Part shown: piece after piece, positions 1 through 64,000 of the stretch
Layout: each line of letters opens with the position of its first letter
How positions within the stretch are numbered: the first letter of the stretch is position 1
Origin: Candidatus Aminicenantota bacterium
GTDB lineage: Bacteria > Acidobacteriota > Aminicenantia > Aminicenantales > Saccharicenantaceae
Assembly: GCA_026393975.1 (NCBI GenBank)
Contig: JAPKZD010000009.1
Span: 62,001 to 126,000 of the forward strand
Reading direction: 5' to 3'
Length of the DNA: 64,000 nt
Program-made: the position numbers and the translations under genes
The notes under the pieces: model-generated
Database searches by the model: none
Seen by the model: the letters and a program-made list of their open reading frames with translations, nothing else
Told to the model about the DNA's origin: nothing

Positions 1-34
1 CGAGGTTCTCGACATCCTTCCGTCGAAAAAATAG
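1..34 (+). CDS. 3' end of an upstream gene (partial)
   Basis: Reading from base 2, ten sense codons (EVLDILPSKK) run to a TAG at 32-34. This would be the C-terminus of a gene entering from the left. The only support is frame openness and position ahead of a promoter-like spacer, so the product cannot be named. Confidence 0.35.
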   Translation, partial: EVLDILPSKK

Positions 35-56
35 GCTCCGGCGGGAGGGGGTCTGG

Positions 57-86
57 TTGACAGGGACCTCTGAAATATCATATTTT
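57..86 (+). promoter_or_regulatory. Predicted sigma-70 promoter for the Asp-box protein and glgC
   Basis: A perfect TTGACA (57-62) is followed after 18 bases by TATTTT (81-86, four of six consensus bases), about 37 bases before the chosen ATG at 123. The glgC gene follows only 22 bases after the first gene, so one transcript may carry both. Confidence 0.5.
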
Positions 87-122
87 TAACATCTCGCCAT
101 GAGCATAATAGGGAGGTCTCCT

Positions 123-2498
123 ATGCGTTTATCCAAGCGTACGATTTTGGCCCTCGGCGTCGTCGCCCTTCTGGCCGGCCTTCTCGCGGCCGCCCCCCAG
201 GGCAAGGCTCCGGCCAAGGGCCAGAAGAAAATCGAGAACACCGACCCGGCCCAGCGGCTCAAATGGTTCGACGAGCACACGGCTCTGAAACAGCAGTCGC
301 CGACGAAGGACGTCAAGTGGCGCTTCATCGGCCCCTCCGACCTCGGCGGCCGCTGCACGGACGTCGCCGTTCCGCTCGGCAGCCGGACCGTCTTCTACGC
401 CGGAGCCGCCACGGGCGGCGTCTTCAAGACCGTCAATGCCGGCACCACCTGGGAACCCATCTTCGATGACATGCCGACGCTCTCCATCGGCGACATCGCC
501 GTCGCCGAGTCCGACCCCAACATCGTCTGGGTCGGGACGGGCGAGGCCAACATCTTCCGGGCCTCCGAGCCCGGGATAGGCATCTACAAGTCGACCGACG
601 CAGGCAAGACCTGGAAGCATATGGGCCTCGAAGGGACCTACACGATCGCCCGGGTCGTCATCCACCCGAAAAACCCCGATATCGTCTATGTCGCGGCCAC
701 TGGCCACGAGTGGACGACCAACCCCGACCGGGGCGTCTACAAGACGACCGACGGCGGAGCGACCTGGCAGAAGGTCCTCTACGTCAACGAGAAGGTCGGG
801 GCGAACGACCTCGTCATGGACCCGCAACAACCCGACACTCTCTACGCCGCCACATGGGCCCGCATCCGCAAGCGCTGGAGCGACCCCGTGCCCGGCGGTG
901 AGGACGGCCTGTTCAAGACGACCGACGGCGGCAAGACCTGGACGCCCATCAACAGCGGGCTTCCCGACACGAACTTCACCGGCCGCATCGGCATCGACCT
1001 CTGCCGGACGAAACCGTCCGTCATCTACGCCTACGTCGACAACCACACGCCCGGCACCGAGCCCCGGGCCGGAGACCGGGACTCCTACGGCCGGCCTCGC
1101 CAGCGGGGCATCGTCGGCGCCGAGGTCTACCGCTCCGACGACGCGGGAGCGAGCTGGCGTAAGGTCAGCCCGCCGGGCATGGAACGCTTCGGCGGCACCT
1201 ACGGCTGGGTCTTCGGCCAGATCCGAGTCGACCCCAACACGCCGGAGACGATCTACATCATGGGCCTGGGCCTGTCCAAGTCGACCGACGGCGGCAAGAC
1301 CTACGTCAACCTCTACTCCGAAGGGCTTCACGGCGACCACCACGGCCTGTGGATCGACCCCGGCGACAGCGAGCACCTGATCAACAACAACGACGGCGGC
1401 GTCAACATCTCCTACGACGGCGGCAAGACCTGGCGGGACTTCCACGACGGCATTCCCTGCGTCCAATTCTACAACGTCTCCTTCGACTTCTCGACGCCCT
1501 TCTGGGTCTACGGCTCGGTCCAGGACCAGGGCACGTACCGAGGCCTCATCCCGCTCCAAAAGCCTGCCGCGGGCGCTCCGGCCGGCCGGCGCCGCTTCGG
1601 CCTGGCCCAGCCGAAATGGGAGACGGCGCCGGGCGGTGAAGGGACGATCATCGCCGTCGACCCAACGGATCCGAACACGGTCTATTCCTCGTCGTTCTAC
1701 GGCCGGCTCGAGCGGTCCGAGTACAAGGACGGCCAGTGGACGAGCAAGGAGATCTATCCGAAGGCCGCCCAGGGAGAACCCGAGCACCGCGGCCAGTGGC
1801 TGGCTGCGACCATGCTCTCGCCCCATAACCCCCAGGTCGTCTACCACGGCTTCCAGTATCTCTTCCGGTCCATGAATAAGGGCGAAACCTGGGAGAAGAT
1901 CAGCCCCGACCTGACCTATAACAATCCCGCCGAGCAGGGCAAATGGCCCTACGCCATCCCCTTCGCTTGCATAACGGCGGTCGACGAATCGCCGTTCAAG
2001 TTCGGCCTCCTCTACGCGGGCACGGACGACGGCCGGGTCTGGGTGACGAAGACGAGCGGCGACAACTGGACGGAAATCACGGCCGGGCTCCCCTTCAACA
2101 AGCACGTCTGGAAAGTCGTCGCCTCGAAGTACGACCCGGCCACGGTCTATGTCACGCTCGTCGGCCGCCACGACGACGACTTCAACCCCTACATCTTCAA
2201 GTCCGCCGACTACGGCAAGACATGGGTCTCGATCGCGGCGAACATTCCCGGTGGTCCGGTCAACGTCGTCCGCGAGGACCCGAAGAAAAAGGACATCCTC
2301 TACGCGGGCACGGACACGGGCGTCTACGTCAGCCGGGACGCGGGCAAGACTTGGAGCGTCCTCGGCGGCGGACTCCCGACGAGCTATGTCTGGGACATCG
2401 CCATCCACCCCAGGGACAACGCCATGATCATCGCGACAAATGGCCGGGGGATGTGGATCATCGACGACCTCGCCCCGATCCAGAACGCGGCAAAATAG
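123..2498 (+). CDS. Secreted Asp-box (BNR/sortilin-like) beta-propeller protein
   Basis: The protein is 791 aa. I chose the ATG at 123 rather than the in-frame ATG at 99 because GGGAGG (111-116) sits at the right distance and the product then begins with a signal peptide (positive MRLSKR, then a hydrophobic stretch to about residue 25). At least ten Asp-box motifs of the form SxDxGxTW recur through the chain (for example STDAGKTW, TTDGGKTW, SADYGKTW), as expected for a multi-bladed sortilin/VPS10 or glycosidase-like propeller. Such proteins are common in Acidobacteriota, usually exported and mostly uncharacterised. I see no sialidase arginine triad, so an enzymatic role is not claimed. The substrate is unknown. 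Confidence 0.85.
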   Translation: MRLSKRTILALGVVALLAGLLAAAPQGKAPAKGQKKIENTDPAQRLKWFDEHTALKQQSPTKDVKWRFIGPSDLGGRCTDVAVPLGSRTVFYAGAATGGVFKTVNAGTTWEPIFDDMPTLSIGDIAVAESDPNIVWVGTGEANIFRASEPGIGIYKSTDAGKTWKHMGLEGTYTIARVVIHPKNPDIVYVAATGHEWTTNPDRGVYKTTDGGATWQKVLYVNEKVGANDLVMDPQQPDTLYAATWARIRKRWSDPVPGGEDGLFKTTDGGKTWTPINSGLPDTNFTGRIGIDLCRTKPSVIYAYVDNHTPGTEPRAGDRDSYGRPRQRGIVGAEVYRSDDAGASWRKVSPPGMERFGGTYGWVFGQIRVDPNTPETIYIMGLGLSKSTDGGKTYVNLYSEGLHGDHHGLWIDPGDSEHLINNNDGGVNISYDGGKTWRDFHDGIPCVQFYNVSFDFSTPFWVYGSVQDQGTYRGLIPLQKPAAGAPAGRRRFGLAQPKWETAPGGEGTIIAVDPTDPNTVYSSSFYGRLERSEYKDGQWTSKEIYPKAAQGEPEHRGQWLAATMLSPHNPQVVYHGFQYLFRSMNKGETWEKISPDLTYNNPAEQGKWPYAIPFACITAVDESPFKFGLLYAGTDDGRVWVTKTSGDNWTEITAGLPFNKHVWKVVASKYDPATVYVTLVGRHDDDFNPYIFKSADYGKTWVSIAANIPGGPVNVVREDPKKKDILYAGTDTGVYVSRDAGKTWSVLGGGLPTSYVWDIAIHPRDNAMIIATNGRGMWIIDDLAPIQNAAK

Positions 2499-2520
2499 GT
2501 CCGGCGGCAGAAGGAGCGGC

Positions 2521-3798
2521 ATGACCAACGTCGTCAGCATCATCATGGCCGGAGGTCAAGGCAGCCGGCTCTACCCTCTGACCAAGGTCCGGAGCAAACC
2601 GGCCGTGCCCGTCGCCGGCCGCTTCCGGCTCATCGACATTTCGATCTCCAACTGCATCCACTCGAACGTCCGTAACATCTTCGTGCTGACCCAATTCGCC
2701 AGCGAGTCCCTCCACCGTCATATCTTCACGACTTACCGCTTCGATAATTTCCATCGCGACTTCATCACCCTCCTCTCCGCCCAGCAGACCCTTGAGAACA
2801 GGAACTGGTACCAGGGCACGGCCGACGCCGTCCGCCAGAACCTCAATTTCATCAAGGAGGCCGGCGCGCTCATCCTCATCCTTTCGGGCGACCACCTCTA
2901 CCGCATGGACTACCGCAAGTTCGTCGACTTCCACATCGCCTCGGGAGCCGAGATCAGCATCGCCGTGTCGCCCGTTCGGGCCGAACAGGCCCCCGAGTTC
3001 GGTGTCATGAAGGTCGACGGCCGGAGCCGGATCACCGAGTTCTTCGAAAAGCCAAAGGCCGCGGCCGACATCGACCGGATGCGGGTCCCGGAAGACGTTT
3101 TTGCCAAGTTCGGCGTCATCGCCGACGGCCGGACCCACCTCGCCTCGATGGGCGTCTATCTCTTCAGCCAGGACGTCCTGCACGACCTGCTCGAGCACAC
3201 AGACCACCGGGATTTCGGTCGGGAAGTCATCCCCCGCGCGATCGGCGAGAGGAAGGTCTTCGGCCATTTCTTCGACGGCTACTGGGAGGACATCGGGACC
3301 ATCCCGAGCTTCTTCGATGCCCACATGGACCTGACCCGACCCCTGCCGAAGTTCGACTTCTACGACGAGGACAGGCCGATCTTCACATTCCCTCGCTTTC
3401 TCCCCGGCTCGAAGATCCTCGCCTCCGACGTCGAGAACGCCATCCTCTGCGAGGGGAGCATCGTCAACCGCTCCCGGATCCGGGATTCCATCATCGGCAT
3501 CCGGTCGCGCATCGGCGACAACGCCCGTCTCGAGCGGACCGTGATCATGGGCGCCGATTATTACGAGTCGCAGGAGGACATGGCCCTGAACCGGGAACGG
3601 GGCATCCCCGACATCGGCGTCGGCCGCGACTGCGAGATCCGGAACGCCATCGTCGACAAGAACGCCCGGATCGGCCACGGCGTCAAGCTGGTCAACCGGA
3701 ACGGGGCAGCCGACGAATCCGCCGAGAATTACGTCATTGTCGACGGCATCATCGTCGTTCCTAAGAGCGCCGTCATCCCCGACGGCACGATCATCTAA
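2521..3798 (+). CDS. glgC: Glucose-1-phosphate adenylyltransferase (ADP-glucose pyrophosphorylase)
   Basis: The protein is 425 aa, normal for GlgC. It makes ADP-glucose from ATP and glucose-1-phosphate, the committed step of bacterial glycogen synthesis, in the cytoplasm. The nucleotidyltransferase signature GGQGSRLYPLT lies at residues 10-20, followed by KPAVPVAG and the substrate-loop region with SGDHLYRMDY. The C-terminal third has the hexapeptide pattern of a left-handed beta-helix. The ATG at 2521 follows AAGGAG; an upstream in-frame start at 2440 would lie inside the preceding gene. No other glycogen genes are next to it. The gene ends 11 bases before the convergent ABC ATPase gene. Confidence 0.95.
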   Translation: MTNVVSIIMAGGQGSRLYPLTKVRSKPAVPVAGRFRLIDISISNCIHSNVRNIFVLTQFASESLHRHIFTTYRFDNFHRDFITLLSAQQTLENRNWYQGTADAVRQNLNFIKEAGALILILSGDHLYRMDYRKFVDFHIASGAEISIAVSPVRAEQAPEFGVMKVDGRSRITEFFEKPKAAADIDRMRVPEDVFAKFGVIADGRTHLASMGVYLFSQDVLHDLLEHTDHRDFGREVIPRAIGERKVFGHFFDGYWEDIGTIPSFFDAHMDLTRPLPKFDFYDEDRPIFTFPRFLPGSKILASDVENAILCEGSIVNRSRIRDSIIGIRSRIGDNARLERTVIMGADYYESQEDMALNRERGIPDIGVGRDCEIRNAIVDKNARIGHGVKLVNRNGAADESAENYVIVDGIIVVPKSAVIPDGTII

Positions 3799-3809
3799 GC
3801 CCGTCCCTT

Positions 3810-4505
3810 TCAAGACCCGGTGAGGCGAAGAAATATAGATTCGAGGTCCGGCGCCGTCGAGGCCGCCCGCATGAGGCGCCACTCCCGGAGAGTTGCGTGG
3901 GCAATGGCCGTGCCCCGGCGGAGGACAATGAAGCCATCGGCGATCCGCTCCATCTCGGCCAGCATGTGGGAGCTCAGGAGAAGGGTCGTCCCGGCGCCTC
4001 TCAGCTCGAGGAAGAGGTCCCGGACGCACTTGATCGAAGGCGGGTCGAGGGCGGCAAAGGGCTCGTCGACGACGAGAAGATCGGGCTTGAAGGCGAGGTT
4101 CTGAAGATAGGCGAACTTCTTCGCGTTCCCGGCCGAGTACGAGCCGGGACGGCGCCGGAGGAGGGCCGGGTCGAAGAGGAGGTCTCTCGCGACCGCCAGG
4201 ATGCGCGCCCCTGAGTCTTTCCCGTTCCCGTTCGCCTGTCCGTCGGACAGCCCCAGGATCGTCCGCCCGTCGAGCCAGGTGAAATAGGCCGGCCTGTCGG
4301 GGACGTACCCGACGCGGCCGGGGGCGATGATGACGGTCCCCGAGTCCGGCCTGAGGAACCCGAGGAGGATCTTGAGCGTGGTCGTCTTGCCCGCGCCGTT
4401 CTCGCCGAGCATGGCCGTGATCGTCCCTTTCCGGATCTTGAAGCTGACATCCTGCAGGGCCTGGACCGGGCCGAATCGTTTGGACAGCCGATGCGCTTCG
4501 ATCAT
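3810..4505 (-). CDS. ABC transporter ATP-binding protein
   Basis: The protein is 231 aa and last in the five-gene unit that starts with the secreted peptide at 6965. Walker A is GENGAGKTT near residue 35, Walker B is LLVVDEP, and the H-loop is LLLSSHML. The signature motif is SYSAGNAKK instead of the usual LSGGQ, a visible deviation. It should energise the permease encoded just upstream (9-base gap; a strong AGGAGG precedes the start). The family level is secure; the cargo is not. Context suggests the small cysteine peptide or its processing product. Confidence 0.9.
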   Translation of the reverse strand: MIEAHRLSKRFGPVQALQDVSFKIRKGTITAMLGENGAGKTTTLKILLGFLRPDSGTVIIAPGRVGYVPDRPAYFTWLDGRTILGLSDGQANGNGKDSGARILAVARDLLFDPALLRRRPGSYSAGNAKKFAYLQNLAFKPDLLVVDEPFAALDPPSIKCVRDLFLELRGAGTTLLLSSHMLAEMERIADGFIVLRRGTAIAHATLREWRLMRAASTAPDLESIFLRLTGS

Positions 4506-4514
4506 GTTCGCCTC

Positions 4515-5249
4515 CTATTTCCCGAGCTCGAGCGCCCGGGCCAACCGATTCTGGACGAAAAGGGATAGCGCGAGCCCGGCCAGGACCTCGGCCCCGAACG
4601 CGGACATGCGGCCGGACACAACCAGGTTGGGTAGGATGGCGACGAGCCCGCCGAAAAGGAGCTTGGAGCCGAGGCCGGGGAAGCGGCCCGAGGCCGCGTA
4701 GTCGAGGAAACCCGTCCGCGAAGTGACCGAGAAGAGGAGCGCGACCAGGGCGGCTGATTGGGCGAGGAGCAGGACCAGCGTATTCGAGCCGGCCCTGAGG
4801 AAATAGCTCAAGGCCCCGGCCAGGCCGATATAGTAAAACCCGGCCAGGAGTCCCATGCCGAACTGGGCGGCGTAGACGGGCCTGAACTCGCCCGCGGCCA
4901 ATCCCCAGGCCGAGAACAGGGCGAAAAACAGGAGAGCGTAGGCTCCGCCGGCCCCGGCCAGAACGAAGTTTTTGGCCCATAAAAAGCGCCTGAATCTTCC
5001 CCCGAGGAAGAGGACGTTCTCGAGGGCCCCGCCGTCGATATCCGTGCGGACCATGTCTTGGGCGGCGATGAGAAACACGTGGGGAAAGAAAAAAAAGAGG
5101 AACTTCGCCGCCGTTTCGTAGGAGTCGCGGAGGCCGATCCAAACGACAAACACGGGGAAGGCCAGGCCGGCAGCCAAGGTCAGCGGCGAGGCGACGAGCC
5201 GGCGCCGGGTGACGCGCCAGGTCAGCGGTAGAAGAGCCGTGTCAAACAT
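4515..5249 (-). CDS. ABC-type membrane permease subunit, unassigned family
   Basis: The protein is 244 aa with about six hydrophobic segments separated by short charged loops, and it is followed at once by an ABC ATPase gene. Size and context fit the membrane half of an ABC-2-like exporter, although I do not recognise a specific family signature. The start at 5249 overlaps the end of the thioredoxin-like gene by 28 bases. There is no fused C39 peptidase domain, so if this exporter moves a peptide, leader removal must occur elsewhere, for example by signal peptidase. Confidence 0.7.
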   Translation of the reverse strand: MFDTALLPLTWRVTRRRLVASPLTLAAGLAFPVFVVWIGLRDSYETAAKFLFFFFPHVFLIAAQDMVRTDIDGGALENVLFLGGRFRRFLWAKNFVLAGAGGAYALLFFALFSAWGLAAGEFRPVYAAQFGMGLLAGFYYIGLAGALSYFLRAGSNTLVLLLAQSAALVALLFSVTSRTGFLDYAASGRFPGLGSKLLFGGLVAILPNLVVSGRMSAFGAEVLAGLALSLFVQNRLARALELGK

Positions 5250-5692
5250 CGTTTCAATTCCTCCCGGCGGCCGTCGGGATCGTTGTAGGGATCGTCCCGG
5301 TAGACCGCCTCCGTCCCGAGGAGCAGGGCCTTGAAAGGGACGGCATCCACCTTGTACTTCTTGAAAAGGACCTTCCGCCTATCCAAAACGACGGGCAGCG
5401 TCCAGGCGTACTTCTCGAGAAAGGCCCGGAGATCATCCCGCAGCCCGGAAAAGACGCCGACCACGGACACGGGCCAATGGCCCTTATCGACGAGGTATCT
5501 CGACTCGAAGAGGTCGTCGTAGCAGAGCGTGCAATCCGTCGAGAAGAAGACGAGAAGGACCGGGCCGGGCGAGCCCCGGGACGCCTCTTCGAGCGAGGCA
5601 CTGATTCGGATCTCTACGGCGTCCCGGCCCGCGCCCATCATGCCTCCGGCTAGGGCAGCGGCGAGAGCGATGGGGAGCAGTCCGCGTTTCAT
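5222..5692 (-). CDS. Secreted thioredoxin-like protein with CTLC motif
   Basis: The protein is 156 aa. An N-terminal signal peptide (residues 1-22) is followed by a compact thioredoxin-like fold. LLVFFSTDCTLC places a CXXC pair at C54 and C57, and DAVPFKA supplies a cis-proline-like position downstream. It should act on thiols or disulfides outside the cytoplasm. Its ATG overlaps the stop of the propeller gene as ATGA, so translation is probably coupled. In an operon that begins with a four-cysteine secreted peptide, a disulfide-handling role is an attractive inference. Confidence 0.8.
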   Translation of the reverse strand: MKRGLLPIALAAALAGGMMGAGRDAVEIRISASLEEASRGSPGPVLLVFFSTDCTLCYDDLFESRYLVDKGHWPVSVVGVFSGLRDDLRAFLEKYAWTLPVVLDRRKVLFKKYKVDAVPFKALLLGTEAVYRDDPYNDPDGRREELKRCLTRLFYR

Positions 5693-6681
5693 CGCACGAC
5701 CTCGAAGATCCTCAGCCCGCCGTCATCGTCAACGGCATAGATCCGCCCTCCTTCGACGACGAAACGGTGGACGGGGCACGGCAGTTCGATGGAAGCGTTC
5801 AGACGGCCCTCCCGGTCGATGACGGACAGGAGCCGGCCCGGCCCGAGGTCCTTCCCCTCCACGGGCGCGGGCGCCGATATATAGAAGAATCCCCGGTCCC
5901 AGGCCGCGGCCCAGCAAAAACCGAGAAGACGCTTCCTCGGTCCCTGGAAGGGCAGGTTTATCGGCTGGAAGGCGTGGCGCTCGTCGACAGGGATTTTCCC
6001 GACGAGGGCCCCGGAGGCCGCGAAGTGAAGGATGCTCCGCTCGCCGCTCCGGAAGACGACGAAAAATTCTCCGCCCGCGCCGGGGCAGACCAGGATCATG
6101 TTGCGGAAAGCGTCGAACACAGAGTCGGAAGACGCCCGGGCCTCGAGCCCTTCCCACAGGAGGCGGCCGCCGACATCGTAGATGTGGAGCATTTTTTCGG
6201 CCGCCGCCCGGCCGGTCGGGTTGCTCGTGACCAGGAGAGTTTCGCCGGCGAGGGCCCAGGCCTTGTCCGGCGCGAAGGGCACCGAAAATCCCCCGCAGGG
6301 CTTCCCCGCCCGGTCGAAGGCCTGGATCCTGTAGTTGAATTTATCCGCGACATAGAGCCGCCCGTCGATGACGGACACGCCGGACGGGAAAGTGAGTTCG
6401 CCGGGGCCGCGGCCTTTCCGGCCGACCGCCCTGAGAAACTCCCCGTCCTTCGAAAAAATCTTGACCGCGCCGTCCTGGGCGTCGACGATGTAGAGATGAT
6501 CGGCGTCGAGGGCCAAGGCGATGGGCCGCCCGAGACAGGCCTCGTCCGCGTCGTTGGCGGGGACGGCAACCTCGACCACCTTCCATTGCCGGACGCCGGG
6601 CCTGTCCGCCGCCCGGACCGCCGTGAAGACGGCCAGCGAAAGGACGATGACCGCCATGATCCAGCGTCTTTCTCTTTTCAT
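5689..6681 (-). CDS. Secreted NHL/six-bladed beta-propeller protein
   Basis: The protein is 330 aa. I chose the ATG at 6681 because GGGGAGG lies about 10 bases upstream and the product starts with KRERR and a signal-peptide core. A longer frame exists but would read through the hairpin region. Repeats of the NHL type are visible, for example GPGELTFPSGV followed by LYVADKFNYRIQAFD and LYIVDAQDGAVKIFS. Such six-bladed propellers are often scaffolds or ligand-binding modules in the periplasm or on the surface. The gene lies between the small peptide gene and the thioredoxin-like gene, in the same unit. Confidence 0.85.
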   Translation of the reverse strand: MKRERRWIMAVIVLSLAVFTAVRAADRPGVRQWKVVEVAVPANDADEACLGRPIALALDADHLYIVDAQDGAVKIFSKDGEFLRAVGRKGRGPGELTFPSGVSVIDGRLYVADKFNYRIQAFDRAGKPCGGFSVPFAPDKAWALAGETLLVTSNPTGRAAAEKMLHIYDVGGRLLWEGLEARASSDSVFDAFRNMILVCPGAGGEFFVVFRSGERSILHFAASGALVGKIPVDERHAFQPINLPFQGPRKRLLGFCWAAAWDRGFFYISAPAPVEGKDLGPGRLLSVIDREGRLNASIELPCPVHRFVVEGGRIYAVDDDGGLRIFEVVR

Positions 6682-6700
6682 GCCTGTCGTGCCTCCCCGG

Positions 6701-6736
6701 AAAAAAAGTCGAGGGCCCTCGAAGGCGAGAGCCCTC
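6701..6736 (-). terminator. Hairpin plus T run between peptide gene and propeller gene
   Basis: On the minus strand GAGGGC (6736-6731) can pair with GCCCTC (6716-6711), and the stem is followed after GAC by seven T (6707-6701). An alternative, shorter stem uses the palindrome CGAGGGCCCTCG. It lies 11 bases after the peptide stop and before the propeller gene. This is where a partial terminator would make the first cistron more abundant than the rest. Confidence 0.6.
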
Positions 6737-6746
6737 TTCGTCTCCG

Positions 6747-6965
6747 TCACAGGGCCAGCGCGCACTTGCCGAGCGCGATGTCGCAAACCGTCAGGATGAG
6801 CATGACCTTGAACCAGGGAGCGTCCATGTTGAGGGCGTTCTCCCGGCAATCCTGGTGGTTCTTGAAGCACTCATTGACATCGTGGCCGGCGAGGGACGTG
6901 GGGAAAAAAAGGGCCGCTGAAACGAGGACAAGCCCGGCCAGGGCTAAGACTGCCAGCTTTTTCAT
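6747..6965 (-). CDS. Small secreted peptide with twin CX6C motif
   Basis: The protein is 72 aa with AAAGGAG at good distance from the ATG. Residues 1-27 form a clear signal peptide (MKK, hydrophobic core, TSLA just before a likely cut). The mature part of about 45 aa has exactly four cysteines, C33, C40, C61 and C68, in the symmetric pattern CX6C-X20-CX6C. In helices, i and i+7 lie on one face, so two stapled antiparallel helices are a reasonable fold guess. I do not recognise the family. It has its own sigma-54-type promoter and heads the unit containing a propeller, a thioredoxin-like protein and an ABC exporter. It could be a signal, toxin or structural peptide; function is unknown. Confidence 0.8.
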   Translation of the reverse strand: MKKLAVLALAGLVLVSAALFFPTSLAGHDVNECFKNHQDCRENALNMDAPWFKVMLILTVCDIALGKCALAL

Positions 6966-6990
6966 CGGTATCTCCTTTCGCCCTCTCTAA

Positions 6991-7007
6991 AGCAAGCAGC
7001 GTGCCAG
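6991..7007 (-). promoter_or_regulatory. Sigma-54 (-24/-12) promoter for the peptide operon
   Basis: The minus strand reads CTGGCACGCTGCTTGCT from 7007 to 6991. This matches the RpoN consensus (YTGGCACG, four bases, TTGCW) except at one weak position, with GG (7005-7004) and GC (6993-6992) exactly ten bases apart. Transcription would begin near 6980, giving a 15-base leader that contains AAAGGAG before the ATG at 6965. The geometry is ideal, so the operon is probably under an enhancer-binding activator, which is not in this window. Confidence 0.75.
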
Positions 7008-7179
7008 CGGCGAGGCACTCGGAGCGCGGCCCAAGCCGTTGATATAACTCAGGATGGGATCGGACTCCGGAAGTCGCCGGAAAGGCGGGTTGACATCGGA
7101 CGGGCGCGCGCGCCGCGGCGCGTCGCTTGCTTTTGACGATCGGCACAAACCCGGGCGGGCCCGCCGGCCGCGGCCGGGC

Positions 7180-8850
7180 TTATTTCATCATGGGGATCTT
7201 GATGCCGTTCTTTTTCGCGCAGGCGATGGCGTCCGGGTATCCGGCGTCGGCGTGACGGGCGACGCCCAAGCCCGGGTCGACCGTCAGGACGCGCTCCAGC
7301 CGGCGGCCCATCATGGGCGTGCCGTCGGCGACGACGACCATGCCGGCGTGGAGGGACAGGCCGATGCCCACGCCGCCGCCGTGGTGGACGGACACCCAGG
7401 AGGCGCCGCTGACCGCGTTGAGGAGGGCGTTGAGGACCGGCCAGTCGGCGATGGCGTCCGAGCCGTCCCGCATGCTCTCTGTCTCGCGGTTCGGCGAGGC
7501 GACCGACCCCGTGTCCAGATGGTCGCGGCCGATGACGATGGGCGCGGTTATCTTTCCCTTCTTCACCAGGTGGTTGATGACGGCGCCGAAGCGGGCCCGC
7601 TCGCCGTAGCCGAGCCAGCATATGCGGGCCGGCAGGCCCTGGAACTTGACCTGGCTGCGGGCCTTGCTGATCCAGCGGGCCAGGGCCTCGTCCTCCGGAA
7701 ATTCCCTGAGGACGGCCTCGTCCGTGGCGTAGATGTCCTGCGGTTTCCCCGAGAGCGCCGCCCAGCGGAACGGGCCCTTGCCGAGGCAGAAGAGGGGCCG
7801 GATGTATTCCGGGACGAAGCCGGGGATGTCGAAGGCCTTTTCGACCCCCGCTTTGCGGGCCTGGCCGCGGATGTTGTTGCCATAGTCGAAGGCCTTCGCC
7901 CCTCTTTTCCGGAGCTCGAGCATGGCCTCGACGTGGACGGCCATCGAGACGTAGGACCGCCGGATGTAGTCGGCCGGATCCTTGACCCGGAGTGCCAGCG
8001 CGTCCTCGTAGGCGAGGCCGTGGGGCACATAGCCGTTGAGTTCGTCGTGGGCCGAAGTCTGGTCGGTCAGGATGTCCGGCGTGATGCCCCGGCGGACGAA
8101 CTCCGGCAGGACGTCGGCGGCGTTCGAGAGGAGTGCGATCGAAAGCGGCTCCTCCTTCTTCATGGCCTCCCGGGCCAGGCGCAGAGCCTCGTCAAGTCTG
8201 TCGGTCATGACGTCGACGTACTTCGTGTCGAGGCGCCTCTGGATGCGGCGGGGGTCGACCTCGACGACGATGGCCACGCCGCCGTTCATGGTCACGGCCA
8301 GGGGCTGGGCCCCGCCCATCCCGCCGAGGCCGGCGGTCAGGGTGAGCCGGCCCTTGAGCGAGCCGCCGAAATGGTTCCGGGCGACGGCGGCCAGCGTTTC
8401 GTAGGTCCCTTGGAGGATGCCCTGCGTCCCGATGTAGATCCAGCTCCCGGCCGTCATCTGGCCGTACATGGTCAGGCCCAGCGCTTCGAGGCGGCGGAAC
8501 TCATCCCAGGTCGCCCATTGGGGCACGATCAGGGCGTTGGCGATCAGGACCCGGGGCGCCTCGGGGTGAGTCCTGAAGACGGCCACGGGTTTGCCCGACT
8601 GGACGATGAGCGTCTCGTCGTTCTCCAGCTTCTTGAGGCTGGCCACGATGGCCCGGTAGGCCTCCCAGTTCCGGGCGGCCTTGCCGGTGCCCCCGTAGAC
8701 GATGAGCTCGCCGGGTTTTTCGGCCACCTCGGGGTCGAGGTTATTCATGAGCATCCGCAGAGCCCCCTCCTGGGACCAGCCCTTGGTGGTCAGGCGGGAG
8801 CCCCTGGGGGCCCGGATGGAAACGATGGGTTCGCTTTTCGTTCGCGCCAT
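7180..8850 (-). CDS. hutU: Urocanate hydratase
   Basis: The protein is 556 aa, the standard length for urocanase. It converts urocanate to imidazolonepropionate in histidine breakdown, using tightly bound NAD+. Recognisable stretches include [13 protein letters not shown], the [18 protein letters not shown] region, the Gly-rich [19 protein letters not shown], and the conserved [12 protein letters not shown] and HHGGGVGIG blocks. I chose the ATG at 8850 because GAGGA precedes it and the 43 residues further upstream are not family-like. No hutH, hutI or formiminotransferase gene is adjacent, so the pathway must be completed elsewhere. Confidence 0.96.
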
Positions 8851-8882
8851 TCTTTTTCTCCTCGAACGGGTCACTTTTCGGA

Positions 8883-8912
8883 AATATACCACACCGGCCG
8901 GGCTCTGTTCAA
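8883..8912 (-). promoter_or_regulatory. Predicted sigma-70 promoter of hutU
   Basis: The minus strand has TTGAAC (8912-8907), an 18-base spacer and TATATT (8888-8883), ending 32 bases before the hutU ATG. Five and five of six bases match the consensus. Confidence 0.5.
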
Positions 8913-8961
8913 ACGCCGGGAACCACTCCCCGACAGGGCCGATTCGGGGGTAAAATAATGA

Positions 8962-8989
8962 TTGACGAAGGCCGGACAATTGGTATACA
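8962..8989 (+). promoter_or_regulatory. Predicted extended -10 promoter of the diguanylate cyclase gene
   Basis: TTGACG (8962-8967) and TATACA (8984-8989) are 16 bases apart, and TGG directly precedes the -10, giving an extended -10 element. It points toward the gene starting at 9103 and leaves a leader of about 105 bases. Confidence 0.5.
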
Positions 8990-9005
8990 TTAATTTCAGG
9001 AAGAG

Positions 9006-9023
9006 AAGAGCTTTTTTGCTCTT
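9006..9023 (+). other. Hairpin in the diguanylate cyclase leader
   Basis: AAGAGC (9006-9011) and GCTCTT (9018-9023) are perfect complements around a loop of six T. A further dyad, CTGACG-T-CGTCAG, lies at 9066-9078 nearer the start codon. Both fall in the presumed 5' leader. A role in attenuation or translation control is possible but unproven. Confidence 0.35.
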
Positions 9024-9102
9024 TGTGTTACGTTCGGGCCAAGGTTTCGTGCGAAGAGGAAAGGACTGACGTCGTCAGCGAACTTCTGAAGCGGCGAGGG
9101 CT

Positions 9103-11124
9103 ATGATCCAAAAGCGCATCCTCGTTGTCAACCCGTCGTCTGCGGAAGCCGACCGCCTGGCCCGGCTGGCCCAAAAGTACGGCTTGGCCCTGTCTGAAAC
9201 CGACCCCGAAGCGGCCATGGCTATGTTCGTCGAGGGGGATTTCGCCGTGGCGGTCATTGACGTCGCCTTCGCGGGATCGACGGCCCTCCGGGCCATGGTC
9301 CACCCCCCGACCGGGGTCCTCCTGACCGGCGCCGACGAGGACCTCGTCGCCCGGGCGGCCGACGAATGGCCGCCGGGCGTCGACGTCGACGTCTGCCTGA
9401 CCTCTCCCGGGGACCCGCGCGAACTGGCCTTCCTCCACGCCCTCGACCGGGCCGTCGAACACGCCCGGCTGAAGACGGAGGCGGTCGCCCTCCGCCGGTC
9501 CCTCGGCCTTCAGGAGGCCACGGTCAAGGACGTCCTCGCCGAGATCTACGAGATCAAGGGCTTGCTCAACACGGGTTTCCTCCGCGAAGTCGAAAAACGC
9601 ATCGCCATCGAGGCCCGCTTTGTCGGGTCCCAGAAGGAGCGCCAGAGGGTCGAAAGCATCCTGCGGAAGATCTACGGGGCGGACGACGTCAGCAGCCTCC
9701 TCGACGTCGTGCCCGAGATCCGGGACATCGTCCAGGCGGAGAGCGTCACGGTCTACCTCCTGGAGGAGAACGAGGTCATCGGCCCCTACTTGAAGCCCCT
9801 CGTCTGGGACAACGCCTTCCTGGCCCACTCCGACTTCTCCAAATACATCGCCCCGCTCGAGGCCCAGGATTTCGCCGCCTCGGTCGCCCGGTTCGGCCAC
9901 AGCATCGGCGTCGCCGGCCTCGCCTTCGACAGGCGCCTGAGCAAGCGCTACACGGCCTTCCTCAAGGCCCCGTTGAAGAATCTGCTCGGCGTGCCCATCA
10001 TGCACGGCCGCAAGGTCATCGGCGTCCTCGAGGTCTACAACAAGACGGCCGGGGGGAAGGCGAGCCCCGAGGGATTCACCCGGGAAGACCAGCAGATCCT
10101 CCGCGGCCTCTCCGAGCACATGGCCATGGCCATGGCCAAGCTCAACCTCATCCAGTTCGACCCCCTGACCGGCCTCCTCAGGCCCGATCCGTTCTTCGAA
10201 AAAGTCCTCCAGAAGGTCAACGCCCTGAGCAAGCGGCGCCGCGAAGAGGGCTCCATGGCCCTGGTCATGGGCGATGTGGACTGGTTCAAGGCCTTCAACG
10301 ACCGCAACGGCCACGAAGCGGGGAACAAGCTCCTCCGGGAGCTGGCCCACGTCCTCAAGCTGTCCATCCGCGAGGAGGACTTGATCTGCCGCTACGGAGG
10401 GGAGGAATTCCTCTTTTTCCTGAAGGGCGTCAATAGCGTCGACGAGGCGACCCTGCTCACCGAGCGGATCCGCAAGAACGTCGAGGACCACTATTTCGAG
10501 TTCCAGGAGTTCCAGCCGCGCAGCAACCTGACCATGTCGTTCGGCGTGACGGTCACCCCCAAGGACGACGGCGAGCAGCACGCCCCGCTGACCAAGGCAG
10601 ATCTCAAGCGTCTGGCCGGCGAAGCGGACCTGGCCATGGCCGAAGCGAAGGGAAAGTGCCGGCCGGACCTGAAACCCCGCGGGCCGGCGGACCTCCCCAT
10701 CGACAAGAACCGCGTCTGCAGTTTCGTCTGGGAAGAGGTCGCCGAAAAAAAGAAAACGGAGGCCCCGGCCGCGGCGAGCCGCTTCGTCCGGGAGAAGAGG
10801 AAATACGAACGCTACAACGTCTCGACACCCTTCCTCTTCCGGGAGAACGGCGGCTTCAAGGTCGCCAAGACCGTCAACATCGGCCTCGAAGGGGCGCGGA
10901 TCATCTCCGACACGGCCCTCCCCCTGGCCAAGACGCTCGAAACGATCCTCGTCATCGAAAACAAGGCCACCCTCATCCGGAGCGACGTCGTCTATTCGGA
11001 GAAAGGCGGGGGCGATTCGGGCTTCTGTTATTCGGGTTTGAAGTTCAAGGACCTGACCTTCAAGGAGATCAAGGGGCTCGAGAGTTATCTCTTCCATTTC
11101 AGGAGAAGGGACATCCTCCCCTGA
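9103..11124 (+). CDS. Diguanylate cyclase: receiver-like, GAF, GGDEF and PilZ domains
   Basis: The protein is 673 aa. Residues 1-125 resemble a response-regulator receiver with D53 in the usual strand, but the N-terminal acidic pair is replaced by NPSS. A GAF-like domain covers about 185-345. The cyclase domain has an active GGEEF at 432-436 and an intact inhibitory RxxD at 423-426, so it should make c-di-GMP from GTP and be product-inhibited. The C-terminus (about 560-670) looks like PilZ: RKYER at 566-570 gives RxxxR, and NIGLEG at 592-597 replaces the usual serine by glycine. One chain thus both makes and may bind c-di-GMP. A coiled-coil gene (convergent) and an HD-GYP gene follow. Confidence 0.9.
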   Translation: MIQKRILVVNPSSAEADRLARLAQKYGLALSETDPEAAMAMFVEGDFAVAVIDVAFAGSTALRAMVHPPTGVLLTGADEDLVARAADEWPPGVDVDVCLTSPGDPRELAFLHALDRAVEHARLKTEAVALRRSLGLQEATVKDVLAEIYEIKGLLNTGFLREVEKRIAIEARFVGSQKERQRVESILRKIYGADDVSSLLDVVPEIRDIVQAESVTVYLLEENEVIGPYLKPLVWDNAFLAHSDFSKYIAPLEAQDFAASVARFGHSIGVAGLAFDRRLSKRYTAFLKAPLKNLLGVPIMHGRKVIGVLEVYNKTAGGKASPEGFTREDQQILRGLSEHMAMAMAKLNLIQFDPLTGLLRPDPFFEKVLQKVNALSKRRREEGSMALVMGDVDWFKAFNDRNGHEAGNKLLRELAHVLKLSIREEDLICRYGGEEFLFFLKGVNSVDEATLLTERIRKNVEDHYFEFQEFQPRSNLTMSFGVTVTPKDDGEQHAPLTKADLKRLAGEADLAMAEAKGKCRPDLKPRGPADLPIDKNRVCSFVWEEVAEKKKTEAPAAASRFVREKRKYERYNVSTPFLFRENGGFKVAKTVNIGLEGARIISDTALPLAKTLETILVIENKATLIRSDVVYSEKGGGDSGFCYSGLKFKDLTFKEIKGLESYLFHFRRRDILP

Positions 11125-11152
11125 CCCCCCGTCCGGACTTCCCGGCCGGATC

Positions 11153-12418
11153 TTATTCGGTCTCGATCTCCCGCTTGAGCGACAGGAGATAGGCGAGGCG
11201 CGGCTCGACCTTGGCCTTGAAAGCCTTCTTGATCTCCAACATCGCCGCGGAGAAGGAAGCGAACTCTTCGAGGTTGCTCCAATTCTCCATGCTCAGCCGT
11301 TCGAGCAGTCTCCGCAGGATCTGAGAATTGAAGATCTCCTGGGTGTAGCGCGGCAGGGACCAGGAGCTCTTCTCGCACATCTTGATGACCCGCAGGAAAA
11401 GCGCCCGCAGGCCCTCCTGCCAGTTGATGAGTTCCTGCTTGATGAAGAACTGGTCCTTGGGCGATTCCGTCTGGCCGAGCTTCAGGGACAGCCGTTGGGC
11501 TTCTTCCAATGTCCTGTCCACGGCGGCCAGGATCTTTTCCGGGTCGGCGATGATGACCTTGTCTTTCTGGAAGTAGTGGATCTCGCCGTTGCCATTGGCG
11601 GGTTCCGTCCGGCGGCAGTTTTCGAGGAAAGCGACCAGATCCTCCTCGGAATCTATTTCACAGGCGTCGGGGACGGGCTCGGGCGCCGGTTCGAGGGCCG
11701 TTTCGACGGGCTGCGCCTCTTCGACCGGAGTTTCGGGGTTATCCGGGACAGCCGGCCCGGCGATGAGGTCCTGGAGCTCGGGGATCTCGACACCGGCCGA
11801 ATCCGCGGCGGCGTCCATAACGGCCAGATCTTCCCGGCGGGCCGCTTCGCCGCCCATGCGGCCCAGGTTCGCGGCCGCCGATTCGATGGCCAGGAGGTCC
11901 TTGATCTTGCGGAGCTTCTCGAGCTCCACGTCGAGATCGAGGCCGAGGGGTTTGGGTTCCTCCTCCATGACCTCGGCGACGATGCCGAAACGTTCCTTCA
12001 GGTCGTTTTTGAGGAAGGCCGCCCGTTCCGACGTCTTCGTCCGCAGACCCTCGAGTCGCTCCTGGATCTCGTTGACCCGCTTGATCTCGTCGACCGTGGA
12101 CTTGGCCAGGTTCTCGATCTCAACCTGGAACTTGATGACTTTCTGGAAGCGGTCGCGAGCCTCGTTGAGAAGGCCGGCTCTCTGCTCCTCGAAATCGCGG
12201 ACCATGACCCGGTAGTCGGTCAGGGCTGTTTTTTCCTTGTCGAACTCCCGCTCGATCTCTTCCTTACGCCGGCGGGCCGCTTCTTTCTCGCGGTTGATGC
12301 GCTCGACGAGCTCGGAGTCGACGTCGCGAAACTTATTCTGGAGGATGCGCTCCAACTGGTCTTCGACTTCCTGAATGACTTGCGAGGAATCCCTGAAAAT
12401 ATTCGAATCGTGTTCCAT
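11153..12418 (-). CDS. Coiled-coil protein of unknown function
   Basis: The protein is 421 aa. The ATG at 12418 is preferred over the GTG at 12424 because the ribosome site AAGGAG would sit directly against the GTG. Residues 20-150 are rich in charged heptads (EEIEREFDKEKT, RVNEIQERLEGL) and predict a long coiled coil. A proline/glutamate-rich linker occupies about 210-260, and the last 140 residues look helical and globular. There is no signal peptide, so it is probably cytoplasmic. It sits between a GGDEF-PilZ gene and an HD-GYP gene and has its own strong promoter, so a link to c-di-GMP output is possible. I do not recognise a named family. Confidence 0.7.
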   Translation of the reverse strand: MEHDSNIFRDSSQVIQEVEDQLERILQNKFRDVDSELVERINREKEAARRRKEEIEREFDKEKTALTDYRVMVRDFEEQRAGLLNEARDRFQKVIKFQVEIENLAKSTVDEIKRVNEIQERLEGLRTKTSERAAFLKNDLKERFGIVAEVMEEEPKPLGLDLDVELEKLRKIKDLLAIESAAANLGRMGGEAARREDLAVMDAAADSAGVEIPELQDLIAGPAVPDNPETPVEEAQPVETALEPAPEPVPDACEIDSEEDLVAFLENCRRTEPANGNGEIHYFQKDKVIIADPEKILAAVDRTLEEAQRLSLKLGQTESPKDQFFIKQELINWQEGLRALFLRVIKMCEKSSWSLPRYTQEIFNSQILRRLLERLSMENWSNLEEFASFSAAMLEIKKAFKAKVEPRLAYLLSLKREIETE

Positions 12419-12444
12419 GGCCACTCCTTATCCTTAGCGTCTAT

Positions 12445-12474
12445 ATTATGATGATTCGGACGCTTCCATGTCAA
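12445..12474 (-). promoter_or_regulatory. Predicted sigma-70 promoter of the coiled-coil gene
   Basis: The minus strand shows a perfect TTGACA (12474-12469), an 18-base spacer and CATAAT (12450-12445, five of six). It lies 26 bases before the ATG at 12418 and within the divergent spacer shared with the HD-GYP gene. Confidence 0.6.
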
Positions 12475-12528
12475 GAAGGAAGAAAGGTAAACTTGAATCG
12501 AAATGAAGAAAAAGGTATAAAAAACAGG

Positions 12529-13626
12529 ATGAGCGAAGAGCGGGTCGTCCTAGTCGTCGAAAATGACAAAAAACGGGCAGGCTTAGCCGTATTTTTGTCC
12601 GGTTTGGGCATCAAAGTCAAAGGCCTCGCCACGCCGTCCGAGCTTTCGCCAGGCTCGGGCCTGGCGGACGGCCTCTTCGCCCTAGTCGTCGCCTTGAACG
12701 ACTGGAAGGGCCGCGTCCCGGCCATCCTCAAAGAATGGAAAAAGATCCATCCCGCTCTGCCCATCATCGTCCTCTCTCCCCCCGACCTGGCCGCCGGACT
12801 TATCCCGGCCCTCAAAGACGGGACCGTCGACTACGTGGCCGACCCGGCCAATCCCGCCACTCTCTATTCGGCCATCCGGAGCGAGCGCCTGAAGGGCGAG
12901 GCCCGCCGCGGCGAGGAAGCCGCCAAGGAAAATCTGCGCCGCCTCAAGAAGGAGTTCAGTCTCCACCTCCGCAAGTCCCGGGAGCTCGAGGAGGCCTACG
13001 ACACGACCCTCGAGAATTTCATGGCCGCCCTGGACCTGCGGGACGTCGAAACCTACGGCCACTCCAAAACGGTTGCCCGCTACAGCCACGTCCTGGCCGA
13101 AGCCATCGGCGTCCGCGACCCGCGCGCGCTCGACAGCATCCGCAAGGGGGCGCTCCTCCATGACTCGGGAAAAATGGCCATCCCCGATTCCATCCTGAAA
13201 AAGCCCGGGCCGCTGACGGCGAAGGAATGGGAGGTCATCCGCAGGCATCCCGCTCTCGGCTACGGTCTCGTCCGCGACGTCAAGCTCGTCCGCGAGGTCG
13301 GGAACATCATCCTCTGCCACCACGAAAAATACGACGGAACGGGCTACCCGAAGGGCCTGAAGGGCGAGGCCATCCCGCTCGAGGCGCGGGTCTTCGCCGT
13401 GGCCGACACGCTCGACGCCGTGACCTCCCACCGTCCCTACCGCGCGCCGCGGGACTTCCGCGTCGCCCGGCGCGAGCTCGTCGAGAACGCGGGGAAGCAG
13501 TTCGACCCGAAGGTCGTCGACGTCTTCTGCGGCATGGACCTGGCCGTCTGGGAGAAAATCAGGTTCGAAACGACGCGGCTCCTGCCCCCCATCGAAGACT
13601 ATCGGCCCTCCATCTCCAAAAAGTAG
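12529..13626 (+). CDS. HD-GYP domain protein with degenerate receiver (c-di-GMP phosphodiesterase type)
   Basis: The protein is 365 aa from the ATG at 12529; a TTG at 12494 with a purine-rich site upstream is an alternative start. Residues 1-125 have a receiver-like pattern (VVLVVEND at the N-terminus), but the strand that should end in the phosphoacceptor aspartate reads FALVVALND and lacks it at the usual place. The HD-GYP domain has HD at 211-212 within LLHDSGKMAIPD, and GYP at 272-274 within YDGTGYPKG, so metal and substrate residues look intact. It should degrade c-di-GMP, opposing the nearby GGDEF protein. Confidence 0.88.
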   Translation: MSEERVVLVVENDKKRAGLAVFLSGLGIKVKGLATPSELSPGSGLADGLFALVVALNDWKGRVPAILKEWKKIHPALPIIVLSPPDLAAGLIPALKDGTVDYVADPANPATLYSAIRSERLKGEARRGEEAAKENLRRLKKEFSLHLRKSRELEEAYDTTLENFMAALDLRDVETYGHSKTVARYSHVLAEAIGVRDPRALDSIRKGALLHDSGKMAIPDSILKKPGPLTAKEWEVIRRHPALGYGLVRDVKLVREVGNIILCHHEKYDGTGYPKGLKGEAIPLEARVFAVADTLDAVTSHRPYRAPRDFRVARRELVENAGKQFDPKVVDVFCGMDLAVWEKIRFETTRLLPPIEDYRPSISKK

Positions 13627-13632
13627 GCCGCC

Positions 13633-14193
13633 GTGTCGAAGCTTCTGGTCCTCGCGAGCAGTCCCCGGCCGAAGGGCAACAGCACCATCCTGGCAACGGA
13701 GGCCGCCCGCGGGGCGAAAGACGCCGACGCGGAGGTCAAAACCTTCCTCTTGGCCAAGATGAAGATTGGGCCCTGCATGGGCTGTGACGGCTGCCGCAAG
13801 CCGAAGGCCGCCGGCTGCGTCCAGAAGGACGACATGAGGACCCTCTACGCGGAATTGCGCGCCGCTGACGCCGTCCTTATCGCCTCTCCCGTTTATTGGT
13901 TCACGATGAGCGCCCAGATCAAGCTGTTCATGGACCGGCTCTATGCCTTCGGCGCGGAAAGCTATCGGCCGCTCGCGGGCAAGCGCATCGGCATCATCCT
14001 GACCTACGGCGACGCCGACCCGTTCGTGTCAGGCGCGGTCAACGCTATCAGGGCCTTCCAGGACGCTTTCGCCTACGTCGGCGCCCCGATCGCAGGGATG
14101 GTTTACGGCAGCGCCGACAAGCCCGGCGAGGTCAGGGCGAACAAGACCCTCATGAAGAACGCCTACGCGCTCGGCCAAAAGCTAGGTTTTTAG
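13633..14193 (+). CDS. Flavodoxin-family NAD(P)H-dependent FMN reductase with cysteine motif
   Basis: The protein is 186 aa and starts with GTG 6 bases after the HD-GYP stop, so it is probably cotranslated. The FMN-phosphate loop SSPRPKGNST is at residues 9-18. Cysteines C48, C51, C54 and C62 follow (CMGCDGC, then C), a pattern used for an iron-sulfur cluster in archaeal and anaerobe iron-sulfur flavoproteins. SPVYWFTMSAQIKLFMDR is the conserved flavodoxin-fold block. The electron partner is unknown. Confidence is high for the family and moderate for the cluster. Confidence 0.85.
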   Translation: MSKLLVLASSPRPKGNSTILATEAARGAKDADAEVKTFLLAKMKIGPCMGCDGCRKPKAAGCVQKDDMRTLYAELRAADAVLIASPVYWFTMSAQIKLFMDRLYAFGAESYRPLAGKRIGIILTYGDADPFVSGAVNAIRAFQDAFAYVGAPIAGMVYGSADKPGEVRANKTLMKNAYALGQKLGF

Positions 14194-14230
14194 CGTATAA
14201 TTCTGAATATTTCGGCCAAAGGAGACCCCC

Positions 14231-16984
14231 ATGCGCAAGTCCTTGTCTTTCCCGGCCGCCGTCGCGGCTCTCCTCGTCGGTCTTTTCGTCCTGGGCGCGC
14301 CCCTGCGCGCGGCCGAGACGGCCAAGGTCGACATCCCCTTCCAGAAGTTCACCCTCGACAACGGCCTCGTCCTGCTCGTCCACGAGGACCACAAGGCGCC
14401 CATCGTCGCCTTCAACGTCTGGTACCACGTCGGTTCGAAGAACGAGGTCGCCGGCAAGACCGGTTTCGCCCACCTCTTCGAGCACCTGATGTTCAACGGC
14501 AGCGAGAACTACAACGACGATTATTTCAAGCCGATGAAGAAGATTGGGGCGACCGACCTCAACGGCACGACGAACGAAGACCGGACGAACTACTTCGAGA
14601 ACGTCCCCGTCTCCGCCCTCGACCTCGTCCTGTGGATGGAGTCCGACCGGATGGGCCATCTCAAGGGCGCCATCAGCCAGGCCAAGCTCGACGAACAGCG
14701 CGGCGTCGTCCAGAACGAGCTCCGGCAATATTACAACGAGCCCTACAGCGTCACCGAAGAGCTCCTCGTCAAGGGGACCTATCCGCCGGGCCACCCCTAC
14801 TCGTGGTCGGTCGGCGGTTCGATCGAGGACCTCAACAACGCCAAGCTCGAGGACGTCCAAAAGTGGTTCGCCGCCTACTATGGGCCGAACAACGCCGTGG
14901 TCGTCGTCGCCGGCGACATCGACGCCAAGACGGCGCTCGAAAAAGTGAAGATGTACTTCGGCGATATCCCGCCTTCGCCGCCCATCTCCCGGCACGCCGC
15001 CTGGGTGGCCAAGCGGACCGGCACGCACCGCGAAAGCGCCCAGGACCGCGTTTCGCAGGCCCGCATCTACAAGGTCTGGAACATCCCCGGCTGGGGCACG
15101 GTCTGCGCCGACAACCTCGACCTCGTCAGCTCCATTTTGGCGGACGGGAAAACATCGCGCCTGTACAAGCGTCTGGTCTACGACGACCAGATCGCCACAT
15201 CCGTGAGTGCTTTCGTCAACACGCGCGAGATCGCCGGCCTCTTCACCATCCAGGCCGACGCCCGTCCCGACGTCGAACTTTCGAAGGTCGAGAAGGCCAT
15301 CGATGAAGAGCTGGCGAAGTTCCTCGCCGAGGGCCCGACGGCCAAGGAGCTCGAACGCGTCAAGGCCCAGTACTCGGCCCGGTTCGTCAAGGGCATCGAA
15401 CGCATCGGCGGCTTCGGCGGCAAGTCCGATATCCTGGCTTCGAGCATGGTCAACGGCGGCTCCCCCGACGCCTATAAGACGACCCTCAAGCACATCGAAG
15501 ACGCCACCCCCGAGGCCCTCAAGGGCAGCGCAAATTATTGGCTCTCCGACGGCGTTTACATCCTCGAGGTCACTCCCTATCCCCAGTACGCCGCCGCGAA
15601 AAAGGGCGCCGACCGCAAGACGATGCCCGCCGTCGGCACCCCGCCCACGGTCCAATTCCCGGCCATCCAGCGGGCGACCCTGGCGAATGGCTTGAAGATC
15701 GTCCTGGCCGAACGGCACTCGATACCGGTCGTGGACTTCCGGCTCCTGCTCGACGCGGGCTACGCCTCGGACGTCTCCGGAATCGCCGGAACGTCCAGCC
15801 TGGCCATGTCCATGTTGGACGAAGGGACGGCCCGGCGGACGTCCCTCGAGATCAGCGAAGAGCTGGCCCAGCTAGGCGCCGAGCTGGGGACAAGTTCGAG
15901 CCTGGACACGTCCGTTGTATCGCTCTCGACGCTCAAGGACAAGCTCGACCCGACCCTCGACATCTACGCCGACGTCATCCTCAACCCTGCCTTCCCCGAG
16001 GCCGACTTCCGCAGGATGCAGAAGATCCAGATCGCCCGTATCGCCCAGGAGAAGGACTCGCCCTTCGGCATGGCCCTCCGGGTCCTGCCCAAGTTCATCT
16101 ACGGCGCGGGGCACCCCTATGCCGTCCCGTTCACGGGGTCGGGCTACGAGGCCACGGTGGCCAAGCTGACCCGGGACGACCTGGCCAAGTTCCACAAGAC
16201 CTGGTTCAAGCCGGGAAACGCCACACTGATCGTCGTCGGGGACACAACCCTGGCCGAGATCAAGCCCAAGGTCGAAAAGCTCTTCAAGGCCTGGCAACCC
16301 GGGTCCGTCCCGGCCAAGGACATCCGTCCAGTCGCCCTCAAGGCCAAGCCCGTGGTCTACATCATGGACAAGCCGAACGCGCCCCAGTCGATGGTTATCT
16401 GCGGCTCCCCCGCGCCGCCTTCGGCCGACCCTGACGCGATCGCCATCGAGACGATGAACGATATCCTCGGTGGCGGCTTCGTCTCCCGGATCAACCTGAA
16501 CATCCGCGAGGACAAGCACTGGAGCTACGGCGCCCAGTCCGCCCTGGTCGGGGCCAAGGGCCAGCGGCCGTTCCTCGTCCTGGCGCCGGTCCAGTCGGAC
16601 AAGACCAAGGAGACGATGATCGAGATCACGAACGAGCTCGAAGGCGTCCTCGGCAAGAAGCCGATCACGACCGACGAGTTCCAAAACGCCAAGAACAGCA
16701 AGGTCCTGGGCCTGCCGGGAAAGTGGGAGACCATGGCCGCCGTGGAAGGCTCCCTCGCCGAGATCGTCCGCTACGGCCTGCCGGACGATTACTACCAGAA
16801 GTACTCCGCCCAGGTTCAGAAGCTGACGATCGACGACCTGGCCAAGGCCGCCAAGAAAACGGTCCATCCGGAGGCGATGACCTGGATCGTCGTCGGCGAC
16901 AGGGCCCAGATCGAGCCCAAGATCCGCGAGCTCGGCATCACGGAGATCTACGTCATCGACGCGGACGGCAACGTCATCAAGTAG
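14231..16984 (+). CDS. Secreted M16 (pitrilysin-family) zinc protease, two-domain
   Basis: The protein is 917 aa with a signal peptide (residues 1-27) and AAAGGAGA before the ATG. The inverted zinc motif HLFEH is at 81-85, with the downstream glutamate in VVQNELRQYY near 162. The second half (from about residue 480) repeats the M16 fold but has AGTSSLAMSMLDEGT where the zinc motif should be, so it is the usual inactive partner fused in one chain. It should degrade peptides in the periplasm or at the outer membrane. A TATAAT at 14196-14201 may give it a separate promoter. A strong terminator follows at 17010. Confidence 0.93.
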   Translation: MRKSLSFPAAVAALLVGLFVLGAPLRAAETAKVDIPFQKFTLDNGLVLLVHEDHKAPIVAFNVWYHVGSKNEVAGKTGFAHLFEHLMFNGSENYNDDYFKPMKKIGATDLNGTTNEDRTNYFENVPVSALDLVLWMESDRMGHLKGAISQAKLDEQRGVVQNELRQYYNEPYSVTEELLVKGTYPPGHPYSWSVGGSIEDLNNAKLEDVQKWFAAYYGPNNAVVVVAGDIDAKTALEKVKMYFGDIPPSPPISRHAAWVAKRTGTHRESAQDRVSQARIYKVWNIPGWGTVCADNLDLVSSILADGKTSRLYKRLVYDDQIATSVSAFVNTREIAGLFTIQADARPDVELSKVEKAIDEELAKFLAEGPTAKELERVKAQYSARFVKGIERIGGFGGKSDILASSMVNGGSPDAYKTTLKHIEDATPEALKGSANYWLSDGVYILEVTPYPQYAAAKKGADRKTMPAVGTPPTVQFPAIQRATLANGLKIVLAERHSIPVVDFRLLLDAGYASDVSGIAGTSSLAMSMLDEGTARRTSLEISEELAQLGAELGTSSSLDTSVVSLSTLKDKLDPTLDIYADVILNPAFPEADFRRMQKIQIARIAQEKDSPFGMALRVLPKFIYGAGHPYAVPFTGSGYEATVAKLTRDDLAKFHKTWFKPGNATLIVVGDTTLAEIKPKVEKLFKAWQPGSVPAKDIRPVALKAKPVVYIMDKPNAPQSMVICGSPAPPSADPDAIAIETMNDILGGGFVSRINLNIREDKHWSYGAQSALVGAKGQRPFLVLAPVQSDKTKETMIEITNELEGVLGKKPITTDEFQNAKNSKVLGLPGKWETMAAVEGSLAEIVRYGLPDDYYQKYSAQVQKLTIDDLAKAAKKTVHPEAMTWIVVGDRAQIEPKIRELGITEIYVIDADGNVIK

Positions 16985-17009
16985 AAAAAGCAATCGCTTT
17001 AGTCTTCAC

Positions 17010-17036
17010 GGGGGCCGGGCCAGGCCCCCTTTCTTA
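17010..17036 (+). terminator. Rho-independent terminator after the M16 protease gene
   Basis: GGGGGCC (17010-17016) pairs perfectly with GGCCCCC (17023-17029) around a six-base loop, followed by TTTCTTATT. It lies 26 bases after the stop codon and in front of the convergent prmC gene. Confidence 0.85.
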
Positions 17037-17071
17037 TTCCGGGACACAATACCCGTTTCCGAATTTCCGCT

Positions 17072-17920
17072 CTAAGCCCTCCTGGCTGTGATTACGCGGG
17101 GTTTGCCGGCCATGTCCCAGGCCGTCTCGATCTCGGTCCAGCGCTTTCCGAAAAGGGACAGGACCCTGTCGCGCTGGCCGTCCCCGATCTCGAAAATGAG
17201 GTAGCCGCCGGATCTCAAGTAAGTCCCGGCCCTGCGCACCAATCGTTCGATCATCTCCAGCCCGGACTCCCCCGCGAGGAGCGCCCGCCGGGGTTCGAAG
17301 TCGCGGACCTCGGGCGACAGCCCATCCCACTCCGCGCTCGAAATGTAAGGGGGATTGGAGACGATGAAGTCGAAGCGCATCCCCGTCCCCCGGAAGGCCG
17401 AGAAGAGATTGCTCTTGTGGAACTGGACGTGCCTCGTCTTGTGGATCGAGGCGTTCCGCCGGGCGACGCGCAGCGCTCTCTCGGAGATGTCCACGGCCTG
17501 AATGTGGGCCCGGGGCAGTTCCTTGGCCAGGGCGACGGCGATACAGCCGCTGCCTGTCCCGACGTCGAGGATCGACTCGCTCTCGCGCGTCGAGAGCTCG
17601 AGGACCTTCTCGACCAGGACTTCGGTCTCGGGCCGCGGCACCAATACGGACGGCGTCACCTCGAACGGGATGGACCAGAATTCCTTCACTCCGGTGAGAT
17701 AGGACAGCGGCACCCCGCCCAGCCGCTTGTCGACGAGCCTATGGAAATAGGCTTCCGCCTTCGGCGAGCATGGATTGTCAGGGGCGGCGAGGTATCGTTC
17801 TTCGGTCAGGGCGGCGGCCCGGAGAAGAAGGACTTTGGCCTCAAGGATGGCCTGGGGCCGGTCTTGAAGGAGGGCGATTCCGCTCCTGTAGAGGTCGGCG
17901 AGCGTCTTGTTAGATTCCAA
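17072..17920 (-). CDS. prmC: Peptide chain release factor N5-glutamine methyltransferase
   Basis: The protein is 282 aa, the usual length. It methylates the glutamine of the GGQ loop of release factors using S-adenosylmethionine. The SAM-binding motif LDVGTGSGCIAVAL lies at about 118-131, and the NPPY motif that holds the glutamine amide is at 189-192. The gene overlaps the end of prfA by 11 bases, the classic prfA-prmC arrangement, so enzyme and substrate are made together. The last residues (RVITARRA) and stop lie 36 bases from the M16 terminator, tail to tail. Confidence 0.96.
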   Translation of the reverse strand: MESNKTLADLYRSGIALLQDRPQAILEAKVLLLRAAALTEERYLAAPDNPCSPKAEAYFHRLVDKRLGGVPLSYLTGVKEFWSIPFEVTPSVLVPRPETEVLVEKVLELSTRESESILDVGTGSGCIAVALAKELPRAHIQAVDISERALRVARRNASIHKTRHVQFHKSNLFSAFRGTGMRFDFIVSNPPYISSAEWDGLSPEVRDFEPRRALLAGESGLEMIERLVRRAGTYLRSGGYLIFEIGDGQRDRVLSLFGKRWTEIETAWDMAGKPRVITARRA

Positions 17921-19013
17921 CTTCCTTGGCCTGGCCCGGGTCCCCGGGCGTTTCGCCTAGGGCCTCAGCTTGGGCCTGGAGGACGAGCTTCGCCAGGATG
18001 TCGTCCAGGTCCCCGTCCAGGAAGCCCTCCATGTTATGGAAGTTCATGTTCAGCCGGTGGTCGGTGATCCGCGATTGGGAAAAGTTGTAGGTCCGGATCT
18101 TCTCGCTCCTCTCCCCCGTCCCGACCTGGGACCGCCGGTTCTGGGCGATCTTCGCGTGCTGCTCGCGCTGGGCGATGTCCATGAGCCGCGAGCGCAGGAC
18201 CCGCAGGGCCCTTTCCTTGTTCCGGTGCTGGGATTTTTCATCCTGGCAGGAGACGACGAGGCCCGACGGCTTGTGGGTGACGCGGATCGCGGTGTAATTC
18301 CGGTTGACGTTCTGGCCGCCCGGGCCCGAAGAACCGAAGGCCTCGATCTTGAGGTCCTTGGGGTCGATCTTGAGGTCGATCTCCTCGGCCTCCGGCAGGA
18401 CGGCCACGGTCGCCGTCGAAGTGTGGATGCGTCCGGAGGCCTCGGTCTTGGGCACGCGCTGGACGCGATGGACGCCGCTCTCGTACTTGAGGACCGAGTA
18501 GGCACCCTTGCCGCGGATGTTGCCGATGGCTTCCTTGAGACCGCCAATCGGCGAGAAGCTCGTGTCCACGACCTCGAGCTTCCAGCCCTTCTTTTCGGCG
18601 AACCGGGAGTACATCCGGAAAAGGTCCTGGGCGAACAGGGACGCCTCGTCCCCTCCCGCCCCGGCCCGGATCTCGAGGATGACGTTCTTCTCGTCGTTGG
18701 GATCCTTGGGGAGAAGCATGGTCCGGAGGTCGGCCACGATGGCCTGCGCCCGCTTCCCGAGCTCCTCGGCCTCGCTCTCGGCCATGCGGCGCAGCTCCGG
18801 CTCCGTCTTGGGGTCGGCCAGAATATAGCGGGCTTCTTCGCCGTCTTTATGAACCCTCTTGTATTCCTCGTACTTGCGGAAGACGGGCTCGAGCTCCGCC
18901 CTTTCCTTGGCCAGGTCGCGGATTTTCTGGGGATTAGAGGCGATCGCGGGGTCGGAGAGGGCGGCTGTCAGCTGGCGGTACTTGTCCTCGATCGCCTGCA
19001 GTTCCTGGATCAT
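17910..19013 (-). CDS. prfA: Peptide chain release factor 1
   Basis: The protein is 367 aa. It ends translation at UAA and UAG. The GGQ loop at 232-234 catalyses peptidyl-tRNA hydrolysis. The codon-recognition tripeptide is PKT at 188-190, the PxT form of RF1 rather than the SPF of RF2. The ATG at 19013 overlaps the stop of rpmE as ATGA, so it is coupled to ribosomal protein synthesis. The open frame runs on upstream through rpmE and beyond, but that is read-through in another gene's territory. There is no strong ribosome site, consistent with coupling. Confidence 0.96.
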
Positions 19014-19252
19014 CGCGAGGATTTTTTGGGCTTCGCGATGCTCTTGATGTTCTTGATGTCGCCGTACTTTTTCTTGAACTTCTCGACGCGGCCGGCGCTG
19101 TCGATGAACTTCTGTTTGCCGGTAAAGAAAGGATGGCATTGAGAGCAGATCTCCACCCGGATCTCCTTTTTCGTGGACCTCGTCTTGAACGTACTGCCGC
19201 ACGCGCAGGTCACGGTACATTCCTGGTATTCGGGATGGACGTCTTTCTTCAT
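19010..19252 (-). CDS. rpmE: 50S ribosomal protein L31, zinc-binding form
   Basis: The protein is 80 aa. Cysteines C16, C18, C36 and C39 (CAC and CSQC) mark the zinc-binding L31 type, as opposed to the cysteine-free YkgM type. [20 protein letters not shown] is the conserved L31 core. The start is preceded by AAGGAG. It is first in the rpmE-prfA-prmC operon. The short basic tail KPKKSSR is usual. Confidence 0.95.
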
Positions 19253-19275
19253 GAAACGATCTCCTTGAGCGCGGT

Positions 19276-19281
19276 ATTATA
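19276..19281 (-). promoter_or_regulatory. -10 element of the rpmE-prfA-prmC operon
   Basis: A perfect TATAAT reads 19281-19276 on the minus strand, 24 bases before the rpmE ATG. The matching -35 would be TTGCGG (three of six), inside the 3' end of the upstream gene. Confidence 0.5.
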
Positions 19282-19288
19282 GCAGATT

Positions 19289-20161
19289 CTAGGCGCCGCC
19301 GCAAAACGTCGGCAGGTCCAGGGATTTCCTCTCGAATTCGGCCCAATCGACGGAAAAAGCTGGGGATTTCCGGCCGCTTTTGACGATGTCCTTGTAGCGC
19401 CGGGAATCGAAGTACTCCTTGAGGGGCCGGGTCATGGGGTAGAGCTGTTCTTCGGCCGCCCACTCGTAGACCGTGCCGTCCTCGCGCCTCAGGCAGTTCA
19501 GGTGGACGACCCAGGCCACCTGTTTGAAGGGCATGTGGCTGAAGGACCGGCGGATGGTCAGGACCTCCGCCTCCTTGCGGGGGTTCCAGAAGTGGAAATA
19601 GCGTGAAAAAAGGACGGCGTTGTGGAAATAGGCCGGGAAGGCCAGGAGGCAGTCCTTGCGAGTCAGACGGGCGAGGTAGAGGAACAGGTCCATGATCCTC
19701 GTCCTCATGCTCAGTCCGGGCCGGGTTTGGCCGGGCAGGGGCGTGAACTGCTCGCCGAACTTCACGAGCGGGTTCTGGAGAGTCAGCCACTCGAAGGCCA
19801 AGGCCTTCTGAGGCGGCAGGGGGACGGGCCCGTCGGGAAGCTCCTTGGGGACGAACTCGGTTTCCTTGACCTTGACGTCGACGATGAGGGTTTCGGGCCC
19901 GGGCTCGCGCAGATAGATCTGGAGCCTTTGGAGCGGGTATTCGGACGAGTCGATCTCGTAGGCGAGCGGCCAGAGGAAGCGCTTGCGCGCCTCCTTGAGA
20001 AAGCCCTTCTTGTTGAGGACGGCCAGGACCTCGCTGAGGGAATAGCGGCCGAGGAAAAGGGAGCTGCCCTTCTTCGAGGCGAGCTCGGTGAAGATCTCGC
20101 GCTCGTCGACGAGCGGGGTCTCCTTCCAGAACGGGACCGCTTTGCTCTCCGATCTCTTCAT
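19289..20161 (-). CDS. Conserved-looking protein of unknown function
   Basis: The protein is 290 aa. The start ATG overlaps the stop of the rsmD remnant as ATGA. It has no signal peptide and no membrane segment. It is rich in aromatic and basic residues, with a region RIMDLFLYLARLTRKDCL in the middle and a C-terminal end with FCGGA. I do not recognise a family or catalytic motif. Codon use looks like the neighbours, and the frame is fully open, so it is likely a real gene. Position next to rsmD and the translation operon is the only functional hint. Confidence 0.65.
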   Translation of the reverse strand: MKRSESKAVPFWKETPLVDEREIFTELASKKGSSLFLGRYSLSEVLAVLNKKGFLKEARKRFLWPLAYEIDSSEYPLQRLQIYLREPGPETLIVDVKVKETEFVPKELPDGPVPLPPQKALAFEWLTLQNPLVKFGEQFTPLPGQTRPGLSMRTRIMDLFLYLARLTRKDCLLAFPAYFHNAVLFSRYFHFWNPRKEAEVLTIRRSFSHMPFKQVAWVVHLNCLRREDGTVYEWAAEEQLYPMTRPLKEYFDSRRYKDIVKSGRKSPAFSVDWAEFERKSLDLPTFCGGA

Positions 20162-20720
20162 GGCCGGGTCTCCGTGTCCTTTCGCCGTGGTCTTCCCATT
20201 TTAGGCGAACGCGGCGCGGCAGACAAGCCCGTTTCCGCCGGTTTCCCGGCGGCGCCGGCGCCGCCGGGACCGGGCTCTCCCCCGGACTCCCCCGCCGGTG
20301 GGACGAACAGGCAGAGGATGTCGTCCCCGAGGGCCACCCGCCGCTCGAGCTTGAAATCCCCGAGCTTGGGCTTGATCTTGAAGTAGTGGCGGAGGACGAT
20401 GAGGCCGTCCGGCTTGAGAATGCCCGGTGGAGGACGACGGCCTTCTCTTCCGCCCCGCACTTGGCGACATTCAGCCGGATGGCTTTCACCGAGGGATAGA
20501 ACTCGTCGACGAAGACGACCCGGTCGGCGCCCCGGCTCAGGGCCTCGAGGCCGACCGAGCCCGTCCCGGAGAAGCCGTCCAGGCAGACGCTCCCCTTGAG
20601 CCGGTCCCGGACGATGCTGAACAGGGCCCCCTTGACCTTGTCCTGCATGGGCCGGACCGAAGGGCTGGAGACCATCTTCAGCCGCCGGCCCTTGTAGCTA
20701 CCGGTGATGATGCGGATCAT
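20158..20720 (-). pseudogene. rsmD: 16S rRNA (guanine-966-N2)-methyltransferase, internally deleted and frameshifted
   Basis: The first 100 codons (20720-20421) read as the RsmD N-terminus: RIITGSYKGRRL, the template-like VRPMQDKVKGALF, and the SAM loop DGFSGTGSVGLEALSRGA. At about 20421 the similarity jumps to another frame, which continues as ILKPDGLIVLRHYF and the RsmD C-terminal strand, then a proline/glycine-rich tail to the stop at 20158. By comparison with the E. coli enzyme roughly 36 residues are absent between the two parts, including the catalytic DPPY/F motif. The downstream gene still overlaps the stop as ATGA, so the damage looks recent, or it is an assembly error. A 24-bp perfect palindrome (20245-20268) lies in the tail. 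Confidence 0.85.
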
Positions 20721-20743
20721 GGCGCTCCCTTTCCCATCCTTTC

Positions 20744-21310
20744 CTAGTAATAGACGACGACTTGACCGGCCCGGGATTCGAGTTTCCGGACTCCCGGCGG
20801 CAGGTCGTACCAGTCCTCGAGGCTCGTCGGCTCGACGCCCTGCAGACGGGAGGCGACGCCGATGATGACGTCGACGACGGCCGGCGCGATCGGCTGGGTG
20901 CCGAGGAAGAGCTTGTCCATGGAGATCTTGATCTTGCCGTCACGGGTCTCGATGCCGGCCGAGAACAACAGGTCCTGCCGCTTCGGGAGCAGACCGTAGG
21001 ATTGCCGGTCGCCGAGGTCGATCGTGATCCGCCCTTCGATGTGATCGTCCGCCAGCAGCTTGAACTCCGCGGCCTTGACGAAGGGTTCGTTCTCGTCGTC
21101 GAGGCGGCAGACGACGTAGGCGTTGAACTCGGCCTCGGTGAACGTCAAACTGCGGAGGGCCGCGGCGGGCCGGCCCCGTTCCGTCTCGATCCTTTTCAGG
21201 GCGTCCAGGATCCCGGCCGCTTTGGCCCGGACCTCCGGCCGCACCTCGGCCGTAACGCCCGACAGGGCGAAGAGAAGCGTCGCTAGCGTCAGAACGGCTG
21301 TTTTTCTCAT
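20744..21310 (-). CDS. Small secreted protein of unknown function
   Basis: The protein is 188 aa with a signal peptide (MRKTAVLTLATLLFALSGVTA) and no lipobox or other membrane segment. The mature part has the pattern FTEAEFNAYVVCRLD followed by alternating strands (HIEGRITIDLG, GKIKISMDKLFLG), which suggests a beta-rich lipid-binding-like fold such as those of DUF2993-type proteins, but this is only a resemblance. It lies 23 bases upstream of rsmD in the same direction and may be cotranscribed. Confidence 0.7.
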   Translation of the reverse strand: MRKTAVLTLATLLFALSGVTAEVRPEVRAKAAGILDALKRIETERGRPAAALRSLTFTEAEFNAYVVCRLDDENEPFVKAAEFKLLADDHIEGRITIDLGDRQSYGLLPKRQDLLFSAGIETRDGKIKISMDKLFLGTQPIAPAVVDVIIGVASRLQGVEPTSLEDWYDLPPGVRKLESRAGQVVVYY

Positions 21311-21367
21311 GGCGGTCAGGCGTACGCTCCCATGTTAGCAGATTAGGGGAGCCGAGAAAACAGGAGG

Positions 21368-21559
21368 GGGGAAGTCCTCCATTCGGCTTGGCGAAGGATA
21401 TTGCCCTTAGCCCCCCGGCGCAATAACTCATTTTTACAGATACTTCCCAGAATAGCGGCTCCGAGTTGCTCCGCCGCTATTCTGTTGGTCGCTCCGAGGA
21501 CTCCGCTTCCCGCCGGTCGTCAGGGCAATATCCATCGCCGCCTCACGACGGACTTCCCC
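21368..21559. repeat. Nested inverted repeat, about 190 bp
   Basis: Outer arms 21368-21407 and 21522-21559 are imperfect complements: ten bases GGGGAAGTCC match exactly at the ends, and an 18-base inner block (21390-21407 against 21522-21539) matches with one mismatch. Inside, CAGAATAGCGG (21448-21458) is perfectly complementary to CCGCTATTCTG (21474-21484) around a 15-base loop. No gene is seen in 21311-21589. It may be a miniature inverted-repeat element or a structured 3' RNA of the ABC operon that ends at 21590. Confidence 0.65.
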
Positions 21560-21589
21560 ACTATTGGAAGAAGAACCAAAAGAAGGGGA

Positions 21590-22423
21590 TCAGAAGTGGG
21601 AGAGCGTGCCGTCCTTCTTGGCCTTGCGGACGGCCAGCCGGAAAGCGAGTAGGCTCGCCGGCACGAGGATGATGTTGAACACCGCCAGGGCGGCGATGTC
21701 CGGCAGGATCTCGGCGAAGCCGACCGAGGCGAGGAGGCTTTTTCTCATGCCGTCGAGCGCGTAGGTCACGGGCAGGAGGCTCGAGACCCAGCGGATCCAG
21801 GGCGGGAGAAGCGCGACGGGGAAGACGACCCCCCCGAGCAGTCCGGAGACGGTCCCGAGGATCCAGCCGAAGGGGTTGCCGGTCTTGTAAACCAGGATGA
21901 AGCTCGCCGAGAGGACGCCGACGCCGAGGAAGCAGAGGACCGTCAGGACGCCGACGCAGAGGACGCCCGGCCCGTTGACCCGGCCGAGGATCATGCCGAA
22001 AAAGGCCAGGGCCACGCCGAGGTGGAGGAGCGTCCGAAAAACCTGGAGAATAAGGGAGTAGAGCGACGAGCCGAAGAGGACGGTCGGGATCGAGGCCGGG
22101 GTGACGAGAAGGGCCTCGAGCGTCCCCGAGACCTGGGCGCTGCGGACGACGGCCGACAGGCCTTCCTGGAACATCCCGAGGAGGCTCGAGAAGGCGACGC
22201 CGACGACGGCGAAGGAAAAATAGTCTCCGCCGAAAGGCCCCAGGGACGGCGTCCCCGGCGGGACGAGCTTGGCCACGAAATAGAACGTCGCCGAGGACAG
22301 GAGGATGCCGACGAAGGACGAGACGAACGAGAACTTGTAGGTCAGGGCTTCCCGAAAATCACGGCGGAGGAAGGCGGAAAGCCGGCCCGGCAGGAGCGCC
22401 GTCGTCCTCGACCCGCCGCTCAT
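21590..22423 (-). CDS. ABC-2 type transporter permease
   Basis: The protein is 277 aa with about six membrane segments and the ABC-2 layout, including LRRDFREALTYKFSFVSSF near the N-terminus and the family-like GVVFPVALLPPWIRWVSSLLPVTYALDGMR region in the C-terminal half. Its ATG overlaps the ATPase stop as ATGA. With that ATPase it forms an exporter in the inner membrane. The cargo is unknown; context offers a nucleotidyltransferase and a secreted protein upstream. Confidence 0.9.
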   Translation of the reverse strand: MSGGSRTTALLPGRLSAFLRRDFREALTYKFSFVSSFVGILLSSATFYFVAKLVPPGTPSLGPFGGDYFSFAVVGVAFSSLLGMFQEGLSAVVRSAQVSGTLEALLVTPASIPTVLFGSSLYSLILQVFRTLLHLGVALAFFGMILGRVNGPGVLCVGVLTVLCFLGVGVLSASFILVYKTGNPFGWILGTVSGLLGGVVFPVALLPPWIRWVSSLLPVTYALDGMRKSLLASVGFAEILPDIAALAVFNIILVPASLLAFRLAVRKAKKDGTLSHF

Positions 22424-23220
22424 CGGCTCACCGGAGGATCGCCGACGGCCTTCTCGTAGACCTGGCGCAGGGACATCCGGCCTTCGCCGGTGAGGGACGC
22501 GACCGTGCCCTGCAGCCGGATCCGGCCGCGGCCGATGACGGCGATCTCGTGGGCGAATTCGGCGGCCTCGGCGAGGTCGTGCGTGGCCCAGAAAACGGTT
22601 TTCCCCTCGCCCTCGACGAGCTCGCCGCGGAGGAACGATCCGATCCTGTCTGCGGCCTGCGGGTCGAGGGACCGCGTCGGCTCGTCGACGAGGAGGATGG
22701 ACGCGTCCGCGAGCAGGGCCCGGGCGAAGGCCAGCATCTGACGCATCCCCGTCGAATAGGCGTTGAAGCGCAGGTCGGCCGCGGCCTCGAGCCGGGTCAG
22801 GCGCAGAACCTCGTCGATCCTGCGGTCGCGGGCCGGTCCGCGGAGTCCGTAGAGCGCGCCGAAGAATTCGAGGTTCTGCCGGCCGGTCAGCCGCCAGTAG
22901 AAACTGCGCTCGTCGTTGATGGCGTAGCCGACGGCGTTCTTCACCGGGCCCGGGTGCCGTTCGACGTCGTGCCCGTCAACGCTCGCCCGCCCGCCGTCCG
23001 GCAGGACGAGGGTGGCCAGGATCTTGATCAGGGTCGTCTTGCCCGCGCCGTTCGGGCCGAGAAGGCAGAACGCGCGGCCGCGCTCGACACGGAGGTCGAG
23101 GCCGTCGAGGGCGGTCGTCGTCCGCCTTTCGAAGGGCCTGCGGACGAGGTCCCGGAAACCCCGGACAACGGGATACCTCTTGACCAGGTTTTCGGCGAGG
23201 ATGGCCGGGGTCGGGTTCAT
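22420..23220 (-). CDS. ABC transporter ATP-binding protein (ABC-2 exporter)
   Basis: The protein is 266 aa. Walker A is GPNGAGKTT near residue 57. The signature region reads YSTGMRQMLAFARALL, Walker B is ILLVDEPTRSLDP, and the H-loop is FWATHDLAEA. It pairs with the permease downstream (ATGA overlap) and overlaps the nucleotidyltransferase gene upstream in the same way, so all three are translationally coupled. Confidence 0.93.
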   Translation of the reverse strand: MNPTPAILAENLVKRYPVVRGFRDLVRRPFERRTTTALDGLDLRVERGRAFCLLGPNGAGKTTLIKILATLVLPDGGRASVDGHDVERHPGPVKNAVGYAINDERSFYWRLTGRQNLEFFGALYGLRGPARDRRIDEVLRLTRLEAAADLRFNAYSTGMRQMLAFARALLADASILLVDEPTRSLDPQAADRIGSFLRGELVEGEGKTVFWATHDLAEAAEFAHEIAVIGRGRIRLQGTVASLTGEGRMSLRQVYEKAVGDPPVSR

Positions 23221-24392
23221 GGATCTGCCGTAAAACGCTTGGCGGCCGTGAGGACCGGCCGCAGGATCCGGTCGAAGTAACGGCCGTAGAGCCGCAGCGA
23301 ATTCGGGGGCAGGCCGCAGGTCACGGCCAGCCAGGCCCGCGGCGGGAACAGGATGCCCCGCAGGGTCCGCGCTGCGAGGCCCGGGCTCTTCCGCTCCCAG
23401 AGCGAGAAAAGCGAGGGCATGTAATAAGGCCAGGGCGGCGCCGCACGCCGGGCGGCCGTTGCGGCCTCGGGCCAGAGGATCCGCAGCCCGGCTCTCTCGA
23501 AAGGCCCCGGCAGCAACTCGGCCAGGGGACCCGGAGGGACCGCCCCCGGCCAGAGCGTATTGACCAGATGGAGGCCGTAAAACACGGGCCCCTTGACCCG
23601 TTCAGCCCGGGAGATCTTCAAGACCCGATCCCAGTCGAGCCCCGGACGCGAAGCCAGTTCGACGATGTCCGAGAGCCAGACGAGCCGCTGGTAGGAGTGC
23701 TGCTGGGCGTGGATGCAGAGATAGCACAGCTCGTGCTCGGCCGGCAGGACCATGGCCGCGGTCCCGCGTACGCTCAGCCGGCCGGCCGAGGACCAGAGAC
23801 CATCTTCCTCACGGTTCCGGAAATGGAGCCCGAGCGGGGTGAAATGGAATTCCAGGAAAAGAGAGTCCTTGCGGTAATAAGGAGAATAGGCCCAGTCGAG
23901 CGGCAGGTCCGCCGCGGCGGGGCCCCCGCCTGAGTCGGCAGCTTCCGTGTAGCCGATGCCGCCGAGGATCTTTTTCAGGGCGGGCCAGTCGGAGGGATGG
24001 ACAATGAAGTCCACGTCCCAAAAGGGGCGCAGGGCGGGCTCGGGGTAAATGTCGAGGGCCAGCCGCCCGCCCTTGGTCAGCGCGGCCCTCAGTCCCGCCC
24101 TGCGGACGGATTCCAGGAAAAGTTCGAGCTCTCGATAGACCTGGGTCGTGCGGGCCAGGTTCCGCAAAAAGGAGCGCCGGAGGGTTTCCAGGACCGCGGC
24201 CGGCACGGCTCCGGGATTGTCCCGGAGGTTCCAGTAAAGAAGAGGAAGGATACCTTCTTCCTCGGCCTTGCCGAGCGCCCGGTCCCAATCCCGGACGGAG
24301 CCGGCGAGACGGAGGACTTCCCCCCTTGCTCCGGGGCCCGGGGCCGGGCGGGAGCAGAGAACGAAAAGACGGGCGAGGGAATGTTCGCTCAA
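23217..24392 (-). CDS. Nucleotidyltransferase-fold protein (NTP_transf_5-like)
   Basis: The protein is 391 aa. ALTKGGRLALDIYPEPALRP followed by FWDVDFIVH is the pattern of the uncharacterised nucleotidyltransferase family (KG, then R, then DxD), with the acidic residues that would bind metal. The C-terminal half is helical and basic. Members often sit beside transporters or peptide biosynthesis genes. Here the stop overlaps an ABC exporter ATPase as ATGA. The modified substrate is unknown. Confidence 0.75.
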   Translation of the reverse strand: MSEHSLARLFVLCSRPAPGPGARGEVLRLAGSVRDWDRALGKAEEEGILPLLYWNLRDNPGAVPAAVLETLRRSFLRNLARTTQVYRELELFLESVRRAGLRAALTKGGRLALDIYPEPALRPFWDVDFIVHPSDWPALKKILGGIGYTEAADSGGGPAAADLPLDWAYSPYYRKDSLFLEFHFTPLGLHFRNREEDGLWSSAGRLSVRGTAAMVLPAEHELCYLCIHAQQHSYQRLVWLSDIVELASRPGLDWDRVLKISRAERVKGPVFYGLHLVNTLWPGAVPPGPLAELLPGPFERAGLRILWPEAATAARRAAPPWPYYMPSLFSLWERKSPGLAARTLRGILFPPRAWLAVTCGLPPNSLRLYGRYFDRILRPVLTAAKRFTADP

Positions 24393-24446
24393 GGAGTGTG
24401 CCCCGCAGGGGGACTGTCGATCACCAGGAAAAACGGTTCGCGGTCA

Positions 24447-25229
24447 TTATTTGATCTTGAACTGGGAAACCGGTTCCTCTTCGTAGATGGCGACGAGGGG
24501 CGTCGCCCCGGCCACGATCGCGGCGATGCCGAGCGGGGCCAGGAAAAAGGGCGGGACGCCGCGCTTGCAGACGATGTAGACGAAATCCCCGGGCTCGCAG
24601 GCCTTCGACGTCCGGAGATTGGCGTTGTGGCCGGAGAGGACACGCTTGGCCTTGATCCCATAGGCCTTCAACCCCCGGGTATCCATGTAGAAGTCCGTGG
24701 CCTGGCCCTTGACGTGGATGCGGTCCTCGGCTTGGAGGAGCCCGATCTCGACGAGGACCTCGGCTTCCTTCGTCTCGGGCGTGTACTTCACGACCTTCCC
24801 GATATAGGCCTCGCCCTTTTCCCGCTGTTCCTTGATGACTGCCGAAGCGGCTGAGGCGGCGGCGGGGTCATAGACATTCAGGGCGATCGAGATCTTGGAC
24901 GTCTGGTCGGCCATGACGCCGAAGAAATCCTGGGAGTTATAACTGCCCTTGTCGGATCTCACTCCGAGGGCGTACAACCCCGCCCCGAGGCTCTGGAACT
25001 TGAACACGCCCAGCGCGTCGGACTTCGGGCTCTCGGCGACGGTTCCCGTCGTCAGGTTTTTGACCATGACGACCGCCCCCTCGACGGGGGTCGAACCGTC
25101 CTGCGCATAGATGAACCCGATCAGATTTCCCTTCCCTGCTTCCTGGGGACGCAGGGTCGAAGGGAATAGGACGAGAATCAGCGCTAGCGCCGACCCCCAT
25201 GAGAGAACGACCTTGGCACCTCGCCTCAT
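24447..25229 (-). CDS. Exported protein with carboxypeptidase-regulatory-like domain
   Basis: The protein is 260 aa. A signal peptide (residues 1-28) is followed by a domain that begins NLIGFIYAQDGSTPVEGAVVMVKN and continues with GVFKFQSLGAGLYALGV, the pattern of carboxypeptidase-regulatory/Cna-B-like beta-sandwiches. Two further strand-rich segments (YIGKVVKYTPETKEAEVLVEIG) follow, then a hydrophobic segment (FLAPLGIAAIVAGATPLVAIY) and a short tail. It probably lies in the periplasm or is anchored in the inner membrane. It has its own promoter and is followed, 54 bases later, by the nucleotidyltransferase gene. Confidence 0.75.
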   Translation of the reverse strand: MRRGAKVVLSWGSALALILVLFPSTLRPQEAGKGNLIGFIYAQDGSTPVEGAVVMVKNLTTGTVAESPKSDALGVFKFQSLGAGLYALGVRSDKGSYNSQDFFGVMADQTSKISIALNVYDPAAASAASAVIKEQREKGEAYIGKVVKYTPETKEAEVLVEIGLLQAEDRIHVKGQATDFYMDTRGLKAYGIKAKRVLSGHNANLRTSKACEPGDFVYIVCKRGVPPFFLAPLGIAAIVAGATPLVAIYEEEPVSQFKIK

Positions 25230-25252
25230 GGGCTTCCTCCTTGGCGATGAAT

Positions 25253-25282
25253 ATGATAGGCGTCTTGTCCGGGGCTTGTCAA
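25253..25282 (-). promoter_or_regulatory. Predicted sigma-70 promoter of the 25229-21590 operon
   Basis: On the minus strand, perfect TTGACA (25282-25277), an 18-base spacer and TATCAT (25258-25253, five of six) lie 23 bases before the ATG. AAGGAGG follows as ribosome site. Confidence 0.65.
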
Positions 25283-25361
25283 GTCCCGTAAATGTTTGTA
25301 ATTGTGTAAGGTAGGCCTTTTTTCCCGGCTGTTGACCCTAGCGGGCCGGGGCAGGGTTTAC

Positions 25362-25426
25362 CACCGGCTTTGCAGTGCCGGTGCTGGAAACCGGCAGTCC
25401 CGGCCTTTTGGCCCTAACGGGCCGGG
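25362..25426. other. GC-rich hairpins after the exopolysaccharide locus
   Basis: CACCGGC (25362-25368) pairs with GCCGGTG (25377-25383), and CCCGGCC (25399-25405) with GGCCGGG (25420-25426); the second overlaps the TPR stop codon. No T run follows on the minus strand, so a Rho-independent terminator is only weakly supported. The remaining spacer 25283-25361 shows nothing I recognise. Confidence 0.35.
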
Positions 25427-27114
25427 AAGATGTCCTGGGTGATCCCGGCCAGGGCGACGGAGTCGCTGACGGCGGCTATCTCGAGGGAATTCCCTCCCGG
25501 CCGGGGCGAGGCTGGGAAACTCGCCGACCCGGCGTCAGCGGTGCCTTCCCAGACGACCCGGCCGTTGAAGAAAACGGCGACGAGAGGACGGCGGCCGGCC
25601 GCGGCGGGCGCGAATTCGACGCGGATCGTCCGCGGCCGGCCGTCGGTGACCAGGACCTCCTCGAAGGATTCCCCCTTCCGGAGGAGCCGGCCGCCGAGGT
25701 CGATCGTCCCGGGCGTGACCAGACGTTCGATCGTCCGCCGGGCTTCGGCGGCCTTATCCTCGTCGTTCAGGCGGTCATAGCATCTCTCGACGCCCAGGAG
25801 GATACCAAGGTTCTCCGGCTCGATCTCCAGGGCCATCCGGAAATAGTTCTCCGCTTCGTAGACGTAGTCGAGCTTAAAGTAGGATTCGCCGATCAAGCCG
25901 AGGATACGGACGTAGCTCGCCTTTCCGGACGGGGAGATGACGAGAGAGCTCGAAGCCAGGAGATCGCCGACCCGGACGATGTCCCGGTAGCGGTTCTGCT
26001 GGAAATCGAGGGCCATCCGGAAGGCCAGCGTCTGGAGGTCCTTGACCGGGGAAGCCGCGGTCGGGCCCTCACCGAGGAGGCCCCGCTCCTTGATGAAAGC
26101 CTCGAACTCGCCCAGGACCGTAACCTGGTCCTCCAGGGCGAGATAGGCGGCGATCGTGCCGTCGGCGTCGGCCAGGGAACGCGTTTCCTCGATGCGGTTC
26201 ATGGCTAGGAGACGGCGGGCCAACTTGCGGACCTCGGCGTATTCCCGGGGGTCGAAGAGCTCCGGCCCGGCGAGCGCCTGGTAGAATTTGATCGCCCCGA
26301 GCGCCTCGAGCGCGCGTACGTAGTGGGCGGAGGCCTCGGCGTTGCGGAAAACCTCGGCCTCCCTCCGGCCCAGGTCGAGTTCGTTCTTGGCCCGGAGGAA
26401 ATCGAGATTCTCGGCCTTGGCCATGGCCGTTTGCCGGGCCTCGAGGGCGAGCGATTTCTCTCCCAGGAACCGGGCGTAGGTGTGGAGGAGTGCGGCGTCT
26501 TCGGGGAGGATCCGGTCGATGAGCGAGGTGTCCCGAACCTCGAGGTTCCAGGTCTCGAGGAGGTCGAGCAGGCGCTCCTCGTCCTTGCCGGACAGCGTCT
26601 TCCTCAGGATGTCGAGGGTGAAGTCTTTCTCCGCCGCCGACAACATCTCCCACCGGGCGAGGAGGACCCGGCCGACCTCGAAATAGATCTGGCTGTTGTG
26701 GCCGGTCAGCTCGGCCGCCTTCTTGTATTCCTCGAAATACGGGACCGGCGCCGGGAGCGACAGGTAGTTCATGTAGAGGAGCGTTTGGGCGAAATGGAAG
26801 TGGACCTCGGGAGAGCCCGGGTTGAGGCGCAGGGAGCGGAGGAACGAGCCGACGGCCTGGGAGAAGAGAGCGTCGCGCTCGGCCGGGTTCCCCAGGGCCT
26901 CGGCCCCGCGCTCGAAGTAGGCTTTGCCGAGCTCGAAGGGAACGCGGTCGTTCCAGGGATAAGCCGCTTCGGCGCGGAGGAGGAGACGAACCCTCTCCTC
27001 GGAGCTCGCGGCCGGCGCCTTCGCCTTCCAATAGAGGCGCGCGTTCCAGGCGATAGCGGCCTGGAAGATGACGAGGGCGCCCAGCCCGAACAACAAGAGG
27101 ATCTTTTTTTTCAA
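25414..27114 (-). CDS. Membrane-anchored TPR-type protein of the exopolysaccharide locus
   Basis: The protein is 566 aa. One N-terminal membrane segment (residues 4-23) is followed by helical repeats of TPR type, for example PWNDRVPFELGKAYFERGAE, NPGSPEVHFHFAQTLLYM and KLDYVYEAENYFRMALEIEP. The last 120 residues look beta-rich. It is last in the operon, 9 bases after a Wzy/WaaL-like gene. TPR proteins often accompany O-antigen-ligase-like proteins, where they may organise the polymerisation or export complex. The role is inferred from position. Confidence 0.8.
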   Translation of the reverse strand: MKKKILLLFGLGALVIFQAAIAWNARLYWKAKAPAASSEERVRLLLRAEAAYPWNDRVPFELGKAYFERGAEALGNPAERDALFSQAVGSFLRSLRLNPGSPEVHFHFAQTLLYMNYLSLPAPVPYFEEYKKAAELTGHNSQIYFEVGRVLLARWEMLSAAEKDFTLDILRKTLSGKDEERLLDLLETWNLEVRDTSLIDRILPEDAALLHTYARFLGEKSLALEARQTAMAKAENLDFLRAKNELDLGRREAEVFRNAEASAHYVRALEALGAIKFYQALAGPELFDPREYAEVRKLARRLLAMNRIEETRSLADADGTIAAYLALEDQVTVLGEFEAFIKERGLLGEGPTAASPVKDLQTLAFRMALDFQQNRYRDIVRVGDLLASSSLVISPSGKASYVRILGLIGESYFKLDYVYEAENYFRMALEIEPENLGILLGVERCYDRLNDEDKAAEARRTIERLVTPGTIDLGGRLLRKGESFEEVLVTDGRPRTIRVEFAPAAAGRRPLVAVFFNGRVVWEGTADAGSASFPASPRPGGNSLEIAAVSDSVALAGITQDIFPAR

Positions 27115-27123
27115 GGGAAAACC

Positions 27124-28518
27124 TCAGCTTTTCCGGTAGGTGGCCATGACCAGGGTCAGGCACAGGACGACGGTGAAGACGACCATGTTCGCGGGAATAT
27201 GCAGGTTGAAGTCGGTGAACGTGTGGACGCCGATGCCGGCGAGACTGACGATGCCGCCGAGGGCGAGCCCCAGGGCTTCCGTGCTCCTCCGGTTCCTCCA
27301 GGCCAGGAACGCCTGGACGGCGAGATAGAGGATGCCGCCGAGGAGGATGAGGGCGCCGAGGACGCCGACTTCGGCGACGTACTCCAGGTAATCGTTGTGG
27401 GCATGGACGAGCCGCATCTCCGACCCGCCACGCTTCTCGTAAGCATTGTAGGCGGAGGCGAACGTGCCCAGGCCCGTCCCGAAGAGCGGGAAATCCCCGA
27501 CGATGTCGGCCGTGTTGGCCCAATAAAGCGGCCGGTCCTCGTGGAGGAGGTCGTCGAGGGCGAAGCGCTTGATGGTCGAGCCGACGCCGATATAGACAGC
27601 CAGGATGGTGACGATGAGGAAGGTCGTCCGGATGAACTTCCTGACCCAAACCTGGCGGGTGCCGGTCCGGCTGAATGTCAGGACGGACAATCCAAGGAAG
27701 AGGAAGAAGGTGAAGACGAGGACGACCAGGCCGGACCGCGAGTTGGAGAGGACGATACCCAGGGACATGACCACGACGCCGGCCATGATGAGGACGTTCT
27801 CCAGGACCCCCTTGGAGGTCCAGAGCATGATCTTCTCCCGGAAGCCCTTGACCCCGAAGGTCAGGAGGTTCATCCGGGCGATGGCCAGGCCGACGGCCAG
27901 GGGGATGATCATCTCCAGGTAACCGGACAAGTGGCTCCTGTTGACGAACGTCCCGGTCACGGAATCGGGGCTGAACATCTTTTTATAAAAAAGGAGGCGC
28001 GGGTTGGCCCGGGTGAGCTCGAAGAGGCCGTAGAGGGCCTGGAAGACGCCCGAACCGATGAGGACGAAGATGATCGTCCGGATCTGGCGGCCACGGGTAA
28101 CGGTCTTGAGGACGAGGAAACCCAGGAGGAAGCAGGCCGCGAGAAAAAGCCCCTCCCGCAGGGTGGCGGATGGGGCGATCGACAGGCTCATGAACTTCAT
28201 TCGGGCGAAGCCGGGAGAATAAAGCCGCTGGAACTCGTAGCTCCCGGGGGAGACGAGCCGGACGAGAGCGGCCGGAAGCGGCAGGATCTGGAAGCCGACG
28301 AAGCCGAAGAAGCCGGCCGCGAAAAACCTCAGCCGCCGCAAGACGGGCGGCAGATGGCCGTTGAGGAAGGGCTTCTCGTCGAGAAGGATGTAAGCGGCGG
28401 CCATCGCGGCCACGGTCAGCTCGATGACGAAAACAGACCATTCCCCGACGGAGGCGGCCGGGAGGGGGCTCCAGAGGAGAAGGGCCAGGAGCCCGAACTC
28501 GACGATCTTTTTCTTCAC
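27124..28518 (-). CDS. O-antigen ligase/polymerase family protein (Wzy/WaaL type), first copy
   Basis: The protein is 464 aa with 10 to 12 membrane segments. The hallmark large periplasmic loop carries YWANTADIVGDFPLFGTGLGTFASAYNAY followed by LVHAHNDYLEYVAEVGVLG, including the HxxxL/E-type block found in O-antigen ligases and bacterial polymerases. Its start overlaps the stop of the Wzc-like gene as ATGA. It should polymerise or transfer lipid-linked repeat units on the periplasmic face. A second protein of this type is encoded at 36514. Confidence 0.9.
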   Translation of the reverse strand: MKKKIVEFGLLALLLWSPLPAASVGEWSVFVIELTVAAMAAAYILLDEKPFLNGHLPPVLRRLRFFAAGFFGFVGFQILPLPAALVRLVSPGSYEFQRLYSPGFARMKFMSLSIAPSATLREGLFLAACFLLGFLVLKTVTRGRQIRTIIFVLIGSGVFQALYGLFELTRANPRLLFYKKMFSPDSVTGTFVNRSHLSGYLEMIIPLAVGLAIARMNLLTFGVKGFREKIMLWTSKGVLENVLIMAGVVVMSLGIVLSNSRSGLVVLVFTFFLFLGLSVLTFSRTGTRQVWVRKFIRTTFLIVTILAVYIGVGSTIKRFALDDLLHEDRPLYWANTADIVGDFPLFGTGLGTFASAYNAYEKRGGSEMRLVHAHNDYLEYVAEVGVLGALILLGGILYLAVQAFLAWRNRRSTEALGLALGGIVSLAGIGVHTFTDFNLHIPANMVVFTVVLCLTLVMATYRKS

Positions 28519-30863
28519 GTCTTCTTTTCCGTTCCCGTTTTCTCCGGTTCCCTGGCCGAAAGGGGCTTCTTCTCGGCCGGGGCGCCCGCTTCGGCGTACT
28601 CGTACTGGTAATAATGGTAGAAGGGCATCCCCATCCCCTGGTGGCCGATCTTGACCTCGTTGAAGACGACGCCGATGATGTCGGCCTTGGACTTGCGGAT
28701 CTCCCCGATGGCCCGGACGAGGGGCCGCCGGGTCGTCTTCCCGGCCCGGACGACGAAGACGGTCGAGTCGACGAGCGAGCTGACGATGACCGGGTCGATG
28801 ACGGCCAGGACGGGCGGCGTGTCGAGGAGGACGATGTTGAACTTGTCCTTGGCCAGGGCCAAGAGCTCCTTCATCCTCTTCGAGTTCAGGAGCTCGGCCG
28901 GGTTCGGCGGATGGGGACCGCTGGGGATCGTCCAGACGTTATCGATGCTGGTTTTCTGGACGACCTCCTCGAAGGAGTTCTTGCCGGCCAGGTAACTGCT
29001 CAGGCCGCTGACGTTCCGCAGGTTGAAGATCTTATGCAGGCGCGGCTTGCGGAGGTCCGCGTCGACGAGCAGGACCTTGCCCTCGAGCTGGGCGAAGGAG
29101 ACGGCCAGGTTGGAGATCGTGGCCGTCTTCCCTTCCTGGGGCAGGGTGCTCGTGAAGCAAATCGTCTTGGGCGCGCTGTCGGCGTGAGAGAAGAGGATGG
29201 ACGTCCGGACCGTCCGGTAGTCCTCGGCGATCGAGAACTTGGGGTAGAGGTGGTTGATGAGCTCGATCTCCCGGACCTCGAGAACGGCCTCGCCGGGCTT
29301 GTCGCCCTCCGCCCCGTAAGAGCGGTAGGACCCGTAGGGATCGGACTTTTTCTTGAGGCCGTCGGCCGAGAGGAAAGGGATGACCCCGAGGGACGGCAGG
29401 CCGACGAGCTTCTCGACGTCCTCGGGGCCCTTGACGGTGTTGTCGAAGTATTCGACGAGGAAGATCAACCCCAGCCCGCCGAACAGGCCGAGGAGGAGGG
29501 CCGTCACCAGGTTCCGCTGGACGTTCGGGGTGAAGGGACCGCCGGGCACGAGGGCCCGGTCGACGACCTTGATGTTGCTCGTCCGCAGGCCGCCGAGCTG
29601 GCTCGAGACCTGGATCTCGTTCTGCTTGGAGACGAGAGTGCTGAGGAGGGTCCGCATGTTCTCGACCTCGGTCCGGAGGGTGTGGTAGAAAATGGCGTTC
29701 TTGTTCATCCGGGTAACGTCCCCCCGCTGCTCGTCGAGGAGCCCCTGCAGGGAGGTCTCCTTATTCAGGGCCGCGTGGTATTCGGCCTCGGCGGAGTCGA
29801 CCGCCTTGCGGATCTCCCCCTGGAGGGTGTTGCGGGTGGCGTCGAGCCGGGCCTTGAGCTGGACCATCTCCGGGTACTCGGGCCTGTAGATCCGGCCCTT
29901 CTCATCGTAATCGGACTTGACCTGGGTGTAGGTCGTCCGCAAGGCCTGGATGGTCGGGTTGCTGACGGACTCGGGCAAGGAGTCCACGCCGACGTTCTTC
30001 AGCTCGAGGTAGGCGGACTCCTTGGCATAGCGCTCGATCTGGGCCGTGGTCAGGGCGGTGTTGACGTCGGAGAACTTGTTGACGACCGTGCTCTCGTCGC
30101 CGCTGAGATAGAGGAGGTCCTTCTCCTGGCCGTACTTCTGGAGGTCCTCCTCCTTGCGCTTGAGGTCCTCCCGGAGAAGGGCCACCTGTTCGGACAGGAA
30201 CTCCGACGTCTGCTTGGTGGCCTCGTAGCGGGTCTCGACCGAGAAGCTGACGAATTCCTCGACGAGGGCGTTGACGACATCGGCCGCGAGCGCGGCGTGC
30301 GTCGAGACATAGCTGACGTAGACGAGCCGCGTCTCCGTGATGGGCGCGATGCTCAACCCGCCCAGGATGGAGAACGCGTAGCTCGAATAGGCCGGCATCG
30401 AGGTCGCCCTTGCCTCATCCGCGGCGGCCGCCTTCTTGCCGCCGAAGAGCCAGCGGAAGCTGACGATCGTCTTCAGCCCCTGCATGAGGCCGGGCTTGGA
30501 CGTCCGGGCCGCCTGGAACTCGGGCCGCGCGCCTAGGTTGATCTTCTTGGCCACCCGCTCGGCCAGGGACCGGCTGGTGAGGAGGCGGAGCTGGGTGTTG
30601 AAGTACGTCCCCATGTAATCGCTGCGGTAGTAGCCACCGGAGTTGAGGACGTCCTGGATGTTGAGCAGGCTCGCCCCGGGCTCGTCGATCAGGAGCGTGG
30701 CCGTGGCCCGGTAGAGTGGCGTCGTGGTGAAAGAGAGGACGGCCGCGAGCGCGACGAGGACCGCCACGAACGTCACCAGGACCCATTTCCTCTTGAGGAC
30801 GACCCGCGCGTACTCGAGGACGTCGATCTCCTTTTTGTCCGTCTTGCTGGCGAATCCCTTCAT
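28515..30863 (-). CDS. Wzc-like polysaccharide co-polymerase and tyrosine autokinase
   Basis: The protein is 782 aa. I chose the ATG at 30863 because GGGGAGA precedes it; a GTG 27 bases upstream is possible. Order: Wzz domain with two membrane segments (about 20-45 and 440-465) flanking a long periplasmic coiled coil, then a cytoplasmic BY-kinase domain. Walker A is STLPQEGKTATISNLA, Walker A' is LLVDADLRKP, and the C-terminal tail has a tyrosine cluster (FYHYYQYEY) for autophosphorylation. It should control chain length and export together with the Wza-like protein 23 bases upstream. Confidence 0.95.
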   Translation of the reverse strand: MKGFASKTDKKEIDVLEYARVVLKRKWVLVTFVAVLVALAAVLSFTTTPLYRATATLLIDEPGASLLNIQDVLNSGGYYRSDYMGTYFNTQLRLLTSRSLAERVAKKINLGARPEFQAARTSKPGLMQGLKTIVSFRWLFGGKKAAAADEARATSMPAYSSYAFSILGGLSIAPITETRLVYVSYVSTHAALAADVVNALVEEFVSFSVETRYEATKQTSEFLSEQVALLREDLKRKEEDLQKYGQEKDLLYLSGDESTVVNKFSDVNTALTTAQIERYAKESAYLELKNVGVDSLPESVSNPTIQALRTTYTQVKSDYDEKGRIYRPEYPEMVQLKARLDATRNTLQGEIRKAVDSAEAEYHAALNKETSLQGLLDEQRGDVTRMNKNAIFYHTLRTEVENMRTLLSTLVSKQNEIQVSSQLGGLRTSNIKVVDRALVPGGPFTPNVQRNLVTALLLGLFGGLGLIFLVEYFDNTVKGPEDVEKLVGLPSLGVIPFLSADGLKKKSDPYGSYRSYGAEGDKPGEAVLEVREIELINHLYPKFSIAEDYRTVRTSILFSHADSAPKTICFTSTLPQEGKTATISNLAVSFAQLEGKVLLVDADLRKPRLHKIFNLRNVSGLSSYLAGKNSFEEVVQKTSIDNVWTIPSGPHPPNPAELLNSKRMKELLALAKDKFNIVLLDTPPVLAVIDPVIVSSLVDSTVFVVRAGKTTRRPLVRAIGEIRKSKADIIGVVFNEVKIGHQGMGMPFYHYYQYEYAEAGAPAEKKPLSAREPEKTGTEKKT

Positions 30864-30886
30864 GGCTTTTCTCCCCGCGTCCCGGC

Positions 30887-31735
30887 TCACAGGAGGCTTT
30901 CCGGGACGTAGACCGTGTCGTTTTCCTGGAGCGGGATGTCCTTGATCTTCCCTTTGAGGATATCCCGGACGTTGACGCTGACCTCGAACTCCTTGCCCGT
31001 GACGTCTTTTCTCCGGATCTGGACCCTTTTCCTGTTGGCCCGGTCGGTGAAGCCCCCGGCCTGGGCGATGGCCTGGGTCAGGGTCGGCAGGCTGGACCTC
31101 TTGACCTGCATGGCGCCGGGGTTGCGGACCTGGCCGAAGACGTAGATCGGAACGACCTTGTCGACCGGGACGTTGATGACATCGCCAGGTTCGAGGACGA
31201 CGTTGAGCTTAGGGTCGCCCTTGACGAACAAGCCGTCGATCGGAATGCGGATGGCCTTGCTGTCGCCCACCGCGAGCTGGCGGATGATGATGATCTCCTC
31301 GCCCGCGTCGCGGGTCAGCCCCCCGGCCGCGGACAGGACGGAGAGGACGGTCTGGCGCCCGAGGAGCTCGAACGGCCCCGGCTTCTCCACCGCCCCGACG
31401 ACCGAGACGCGCCGGCTCAGGTATTCCAGGATATGGACCGTCACCTGCGGCTTGAGGACGATCTTCTCGCCGGCGAGCTGGGTCAGCTTCTTCTCCACTT
31501 CGAACTTGGTCAGGTTGCCGACCTCGACCTGCCCCAGCATGGGCAGGGTGATCCGACCCTCTTCGGAGACGCGGACGACGAGCTTGCTGATCTCCGGGAC
31601 GCCGAGGACGGTGATTTCGAGGAGGTCCTTCGCCCCGATCTTGTATTCGGCGCTCACCGGCTGCTGAGCGGCCGCCGGCCCGGCCAGGGTCACGGCCAGG
31701 GCGATGAGCCCGGCGATTCTCATGGAGGTTTTCAT
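30887..31735 (-). CDS. Wza-like polysaccharide export protein
   Basis: The protein is 282 aa with a signal peptide cut after AAA near residue 23 and no lipobox cysteine. The Poly_export domain begins YKIGAKDLLEITVLGVPE, and two SLBB-like units follow (RRVSVVGAVEKPGPFELLGRQTVLSVLSAAGG and IYVFGQVRNPGAMQ with TLTQAIAQAGG). It should form the periplasmic or outer-membrane channel for the polymer, docked to the Wzc-like kinase. At 282 aa it is shorter than E. coli Wza and lacks an obvious amphipathic C-terminal helix, which suits partnering with the separate barrel encoded just upstream. Confidence 0.93.
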   Translation of the reverse strand: MKTSMRIAGLIALAVTLAGPAAAQQPVSAEYKIGAKDLLEITVLGVPEISKLVVRVSEEGRITLPMLGQVEVGNLTKFEVEKKLTQLAGEKIVLKPQVTVHILEYLSRRVSVVGAVEKPGPFELLGRQTVLSVLSAAGGLTRDAGEEIIIIRQLAVGDSKAIRIPIDGLFVKGDPKLNVVLEPGDVINVPVDKVVPIYVFGQVRNPGAMQVKRSSLPTLTQAIAQAGGFTDRANRKRVQIRRKDVTGKEFEVSVNVRDILKGKIKDIPLQENDTVYVPESLL

Positions 31736-31745
31736 AGGCGTCTCC

Positions 31746-33008
31746 TTAAAATTCGTAGGTTAGAAATGCCCCAACGAAGTTCCGCCGGACATTGAAGCCC
31801 GGGGCGTTCGACGTCCTCTTGTAGAAATTGTAGGTCAGGCCGAGCCCGACCGTGCCGACGACCCGGACGACCGGACCCACGGAGAAGGTCCTGTTGACGT
31901 CTTCCCGGCGGTCGATCACGAAGACTTCGCCGCCATACCAGACCTCCTGCGGCTCGGGGTAGGCCATCGTCCCGAACTGGAGGTTTCCGTCGATCCGGAG
32001 GAACGGCGCGACGTAGAATGAGAGTCCGGCCCGGGCCCGGCCGTCGACGTAATAGTAGGCGCTCTCGTTGTAGGAAAAAGCGTTGTCGCGGGCGTACCCC
32101 AGGTTGATGCCGAGCCTTCCGAAGCGCAAGGAGACGTCGGTCGCGGCGACGAGGCCGGAGAACGGTTTCCGCTCCGCCGAATCGGGCTTGAACGATTTCC
32201 AGCCGAGCGAAATCATCCCCCGGGCCCGCCCCAAGAAAGGAAAGCGGAAGCCTCCCGAAACCTCGAGGGACCGGGCGTCGCGCCAGGCCGATTCCGGAAA
32301 GACGAATTCGTAGCGCGTCCAGCCGACCGTCGTGAAGAAAAAGCTCTGCGAAAAGACGCGGTAGTAAAGGTCGAAGGCGGCCGCGGTTTCCCGTCGGTCG
32401 AGCGACGTGGCGTAGATGTCATCGGGAGCGTCGGAGGCGACATCCTTGTACCGGAAGTCCTCGATCGACCCCGTGAACCCGACCGCCGTCCCCCGAGGGG
32501 TCTCAAAAAAGAACCCGGCCCCGGCGCCCGTCGCCGTGTCCCGGATCCTCCGGTCGAGCTCGCTCGTGGCCCGGCGGACATGGCTCAGGATATGATAGTC
32601 AGCGGCGAGGGAGAAACTCCTCAGGACGAGGAGCCTCAGGCCCGTCGAAAAACTGTTCGTGAAGGCGCGCAACTCTTTTTCCTTGGCGTAGAAGAGGTAT
32701 TCGGGATTTTCCGTTACAGACACGATGACGGAGCTCCCGACGAGCCAGTAACCCCTGGCCTCGGGCGATAAAGTCGCCGTGAAGTCCGGGATGACTTCGC
32801 CTCCCTCTTCCCGGAAATAGACGTTCGAATCGCGGCCGACCTCGGACAGACGGAACACGGGGATGACCCGCAGGGGGCCGAGACGGAGCCTGGCCCTTTC
32901 CTTGATATTGTCGTATTCCTCCCGGAAGTTCCGGTAGGACTGCCCGGAGAGGCGGACGCCGCTCAGCACGACAAGCAGGAAGGCGGCGTAACAGAAAAAC
33001 TTTTTCAT
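31746..33008 (-). CDS. Outer-membrane beta-barrel protein of the exopolysaccharide locus
   Basis: The protein is 420 aa with a signal peptide (residues 1-22). The mature chain alternates short amphipathic strands and turns and ends in a phenylalanine after LTYEF, the usual C-terminal mark for barrel assembly. It lies 10 bases before the Wza-like gene. It may complete the export pore across the outer membrane, as expected when the Wza-like protein has no membrane helix. The family name is uncertain. Confidence 0.8.
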   Translation of the reverse strand: MKKFFCYAAFLLVVLSGVRLSGQSYRNFREEYDNIKERARLRLGPLRVIPVFRLSEVGRDSNVYFREEGGEVIPDFTATLSPEARGYWLVGSSVIVSVTENPEYLFYAKEKELRAFTNSFSTGLRLLVLRSFSLAADYHILSHVRRATSELDRRIRDTATGAGAGFFFETPRGTAVGFTGSIEDFRYKDVASDAPDDIYATSLDRRETAAAFDLYYRVFSQSFFFTTVGWTRYEFVFPESAWRDARSLEVSGGFRFPFLGRARGMISLGWKSFKPDSAERKPFSGLVAATDVSLRFGRLGINLGYARDNAFSYNESAYYYVDGRARAGLSFYVAPFLRIDGNLQFGTMAYPEPQEVWYGGEVFVIDRREDVNRTFSVGPVVRVVGTVGLGLTYNFYKRTSNAPGFNVRRNFVGAFLTYEF

Positions 33009-33026
33009 CGTATGCCGCGTTTCCGG

Positions 33027-34214
33027 TCAGGACAGGCCGACGGGCCCCAGACGGTCCTTGACGTCGCGGAAGAATTTCATGAACGAGAGTCTCTGCAGAA
33101 GGGCGAAGATGAGCCCGCTGTGCCAGTCGAAATCGGCCTTCTCGCGGATGATCGGGACGATGCCGTCGGTCTGGGCCAGGTGGAAAAGGCTCTCGATCCG
33201 GCCGTCGCTCAGCCGGGCGCACATCCGCCGGGTGTAGTGGCCGACCACGATCTCCTTCTGGAGAAGGCCCTTCCAGCGGCGTTCGTACTCGGCCAGGTCC
33301 GCGGCGCCGAAGGACGACCGGCCGAAACACTCCAGGATGACGTCCGCGGCCTGGTCCGCGCAGGTCAGGCCGTAGCTGATCCCGCCGCCGGTCGTCGTCT
33401 TGGTCTGGCCCGCCGCTTCGCCCACGGCCAGGACGCGGTCGCCGAATGTCCCGGAGAGAAGGCCCTGGGCGACGGGCTTCGTCCTGATCGGGGCCTCTTC
33501 TTCCGTCCCGCGGCGGCCGTCGAAGTGCGCGTCGAGGAGCTTCCGGAGACAGACCTTGGGATCCTTCTTGGTCAGCAGGCCGACGCGCGCCTTTCCCTCG
33601 CCGGCCGGGACCGACCAAGCGAAGGCGCCCGGGGCGACGTCACGGCCGAAAAAGAGGGTCGTCGTGTCCCTGCCGGGAAGCGACGCTTCGACCTGGGCCC
33701 CCTTCAGGAAATCCCGGGGCGTCGCCAGGCCGATCTTTTTCTGGAGGCCGAAGTCGACGCCCGTGGCCAGGACGGCGACGGCCGCGGCCTGCCGCGAAAC
33801 GCCGCCCTTCCCGTCCCGGACCGTGACCTCGACGCCCTCGCGGCCGATGGCGATGTCGTCGACACGGGCATCGCAGGCGACGGCCGCTCCGGCCGACACG
33901 GCCGCGTCGGCCAAGGCGTTGTCGAACTTCTCCCTGTCCACGACGCAGGCGAACGGGCGCGGGTGCTCGTAGGTCAGGACCGTCGAGAACGGCGAGACGA
34001 GACGGACCGTCCGCAGTTCTTCGATGACGGACCGCCTGTCGAGGCCGAAGTTGTCGAAGACCTCTTTGCCGACGATCCCCGTGCAGACGACGTCAGCGCC
34101 GACCCGGGATTTCTTTTCGAGGACGCGGACGTCGAGGCCGGCGGCGGCCAGACGCCCAGCCGCGCGCAACCCGCTCGGCCCGGCCCCGATCACGATCACG
34201 TCAGCTCGCTTCAT
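33027..34214 (-). CDS. Geranylgeranyl-reductase-family FAD-dependent oxidoreductase
   Basis: The protein is 395 aa. The FAD-binding GAGPSGLRAAGRLA lies at residues 10-23, then KKSRVGADVVCTGIVG with the family cysteine. GAFAWSVPAGEGKARVGLL and DRVLAVGEAAGQTKTTTGGGISYGL match the blocks of geranylgeranyl reductases, which saturate isoprenoid double bonds. It starts 3 bases after the preceding VanZ-sugar transferase gene stops, so it belongs to the exopolysaccharide operon. Inference: it may reduce the polyprenyl carrier lipid on which the repeat unit is built. A quinone- or chlorophyll-type role is less likely here. Confidence 0.85.
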   Translation of the reverse strand: MKRADVIVIGAGPSGLRAAGRLAAAGLDVRVLEKKSRVGADVVCTGIVGKEVFDNFGLDRRSVIEELRTVRLVSPFSTVLTYEHPRPFACVVDREKFDNALADAAVSAGAAVACDARVDDIAIGREGVEVTVRDGKGGVSRQAAAVAVLATGVDFGLQKKIGLATPRDFLKGAQVEASLPGRDTTTLFFGRDVAPGAFAWSVPAGEGKARVGLLTKKDPKVCLRKLLDAHFDGRRGTEEEAPIRTKPVAQGLLSGTFGDRVLAVGEAAGQTKTTTGGGISYGLTCADQAADVILECFGRSSFGAADLAEYERRWKGLLQKEIVVGHYTRRMCARLSDGRIESLFHLAQTDGIVPIIREKADFDWHSGLIFALLQRLSFMKFFRDVKDRLGPVGLS

Positions 34215-34217
34215 TCA

Positions 34218-35306
34218 TCAAACCTTCGGCTCTCTCGATTCCCACTTGCCGCGGAAGGTGATCCAGAACGACAGGGCGACGAGTTTGAGGTCGAGCCAAA
34301 AGCTCCTCTTGCGAATGTAGAGGAGGTCGTAGCGGAATTTTCTGCGCCGCGGCGTCTCGCCCGGGAGGTAGACCTGGGCCAGGCCGGTCAGGCCGGGCCT
34401 GACGGCATGGCGGGCGTCGTAGCCCGGGATCTCGGAGATCGATTCCGGCCCATGTCCGCCCCGGACTTCCTTCTCGTTCGGCCGGAGCGCCCGGGGGCCG
34501 ACGAAGCTCATGTCGCCTTTGAGGATGTTGACGAGCTGCGGCAACTCGTCCATGGCCGAAGCCCGCAGGAGCCGGCCGACCTTGGTCACCCGGGGGTCGT
34601 TGGCCACCGCCTGGACCGGCCCGCTGACGGTCTCGGCGTTTTTGACCATGGACCGGAACTTGAGCGCCTTGAAGATCCGTCCGTTTCGGCCGACGCGCTC
34701 CTGGGCGTAAAAAACGGGGCCCCGGTCCTCAAGCCAGACGGCCAGCGGGATGGCCGCCCAGAGCGGCGCGGACAGGAGGAGCCCGACCGACGACAGGATG
34801 ACGTCGAACGGCCTCTTCACGAAAAGGGCCCGGCCGGCGGAGCGGTCCGGACCGGTGGCCCGCTTCGACCCCGCCCAGGCGATGGCGGCGATGACGGCCA
34901 GGATCCCGGCCGTGTCCACGGCCCAGTCGAACGGGCTGCCGAACCGGTTCGGGACGAACGATTGGAGAAATTCGTCGAGGAAACCGTAGGCGACGGCTAC
35001 GGCGGCCGCCTGGAGCGCCTTCGGCTTGGACCAAGCCGGCCCGCGCCCGGCCCGGAAGGCCCGGTAGAGAAGGAAGACCAGGAACCCGTACGCCATGAAG
35101 TGGAGGGTCTTGCGGATAACGATGTAGACCAGGCCGAGCGTGTGGGCGGAGGCCTGCGGCGCGAACCATTTAAAGACGTCGGCGAAGACCTCGAATATGC
35201 GGCTCGAGCCGAAAGCCCGGTTTCCCACCGGGAACATGAAGGCCATCCAGAGAAGCGGCGGCAGGCCGTAGGCGGCGAATTTCTTCCAGGCGGACATCTT
35301 AGCCAT
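34218..35306 (-). CDS. VanZ-like domain fused to polyprenyl-phosphate sugar-1-phosphate transferase
   Basis: The protein is 362 aa. The start ATG at 35306 overlaps the preceding stop as TGATG, fixing it. Residues 1-150 are a VanZ-like four-helix membrane domain (RKTLHFMAYGFLVFLLYRA, then YGFLDEFLQSFVPNRFGSPFDW). From about 160 a WcaJ/PglC-type sugar transferase follows: KRPFDVILSSVGLLLSAPLW membrane hairpin, ERVGRNGRIFKALKFRSM, the catalytic Asp-Glu in AMDELPQLVNIL, SFVGPRALRP, and PGLTGLAQV. It should load the first sugar phosphate onto the lipid carrier. The VanZ fusion is unusual; its role is unknown. Confidence 0.92.
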   Translation of the reverse strand: MAKMSAWKKFAAYGLPPLLWMAFMFPVGNRAFGSSRIFEVFADVFKWFAPQASAHTLGLVYIVIRKTLHFMAYGFLVFLLYRAFRAGRGPAWSKPKALQAAAVAVAYGFLDEFLQSFVPNRFGSPFDWAVDTAGILAVIAAIAWAGSKRATGPDRSAGRALFVKRPFDVILSSVGLLLSAPLWAAIPLAVWLEDRGPVFYAQERVGRNGRIFKALKFRSMVKNAETVSGPVQAVANDPRVTKVGRLLRASAMDELPQLVNILKGDMSFVGPRALRPNEKEVRGGHGPESISEIPGYDARHAVRPGLTGLAQVYLPGETPRRRKFRYDLLYIRKRSFWLDLKLVALSFWITFRGKWESREPKV

Positions 35307-36517
35307 CAGGATACCATGGATCTCAAGAGTTTGTCATAGGATCCGAGGATCTTGTCCTTGGCGAATTGGCGGACGACGTGCTCGCGGGCGTTCCCGCCGA
35401 GAAGCCGCCGTCTCTCCGGCGACCGCTCGAGCGTCCGCACGGCTTCGGCGATGGCCGCCGCCCCGTCGGGGGGCACAGCGAGACCGCATTCCTTCTCGCA
35501 GAGCAGGATGGCCACTTCGGAATTCGGCTCGGCCAGGCCGAGGATGGGCCGTCCGGCGGCCATGAAGGTGTAGAGTTTCGAGGGCACGGAGAGCTGGGAC
35601 TTCTCCTTGTCCAGGGGGACGAGCAGGACATCGGCCGAGGCGAGCAGGTCCGGCAGGTCCCGGTAGGGCTGGAAGGGTAAAAAGGTCGCGTTCCTCAGGC
35701 CGAGGGAAGCCGCCTTCTTTCGCAGGGCCTCCTTTTTCAGCCCTTCTCCGACGATGACGAAGATGATGTCCGGGTTGCCGGCCAGGAGTTTCGCCGCTTC
35801 GAGGACGCGCTCCAGGGCCCTATTGCTGCTGATGCTGATCGTTCCGGAATACATGACGACGAACTTGTCGTGGAGCCCGTGCCGGCGTGAAACGGGGTTG
35901 TCCTTGGGTCCGGGCTTCAGGAAATCCGTGTCCACCCAGTTCGGCAGGACCTCGACCTTGCCGGCCGGGACGCCTTTTTCGCGAAGATTGCGGGCGAAGC
36001 CGTCGCTGATCACGGCGATCCTGTCGGCCAGGCCGTAAACCCACTTTTCGAGCGCTTTGGCGAACTTGATGCCGACCGGGTTCTTCAGGATGCCGGATTC
36101 GATGGCCAGGTCCGGATGGATGTCCTGGACGTTGACGAGGACCCGGGCCCCGCGGACCGCTTTGGCCCAGAAGGCCGGCACGCCGAGCTGAAGGGGCGGC
36201 GTCCGCAAGAAGAGGACGTCGCCTTTCCGGACGGAGAGGAGGTTGAGCATGGCCCCGGCCGTGTAGATGTTCCAGGCTAGGAGCCGTCCGAGCGGAAAGG
36301 GCGCGCTATTGGTCCAAAAGCGTTTGACGACGAACCCGCGGTCCTTGCGCCGGGAATAGATGAGGCCGCGGAACTCCAGTCCGCGCGCCCGCGGCATCGT
36401 CGTCACGACCTCGACCTCGTGGCCGGCCGCGGCCAGATAGCCGGCGAGCTCGTCCATGAGGACCGGGGCGCTCCCGAAATCCGGGAGGTAGTACATCGTG
36501 TGGAGGAAGATCTTCAT
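35306..36517 (-). CDS. GT4-family glycosyltransferase (WcaI-like)
   Basis: The protein is 403 aa, a GT-B fold. The N-terminus MKIFLHTMYYLPDFGSAPVLMDELAGYLAAAGHEVEVVT is typical of GT4 enzymes related to colanic acid WcaI. The donor-binding half has VMYSGTISISSNRALERVLEAA, then PFQPYRDLPDLLASADVLLVPL and a GRPILGLAEPNSEVA block. It adds a sugar to the lipid-linked repeat unit at the cytoplasmic face. Both ends overlap neighbours (ATGA upstream, TGATG downstream). Confidence 0.92.
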   Translation of the reverse strand: MKIFLHTMYYLPDFGSAPVLMDELAGYLAAAGHEVEVVTTMPRARGLEFRGLIYSRRKDRGFVVKRFWTNSAPFPLGRLLAWNIYTAGAMLNLLSVRKGDVLFLRTPPLQLGVPAFWAKAVRGARVLVNVQDIHPDLAIESGILKNPVGIKFAKALEKWVYGLADRIAVISDGFARNLREKGVPAGKVEVLPNWVDTDFLKPGPKDNPVSRRHGLHDKFVVMYSGTISISSNRALERVLEAAKLLAGNPDIIFVIVGEGLKKEALRKKAASLGLRNATFLPFQPYRDLPDLLASADVLLVPLDKEKSQLSVPSKLYTFMAAGRPILGLAEPNSEVAILLCEKECGLAVPPDGAAAIAEAVRTLERSPERRRLLGGNAREHVVRQFAKDKILGSYDKLLRSMVS

Positions 36518-37716
36518 GTCTCTGGGAGGGGGTTTTCAAAGGCCCACTGATAAATGTAGCAGACGGCCGGGACAAGGAGGAGCAGGTCGACGCCGTAGAA
36601 CGCGGCGGTCGACTCGAAAAAGCTCCGGGCCGAAAGGAAGCCGAGGATGAGGACGGACTGCATGAGCAGGGCCTGGTCAGGTCCTTCGACAGCCCGGATC
36701 CTGCGGATGACGCCGCTCTTCCACAGGAACGCCCATAGGACCCCGACGGCCGCGGCGAAGAGCAGCGTGCCGATGAGCCCGGCCTGGATCCCGGCGTGGA
36801 GGTACGAGTTGTGCATGTGCTCCGAGTCGAGGAGGAGCCGGTCGGCGTGGAAGCCCCAGCCGAAAAAGGGCGAGTGCCCGATCTGGGCCAGGCCTTTCTG
36901 CCAGGTGTTGTCGCGGCCCGTCAGGAAAACGAGGGAGCTGAACTCGCCCTTGGCCCGCCAAGTGAACCCGGACACCCAGATGGCGTATGCCGCCACGGGT
37001 CCGGCGACGAGGAAGCGCAGGTTGATGCCCCTGATCAGGACGAAGAGCATGCTGGCCACGGCCAAACCCAGGAGAGCCGAGCGGGACTGGGTCTGCATAA
37101 GGATGAAGAGTGCCGGGATCGTCAGCGGCAGCCAGAGAAGACGCTTCTTTCCGGACGAGGTCGCCAGGTTGGCGAAGGCGATTATGAGGACGATGAGGGC
37201 GTAGCGGCCGACGCCGTTGGCCCGGACCTCACCGAGTCCGAAGGGCAGCATGTAGATCTCGAAACGGGCCGCCCGGCCGAACCCGAACCGGTAGGCCTCG
37301 GGGAGGACAGCCAACATCAGGAGGATGATGATGGCGGCGTTTAGCCGTACGACCGTCCTGAGGATGGGCAGGGGGTCGGGTCTCTCGGTGATGAACCAGG
37401 CCGCAAGCAGGGGCGCGATGTACGCCGACCCCCAGTATAGGGCCGTGACCTTGTCGGGAGAATAGAAAACCGAGGCCAGAAGGCCCAGCGCTCCGTAATA
37501 GCAGAGAAAACCGAGCGACGTCAGGCCGAAACGGAAGCGGGCCTTCGCGGCCAGGGCCCACAGGAGGCAGAAGTAGGCGGCCATGACCGGAAGCAGGGCG
37601 CGGGCACCCTGGAAGAAGGCGAGGGGGTCGTGGATCGAAGGAAGCGGCGTCAGGTTGTAGATGCCCGTGAACACTCCGCCCCAAACCATGAACCAGAGGA
37701 TGAGCGAGAGGATCAC
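36514..37716 (-). CDS. O-antigen ligase/polymerase family protein, second copy
   Basis: The protein is 400 aa. The start is GTG at 37716, overlapping the preceding stop as GTGA; the longer open frame extends into the upstream glycosyltransferase. About ten membrane segments are visible. The periplasmic loop includes WQKGLAQIGHSPFFGWGFHADRLL and EHMHNSYLHAGIQAGLIG, with the H-N-S-Y-L pattern of the family. Two such proteins in one locus could divide the work as polymerase and ligase, or act on different repeat units. Confidence 0.87.
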   Translation of the reverse strand: MILSLILWFMVWGGVFTGIYNLTPLPSIHDPLAFFQGARALLPVMAAYFCLLWALAAKARFRFGLTSLGFLCYYGALGLLASVFYSPDKVTALYWGSAYIAPLLAAWFITERPDPLPILRTVVRLNAAIIILLMLAVLPEAYRFGFGRAARFEIYMLPFGLGEVRANGVGRYALIVLIIAFANLATSSGKKRLLWLPLTIPALFILMQTQSRSALLGLAVASMLFVLIRGINLRFLVAGPVAAYAIWVSGFTWRAKGEFSSLVFLTGRDNTWQKGLAQIGHSPFFGWGFHADRLLLDSEHMHNSYLHAGIQAGLIGTLLFAAAVGVLWAFLWKSGVIRRIRAVEGPDQALLMQSVLILGFLSARSFFESTAAFYGVDLLLLVPAVCYIYQWAFENPLPET

Positions 37717-38996
37717 GGACGATCCCCCTGCCCCGGCGGTTTCCCGGCCAGGGCGTCGCGATATATCCCGCGAAGCCTCTCCCCAAGGCGGCCCCATTCG
37801 TAGAACGAGGCGGCCCTTTCCCTGGCCGCGCGGCCCACCCTGGCCCTCAAGCCGGGGTCGCTCCAGAACCTTCCAAGGGCACCGGCCAGCTCGGCCGCGA
37901 CCGCGTCCGGCCGGCCCGAAGGGACCTTGATTCCGTATTCGTCCCGGATGTGGAGACCCGGGCCGGCAAGGTCCAGACAGACAACCGGCAGGCCGCTGGC
38001 CATGGCCTCGACGACGACGGCTCCTCCCCCGTCCCGCAAGGACGGGAAGAGGAAGACGTCGCTCTGCCGCATCCGGGCGAAGATCTCGGACCGGGGACTC
38101 CACGGGGTCCAGACGAGGCGGTCGGCGATCCCCAGGCGCGCTGCCAGCGCTTCGAGCCGCGGCCGTTCCGGGCCTTCGCCGACAAGCTCGAGAGTCGTCC
38201 CGGGCGAGATCTCGAGGAGGATGCGCAGGGCCTCGAAGGCCAGCGGCAGGCCCTTGATGGGGTCGAACCGGCCGGCATAGAGCAGGCGGAAACCGTGGTG
38301 TCGGACGGGGGCTGGAGTCTCGGCCGCGATATCCTCCCGGGAGATGCCGTTGACCGGAAAATCGACGATTTTATCCCCCCATCGGGAGAGTACGCCTTTG
38401 GTTTCCTTGTTGCAGACGAGGATGGCCGAGGCCTTCCGGGCACACCGGCGCCGGGCCGGGGTCGCGCGCCAGAGAGACTGGAGGAAGGTCCTCGACCTCT
38501 CCTGGCGCCTGTCGCGGCGGGCGAGCGTTCCCATCAATTCTTTGGGCACTCTCTGTCCGCCGCCGATCGGGCCCCAAATGAAAGGGATGGGAAGCGCGGG
38601 GGCGATGAAGCTCGGCATCCAGTCGTTCGAGAACGTGATCTGGTGGAAGAGATCGAAATGCTCCTGTCCAAACAGCTTTCTGGCGCATTTTGCCGCCGCG
38701 CGCTGCCAGAGGTAATAATAGATCCGCGTACCCAGGTGCCTGTCGCGGAGCGTCCGGTGGAGCAGGGGCGGCAGGTCGACGTAATGGACCGTCGCCGGAC
38801 GGCCGTCAGGCCGGGCGAGCGTTCCCTCGACGCCCTCACGATTGAAAGCCCAGGTGATCAGATGGAGGTCGGCGAAGCCGGCGATCTCCTTGGCCAGATG
38901 CCAGCCCAGGATGGCCTCCCCCGGGAAATGGGCGGTGGCGGGGTTGGGATGACAGGCGTAGGCGGATGCGAGGACCTTGGGTCTGTCGGTGGTCAT
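37713..38996 (-). CDS. GT4-family glycosyltransferase
   Basis: The protein is 427 aa. The GT-B fold is indicated by GEAILGWHLAKEIAGFADLHLITWA near the N-terminus, and in the C-terminal half by RLLYAGRFDPIKGLPLAFEAL, LELVGEGPERPRLEALAARLG and SDVFLFPSLRDGGGAVVVEAMASGLPVVCLD, the last including the EX7E-like donor site. It probably transfers a hexose or uronate to the growing repeat unit. Its start overlaps the GT2 stop as ATGA. Confidence 0.92.
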   Translation of the reverse strand: MTTDRPKVLASAYACHPNPATAHFPGEAILGWHLAKEIAGFADLHLITWAFNREGVEGTLARPDGRPATVHYVDLPPLLHRTLRDRHLGTRIYYYLWQRAAAKCARKLFGQEHFDLFHQITFSNDWMPSFIAPALPIPFIWGPIGGGQRVPKELMGTLARRDRRQERSRTFLQSLWRATPARRRCARKASAILVCNKETKGVLSRWGDKIVDFPVNGISREDIAAETPAPVRHHGFRLLYAGRFDPIKGLPLAFEALRILLEISPGTTLELVGEGPERPRLEALAARLGIADRLVWTPWSPRSEIFARMRQSDVFLFPSLRDGGGAVVVEAMASGLPVVCLDLAGPGLHIRDEYGIKVPSGRPDAVAAELAGALGRFWSDPGLRARVGRAARERAASFYEWGRLGERLRGIYRDALAGKPPGQGDRP

Positions 38997-39943
38997 GGTT
39001 TCACTCGGTCTCTAAAGCCGTCGGCCTCATGAGATCGGCGTTCTAACGCCGATCTCATGAGGCCGATGGTGTTGCCGAAGGCCCGGGCGATGAAGGACGC
39101 CTGACGCTCCCGCACGGCGAGGGCGAGGCTCATCAGAAGTCTCACGGCCAGCGCGGTATAGCATTTCCGGAGCGAAAACTCCGGGTACTTTTTCACGAAA
39201 TGGACGCGGTTGAGGACCTCCCGGAGACCGAAAACGTAGCCTCCGCCTCGGCCTCCCGGCGCCGGCAGGTGGGAATACTCGGCGCCGGCGACGACGGCCA
39301 GCTTGAAGGACTTGCCGACACGGTAGCTGAAGTCCAGGTCTTCGAGATAGCTGTAGCCGCCGAACCACTCGTCGAAGCGGTAGTCCCGGACGACCTCTCT
39401 TCGCCAGACCGAGGCCCCGCTCGGAAGCCAGTCCGTCCATTCCGTTCTCGCGAGCGGCCCGATCATCGTCTGGAATCCGGAGGTCGTGACGGCGCCTCCC
39501 CTTTTGGCGTAAAGCCCGAGGGACTCGGCAAGGCGGGTCCGCTTGAGAACCGGCCAGCCGAGCGGCGGATGGTTGGCCATGTTGAAGGCGGCGCCGCCGA
39601 CTCCGGCGTCCGCGCCGTTCCAGAAACAGAGCATCGCCCCGACGGCCCCAGGCTCGAGGACCGCGTCATCGTCGAGGAACCCAACGAGGTCCGCGGCCGG
39701 GCCGACGGCGTCCAGACCGAGGTTGCGCTGCCGCGTCGCCGAGGCGAACCCGGTCCTGAGATAGCGGAGGACGATCGGGACAGGCTCCAGATCGGCCAGA
39801 GGAAAGGGCCGGGCGCTGGCATCGACGATGACGACCTCGCCGGGGAGCCGGTTCTGGGAGCACAAGCTCCGCCACAGGCGGCGGAGTTCCCCCGGCCTGT
39901 CCTTGGTTGCGACCACGAAGGCGATCTCATGCGAAGCGGACAT
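38993..39943 (-). CDS. GT2-family glycosyltransferase
   Basis: The protein is 316 aa. A GT-A fold begins EIAFVVATKDRPGELRRLWRSL, with the nucleotide/metal site at DLVGFLDDDAVLEPGAVGAML (DDD) and YSYLEDLDFSYRVGK as the acceptor-side ED motif. The final 25 codons contain a 46-base perfect inverted repeat (39021-39066), so the C-terminal tail is encoded by a palindrome. Its start overlaps the GT4 gene upstream by 17 bases. Confidence 0.9.
   Translation of the reverse strand: MSASHEIAFVVATKDRPGELRRLWRSLCSQNRLPGEVVIVDASARPFPLADLEPVPIVLRYLRTGFASATRQRNLGLDAVGPAADLVGFLDDDAVLEPGAVGAMLCFWNGADAGVGGAAFNMANHPPLGWPVLKRTRLAESLGLYAKRGGAVTTSGFQTMIGPLARTEWTDWLPSGASVWRREVVRDYRFDEWFGGYSYLEDLDFSYRVGKSFKLAVVAGAEYSHLPAPGGRGGGYVFGLREVLNRVHFVKKYPEFSLRKCYTALAVRLLMSLALAVRERQASFIARAFGNTIGLMRSALERRSHEADGFRDRVKP
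39021..39066. repeat. Perfect 22-bp inverted repeat inside the GT2 gene
   Basis: Bases 39021-39042 are perfectly complementary to 39045-39066, with a two-base centre. The element lies in codons for the last residues of the GT2 protein and 25 bases before the next gene's start codon region. In RNA it would form a very stable hairpin; it has no T run after it. It may be a recent inverted duplication. Confidence 0.9.
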
Positions 39944-41096
39944 GTTTTTCCGATAGAAATCCCCGGACGATGCCCCTCATTTCTTCGACGAAGCGGCCGG
40001 AGGAGAAGAGATCCGCCCGGGCTTCGAGGTGGTATCTCAGCGCGGCCTCGGCGGCCGGCTCGCCGAGCGCCGCCAGGATGAGGGCGGCCGCGTGGCCGCG
40101 CCCGGAATAAATAAGTCCGGGATGGGCGACGATCTCCTTCTGGCCGCCGCCGTCCGGAACCCAGACGAGCGAACCGGCCTTGACCATCTCGGCCACGGCG
40201 ATGCCGAAGGCCTCGTTGCGGCAGCCGGAGATGCCATACTTGTGCCGGGCCAGGAACTCGGCCTTTTCCGGTCCGTATTTTTCGCCTTCAAGATGGATCC
40301 AGTCCCGGTTCCTCCGGCAGAGCTCCTCGACCTCGCGGGCGTACGCGGTCCGCTCGCGGCGGCCGATGATGTGGAGATGAACGGACTTTTGCTTGCGGAC
40401 ATCACCCAAGATCTCGATGACCCGGCGGACGCCCTTTTCGGGGACCAGCCGGCCGATGAAGACGAACCCGTCCTCGCGCTCGTTCCAGGGGACAGCGGGG
40501 AAACCGCCGGCGACGGGAGGATAGACGACATCAGAGGCGACACCGAACTTCTCCCGAAGCAGATCGCGCGTCCACTCCGAATTGGCCAGGGTGAGGTTTC
40601 TCTTCCAGCCGTCGCCACGGCTCCCGGCGAGGGCCCGGGCCAGCCCCAGGTAGAGCGACCTCCCCAGGGAGGCCTTGTAGAGCGCGCCGTCCGCCGCGCC
40701 GCTTTCGGCGTGGAGCTCGCGGCGGAGGGCGTCGTCGAACGAGAAATCGGCGATGCTCTGGATCCCGGCCACGCCGAAATCCATGACGTTGTAAGCGGAG
40801 ATCATGACGTCGAAGTCCCGGGCGTGACGGCGGCAGTAGCGGGCCAGCCGGAATCCCCGGAGGGCATCGAACCGTTTCCGCGTCCCGGGGGGAAGGCGGA
40901 GGAACCGGCCCTCGAGCTTGTTCTCGTCGACCGTCGTCCCGTACTTCCGGTTCAGAGATTCGAGGTCGGGCCGCCCCATTGTGACCAGGGTCAGGCGGCT
41001 TTCATCCTGGAGGGCCTGGAGCGTCCACATCGCGCCCGCTTCCGAGCCGCCGCCGGGGACGAGCTGGGGATGGACGACGGCCACACGCGGGATCAT
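39927..41096 (-). CDS. GT4-family glycosyltransferase
   Basis: The protein is 389 aa. The ATG at 41096 overlaps the flippase stop as ATGA; the longer open frame is read-through into that gene. The N-terminus is VAVVHPQLVPGGGSEAGAMWTLQAL. Donor-site blocks are GFVFIGRLVPEKGVRRVIEILGDV and LARHKYGISGCRNEAFGIAVAEMVKAGSLVWVPDGGG, the latter with the paired glutamate pattern. It is second in the exopolysaccharide operon and likely extends the lipid-linked repeat unit. Confidence 0.9.
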   Translation of the reverse strand: MIPRVAVVHPQLVPGGGSEAGAMWTLQALQDESRLTLVTMGRPDLESLNRKYGTTVDENKLEGRFLRLPPGTRKRFDALRGFRLARYCRRHARDFDVMISAYNVMDFGVAGIQSIADFSFDDALRRELHAESGAADGALYKASLGRSLYLGLARALAGSRGDGWKRNLTLANSEWTRDLLREKFGVASDVVYPPVAGGFPAVPWNEREDGFVFIGRLVPEKGVRRVIEILGDVRKQKSVHLHIIGRRERTAYAREVEELCRRNRDWIHLEGEKYGPEKAEFLARHKYGISGCRNEAFGIAVAEMVKAGSLVWVPDGGGQKEIVAHPGLIYSGRGHAAALILAALGEPAAEAALRYHLEARADLFSSGRFVEEMRGIVRGFLSEKHVRFA

Positions 41097-42628
41097 CGCC
41101 TGTCCTCCGTTTCCGCCGCATCCTTTCGGCCGGCCCCGCGCCGGATCCCGAGCATGCTCGCGATGAACGCCCGTTCCTCGGCGTCGAGAAGGCGGAAGTA
41201 GGCCGCCCCGGCGAAGGCGAGGACGAGGACTCCCGCGCCCCAGACGCCAAAACCGAGCGCCGCGTTGGCGGCCAGGCCGGCGGCGAAAAGACCCAGGGCG
41301 GCCAAGGCCCCGGCAAGACCCTTCTTCCAGACGAACCCGAAGCGGACACGGCCGGCCTTGAACGACGCCGCCGAGAGGAAAAGGGTGAAGGCGACCAGCC
41401 TGACGGCCGAGGCCGCGGCGACGCCCTTGATGCCCCAGAACTTCGCCCCCGCCCAAGTCATGGCGGTAAAGGCGACGAGCTCGAAGGCCTGGTATTTCGG
41501 GGCGATGTCCACCCGGCCGATCCCCTGGAGGTAGTTGTTGGGCACGGCGATGACGGTATTGATGAGAAAGCCGGCCGCCAGGACCTGGACGACGAAGGCG
41601 CTCTTCGCGGCGAAATCCGCTCCCAGCCAGAGTCGGAGGAAATCCCCGGCGAAGAACATCAGCAGGAGGAAGACGGGGCCGGTCGAGAGGAGAAGGAATT
41701 TCATCGACCGGGCGAAGAGCGTCTCCGCCCTGTCGGTCCTGCCGCCCGCGTCGAGGTAGCTGAAGGCCGGGAAGAGGACCATCGACAGGCTGCCGGGGAC
41801 GACCCCGACCCGGTTGATGGCTTCGTAGGGCGCGCTGTAAAAGGTGACAGCCTCGACGGTGATCAGAGAACCGATGACGAGCCGGTCCATCGAGGAGGTC
41901 ACGGCGTAGAGGATGCTGGACAGGCCGAGCCAGCCGCTGAACGAGAATAGCGGCCGGACGAGTTTCCGGCGAGGGACCGGCCGCGTCCGCAGGGCGGGCA
42001 TGATGCGTAGACTCAAAGCCCCCCAGACGACGAGCGCCGCAACCCTGGAAGCCACCAAAAGGACGACGATGCCGGGGAGCCCGAACCCCAGGGCCACCCC
42101 GGCGAGGGGGAGGACGTAGAAGAGAATGTTCACCGGGACCTTGACGGCGTTGACCAGGTCGAACCTCTGCGCCGCTTCGAGGACTCCGCGGAAGGACGAA
42201 CTGATGAACATCACCGGCAGGGACAGGCCGACGAGGCGGATCGTCAGGATCGTCTCGCCGACGAACCCCTCCGGGATGTTGAGGACGCGGCGGACGATCA
42301 GGGGGGCGGCGAGGTATGACAGGAAAGCGGCGAGGAGCCCGATCCCGGTCTGGAGATAGACGGTCGTCCAGAGGGTGCCGGCGAGCTTGTCGCTCTCGTT
42401 CCGGCCCAGGGCGTCGGCGATATACCGCGTCGTCGTCCGGCCGAGGCCGAGGTCGAAGAGGCCGAAGTAGCCGAAGACGACCCAGACGAGGGCCAGGATC
42501 CCGAAGCGGTCGTTCCCCAGGGCCCGGACGACCATGGGGATGGTGACGAAGCCAACGGCCAGCGGGACGACGAGCCCGAAGAAGTTCAGGACCGTGTTCC
42601 GGACGATGATCTTGTTACGGACGTCCAT
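41093..42628 (-). CDS. Wzx-type lipid-linked oligosaccharide flippase
   Basis: The protein is 511 aa with 12 to 14 membrane segments. The N-terminal NTVLNFFGLVVPLAVGFVTIPMVVRALGNDRFGILALVWVVFGYFGLFDLGLGRTTTRYIA is the typical polysaccharide biosynthesis (MOP-superfamily) pattern. It should move the completed repeat unit across the inner membrane for the Wzy-type polymerase. It is first in the long minus-strand locus, next to the control region 42629-42996. Confidence 0.92.
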   Translation of the reverse strand: MDVRNKIIVRNTVLNFFGLVVPLAVGFVTIPMVVRALGNDRFGILALVWVVFGYFGLFDLGLGRTTTRYIADALGRNESDKLAGTLWTTVYLQTGIGLLAAFLSYLAAPLIVRRVLNIPEGFVGETILTIRLVGLSLPVMFISSSFRGVLEAAQRFDLVNAVKVPVNILFYVLPLAGVALGFGLPGIVVLLVASRVAALVVWGALSLRIMPALRTRPVPRRKLVRPLFSFSGWLGLSSILYAVTSSMDRLVIGSLITVEAVTFYSAPYEAINRVGVVPGSLSMVLFPAFSYLDAGGRTDRAETLFARSMKFLLLSTGPVFLLLMFFAGDFLRLWLGADFAAKSAFVVQVLAAGFLINTVIAVPNNYLQGIGRVDIAPKYQAFELVAFTAMTWAGAKFWGIKGVAAASAVRLVAFTLFLSAASFKAGRVRFGFVWKKGLAGALAALGLFAAGLAANAALGFGVWGAGVLVLAFAGAAYFRLLDAEERAFIASMLGIRRGAGRKDAAETEDRR

Positions 42629-42740
42629 GGGCGGACAGATAGACCTTTCGCGGCAGGCTACCGCTGGTGGATAAAACGCCGCACCTCGCGGCAGAAATTC
42701 CGGGCGTCTTATCGGCTATTGCGAATGACGGAATGCCCCT

Positions 42741-42769
42741 ATTATAGCCGAATGTTCGGCCGGAGAAGA
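42741..42769 (-). promoter_or_regulatory. Predicted promoter and operator-like palindrome of the exopolysaccharide locus
   Basis: The minus strand has a perfect TATAAT (42746-42741), 112 bases before the flippase ATG. The -35 position (TCTTCT, 42769-42764) is poor, so an activator may be needed. Between them GCCGAA-TG-TTCGGC (42747-42760) forms a 14-base dyad, well placed as an operator. A second small dyad, TATCAT/ATGATA, lies at about 42785-42805. Confidence 0.45.
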
Positions 42770-42847
42770 GGACAGGGCATGCCGTATCATAGTGGACCCA
42801 TGATAGGGCCCCCGATACCCCTGGACAATCGTCCGGCCGGATGAATC

Positions 42848-42870
42848 CCGGGGTGAAAAATCACCCCCGG
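42848..42870. other. Hairpin in the EPS-thiC spacer
   Basis: CCGGGGTGA (42848-42856) pairs with TCACCCCCGG (42861-42870) around AAAA, with one bulged base. It lies upstream of the thiC promoter. The rest of the 368-base spacer (42629-42996) holds the two promoters and no recognisable gene. Confidence 0.5.
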
Positions 42871-42923
42871 ACATAACCCTTTGGGGTGAGGGAAAACGGG
42901 GCCCGGCTACTCCCCCCGTTTCC

Positions 42924-42952
42924 TTGACACTTCCCGGGCCCTCCTCTATACT
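42924..42952 (+). promoter_or_regulatory. Predicted strong sigma-70 promoter of thiC
   Basis: TTGACA (42924-42929), 17 bases, TATACT (42947-42952). The start site would be about 35 bases before the thiC ATG, too short a leader to hold a TPP riboswitch. Confidence 0.75.
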
Positions 42953-42996
42953 CTAATTTCTCTAATTTCCTTTTTAACAGACGGACCCGGATCTCC

Positions 42997-44280
42997 ATGA
43001 AGCTGACAAAAAATGTTCTAAAAAGGGTCGCCGCGGCTGAAAGCATCTCCGTCGAAACCTTGGCCGGGCTCGTCGCCCGCGGGCTCGTCGTCATCCCCTT
43101 TAACCCGAACCACTCCCCCGCCCGTCCCGCCGGGATCGGCAAGGGCCTCAGGACCAAGGTCAACGTCAACATCGGCACGTCGCGGGATTTTCCGCTCCTT
43201 TCCGACGAGTTGCGCAAGGTCAAGATCAGCCTCGAGTACGGGGCGGACGCCCTGATGGACCTGAGTACGGGCGGCGACTTGCGCAAGATCCGCAAGGCCA
43301 TCCTCGCCCGGACCCCCGTGCCCCTCGGGACCGTGCCCATCTACCAGGCGGCGGTCAAGGCCATCGACCGCGGCGCGACGATCGTCGACATGACCGAAGA
43401 CGACCTTTTCGAGGCGATCGAATCCCAGGCCCGTGAAGGCGTCGACTTCATGACCGTCCATTGCGGACTGACCATGAAGGCCATCGACCGCCTGAAACAG
43501 CAGGGCCGCGTCGCCGACGTCGTCTCCCGGGGGGGCGCCTTCCATCTCGCCTGGATGCTCCACAACGGCAAGGAGAACCCGTTCTACGCCCGGTTCGACC
43601 GCCTGCTCGAGATGGCCCGCCGCTTCGACGTCACCCTCAGCTTGGGCGACGGCCTCCGCCCCGGCTCTATCCTCGACGCCACCGACCGTCCCCAGATCGA
43701 GGAGCTCCTGACTCTCGGCGAGCTCGTCAAGCGCGCCAGGGAAGCCGGGGTCCAGGTCATGGTCGAGGGCCCGGGCCATGTCCCCCTCGACCAGGTCGAG
43801 ATGAACATACATCTCGAGAAACGGGTCTGCCACGGGGCCCCGTTCTACGTCCTCGGCCCCCTGGTCACGGACATCGCTCCGGGCTACGACCACATCGTCG
43901 CGGCCATCGGCGGCGCCGTCGCGGCCGCGGCCGGGGCCGATTTCTTATGCTATGTCACTCCCGCGGAGCACCTCGGCCTGCCCACGGACGACGACGTCAG
44001 GGAGGGTCTCATCGCCTCCCGGATCGCCGCCCACGCGGCCGACATCGTCAAGGGCGTCCCCGGCGCCCTCGAGCGCGACCTCGAGCTCGCCCGGGCGCGA
44101 AAACGTCTCGACTGGGAGACCCAGAGAAAGCTGGCCATCGACCCCGCGAAATTCGCGGCGGTCCGGAAGCGGAGGAAGACCAGGTCCAAGGCCTGCTCCA
44201 TGTGCGGGGATTTTTGCGCCATGCGGATCGTCGGCGAGTTCCTCGACTCCGGAGGGAAGGCCGATGGCGACTGCTCCTAA
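42997..44280 (+). CDS. thiC: Phosphomethylpyrimidine synthase
   Basis: The protein is 427 aa, the shorter form common in anaerobes. It is a radical SAM enzyme that converts aminoimidazole ribotide to HMP-phosphate, the pyrimidine half of thiamine. The C-terminal cluster motif is CSMCGDFC (CX2CX3C as read here). Conserved blocks include [45 protein letters not shown] and [15 protein letters not shown]. There is no clear purine-rich ribosome site. The last 17 bases overlap the next gene. Confidence 0.96.
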
Positions 44281-45106
44281 GGGCCTGCTTTTCGGGACGG
44301 CGGGCGTCCCGCTCTCGACATCCGAGGATTCCAGTCTGGCCGCGATCGAACGCATCAAGGCCCTCGGGCTGGATTGCCTGGAGATCGAGTTCGTCAAGGG
44401 CGTCAAGATGGGCTTTGACACGGCCCGCAAGGTCCGCGAGAAGGCCGCCGCCTGCGGCGTCAGGCTGAGCGTCCACGCCCCCTACTTCATCAACCTCAAC
44501 TCCGAGGACCCCGGCAAGCGCCTCTCGAGCCAGGAGCGCCTCCTCAACACGGCCCGCGTCGGGGCCGCCTGCGGCGCGGCGAGCGTCGTCTTCCACGCCG
44601 CCTTCTACGGAAAGGACTCGGCGGAAAAGACCTACGCCGCCGTAAAGAAAGAGCTGGGGACGATCCAGTCCATCGTCCGGACCGAACGGCTCGGCATCAC
44701 CCTCCGGGTCGAGACCATGGGCAAGCGGTCCCAGTTCGGATCGCTCGACGAAGTGTTGACGCTCTGCCGGGAGGTCGACGGGCTCCAGCCCTGCCTCGAT
44801 TTCTCGCACCTCTACGCCCGCGAGGGGAAGGTCAACTCGTACACGGACTTCCACAGGGTCCTGAGCAAGGTCGCGAGGAAGCTCGGGCCGCGGGCCCTGC
44901 GCAACGTCCACATCCACATCGCCGGCATTCACTACGGGGACAAGGGCGAGATCAAGCACCTCAACCTCGAAGACGCGGATTTCCGCTACGACGAATGGCT
45001 CCAAGCCCTGCGCGACCTGGCCGTCGAGGGCCTGGTCATTTGCGAGAGCCCCAACCTCGAGGAGGACGCCCTGATGCCTGCGGCGCCGCCCGCACCTTGC
45101 GTTTGA
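44264..45106 (+). CDS. Endonuclease IV-like TIM-barrel protein
   Basis: The protein is 280 aa. The ATG at 44264 follows GGAGG and overlaps thiC by 17 bases. Metal-ligand motifs of the AP endonuclease 2 (Nfo) superfamily appear in order: [48 protein letters not shown] and VICESPN. It may cut abasic sites using zinc, as compact Nfo-like proteins in thermophiles and archaea do. A sugar isomerase of the same fold is the alternative. The thiC overlap is probably only cotranscription. Confidence 0.82.
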
Positions 45107-45131
45107 CCCCGATATCACCCGGGCTTATAAT
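45103..45131 (+). promoter_or_regulatory. Predicted sigma-70 promoter of the oxoacid oxidoreductase operon
   Basis: TTGACC (45103-45108) overlaps the stop of the Nfo-like gene; after exactly 17 bases comes a perfect TATAAT (45126-45131). AAGGAG follows before the porG ATG at 45165. Confidence 0.7.
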
Positions 45132-45164
45132 AACGCCTCATCCAACATCGTCAAGGAGAGGCAC

Positions 45165-45707
45165 ATGGTCGAAATCCGTTTCCACGGCCGCGGCGGCCAG
45201 GGCACCGTCGTCGCCTCCAAGATCCTGGCCGACGCCATCGCCAAGGAAGGCAACTGGGTCCAGGCCTATCCCGAGTTCGGCGTCGAGCGGCGGGGCTCGC
45301 CCGTCGTCGCCTTCATCCGCATCGACGACAAGCAGATCTACGACAAGAGCCGGATTTACACCCCCGACAGCGTTGTCGTCGTCGACCCGACGCTCGTCGA
45401 AGCCATCGACATCACCGACGGCCTCAAGCCGGGCGGGACGATCATCATCAACAGCGACCGGCGGCCGGAGGATTTCCCCTTCCACGGCAAGTTCAATGTC
45501 CGGACGATCAACGCCACGGAGATCGCCGTCAAGAACAAGCTGGGGAGCCTGGCCGCCCCGATCGTCAACACGGCCATCGCCGGCGCCGTCATCAAGATCC
45601 TTGGCTTGACCAAGCTCGAATCCCTGGCCGCGGCCATCCGCGAGGGCATCTCGATCAAACCGGAGGACAACGTCAAGGCGGCCGAGGAAGCCTACGAGCT
45701 GGCCTGA
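45165..45707 (+). CDS. porG: 2-oxoacid:ferredoxin oxidoreductase, gamma subunit
   Basis: The protein is 180 aa. The N-terminus EIRFHGRGGQGTVVASKILADA is the gamma-subunit signature, followed by YPEFGVERRGSPVVAFIRID. It is part of a four-subunit enzyme that decarboxylates a 2-oxoacid with coenzyme A and reduces ferredoxin. The gene order gamma-delta-alpha-beta is that of pyruvate and 2-oxoisovalerate enzymes of archaea and anaerobic bacteria. Substrate cannot be fixed from sequence alone. Confidence 0.93.
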   Translation: MVEIRFHGRGGQGTVVASKILADAIAKEGNWVQAYPEFGVERRGSPVVAFIRIDDKQIYDKSRIYTPDSVVVVDPTLVEAIDITDGLKPGGTIIINSDRRPEDFPFHGKFNVRTINATEIAVKNKLGSLAAPIVNTAIAGAVIKILGLTKLESLAAAIREGISIKPEDNVKAAEEAYELA

Positions 45708-45719
45708 GAGAGGATCCAC

Positions 45720-46016
45720 ATGAGGGAAAAGAAAGCCAAAAAAATCGTTTTCAACTCGGCCGAGGAGATGCCGACCATGATAGCTTCCGTCGGCAGCCAG
45801 ACCCACAACCTGACGGGCGCCTGGCGGAACATCCGGCCCGAGATCGACCTAGCCAAGTGCCTCAAGTGCGGCATCTGCTGGAAATTCTGCCCCGAGCCGT
45901 CGATCGACATCGTCGACGAGTGGCCCGTCGTGGACTACGACTACTGCAAGGGCTGCGGCATCTGCGCCGAGGAATGCCCGGCCAAGTGCATCGTCATGGT
46001 GGAGGAGCGGAAATGA
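45720..46016 (+). CDS. porD: 2-oxoacid:ferredoxin oxidoreductase, delta (ferredoxin-like) subunit
   Basis: The protein is 98 aa with two [4Fe-4S] motifs, CLKCGICWKFCPEP and CKGCGICAEECPAKC, after a 40-residue N-terminal arm (TGAWRNIRPEID). It passes electrons from the thiamine-diphosphate site to external ferredoxin. Its stop overlaps the alpha gene start as ATGA. Confidence 0.93.
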   Translation: MREKKAKKIVFNSAEEMPTMIASVGSQTHNLTGAWRNIRPEIDLAKCLKCGICWKFCPEPSIDIVDEWPVVDYDYCKGCGICAEECPAKCIVMVEERK

Positions 46017-47167
46017 AAAAAGTCATGATGGGCAACCACGCCCTGTCCTACGGCGCCATGCTCTCCCGGTCGCAGGTCATCGCCGCCTACCCGATCACGC
46101 CCCAGACCCAGGTCGTCGAGCTCCTGTCCGAGATGTGCGCCGACGGGACCCTGGACGCCAGGTTCATCAAGGTCGAATCCGAGCATTCGGCCATGGCCGC
46201 ATGCATCGGCGCCTCGGTCGCCGGGGCGCGCGCGTTCACCGCGACCTCGTCCCAGGGGCTGGCCCTCATGCACGAGATGCTCCACTGGGCCGCGGGCGGC
46301 CGCCACCCCATCGTCATGGGCAACATCAACCGGTCCATGGCCCCGGGCTGGTCGATCTGGACCGACCAGAACGACAGCCTGTCCGAGCGGGACACGGGCT
46401 GGATGCAGTATTACTGTGCGTCGAACCAGGAGGTCCTGGATACGGTCATCCAGGCGTTCAAGGTCTCCGAGAGGCTGATGATCCCGGGCATGGTCATCCT
46501 CGACGCCTTCGCTCTATCGCACACCTACGAAGTCGTCGACGTCCCGGACCAGGCCGCGGTCGACAAATACCTGCCGCCGTTCAAGCCCGCGATCCGGCTG
46601 ACGCCAAGCGACCCGCGGGCTTTCGGCGGACTGACCGGCGCGGAGCATTATATGGAACTCCGCTACAAGCTCCAGAAGGACATGGAGAAGGCGCCGGCTC
46701 TGATCGAGGAGACGGGCCGCGAGTTCGAAAAAATATTCGGCCGGAACCTCGGCCTCGTCGACGCCTACCGCTGCGACGACGCCGATTTCGTTTTCGTCAC
46801 CTCGGGGACAGCGGGCTTCACGGCCCGCGTCGTAGTCGACGAATTCCGCAAATCCGGCCTCAAGGCCGGGAACCTGCGGATCAAGGTCTTCCGCCCCTTC
46901 CCCTTCGCTAAGGTCCGGGAGGTCCTCAAGAAGGTCAAGAAGGCAGCCGTTGTCGACCGGAACTGCTCCTACGGCGCCCACGGCATCTTCTACCAGGAAG
47001 TGAAATCCGCCCTCTACGGCGAGGCCGGCATGCCGCCCGTCTTCGGCTACATCGCCGGGCTCGGCGGGCGCGACATCACCACGGATTCGTTCAAGGAGGT
47101 CGCCGCCCACGCCCTGGCCAAGGACAAGGCCGACGAAGAGATCGTCTGGATCGGAGTCAAGAAATGA
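46013..47167 (+). CDS. porA: 2-oxoacid:ferredoxin oxidoreductase, alpha subunit
   Basis: The protein is 384 aa. The start at 46013 is set by the ATGA overlap with porD. The blocks AYPITPQTQVVELLSEM, ESEHSAMAACIGASVAGARAFTATSSQGLALMHE and TDQNDSLSERDTGWMQYYC are characteristic of the alpha subunit. The C-terminal part carries the domain that swaps near coenzyme A (LRIKVFRPFPFAKVREVLK). Confidence 0.95.
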   Translation: MKKVMMGNHALSYGAMLSRSQVIAAYPITPQTQVVELLSEMCADGTLDARFIKVESEHSAMAACIGASVAGARAFTATSSQGLALMHEMLHWAAGGRHPIVMGNINRSMAPGWSIWTDQNDSLSERDTGWMQYYCASNQEVLDTVIQAFKVSERLMIPGMVILDAFALSHTYEVVDVPDQAAVDKYLPPFKPAIRLTPSDPRAFGGLTGAEHYMELRYKLQKDMEKAPALIEETGREFEKIFGRNLGLVDAYRCDDADFVFVTSGTAGFTARVVVDEFRKSGLKAGNLRIKVFRPFPFAKVREVLKKVKKAAVVDRNCSYGAHGIFYQEVKSALYGEAGMPPVFGYIAGLGGRDITTDSFKEVAAHALAKDKADEEIVWIGVKK

Positions 47168-48060
47168 AAAAAGAAAAAAAGATGACGCTGACGCTCCCGG
47201 CCGAAGAGCTGATGGCCTGCGGCCACCTGGCCTGCCAGGGCTGCGGTGCGACGCTGGCCATGCGTTACATGCTCAAGGCGCTCGGCCAGAAGACCGCGCT
47301 TTGCATCCCCGCCTGCTGCTGGGCGGTCATCGACGGGCCGTATCCCTATTCCTCCCTGGACGTCCCTATCTATCACTGCGCCTTCGAGACGGCCGCTTCC
47401 ACGGCCACGGGCGTCAAGGCCGGGCTCGAAATGACGGGCGACTCGGAGACGACGGTCGTCGCCTGGGCCGGCGACGGCGGGACATTCGACATCGGGCTCC
47501 AGGCCCTGTCCGGGGCGGCCGAGCGGAACGAAGACATCATCTACGTCTGCTACGACAACGAGGCCTACATGAACACGGGCATCCAGCGCTCGTCCGCGAC
47601 CCCTTACGGGGCCTGGACGACGACGACCCCGGTCAAGCACTTCAAGACGAGGCCGAAGAAGGACATCGTCGCCATCATGGCCGCGCACCGCATTCCCTAC
47701 ATTGCCACGGCCAGCATTTCGCACCCGGAGGATTTCGTCAAGAAGATGAGGAAGGCCAAGGACATCAAGGGGACCCGTTTCTTCCACGTCTACGCGCCGT
47801 GCCCGACGGGCTGGAAGAGCCGGCCCGAGGACACCGTGAAGCTCGCCCGGATGGCCGTCCAAAACGCCTATTTCCCGCTCTGCGAGATTGAGGACGGGGA
47901 TAAGGTCACCTTGAACCTGAAGCTCAAGGACAAGAAGCCGGTCAACGACTACATCCGGATCCAAGGAAGGTTCCGGCACCTGACCGAGGCCCAGGTCGCG
48001 TCGATCCAGGCTGAAGTCGATGCCCGCTGGGAGCGCCTGCTCAAGAACTGCGCCGTATGA
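47164..48060 (+). CDS. porB: 2-oxoacid:ferredoxin oxidoreductase, beta subunit
   Basis: The protein is 298 aa and binds thiamine diphosphate. The cluster cysteines begin with CGHLACQGCGATLAM, and the cofactor motif is AGDGGTFDIGLQALSGAAERNEDIIYVCYDNEAYMNTG. ATGA overlaps at both ends tie it to porA and to the redoxin gene. All four subunits are intact, so the enzyme is likely functional. Confidence 0.95.
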   Translation: MKKEKKMTLTLPAEELMACGHLACQGCGATLAMRYMLKALGQKTALCIPACCWAVIDGPYPYSSLDVPIYHCAFETAASTATGVKAGLEMTGDSETTVVAWAGDGGTFDIGLQALSGAAERNEDIIYVCYDNEAYMNTGIQRSSATPYGAWTTTTPVKHFKTRPKKDIVAIMAAHRIPYIATASISHPEDFVKKMRKAKDIKGTRFFHVYAPCPTGWKSRPEDTVKLARMAVQNAYFPLCEIEDGDKVTLNLKLKDKKPVNDYIRIQGRFRHLTEAQVASIQAEVDARWERLLKNCAV

Positions 48061-48560
48061 AGAAGCTCGTTGCCGCGTTGGCGGCCTTGACGATAATCGT
48101 GATGACCGCGGCCATCACGGCCGCCTGCGCCGGCGCCCGGGAAGAGGCCACGCCGGCCCCGGAATTCTCGCTCCGAGACCTCCAGGGCAACTCCCTTTCC
48201 CTGTCTTCCTATAAGGGCAAGGTCCTGGTCCTCAACTTCTGGGCGACCTGGTGCCCCCCCTGCCGCCGGGAGATCCCCGACTTCATCGAAGCTTACAAGA
48301 ACTTCAAGGACAAGGGGCTCGAGATCCTGGGCGTCTCGGTCGACGACCTCTCCACCGAGGCCCTCCGCGATTTGGCCCAAAAAGCGGGCATGCACTATCC
48401 CGTCGCCCTGGCCACGGCGAAAATCATCGCGGACTACCAGCCGGGCGAGTTCATCCCGGCCACGATCGTCATCGACCTCCGCGGCCGTATCCGCTACCGC
48501 CAGTCGAACCTCATGGACAAGGAAACGCTCCTCCGTCTCTTCGAAAAGTTCTCGAAATGA
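48057..48560 (+). CDS. TlpA/ResA-like thiol-disulfide oxidoreductase
   Basis: The protein is 167 aa. The N-terminus is an export signal ending ITAACAG, which could be a weak lipobox. FWATWCPPCRREIPDF gives the CXXC active site of the TlpA family; EFIPATIVID carries the cis-proline. It would act in the periplasm, for example in cytochrome c maturation. Its ATGA overlap with porB is odd because an exported redoxin has no obvious role in oxoacid oxidation; it may keep cytochrome thiols reduced. Confidence 0.88.
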   Translation: MKKLVAALAALTIIVMTAAITAACAGAREEATPAPEFSLRDLQGNSLSLSSYKGKVLVLNFWATWCPPCRREIPDFIEAYKNFKDKGLEILGVSVDDLSTEALRDLAQKAGMHYPVALATAKIIADYQPGEFIPATIVIDLRGRIRYRQSNLMDKETLLRLFEKFSK

Positions 48561-48574
48561 CGCTCCTCGGGCGA

Positions 48575-48604
48575 TTGACAAACCCTTCCCCCTGAATCTA
48601 AACT
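48575..48604 (+). promoter_or_regulatory. Predicted promoter of the coiled-coil membrane protein gene
   Basis: A perfect TTGACA (48575-48580), 18 bases, and TAAACT (48599-48604, four of six) lie 24 bases before the ATG at 48629. Confidence 0.45.
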
Positions 48605-48628
48605 GGGCCCAGAGCCCGGAAAAACGGA

Positions 48629-49675
48629 ATGACGGGACCGATCATCGACAGTCTGCCCCTCCAGGCCCAGGCGTCCGCCGAGATTACGGAAGGGCTCCCT
48701 TTCTGGCTGCTCTGGCTCCTTCTCTGCGTCATCCTGCTCCTCGTCGTTTTCATCTTTCTCTGGGACAAGGACCTGCGCCGGAGGATCAGCGCGTTCCTGT
48801 CGGGCGCCCGCCGCCACATGAGCCGGCTCCGGCTCCAGGTCAAGCTGAAGAAGGAAAAGGAGAAGAAGGCCGCGCTCTGGAGGGAGCTCGGAAAGCTCGC
48901 CTGGAGCGAGGACGTGCAGGCGTCCTGCATCGATGAGGACTGCGGCAAGCTCGCCGGGCTCGAAGAGGAGATCGGCCGGCTTCGGAAGACGTGGCACGAC
49001 GTCTATTCGCGGATCGAAGTCCTCGGCCGCGAACACGAAGCCGCGCTCAAGCGGTTCCGCGAGCTCGTCGCCGAGCAGGAAGAGGGCCGGCGGCCGCACC
49101 AGGAAGAGATGCTCGCCCTGGCCAACCGGAAAAAGGAGGTCCTGGAAGCCCTCGAGGCTTCGCTCCGCGAAGCCGAGGCCGCCGAAGCCCAGATCAAGGC
49201 GGTCGAAAAGGAGGTCCGCCAGGCCGACGAGAACCCGAAGATGAGCGAGGCCGACCGGACGGCCCGGGTCGACAGGGCCCGGGAGAAGGCGGCGCCCCTG
49301 GCCAACCTCGTCCGCGCGCTCCGGGAGAAGTCGCCCCTTCTCCAGGAGGAACGCTATCGGCTGGACCGCAAGCTCGAGGGGATCGAGGGCCAGGTCCGTG
49401 TTTTCAACGCCGCCATCCACCGGATCGAAGAGGAGTACCGCGAACGCCTCCGGGCCCGGGAAAAAGAGATCCGGGAGTGGCAGAAGGCGAAGGAGCGCAC
49501 CCAGGACAAGATCGTCGACGTCAAGCGGCTCATGGAGCCCCTGTTCGAGAACGTCGGCCTCATCCTCGACGGGGCCCGGGTCCCGAACGAGGACCTGGCC
49601 GTCATATACTTCCAGATCGACGGCGTGGACAAGACGATCGCCGACCTCGGGTCCCGCCTCGAACATTTGCGGTAG
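48629..49675 (+). CDS. Single-span membrane protein with long coiled coil
   Basis: The protein is 348 aa. One membrane segment at about 25-45 (FWLLWLLLCVILLLVVFIFLW) is followed by basic residues and then nearly 250 residues of charged heptads (ALEASLREAEAAEAQIKAVEKEV and similar). The orientation by positive charge puts the coiled coil in the cytoplasm. I recognise no family. The gene stands alone between the oxidoreductase operon and queH. Confidence 0.75.
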   Translation: MTGPIIDSLPLQAQASAEITEGLPFWLLWLLLCVILLLVVFIFLWDKDLRRRISAFLSGARRHMSRLRLQVKLKKEKEKKAALWRELGKLAWSEDVQASCIDEDCGKLAGLEEEIGRLRKTWHDVYSRIEVLGREHEAALKRFRELVAEQEEGRRPHQEEMLALANRKKEVLEALEASLREAEAAEAQIKAVEKEVRQADENPKMSEADRTARVDRAREKAAPLANLVRALREKSPLLQEERYRLDRKLEGIEGQVRVFNAAIHRIEEEYRERLRAREKEIREWQKAKERTQDKIVDVKRLMEPLFENVGLILDGARVPNEDLAVIYFQIDGVDKTIADLGSRLEHLR

Positions 49676-49701
49676 GGACAGCCGGCCGATAGAATAGTCG
49701 C

Positions 49702-50259
49702 ATGCCGAAGCCCCGTATCCTCGTCCACGTCTGTTGCGCGCCCGACGCCCTCTTCGTCTTCGGGGTCCTCAAGGAGGACTACGAGGTGGCCGGTTTTTTC
49801 TCCAACTCCAACATCCATCCCCGCGTCGAGTACGGCCTCCGCCTCGAAGAGGCCCGGAAGGTCGCCCGGACGCACAGCGTCCCCCTCATCGAGGACGACT
49901 ACGACCCGGACGGCTGGCTTCTCCTCACCCGGAAATTCAAGGACGAGCCGGAGAAGGGACGCCGCTGCGATGTCTGCTACGCCGCGAGGCTCGGCCGGAC
50001 CGCGGAACGGGCGGCCCGGGAGGGCTTCGACGCCTTCGCCACGGTCATGAGCCTCAGCCCCTGGAAAAAGGCCGCGGTCATGAACCGGATCGGCCGTCAA
50101 TTCGCCGCCCGCCACGGCCTCGCCTTCCTCGAAGCGGATTTCAAAAAGAAGGACGGCTTCAAGAAAAGCGTCGACCTCAGCCGGACCCACGGGCTCTACC
50201 GCCAAAGCTACTGCGGCTGTCTCTACAGCCTGGCTGCCGCCAAGAAGAGATCCCCATGA
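49702..50259 (+). CDS. queH: Epoxyqueuosine reductase QueH
   Basis: The protein is 185 aa, formerly DUF208. It reduces epoxyqueuosine to queuosine in tRNA, as the non-orthologous alternative to QueG. Family cysteines are visible: HVCCAPDA near the N-terminus, CDVCYAARL in the middle and SYCGC near the end, which hold the iron-sulfur cluster and iron. MSLSPWKKAAVMNRIG is a conserved stretch. Its stop overlaps hypF as ATGA. Other queuosine genes are not in the window. Confidence 0.93.
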   Translation: MPKPRILVHVCCAPDALFVFGVLKEDYEVAGFFSNSNIHPRVEYGLRLEEARKVARTHSVPLIEDDYDPDGWLLLTRKFKDEPEKGRRCDVCYAARLGRTAERAAREGFDAFATVMSLSPWKKAAVMNRIGRQFAARHGLAFLEADFKKKDGFKKSVDLSRTHGLYRQSYCGCLYSLAAAKKRSP

Positions 50260-52637
50260 GCCAAGGGCCGAGCCTTCGACTCGCCACTCGCCCGAGACTT
50301 AAATCCACGGGCGAGTACGGCGGAAGTAGACCCCCGGGCAAAGCCCGGGGCTCTGGCCGCCGCCGGAAGGCCGCGGCGCGGCTAACCGTCTTCGGCGTCG
50401 TCCAGGGCGTCGGGTTCCGGCCCTGCGTTTACCGCCTCGCCCGCCGCCTTGGGTTCGACGGCTGGGTCGAGAACACCGGCTCGGGGGTCGAGATCCATGT
50501 CGAAGGGCCGTCCGCCGCCGCCCTCGAAAAATTCCCCGCCGCCCTCCGCAGGGGCCTGCCGCCCCTGGCTGTCATCGAGAATCTCGACTTTCGCGCCGCG
50601 GCCGTCGAGGGCTTCCGGGGTTTCGAGATCCGGAAAACCCGGGACGCCGGAGGGTTCGTCTTCATCTCGCCCGACATCGCCACTTGCCCCGAATGCCTCA
50701 AGGAGATCACGACGCCCGGAGAGCGCCGCTACCGTTATGCCTTCACCAACTGCACCAACTGCGGGCCCCGCTACACGATCGTCCGGGACCTGCCCTACGA
50801 CCGGCCCCGGACGACCATGGCCGGTTTCGCGATGTGCCCGGACTGCCGGCGGGAATACGAAGACCCCCTCGACCGCAGGCATCACGCCCAGCCCATCGCC
50901 TGCCCGGTCTGCGGGCCGCGCCTGACGCTCAACGACGCGCGGACGGGGCGCGCGCTCGGCGGCGCCGTCCCCAAGGCCGCCGAACTCATCCTCAAGGGCA
51001 AGATCCTGGCCGTCAAGGGACTCGGCGGATTCCATCTCGTCTGCAACCCGTTCGACCGGAAGGCCGTCGCCCGTCTGCGCCGGGCGAAGGCCCGGCGGAC
51101 CAAACCGCTGGCCCTCATGGCCCGTGACATTGGCGTCGTCGAGCGCTTCGCCGCCGTCGGCCCGGCCGAACGGCGCCTTCTCCAATCGCCTCGCCGGCCG
51201 ATCGTCCTGCTCAAAAAAAAGAAGGACATCGCCTTCATCGCCCCCAACCTCGACGAAGTCGGCTTCATGCTGCCCTATACGCCGCTCCACCATCTCCTTC
51301 TCGAGCGGCTCGAGCTCGTCGTGGCCACAAGCTCGAACGCCAAGGACGCCCCGATCATGAAGGACGAGGAGGAAGGCGTCCGCAAGCTCTGCGACGCCGT
51401 CCTCGCCCACGACCGCCCGATCGCCATGCGGGCCGACGATTCCGTAGTCAAGGTTGCGGGCGGCCGGCCTCTCTTCGTCCGCCGGGCCAGGGGCTACGTC
51501 CCCTACCCTCAACCCGTCCCCAAAGGGCTCCGGGTCGACGCCACGCTCGTCGCCCTCGGCGGCGAGTTCAAGAACACCATCTCGTTGTACAAGAACGGCT
51601 ACGTCGTCACCAGCCAGTTCCTGGGAGACCTCGACGATTACCGGAATTTCGGCTATTTCGAAGAGACACTGGCCCATCTCCTCCGACTCTTCGACGCCAG
51701 GCCGGAGGCCGTCGTCACCGACCTTCACCCCGACTTCAGGACGACGCGCTATGCCGAAAAGATGGGCCTGCCCCATTATCGCGTCCAGCACCACTTCGCC
51801 CACGTCCTCGCCCCGCTCCTCGAGCACGGGCACCAGCCGGGCCGCCGCGTTCTGGGCGTGGCCCTCGACGGCTACGGCTACGGCGAGGACGGGACGGCCT
51901 GGGGCGGGGAGTTCCTGCTGGCCGGCTACGACGGTTACGAGCGTTTCGCCCGGTTCAAGCCCGTCCCCCTGCCCGGGGGCGACCTGGCCGCGCGCGAGCC
52001 GTGGCGGATGGCCTTGGCCTACCTCGACGAGGCCTTCGGCGCGGCCCTGCCCGACCTCGCCGTCATCCGCAGGGTCGGCAGGCGGCGCGCGGACGCCGTC
52101 TTGAAGATGGTCCACGGCGGCGTCCGGAGTCCGCTCGCCTCGAGCTGCGGCCGCCTCTTCGACGCCGCGTCTTTCCTCGCCGGCACGGCGCCCGAGCGGA
52201 TGGAATTTGAGGCCGAGGCGGCGATGCGATTCGAGGCCGCGGCCGACAAGGCGTTCCGCGGCGTCTATCCCGTTCCCCTTTCCAGCCCGGGGCCCGGCCG
52301 GCCCATGGACATATCTTTCGGTCCGCTTATCAGGACCCTTGTCCGCGATATCGAAAAGGGGACGCCCGTTTCGGTCGTGTCGGCCAGGTTCCACGATTCC
52401 CTGGCCGGACTCGTCCTCCGCGTCGCCGAGCGGGCGCGGCGCGCCCACGGGACCGATACAGTTTCGCTCGCGGGAGGGGTCTTCCTCAACAGGAGGCTTC
52501 TCGAACGGACGGAAAAACGGCTCGCTGCCAAGGGATTCCGGGTTTTCCGGCCAGTGGCTTACTCGCCCAACGACGAGTCGTTATCGCTCGGTCAGATCGC
52601 CCGGGGCTTGGCCAGGGTCAAGAACGGCGGATCCTGA
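50256..52637 (+). CDS. hypF: Carbamoyltransferase HypF (hydrogenase maturation)
   Basis: The protein is 793 aa from the ATG at 50256, with a 43-residue unusual N-terminal extension. Domain order: acylphosphatase-like (GVVQGVGFRPCVYRLA, then WVENTGSGVEIHVEG), two zinc fingers (CPECL with NCTNCGP, and CPDCRREYEDPLDRRHHAQPIACPVCGP), YrdC-like, then Kae1-like (LVALGGEFKNTISLYKNG). It makes the cyanide ligands of the [NiFe] hydrogenase site from carbamoyl phosphate with HypE. No other hyp or hydrogenase gene is in the window. It overlaps the next gene tail to tail by 20 bases. Confidence 0.95.
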   Translation: MSQGPSLRLATRPRLKSTGEYGGSRPPGKARGSGRRRKAAARLTVFGVVQGVGFRPCVYRLARRLGFDGWVENTGSGVEIHVEGPSAAALEKFPAALRRGLPPLAVIENLDFRAAAVEGFRGFEIRKTRDAGGFVFISPDIATCPECLKEITTPGERRYRYAFTNCTNCGPRYTIVRDLPYDRPRTTMAGFAMCPDCRREYEDPLDRRHHAQPIACPVCGPRLTLNDARTGRALGGAVPKAAELILKGKILAVKGLGGFHLVCNPFDRKAVARLRRAKARRTKPLALMARDIGVVERFAAVGPAERRLLQSPRRPIVLLKKKKDIAFIAPNLDEVGFMLPYTPLHHLLLERLELVVATSSNAKDAPIMKDEEEGVRKLCDAVLAHDRPIAMRADDSVVKVAGGRPLFVRRARGYVPYPQPVPKGLRVDATLVALGGEFKNTISLYKNGYVVTSQFLGDLDDYRNFGYFEETLAHLLRLFDARPEAVVTDLHPDFRTTRYAEKMGLPHYRVQHHFAHVLAPLLEHGHQPGRRVLGVALDGYGYGEDGTAWGGEFLLAGYDGYERFARFKPVPLPGGDLAAREPWRMALAYLDEAFGAALPDLAVIRRVGRRRADAVLKMVHGGVRSPLASSCGRLFDAASFLAGTAPERMEFEAEAAMRFEAAADKAFRGVYPVPLSSPGPGRPMDISFGPLIRTLVRDIEKGTPVSVVSARFHDSLAGLVLRVAERARRAHGTDTVSLAGGVFLNRRLLERTEKRLAAKGFRVFRPVAYSPNDESLSLGQIARGLARVKNGGS
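50332..50350. repeat. Perfect 8-bp stem hairpin in the 5' part of hypF
   Basis: CCCCGGGC (50332-50339), AAA, GCCCGGGG (50343-50350). The surrounding codons (residues 20-40 of HypF) are low-complexity and not family-like, so this stretch may be a small inserted palindromic element that HypF now reads through. Confidence 0.55.
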
Positions 52638-53301
52638 CGCCGCCGACGAGCGACAGGATGCCGTTCGCTACGACGGCCGCGGCGGCCCCCGCCGCCCCTC
52701 CGATGCCGAAGCCGGCGATGCCGCCGAGGATCGAAAAAACGAGCCCGCCCAGGAGATCGCCTTGGTGATCCACGAAGAACCCGGGCAAGCCGGCGACGAA
52801 ACCGGTGAACAGGTTGGTCACCCCGGCGAGGAGACCCAGGAGGACCCCGGCGAACATCCCCAGGACGGCGAAGAACCAGAAAAACGAAACCGGGTGAAAA
52901 GAGCGGATGACGACCTCGCCTCCCGCCTGGGGCCGGGCCGCCTCCTCCGGCCCCGCCGGACCCGCCGCGTCGGACGCCGCCGGCTTTTTGGACGTCTCGT
53001 CCTCGCCCCGGTTGCCGCAGCGGACGCAGAATTCGGCTTCGAGGTCGTTCTCGAAACCGCAGGCAATACAGATCGCCTTCCGTTCCATCTGGGACGGGGG
53101 CTTGGCCTCGACCCACTCGCCACCCTCGAAAGCGTACCATTTTCCGCTCTGGGCCCCGATGACCCAGAAACGGCCCTCTTCGTCCTTGATCCGGAGTTGT
53201 TTCAAGGAATCGACGAACTCCCTCTGGGAGATTCTCCTGTCGTTGAATTTCTCCCGCAGAAGGGCGAAAGTGTCCTCGGCTTCCCGGAACTGGTCACCCA
53301 T
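52618..53301 (-). CDS. Zinc-ribbon membrane protein
   Basis: The protein is 227 aa. Residues 1-50 resemble a short regulatory helix pair (FREAEDTFALLREKFNDRRISQREFVDSLKQLR). A zinc ribbon, CIACGFENDLEAEFCVRCG, follows at about 75-93. Three hydrophobic, glycine-rich segments near the C-terminus suggest a membrane domain of YMGG/Gly-zipper type. The role is unknown. It is convergent with hypF and overlaps its end by 20 bases. Confidence 0.75.
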   Translation of the reverse strand: MGDQFREAEDTFALLREKFNDRRISQREFVDSLKQLRIKDEEGRFWVIGAQSGKWYAFEGGEWVEAKPPSQMERKAICIACGFENDLEAEFCVRCGNRGEDETSKKPAASDAAGPAGPEEAARPQAGGEVVIRSFHPVSFFWFFAVLGMFAGVLLGLLAGVTNLFTGFVAGLPGFFVDHQGDLLGGLVFSILGGIAGFGIGGAAGAAAAVVANGILSLVGGVRIRRS

Positions 53302-53462
53302 GCGAGCCTCCTTTGGCCCTCCTATATCTTAACGCCACAACATCAATCTTTTCAATGAGTTATTAAACGATTGAAAACACAGGAATTGCGGCCGTGACGA
53401 ATTCTTGTGCAATCCGAGTTATGTTCAAGCAGGACAGGCGATTGCCCTTTCAAAACACTTCC

Positions 53463-53496
53463 TTTTCCACAGCTTTTCCTCAAATCCTGTGAATAA
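53463..53496. other. Pair of DnaA-box-like sites in an AT-richer spacer
   Basis: TTTTCCACA (53463-53471, plus strand) and TTATTCACA (53496-53488, minus strand) both fit TTWTNCACA and face each other. The spacer 53302-53524 is more AT-rich than the rest of the window and has no gene. Two sites are too few to call an origin. Confidence 0.3.
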
Positions 53497-53524
53497 ATCC
53501 GGACCCTTCGTCGGCCGGCGGAAT

Positions 53525-54478
53525 TCATTTACCACCCCCGGCTAAGCCCTTGAAAAGACTCAGCAGGTCGAATCCCTTGACCGGATCGGGAATGAAGGAC
53601 AGGATAAAAATGACAACAATGAGAACGCTCAGGAACCGCCTTTTCGGGTCGAGCGGCACGTCCTCGTCCAAGACCGGGGGGTGTCTCAAACGGAGCTTGG
53701 ACTTGAACTCGAAAAAAAGGATGACGGCGGCCCAGAGGAACCAGCCGATCCAGAAAAAAACGCCCATGACGACGAAGATCGCGACGACGCCCTTCGAAAC
53801 AAGCCGCGCCTTACGGCCGAGGAGGGCGTAGGCGATGTGTCCGCCGTCGAGCTGACCGAACGGGATGAGGTTGAAGGACGTGACCAGGATGCCCACCCAG
53901 CCGGCGAAGCCAACCGGATGCAGGACGAGGACCGACCCCTCCGGAGTCCGGCCGAAGAAGAAAGCGCTCAGGAGCTTGAAGAGGAGCGGCTCGCCGAAGG
54001 AGATGGTATCCCCCGCGGGGACATACGTCGTGACCCTCGAAAAGGCCAGGCCGACAACTAGCGCGGGGACGGCGAGAAGAAACCCGACGAGAGGACCGTT
54101 GGCTCCGATGTCGAAGAGGTGGCGCTTGAAGTTTATGGGCGACTTGATCCTGATGAACGCCCCGAGGGTCCCGATGAGCGTCGGAGCGGGAATGAAGTAC
54201 GGCAAGGTCGCCGCGATGCCGTAGCGGCGGCATGTCAAATAGTGGCCGAGCTCGTGGCCGACGAGGATGGTCATCAGGACGGCAGCATAGAGAGCGCTCA
54301 GCGGAAAGACGCGGGGGTCGCTGAGCACGCGCCCCGCCTCGGTGATGGGGTTCGCCCCGGACTCGAAAAAGAGGTAGCTCGCGCTCCAGCCGAGGCCGAC
54401 AAAACAGGTCGAGAGGACGGTCAGAACAAAGAGGAGCCCGTTCAGCCAGGTCTTGCCCTGAGGCAGCGCGTCATTCAT
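53525..54478 (-). CDS. Site-2 protease family (M50) metallopeptidase
   Basis: The protein is 317 aa with about seven membrane segments. The zinc site HELGH is at 75-79 and the third ligand is D211 in NLIPFGQLDGGH. Such proteases cut membrane-bound regulators within the bilayer. This resembles the group with a larger loop between the motifs rather than RseP, since no PDZ domain is present. The substrate is unknown, and no anti-sigma factor is nearby. Confidence 0.92.
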   Translation of the reverse strand: MNDALPQGKTWLNGLLFVLTVLSTCFVGLGWSASYLFFESGANPITEAGRVLSDPRVFPLSALYAAVLMTILVGHELGHYLTCRRYGIAATLPYFIPAPTLIGTLGAFIRIKSPINFKRHLFDIGANGPLVGFLLAVPALVVGLAFSRVTTYVPAGDTISFGEPLLFKLLSAFFFGRTPEGSVLVLHPVGFAGWVGILVTSFNLIPFGQLDGGHIAYALLGRKARLVSKGVVAIFVVMGVFFWIGWFLWAAVILFFEFKSKLRLRHPPVLDEDVPLDPKRRFLSVLIVVIFILSFIPDPVKGFDLLSLFKGLAGGGK

Positions 54479-54548
54479 GGTCCCGGGGAAAAAAAGAGGA
54501 GTGAACCGCGTTCACTCCTTCTTCAAAACAAGCCCGATCGGTGATGGA

Positions 54549-54797
54549 TTACTTCCCCGAGAGCTTGTGGAACTTGGCCATCAGCTGGTCCTTGGTCTCC
54601 TTGTTCTCGGGGTCCTGGACGCAGGCTTCGACGGGACAGGCAGCCGCGCACTGGGACGCGTCAAAATGGCCGACGCACTCCGTGCACTTGGCCGGGTCGA
54701 TGAGGTAGCGTTCTTCGCCGGTGGTGATGGCCTGGTTGGGGCACTCGGGCTCGCAGGCGCCGCAGTTGATGCATTCTTCGGTGATGATGTAAGCCAT
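54549..54797 (-). CDS. 2[4Fe-4S] ferredoxin, Allochromatium type
   Basis: The protein is 82 aa. The first motif is CINCGACEPECP. The second is the long form CTECVGHFDASQCAAACP (CX2CX8CX3C), which marks the YfhL/Allochromatium group with very low potential clusters. It could carry electrons from the oxoacid oxidoreductase encoded at 45165-48060. AGGAGG precedes the start. Confidence 0.93.
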   Translation of the reverse strand: MAYIITEECINCGACEPECPNQAITTGEERYLIDPAKCTECVGHFDASQCAAACPVEACVQDPENKETKDQLMAKFHKLSGK

Positions 54798-54826
54798 GGA
54801 ATTCCTCCTCGGGTTATTCAGGGGAT

Positions 54827-54832
54827 ATTATA
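54827..54832 (-). promoter_or_regulatory. -10 element of the ferredoxin gene
   Basis: A perfect TATAAT reads 54832-54827 on the minus strand in the 40-base spacer before the ferredoxin gene, 30 bases from its ATG. The -35 falls in the end of the upstream gene. Confidence 0.4.
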
Positions 54833-54837
54833 TCATA

Positions 54838-55494
54838 CTATTTCCGGAGACCCAGGCGGCCGGCCTTGAGGGACGCCTCGTAGCCGAAGTAGGACTGGGA
54901 GTACTCCTCCTGGAGCTTCTTGTAGATCACCAGGGCCTCCTTCGTATCGCCCTTGAGTTCGCGGCTCTCCGCGAGGCGGAAAAGGACGGCGTCGAGCGGA
55001 TAGACCTTGGGCTTTTCGTCGCTGATCTTTTGGTAGATGGCGATGGCCTTGTCGAAGTCCTTCCTGCCGAGGGCGACCCGGGCCTTGATGTCCTCGGTCT
55101 GGTAGTAGAGGAGGTCCTTAGGCGCACCGGCGATACGGCCCAGGGTGGATTCCGCCTTGGCCCAATCGCTCCTCTCCGCCCAGTACTTGGCCAGCTCCAG
55201 GTTGGCCAGCCGGGCGGTGCGCCGTTCGCCGGCGAGCTTTTCGAGCTCGGCCAGCTTCTCCGGTTTCAGGGCCGCCTCGGCGGCGACGTCGCCGACCTGA
55301 CCGATGATCCCGCTCTGGACGCTCCGGCCGTGGGACCGGATGAGGACGAGGGCGACGAAGACGACGGCCGCGAAGGCCAGCGCTCCGGCGACGATCATGA
55401 ACTCCCGTTTCCACTTTTTCGCGTAATCGATGAGCCAGCTCAGGCCATGGGCCATCTGGTCTTCTTGGAGGTGGTGCCTTTCCGTTCTCTTCAT
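54838..55494 (-). CDS. Single-span TPR-type protein (YfgM-like)
   Basis: The protein is 218 aa from the ATG at 55494, chosen for GGGAGAGA upstream; an earlier in-frame ATG lacks such a site. Residues about 35-55 form one membrane segment after a basic, cytoplasmic N-terminus. The rest is helical repeats of TPR type (LAKYWAERSDWAKAESTLGRIAGAP, GRKDFDKAIAIYQKISDEKP). This layout matches the YfgM/TPR_21 family linked to the SecYEG translocon and periplasmic chaperones. Confidence 0.8.
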   Translation of the reverse strand: MKRTERHHLQEDQMAHGLSWLIDYAKKWKREFMIVAGALAFAAVVFVALVLIRSHGRSVQSGIIGQVGDVAAEAALKPEKLAELEKLAGERRTARLANLELAKYWAERSDWAKAESTLGRIAGAPKDLLYYQTEDIKARVALGRKDFDKAIAIYQKISDEKPKVYPLDAVLFRLAESRELKGDTKEALVIYKKLQEEYSQSYFGYEASLKAGRLGLRK

Positions 55495-55528
55495 TTCTCT
55501 CTCCCGCGCCGGAAATCGACAGCCCTCT

Positions 55529-55557
55529 TTTGTAGCATATAAATAAGGGGGGGTCAA
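55529..55557 (-). promoter_or_regulatory. Predicted promoter of the YfgM-like gene
   Basis: TTGACC (55557-55552), a 17-base spacer and TACAAA (55534-55529, four of six) on the minus strand, 34 bases before the ATG. Confidence 0.4.
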
Positions 55558-55603
55558 ACAGAAGGGGTCCGCGGCGGGCCGACGCGACAGGACGGGCGCG
55601 GGT

Positions 55604-56923
55604 TCAGATGTCGAACTTGATCAGGCCGGTCTTGAGCTTGATCTGCTCACGGATCGCGTCCTTGGAGATACGGTTTTCCTTTTCGGCCTTGATCGCCCGG
55701 AAAATCTCGTAGGTGGTGAGCAGGCCGTTTCCATCCTTCTGGGCCTCCTCGATCTGGGACGCGGAGAACGGGTTGTCCCTGAGCTTGGCCTCGGTCGCGG
55801 CGAAGTAGTTGCCGACGAGGACGGCCTTCATCCGGGTGTTGTCGAACTCCTGCATCCGCCGGCCCTTGTACTTCTGAAGGAGCGCACACTCGTCGTCGGT
55901 GGCCCAGTTCTTGCCGACCCGGACGAGGATGATGACGAGCTCGCCCTTGCGGATGCCGGCCTCGACGGGACAGTCGCCGGGGTCGATGAGCCAGGCGTCC
56001 TCCTCCTTGCTCCGGATGACGTTTTTCCAGTATTCGTCGACGTCCACCACCCGGCCCCAGCCGAGATAGCGGAAGGCGTGGACGACGGCTTTCCTGAGGA
56101 CCGCTCCTTCGCCCTTGAGAAGGCGATGAAACTCCTCCTGGCCTACGGCCTTCATCTCCTTGATCTGGCGGTCGAAGTCGGCGAGGACCTCGTCGAAACG
56201 CTTCTGCTCCTCTTCCCGCCTGAGGATCAAGACCTTGAGGTCCGGGAAGGCGTAGTCCTCGCCGTCGAGCCAATCGCCGGCCGGCCCCGCAGGGAGCTCG
56301 GCGCCGAGCGGCAGCTTGTCCTTCAGGATGTAGTCGACGACTTCGACGTTCTTCGGCCCGAATGACGGCAGGAGCAGGATATGACCCTTGCCTTTCCTCA
56401 GGATCATGGCCACGGGCGCGCCGTCCGTGCTCTTGGCCAGGAATTCGAACTTGCCGTTCGAGGCCGTTTCTTTCTCCCAGACGCCCTCGGCGAAGGTTTC
56501 GGGGAGCAGACGGTAAGCCTTGGCGATGAACGGCCGGAACCGTTCGAAGGGGACATGGAACAGGGCGCGGGGATTGAAAACCACCGCGTCGGCCCGGGCG
56601 CTGTCCTTGATCTGAAGTCCCTCGATCGGCCCAACGATGTTCGTCAGCTGGGGCGTCTCCCCGCCGCCGATAAAACAGACAACCCGGGCGCCTTCCCTGA
56701 CCCGCACCGTGAGGGCCTCGTGGACCCCGGCATGGAGGTCGGCCCGGCCTTCGGCAGCAACGCCGCCGACCTGGTAGAAGACGATCTCGCTTTCCTGGGG
56801 CAGGTCGAGGGACCCGGCTTTCCCCGTCGTCCAACCCGTGAACCGGGCTTCCACGTCGTATTTCTGGGAGACCAGACGGTCCCTCTCCGCTTCGCTGAAA
56901 TCGAGCAGCAGAATCTTGGCCAT
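55604..56923 (-). CDS. Unknown protein with possible degenerate nuclease-like C-terminal domain
   Basis: The protein is 439 aa; the ATG at 56923 follows AAAGGAG. Residues 1-95 look like a Rossmann-type domain ending in CFIGGGETPQLTN. A helical part (260-290) leads to a C-terminal region with the order FRYLGWG, GELVIILVRVG, MKAVLVGNYF, DNPFSASQIEEAQ, GLLTTYEIFRAI. That order resembles restriction-endonuclease-like folds in which a strand carries ExK, but here the strand reads LVRVGK, without the glutamate. So it is probably non-catalytic, if the fold guess is right. Function unknown. Confidence 0.65.
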   Translation of the reverse strand: MAKILLLDFSEAERDRLVSQKYDVEARFTGWTTGKAGSLDLPQESEIVFYQVGGVAAEGRADLHAGVHEALTVRVREGARVVCFIGGGETPQLTNIVGPIEGLQIKDSARADAVVFNPRALFHVPFERFRPFIAKAYRLLPETFAEGVWEKETASNGKFEFLAKSTDGAPVAMILRKGKGHILLLPSFGPKNVEVVDYILKDKLPLGAELPAGPAGDWLDGEDYAFPDLKVLILRREEEQKRFDEVLADFDRQIKEMKAVGQEEFHRLLKGEGAVLRKAVVHAFRYLGWGRVVDVDEYWKNVIRSKEEDAWLIDPGDCPVEAGIRKGELVIILVRVGKNWATDDECALLQKYKGRRMQEFDNTRMKAVLVGNYFAATEAKLRDNPFSASQIEEAQKDGNGLLTTYEIFRAIKAEKENRISKDAIREQIKLKTGLIKFDI

Positions 56924-56954
56924 GGGCCGGCTCCTTTCGAAGTGCGCCGGGCGG

Positions 56955-56960
56955 ATTATA
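56955..56960 (-). promoter_or_regulatory. -10 element of the gene at 55604-56923
   Basis: A perfect TATAAT reads 56960-56955 on the minus strand, 31 bases before the ATG. No good -35 is visible. Confidence 0.4.
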
Positions 56961-57104
56961 GCACGGGAACGCCCGGACAAGAGTTTGTCAGCCTATTTTC
57001 CGGCCCTATCATCCGGCTACCCCCCAGCCCCGGTCAATCACCCCTAGAGATGAACCCCGGGAGGAATTTCCCGCCGCGCCTGGGTAGAGAGTCCCGGACC
57101 GCGC

Positions 57105-57140
57105 TTGACGCATTTATATTAAATTGATAGGATATATAAT
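57105..57140 (+). promoter_or_regulatory. Predicted promoter of the cytochrome-porin operon
   Basis: TTGACG (57105-57110) is followed after 17 bases by TAGGAT (57128-57133), with a perfect TATAAT a little further on (57135-57140). The stretch 57110-57147 is strikingly AT-rich. AGGAGAG precedes the ATG at 57155. Confidence 0.45.
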
Positions 57141-57154
57141 ATTAGTAGGAGAGA

Positions 57155-57757
57155 ATGTCGGCCATGCCCGTGTCTACGGCTTGGAAAAAACATCTGTTGA
57201 GGGGGGCGCTCGTTTCCCTGTGTGGGTTCACGGCCTATGCCGGCTTCGCCCCCTCCCGCCTGCCGATGCCCGGGCGCCAGGACATCCCCGGTCCCTTGAG
57301 CGCGGCCCACGTTCCCAAGCCGGGCGAAACCGGGTGTTCGTCCTGTCACGACGAGGGGGGCAAGATGGCCGCAGCCAAGTGTCTCGCCTGCCACGCAGAG
57401 ATCGCTTCCCGCATCGCCGCCCAGAAGGGCTATCACCGGGACAAGCCGGGCGACTGCGCCCTCTGCCACGCCGAACATCAGGGCCGTCAGGCCAGTATCG
57501 TCGTTCTCGACAGAGCGAGCTTCGATCACGCCGAAACGGGCGCCGAACTGCTGGGCGCCCACCTGAAGCCCAAGGACTGCAACATGTGCCACACGCCGTC
57601 GAGCTCCTTCCCCAGAACCAAGGGCCGGTCCTACCTCCTCAAGGAGCCGGGCTGCCGGGCCTGCCACGCCTCCCCGCATCCGGGCCGTCAGGATAACTGT
57701 CTGGATTGCCATACCCAGGAGAGCTGGATGGTCGAATATCGGGAAGCGAGGAACTGA
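57155..57757 (+). CDS. Exported hexaheme c-type cytochrome
   Basis: The protein is 200 aa. An export signal (residues 10-30) is followed by six CXXCH heme sites at C61, C76, C101, C142, C167 and C182. Extra histidines (for example H94, H108, H125, H136) can act as distal ligands. Size and spacing fit the multiheme cytochrome c3/c7-like class. It precedes an outer-membrane barrel gene by 3 bases and would be the periplasmic partner of a porin-cytochrome conduit. Confidence 0.9.
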   Translation: MSAMPVSTAWKKHLLRGALVSLCGFTAYAGFAPSRLPMPGRQDIPGPLSAAHVPKPGETGCSSCHDEGGKMAAAKCLACHAEIASRIAAQKGYHRDKPGDCALCHAEHQGRQASIVVLDRASFDHAETGAELLGAHLKPKDCNMCHTPSSSFPRTKGRSYLLKEPGCRACHASPHPGRQDNCLDCHTQESWMVEYREARN

Positions 57758-57760
57758 GCC

Positions 57761-59062
57761 ATGTCCCACCGGGCGAAGTCGTTGATCGCCATCCTGGGAG
57801 CGGCACTTTTCGTCTCATGGATGCCCCTGACCGGCCAAACGGCCGGTTCCGGCTTCTACCAAAGGGGGACCGTCTACTTTGACTGGTACGGTTCACGTTA
57901 TTCCGACGGGACCTTCTTCAACCAGATCTCCGCCCGGTTCAGGTTCGACCTCATCAACCGGCCTGGGCAAGGCTGGACCCTGACCTTGGACGCCCGCGAC
58001 CGCGTCGGCATCCGCGGCACGGCGACGAACCAAGCCATCCTCTACAACGCCCGCCTGATCTTCGACAAAGCCGGCTCACCCTTTTATTTGTCCCTCGGCC
58101 AGATGAACCTCTACGACACGGCCGGGATCGGCGCGCTCCTGGGCGGGGTCGCGGGGTTCAAGGTCGGCCGCGATCTTTTGGCCGGAGCTTACGGCGGCCT
58201 CGAATCGACGCCCTACATCAACCGCCTCGACGCGAAGTATCTCAAGGCCGGCGCCTTCGTCCGCTGGCTCGGCCCGAAGGGCCGGGCGCTCGGCTTGAGC
58301 TTCAACCACTTGGCCTACGACGGCCGTGCCGAGCGGCAGTACGCCTACGCCAACCTTTTCCTTCCCGTGGAAAAGGTCCTTGTCGTCTACGGCGACGCGG
58401 AATACGAACTGGGGAACCACGTCGACGGCGCGAACCGTCTGTCGAGACTCTTCGGGAACGTCAGGCTCGACCTCGGCCGATGGGCCGACCTGACCGCGAG
58501 CTACAGCTCGGGCCGGGGCCTCGACTTCCACAGTTACCTCATCGCCGCCTCCCAAGACCCGACGATCTACGACCAGAACGTCGAGAGGTTCTACTACACG
58601 GGCTATTACGGCGTCCGGCTGAGCGTCAAGCCGACGGCCACCGTTCGCCTATCCGTGAGCCGCCAGCAGAGCGAACAGAAAGACCTCGGCATCCTCAACC
58701 ATACCTGGCAGTTCGGCGCCTCCGTCTGGAACATCCTCGGCCAGGGGATTTCCGTCATCGGGGACTACGCCCTCAACCGGGGCGACCTGTCCGAATCCGA
58801 CACCTACTACGTCTCCCTGACGAAGGATTTCGGGCGGTTCTCCCTGAACGGAAGTTTTTCCAATTCCTTCAACGGCGTGCGTTTCGATTCGAACGGCGGA
58901 GAGCCCTTGGTCATCCATCTTAACGATGCCCGGAACGTCTCGCTCGGGGCCCTCGTCCGGGTCAGCCGCAACCTCTCGGCGTCCATCGAGTACGGCGGGT
59001 TCCTCCAATCCGGCCTGAACGAACATTTTCTCTTCGTCCGATTGATCTACAGGAGCCGCTGA
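57761..59062 (+). CDS. Outer-membrane beta-barrel, porin component of the cytochrome conduit
   Basis: The protein is 433 aa with a signal peptide (1-27). The mature part is a series of amphipathic strands with tight turns (TVYFDWYGSRYSDGTFFNQISARFRFDL, and many more to the end), with no heme motif. It lies between two multiheme cytochrome genes with gaps of 3 and 7 bases, the layout of porin-cytochrome complexes, in which a barrel holds cytochromes across the outer membrane. Similarity to Geobacter OmbB or Shewanella MtrB was not tested. Confidence 0.82.
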   Translation: MSHRAKSLIAILGAALFVSWMPLTGQTAGSGFYQRGTVYFDWYGSRYSDGTFFNQISARFRFDLINRPGQGWTLTLDARDRVGIRGTATNQAILYNARLIFDKAGSPFYLSLGQMNLYDTAGIGALLGGVAGFKVGRDLLAGAYGGLESTPYINRLDAKYLKAGAFVRWLGPKGRALGLSFNHLAYDGRAERQYAYANLFLPVEKVLVVYGDAEYELGNHVDGANRLSRLFGNVRLDLGRWADLTASYSSGRGLDFHSYLIAASQDPTIYDQNVERFYYTGYYGVRLSVKPTATVRLSVSRQQSEQKDLGILNHTWQFGASVWNILGQGISVIGDYALNRGDLSESDTYYVSLTKDFGRFSLNGSFSNSFNGVRFDSNGGEPLVIHLNDARNVSLGALVRVSRNLSASIEYGGFLQSGLNEHFLFVRLIYRSR

Positions 59063-59069
59063 GGGAGCC

Positions 59070-59864
59070 ATGATCTATCTTCGTCCCAAACCCGGACTGA
59101 TCGTCCTTCTGGCCGGAGCGCTCTTCCCTCTCCTCCTCGTCCTTGGGGCGCAAAAAGGGACGGGGCAGGAGAAGGCAGTTAGGGCCGCCACGGCCAAGCC
59201 CGCCCAGGAATGGACCGCCAAGTCCCACGACAAGACGAACTTCCCTCTCATCGGAAAACATCGAACCCTGACCTGCCGGGAGTGCCACGTCAACAACGTC
59301 TTCGAAGGCACCCCGACGGATTGCGAGGTTTGCCATTGGCAGCGCCGCCAGGACGACCGGTACGGCCTCCGGCTCGGCACGCGCTGCTCCGACTGTCACA
59401 ACCCCATGTCCTGGAAGAAGGTCGACCCGGCCAAGTGGAGCCACGAGGCTGAGGCCGGATTCCGGCTCGAGGGCGTCCACCGGACCCTCGACTGCGAGGC
59501 TTGCCATGGAAGCGGCGGCTTCGCCCCCCGGCCGACCGCCTGCGCCGCCTGCCATCTCAATGACTACAACGGCACGGCCGACCCCGACCACAGGGCCGCC
59601 GGTTTCCCCCTCGATTGTACGGAATGCCATGGGAACTCGGCGAACGGCTGGACAGGGGCCTCCTTTATCCACGACTTCCCGATCCAGTCGGGCAAGCACG
59701 CCGGCCTCGCCTGCTCCGAATGCCACCGGACGAGCGACTTCCGATCCTTCAGCTGTCTCGAGTGCCACGAACAAACGGCGACGAACGACAAGCACAGCAG
59801 GACTACCGGATACGCCTACAGCTCCCCGGCCTGCTACGCCTGCCACCCGAAAGGGGCGCACTAA
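59070..59864 (+). CDS. Exported nonaheme c-type cytochrome
   Basis: The protein is 264 aa. One hydrophobic N-terminal segment (10-27) acts as export signal or anchor. Nine CXXCH sites begin at C69, C85, C106, C142, C158, C183, C215, C229 and C255. Units such as HDKTNFPLIGKHRTLTCRECH recur, with a histidine placed before each heme as likely distal ligand. With the hexaheme protein and the barrel it gives fifteen hemes for a trans-outer-membrane path. There is no lipobox, so surface attachment is open. Confidence 0.9.
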   Translation: MIYLRPKPGLIVLLAGALFPLLLVLGAQKGTGQEKAVRAATAKPAQEWTAKSHDKTNFPLIGKHRTLTCRECHVNNVFEGTPTDCEVCHWQRRQDDRYGLRLGTRCSDCHNPMSWKKVDPAKWSHEAEAGFRLEGVHRTLDCEACHGSGGFAPRPTACAACHLNDYNGTADPDHRAAGFPLDCTECHGNSANGWTGASFIHDFPIQSGKHAGLACSECHRTSDFRSFSCLECHEQTATNDKHSRTTGYAYSSPACYACHPKGAH

Positions 59865-59912
59865 CCGTTGAAAAAGCCGCCGCGCTGAGATAAATTAGGG
59901 CCGGCGGCGGAC

Positions 59913-60260
59913 ATGCCGAAGAAAGCGCGAGACAAAGGCTGGGTCATCGCCTTGACTCTCGCCTTCTGGTCCCTCGCGGCCTGGCTCCTCTATCCCCTGG
60001 TCAACCTCGACCGAGTCGATATGTCCAACATCAAGCCGTACCTCTACCGGTCCGTTCTCGGGCTGACGCTCCTGATCATCTTCTTCGGCAAGACGCTCTT
60101 CGACCTGATCTATCCCTGGGTGTATTCGAAGAAACTCCCCCGCCTGAACGCAGCCCTGCTGACGCTCTACGCCGCCGCCCTCGGCGGCGGCATCATTTTC
60201 ATGATCATCCGGATGGCGACGCTGGCCATGAAGAATCGCAGCGGGGGATTTTTTTTTTAA
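59913..60260 (+). CDS. Small inner-membrane protein of unknown function
   Basis: The protein is 115 aa with three hydrophobic segments (WVIALTLAFWSLAAWLLYPLV, LLIIFFGKTLFDLIYPWV and ALLTLYAAALGGGIIFMIIRM), basic termini and no known motif. It follows the nonaheme gene by 48 bases and may be cotranscribed. A quinol or electron-entry role would be guesswork. Confidence 0.65.
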   Translation: MPKKARDKGWVIALTLAFWSLAAWLLYPLVNLDRVDMSNIKPYLYRSVLGLTLLIIFFGKTLFDLIYPWVYSKKLPRLNAALLTLYAAALGGGIIFMIIRMATLAMKNRSGGFFF

Positions 60261-60327
60261 CGCATGGGAAGAAAGGCCACCTCCTGCCGTCAAAAGGAAC
60301 GGTGGATTTTAATTTCCAGGAGACTGA

Positions 60328-62463
60328 ATGATGCCGAGATATCGACACCGTCCCCTCGCCTGGATGGGCGTTCTTGCGCTCCTCGCCGGTCTTGCCCCCT
60401 CTCTTTTCAGCCAAGAACGGTCCAAAACCCTGACCATCAGCCGCACCGAGACGTCGCCCCGGATCGACGGACTCGTCGACGACGAATGCTGGCGCGGCCG
60501 GGAGCCCGTCTCCGGCTTTTTCCAATACGACCCGGTCAACGGCTCGAAGGCGTCTGAAGAAACTCTCGTTTGGGCCGCCTACGACCAGAACTACATCTAT
60601 TTCGCCTTCCTGATGAAGGACTCCCAGCCGAACAAGATCTGGGCCGAGCTCACGCCCCGCAACGAGTTCGAAAACAACGATTCGATCACTCTCATCCTGG
60701 ACGCCTACAACGACAAACGGACGAGCATCACCTTCTCCCTGAACCCCAAGGGCATCCAGAAGAACTCCGTGGAAACGATCTGGAAGTCCGAAGCGGCCGT
60801 GCGGCCGGACGGCTGGAGCGCCGAGATGGCCATCCCCTTCAAGTCGCTGCGCTTCTCCGTCCGGGAAAGCCAGGTTTGGGGCGTCAATTTCGAAAGGTAC
60901 ATCCACCGGCTGAACGAAACCGACTACTGGACCGACGTCGACCGCGACCTGCCCAATCTCCAGCAGACCGGGGAGCTCGTCGGCCTCTCCGGCGTCCGGC
61001 CCGGCTACAACCTCGAGTTTTTCCCCTACGCCGGAGTCAGGACGTCCAAATGGGACGAAGCGACGGGCACGAAGACCGAGACGAAGGCCGCGGTCGGCCT
61101 CGACGCCAAGTGGGGCATCCAGCCCAACCTCTACCTGGACGTCACGGCCAGCCCCGACTTCAGCGAAGTCGAATCCGACCCCTTCATCTTCCAGCTCTCC
61201 CCCTACGAGAACTACCTCCAAGAAAACCGGCCTTTCTTCACCGAAGGCAGTAGCTATTTCAACCTGTCCTCGGGAGATGAATACGACGAAGGCGGCGTCA
61301 GCCTGTTCTACTCCCGGCGAATCCGCAACCCCAGGTTCGCGGCCAAGATCTCCGGAAAGACGGGCGGGTTCGGCTTCGGCATCCTCGGCGCGCTCAACAA
61401 GGAGGAGACCGGCGACTCGTTCTTCGGCGTCTTCCGCGTCCAAAAGGATATCTTCAAGAACTCCCAGGTCGGGGTCTATTATGCCGGTATCCACGACGGC
61501 GCGGACCGCAATCAGAACGTCGCCCTCGACTACAACTTCAACTTCAAGGATTTCTATTACATCCGGGGGATGAGCGCCTTCACCTTCAATGAAGGGGCTC
61601 CGTCCGCTCGAAACGGCATCCACCAGATCCAGTTCCAGACGGAGCCGGACGCCGGCCTGCAGATCATGTCGGGCTTCCAACGGGTCGAGGACAATGTCGA
61701 CATCCGGACGGGCTACGTCGACCAGGTCGACGTCCAATCCTTCGACCTCATGGCCGGCTACGCCTGGCGCTACAACAAGGGGCTCCTCAAGCGCTTCAGC
61801 CTGGATGTCGGCGGGAGCCTCAAGCAGGATTCCCACGGGAACCCGGCCGGCAACAACATGGAGTTTTTCGTCTGGACGCAATTTTTGAACCGGATCGAGG
61901 TCCATGGCGGCTTCCAGCTCGGAAAGAGCAAGTACCAGGTCCGCGACGAGACCGACGAGCTCGCCTGGACGGCGGACGACATCAAGACCTATGGCGGCAA
62001 CCTCGACTTCAGCTGGGACCGCGGCGGCTTCCTGAAAGAGGTCGGCCTCGAGACAGGATGGGAAAAACGCGGCGTCTACAACGAGGAGTTCACCGCGGTC
62101 GTTCCCGGGTCACAAACCAACATCGAGGGCCAGCTGGTCCTGCGGCCGCGGAGCAACCTCGAATGGTCGGTCGAGGGCGGCTGGATCCGCCAGACGATCG
62201 ACGGCACCGGGGCGGAGGCCTTCAACGGGCTGGCCTACCAGACGGCCCTCCACTACCAGCTCACCCGGAGCCTCTTCCTCAACACCCGCTTCCTCGGCGA
62301 GACCAGGGAGAACCAGTACAGCCTCGATTTCCTCGTCGGGTATTACTTCGGGGCCGGCAACATCGTTCAGGTCTCGTTCAAGAAGAGCGAACGGAACGAG
62401 CTCCTCGGCCGGGTGGGCGGATACTCCATCACCCTGAAGATCTCCTATCTCCTCCGCATCTGA
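60328..62463 (+). CDS. DUF5916 outer-membrane protein with CBM9-like N-terminal domain
   Basis: The protein is 711 aa with a signal peptide (1-25) and AGGAG before the ATG. Residues 30-210 form a CBM9-like sandwich: PRIDGLVDDECWRG, then ETLVWAAYDQNYIYFAFLM, LTPRNEFENNDSITLILDAYNDKRT and FSLNPKGIQKN. The rest is a DUF5916 barrel with conserved TASPDFSEVESDPFIFQLSPYE and ENRPFFTEGSSYF blocks. Such proteins are widespread in Acidobacteriota and Bacteroidota; a role in carbohydrate or peptide binding is suspected. Confidence 0.9.
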   Translation: MMPRYRHRPLAWMGVLALLAGLAPSLFSQERSKTLTISRTETSPRIDGLVDDECWRGREPVSGFFQYDPVNGSKASEETLVWAAYDQNYIYFAFLMKDSQPNKIWAELTPRNEFENNDSITLILDAYNDKRTSITFSLNPKGIQKNSVETIWKSEAAVRPDGWSAEMAIPFKSLRFSVRESQVWGVNFERYIHRLNETDYWTDVDRDLPNLQQTGELVGLSGVRPGYNLEFFPYAGVRTSKWDEATGTKTETKAAVGLDAKWGIQPNLYLDVTASPDFSEVESDPFIFQLSPYENYLQENRPFFTEGSSYFNLSSGDEYDEGGVSLFYSRRIRNPRFAAKISGKTGGFGFGILGALNKEETGDSFFGVFRVQKDIFKNSQVGVYYAGIHDGADRNQNVALDYNFNFKDFYYIRGMSAFTFNEGAPSARNGIHQIQFQTEPDAGLQIMSGFQRVEDNVDIRTGYVDQVDVQSFDLMAGYAWRYNKGLLKRFSLDVGGSLKQDSHGNPAGNNMEFFVWTQFLNRIEVHGGFQLGKSKYQVRDETDELAWTADDIKTYGGNLDFSWDRGGFLKEVGLETGWEKRGVYNEEFTAVVPGSQTNIEGQLVLRPRSNLEWSVEGGWIRQTIDGTGAEAFNGLAYQTALHYQLTRSLFLNTRFLGETRENQYSLDFLVGYYFGAGNIVQVSFKKSERNELLGRVGGYSITLKISYLLRI

Positions 62464-62517
62464 CCGCTCCCCCTCCGGGGGAAAAGAATTTCAAGTTCGA
62501 GTGAGGGGGTTCGCGTC

Positions 62518-62880
62518 TTAGGCGATGGACGAGGGGATGCCCGTATTCTGGCCGTAGAGGTGCCTGAGCAGAGCCAGGATCGTGTGGGACTTCAGATTTC
62601 TGAATCCGACCCCGAGCTCATACAGATCCTCCCCTTCTTTGGCCTTGAGCCATTTGATTTCGCCGTCGAGGGTGACGGACTCCTTCGTTCTGGCCAGGTC
62701 TATCCTGATTCTGACGGCGGTTCCGACGGCATAGCATTTCGACGTGATGAGCCGCGCCCCGCCCGTGGAGACATCATAGGTGTAGGCCGGGATCCCCGTC
62801 CCCTGGTACCTGTTCAAGGAAGTCCGGATAAGGGCTTCGTTGCGTCCGACGAACCGGCTTCTTTTACGTTTGTTCACCAT
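62518..62880 (-). CDS. PilZ-domain protein
   Basis: The protein is 120 aa. I chose the ATG at 62880 (GGGAG upstream) over an earlier in-frame start. A PilZ pattern is visible: a basic N-terminus KRKRSRFVGR, AYTYDVSTGGARLIT with the D-S-x-x-G motif, then strand-rich RIRIDLARTKESVTLDGEIKWL and LYELGVGFRNL. The arginines are not in the exact RxxxR frame (RKRSR fits best). It would be a c-di-GMP receptor, in a window that also encodes makers and breakers of c-di-GMP. Confidence 0.85.
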   Translation of the reverse strand: MVNKRKRSRFVGRNEALIRTSLNRYQGTGIPAYTYDVSTGGARLITSKCYAVGTAVRIRIDLARTKESVTLDGEIKWLKAKEGEDLYELGVGFRNLKSHTILALLRHLYGQNTGIPSSIA

Positions 62881-63031
62881 CGCGCGCTCCCATGGCGAGG
62901 CATTCTTTGCTCTACCCGAGATTGTCCGTTGACGGCCCGCCGAAGGCAATCGCCTTCAGAGGTGATTCGGGCGGTGATTCCTCACCCTCCCGGCCTCGGC
63001 AGACGATATTCACTTGATATTCCCCGGCCGC

Positions 63032-64000
63032 ATGCATTACGATTCATTTGCAATGGAGATCTCCCTGGAACCGGCGATAAGGGCATTCGGGATTTTCGGC
63101 CTGGTGCTCCTCCTGATCTCCCTGTGCCGGCTGGACGGCGCCGACCAGCGGGCGAAACAGGTCGACACGCTTCTCAAGGGCCTCATCGCCGAGCGCGAGC
63201 CGGGGGCGGCGGTGCTCGTAGCCAAGGACGGCCGCGCCGTTTACATCGGCGCCCGCGGCGTCGCGGACCTGCAGGCCATGCGCCCGATCGATGGCCGGAC
63301 CGACTTCCGCCTGGCCTCGGTGACGAAGCAGTTCACGGCCGCGGCGGTCATGCTTCTCGTACGCGACGGCAAGCTTCGCTATGAGGACAGCCTGACGGAT
63401 CTCTTCCCGGATTTCCCCGAATACGGCCGGGCCGTCACCGTCCGCAATCTCCTCAACCACACCTCGGGCCTGCCCGACTACGAGGAGCTCATGCCGGCCG
63501 CCGATCGTTCCGTTCCCGTGGAGGACGTCCAGATCCATGACGCCGGTGTCCTGGATCTGCTCAAACGGCAGAAGGCCGGATGGTTCGTGCCCGGCTCGCA
63601 GTGGCAGTACAGCAATTCGGGCTACGTCCTGCTGGGCCTCATCGTCGAGAAAGCCTCGGGACGCTCCTTTCCCTCGTTCCTCCAGGAGCGCATCTTCACG
63701 CCCTTGAACATGATCAACACGCTGGCCTACGTCCGCGGCAAGAACAAGGTGCCGAACCGGGCCTTCGGCCACGCCAAGGAAAACGGCCGCTGGAGCGTGA
63801 CGGACCAAAGCCCGACGTCGGCGACGTTGGGCGATGGGGGCGTCTATTCTTCCCTGGCGGACTTGCTTCAGTGGGATGAGGCTCTGCGCCGGCACAGCCT
63901 GCTGAGCGAACCGGAGATGCGCCCCGCGCTGACCCCCGTCCGCGTCCCCTCCAAGGGGCCAACCGGGCCGGATGGGACTCCGGCGGACTACGGCTTCGGC
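63032..64000 (+). CDS. Serine beta-lactamase-family hydrolase (partial, runs off the window)
   Basis: An open frame from the ATG at 63032 (or 63053) continues to the window end, at least 323 codons. One hydrophobic segment (residues 15-30) serves as signal or anchor. The active-site SVTK is at 96-99, and the YSN motif at 193-195, as in class C beta-lactamase/DD-peptidase-like esterases. NLLNHTSGLPDY and YVLLGLIVEKASG are typical. Neither candidate start has a clear ribosome site. The third motif (HxG) lies beyond the window. Confidence 0.85.
   Translation, partial: MHYDSFAMEISLEPAIRAFGIFGLVLLLISLCRLDGADQRAKQVDTLLKGLIAEREPGAAVLVAKDGRAVYIGARGVADLQAMRPIDGRTDFRLASVTKQFTAAAVMLLVRDGKLRYEDSLTDLFPDFPEYGRAVTVRNLLNHTSGLPDYEELMPAADRSVPVEDVQIHDAGVLDLLKRQKAGWFVPGSQWQYSNSGYVLLGLIVEKASGRSFPSFLQERIFTPLNMINTLAYVRGKNKVPNRAFGHAKENGRWSVTDQSPTSATLGDGGVYSSLADLLQWDEALRRHSLLSEPEMRPALTPVRVPSKGPTGPDGTPADYGFG

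Follow-up and report, generated by a model that had tools for sequence, protein, structure and literature searches.

A small multihaem cytochrome and beta-barrel gene triad of Candidatus Aminicenantes, a probable trans-outer-membrane electron conduit of the Acidobacteriota

We analyzed a window of 64,000 nucleotides, by which we mean the whole stretch of DNA under study, from a Candidatus Aminicenantes MAG. It carries three tightly packed genes on the + strand, encoding in this order a hexahaem cytochrome, a haem-free barrel and a nonahaem cytochrome, with intergenic gaps of 3 and 7 bases. This arrangement, already given in a preliminary description of the locus, was confirmed by the open reading frames and by the CXXCH counts. 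The genes and the elements preceding them are as follows.

57039..57066, + strand: conserved element CACCCCTANNGRTGAANCCCNGGAGGAA, a candidate operator, found 5' of the triad in four genus members including the window
57105..57133, + strand: sigma-70-type promoter TTGACG-17-TAGGAT from a promoter scan, preceding the first gene
57155..57757, + strand: hexahaem c-type cytochrome ("first cytochrome"), 200 aa, signal peptide, motif PGPLSxxH; identified as an ORF with Pfam C7/C3 matches
57761..59062, + strand: outer-membrane beta-barrel, 433 aa, signal peptide, 22 predicted strands, plug domain absent
59070..59864, + strand: nonahaem c-type cytochrome ("last cytochrome"), 264 aa, signal peptide; the smallest complete member of a triheme-repeat family

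The six CXXCH motifs of the first cytochrome lie at residues 61, 76, 101, 142, 167 and 182, and the nine of the last cytochrome at residues 69, 85, 106, 142, 158, 183, 215, 229 and 255. Shuffled proteins of equal composition contained a mean of 0.06-0.08 such motifs and a maximum of 2, which rules out chance or composition as their origin. The barrel protein has no CXXCH and no cysteine at all. Outside the motifs, the nonahaem protein has exactly nine histidines and the hexahaem protein seven, so that every haem in both cytochromes could be bis-His ligated. Both matched the cytochrome c7/c3 families of Pfam, and the barrel matched no curated family, Pfam or NCBIfam, above cut-off. By inspection, a lipobox is absent from both cytochromes. 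Cys22 of the hexahaem protein has a leucine at position -1, and this free cysteine is missing in the hexahaem proteins of genus relatives. The hexahaem and barrel genes share a reading frame, with TGA and one codon between them, as they also do in L032, L033 and L035; we found no evidence of read-through between the two genes.

Upstream of the triad, the -10 block TAGGAT is retained in all five genus members that have the triad, and TTGAC in four of these. Since the sigma-70-type promoter stands before the three genes, they are likely to form one transcript. The element CACCCCTANNGRTGAANCCCNGGAGGAA is also present in G004, a relative with a deletion scar described below, and is a possible operator.

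The named relatives of the host are Candidatus Aminicenantes or Acidobacteriota MAGs. The barrel was present in 10 of the 94 genomes of the order, and a match to it was found in 23 of 396 sampled genomes of the phylum. At the readable Aminicenantes loci, the order first cytochrome, barrel, last cytochrome is retained with small gaps, and L111 and L112 are two further complete triads. The preliminary description had pointed to homologue neighbourhoods as a check, and the homologues are indeed not encoded apart: outside the class, 17 of the 19 barrel matches adjoin multihaem cytochromes, and the two that do not are the weakest ones (E values of 7e-4 and 4e-3). Furthermore, the Aminicenantes profiles of both cytochromes match barrel-adjacent cytochromes elsewhere in the phylum, with E values of 1e-60 and far below. 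Beyond Aminicenantes, where both cytochromes were seen, the gene order is usually first, last, barrel. A distant relative (L081) has both cytochromes in a single 51-haem polypeptide, encoded directly before the barrel, and the last-cytochrome motif CHWQRRxDD stands in the middle of this polypeptide; L092 looks similar, with 53 haems. Because the two proteins are fused in L081, we think that both cytochromes form one chain, and this is our best argument for it. These comparisons show the triad to be a real conserved unit. No relatives were found on viral contigs.

The triad is missing or reduced in parts of the genus. In the sister genome G004 (L030, G004:C109, ~1441-1869), the barrel is gone and the flanking genes are retained; between them lies a 143-aa in-frame chimera, in which hexahaem residues 1-122 continue directly into the tail of the last cytochrome. 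This scar represents either a deletion or an assembly join. G002 and G003 show no remnant of the triad, and its flanking genes are separated there by ~0.9 kb. Because of these three genomes and of the restricted occurrence of the barrel in the order, we consider the conduit to be dispensable in the genus.

The last cytochrome is built from units of three haems. An alignment divides the window copy into three parts.

59226..59399, + strand: N-cap with three haems, HDKTNFPLxGKHRTLxCRECH...CHWQRRQDDRY...CH; a similar motif lies within the 51-haem L081 fusion
59478..59630, + strand: single internal triheme unit with 16-25 spacing; there are two in 12-haem congeners and up to six in others
59670..59855, + strand: C-cap with three haems, HxFPIxSGKH..CxxCH..CxxCH....GYxYxSxxCYxCHPxG

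The architecture of the family is thus an N-cap, one to six triheme units and a C-cap, with CXXCH spacings of 16 and 21 in the N-cap, of 16, 25 and ~32 in the internal units, and of 14 and 26-28 in the C-cap. The C-cap is kept in the complete last cytochromes of Aminicenantes and throughout the phylum. Among 14 complete Aminicenantes last cytochromes, the haem count is 9 (the window), 12, 15, 21 or 24, in all cases a multiple of three. When aligned with its 12-haem congeners, the window protein shows a single clean gap of ~72 residues, equal to three haems. The window copy thus appears to lack one 72-residue three-haem unit of these congeners and would be the shortest complete member of the family. 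A collapsed assembly repeat, which could also yield 9 rather than 12 haems, is unlikely because neighbouring triheme units clearly differ in sequence. A PDB profile search with the last cytochrome returned only the 16-haem protein 1z1n at E <= 0.01.

The spacing 15-25-41-25-15 is common to 10 of the 13 aligned first cytochromes, the exceptions having 5, 14 or 23 haems; it is palindromic and near-invariant among homologues. In L038, the fifth motif reads YQACH and one haem is lost. Cytochromes with 23 haems across the phylum begin with the N-terminal motif of the hexahaem protein, which is a shortened relative of these proteins, akin to their N-terminal part. The DmsE decahaem model was unmatched by the window cytochromes, and a 23-haem relative scored far below its cut-off (60 versus 192 bits). 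Haem counts had been proposed as the mark of a distinct class; they vary from 6 to 23 (first cytochrome) and from 9 to 24 (last cytochrome) within the same family and do not serve this purpose. The notion of a distinct class holds in sequence terms only, and only as far as these comparisons reach, in that the barrel matched no curated Mtr porin model and its profile matched no PDB chain by sequence.

We then turned to the structure of the barrel. AlphaFold2, run with 25 homologues, predicted 22 strands without a plug and with longer loops on one side (pLDDT 87, pTM 0.76). Foldseek with this model returned only outer-membrane barrels, including MtrB (6r2q_B, E value of 6.5e-7), FimD/PapC and OprD/Occ channels. 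Because the TM-scores reached only ~0.55, the modelled barrel appears to have no close solved relative. By geometry, its radius would be ~20 Å at 22 strands versus 23.5 Å at 26 strands, so that the predicted plug-free barrel is not obviously too narrow to hold a cytochrome, a concern that had been raised for this locus. Among Aminicenantia barrels, positional conservation was higher on the lumen face than on the lipid face (0.85 versus 1.33 bits), in a test that is partly circular as the faces were assigned by hydrophobicity. A fused hexahaem-barrel model, in which translation with table 4 carried the chain past the in-frame TGA, kept the same 22 barrel strands but left the cytochrome unplaced (pTM 0.55, hexahaem pLDDT ~40).

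Possible electron donors lie next to some of the triads. In L037 (4360-6989), L041 (10404-13123) and L042 (3813-6455), a molybdenum enzyme of the xanthine dehydrogenase family abuts the triad, on either side. It is encoded by two genes, for the 2Fe-2S and Mo subunits, and the large subunit opens with a twin-arginine-type leader; this enzyme is a possible periplasmic donor to the triad. Relatives in the phylum have flavoprotein/ferredoxin or FNR-type reductases nearby. The flanks of the window triad contain neither the Mo enzyme nor a reductase of these types. A Mo-hydroxylase orthologue elsewhere in the window genome was considered and rejected, the sole candidate being 30% identical and unlinked to the triad. 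The same genome harbors a cluster (L078, G000:C21, 4759-8977) in which two overlapping multihaem frames, of 4 and 5 haems, lie between ResB and cytochrome b561; it is a possible quinol-side input to the periplasm.

Overall, the triad probably encodes an MtrAB-like trans-outer-membrane electron conduit. Both cytochromes would be matured in the periplasm, and one or both would insert into the barrel from its periplasmic end. Together, they would make up one continuous haem chain from the periplasm to the cell surface with no separate surface lipoprotein, as in MtrAB and PioAB, and electrons would pass from periplasmic carriers through this chain to an acceptor outside the cell, be it minerals, humics or a partner cell. 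The length of the chain outside the barrel would be altered by gaining or losing triheme units, the window copy being the shortest. MtrAB alone carries electrons over a membrane, and MtrA has 333 aa and 10 haems (PMC4245776), which makes it similar in size to the 12-haem congeners of our nonahaem protein. With regard to the occupant of the lumen, the constant length favours the hexahaem protein, and the size relative to MtrA favours the last cytochrome. More tentatively, and with rather less confidence than in the conduit as such, we propose that this system evolved independently in the Acidobacteriota: two cytochromes would act as a single haem chain through a 22-strand barrel that stays constant, and the reach would be tuned in whole triheme steps, from 9 to 24 haems in Aminicenantes and longer elsewhere.

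Other readings of the locus lead to different topologies. The preliminary description had read the locus as a porin-cytochrome conduit, by comparison with Geobacter Pcc and Shewanella MtrCAB. The conserved unit of a barrel and two multihaem cytochromes stands, with a conduit as its most likely function, but the division into one periplasmic and one surface cytochrome found no support. In that three-part layout, one cytochrome occupies the periplasm and the barrel and the other is exported to the surface, where it reduces the acceptor. The gene order in Aminicenantes, cytochrome-barrel-cytochrome, would suit it, as would weak matches of the first cytochrome profile to MtrC/MtrF domains (E value of ~5e-4, possibly driven by CXXCH). 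However, neither cytochrome carries a lipobox, and the L081 fusion joins both in one polypeptide without an intervening barrel, which is hard to reconcile with opposite sides of the membrane unless the chain threads the barrel. We thus regard this layout as unlikely.

Alternatively, the barrel might be a substrate channel that admits a soluble oxidant such as an oxyanion, to be reduced by the cytochromes in the periplasm with no wire across the membrane. OprD/Occ and chitoporin channels do rank high in the Foldseek search, and the Geobacter porin ExtI belongs to a cytochrome-rich cluster tied to selenite and tellurite (PMC5877670). Nevertheless, 22 plug-free strands are wider than the 16-18-strand solute channels, the lumen face is the more conserved one (with faces assigned by hydrophobicity), and chains of 24-51 haems seem far beyond the needs of a periplasmic reductase, which makes a channel quite improbable. 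The conduit could finally run inward, taking up electrons from Fe(II), minerals or a partner as in PioAB or MtoAB, and Fe(II) oxidisers often have layouts without a surface cytochrome (PMC4245776). The Mo-hydroxylases and NADH-type reductases beside the triads of relatives point instead to outward flow, and the literature on Acidobacteriota clusters (PMC8528874) favours metal-oxide reduction. We give inward transport very little weight against a conduit that exports electrons.

We then compared the triad with known systems. In Shewanella MtrAB/MtrCAB and Rhodopseudomonas PioAB, a barrel is likewise clustered with a periplasmic multihaem wire, and MtrB was among our structural matches. However, the Mtr/Pio barrel has 26 strands and ~700 aa versus 22 strands and 433 aa here, and the triad has no curated MtrB/PioB match, a different cytochrome family and no MtrC. 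In Geobacter Pcc (OmbB-OmaB-OmcB), two multihaem cytochromes are likewise clustered with a barrel, but these are OmaB with 8 haems and OmcB, a lipoprotein with 12, whereas the triad has no lipoprotein and no curated family match. The last cytochrome resembles the Geobacter "nanowire" cytochromes GSU1996 (12 haems) and GSU2210 (27 haems), whose triheme c7-like modules give a haem number that is a multiple of three (PMC10138318); the Pfam c7 model matches it as well. Unlike for the last cytochrome, no association with a barrel is stated for these proteins in the available part of that source, and our profile, searched against the PDB at E 0.01, did not match GSU1996. By the features compared, the triad most likely works like a porin-cytochrome conduit and would lie outside the Mtr group.

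Multihaem/barrel clusters have been reported before in this phylum, although a 2014 survey of Pcc did not mention Acidobacteria. One study (PMC8528874) describes clusters of multihaem cytochromes and a predicted barrel in marine Acidobacteriota and in the Fe/Mn-oxide reducer Thermoanaerobaculum aquaticum, with metal-oxide reduction as the proposed role. Compared by description, the part of it consulted contains no Aminicenantes triad, no triheme-step series and no miniature form. The Group 1 porin-cytochrome clusters of karst MAGs (PMC13264449, 2026) pair a 4-5 kb cytochrome gene with a barrel of ~20 strands; a ferredoxin-NADP reductase is often found close by, which is also the case in L083 and L092. 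They are decahaem by description, and in this comparison the window triad is far smaller and without the reductase. No smaller form of this Acidobacteriota-wide family was found than the triad of the window.

Earlier work portrays Aminicenantes as fermenters, one example being the Kadnikov 2019 genome paper cited in PMC7509429. A conserved conduit would imply that some of them are able to respire extracellularly or to feed a partner. A constant barrel with a wire that varies in triheme steps offers a natural experiment relating wire length to electron export, and the 6+9-haem form would be a convenient minimal conduit for rebuilding in a laboratory strain.

Further genes were noted in the window and in the order. 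A large DUF5916/CBM9-like protein is encoded 3' of the triad (60328-62463); it has several paralogues per genome, and the gene is retained in the genus even where the triad is missing. By inspection, a HypF-like hydrogenase maturation protein lies at ~50240-52637. In another genome of the same order (G034; L109, G034:C114, 7678-10968), a 10-haem protein, a 12-haem protein and a 462-aa protein are clustered. The 12-haem protein is more distantly related to the last cytochrome and is the one such relative found without the barrel of the triad, and the 462-aa protein is probably a different barrel.
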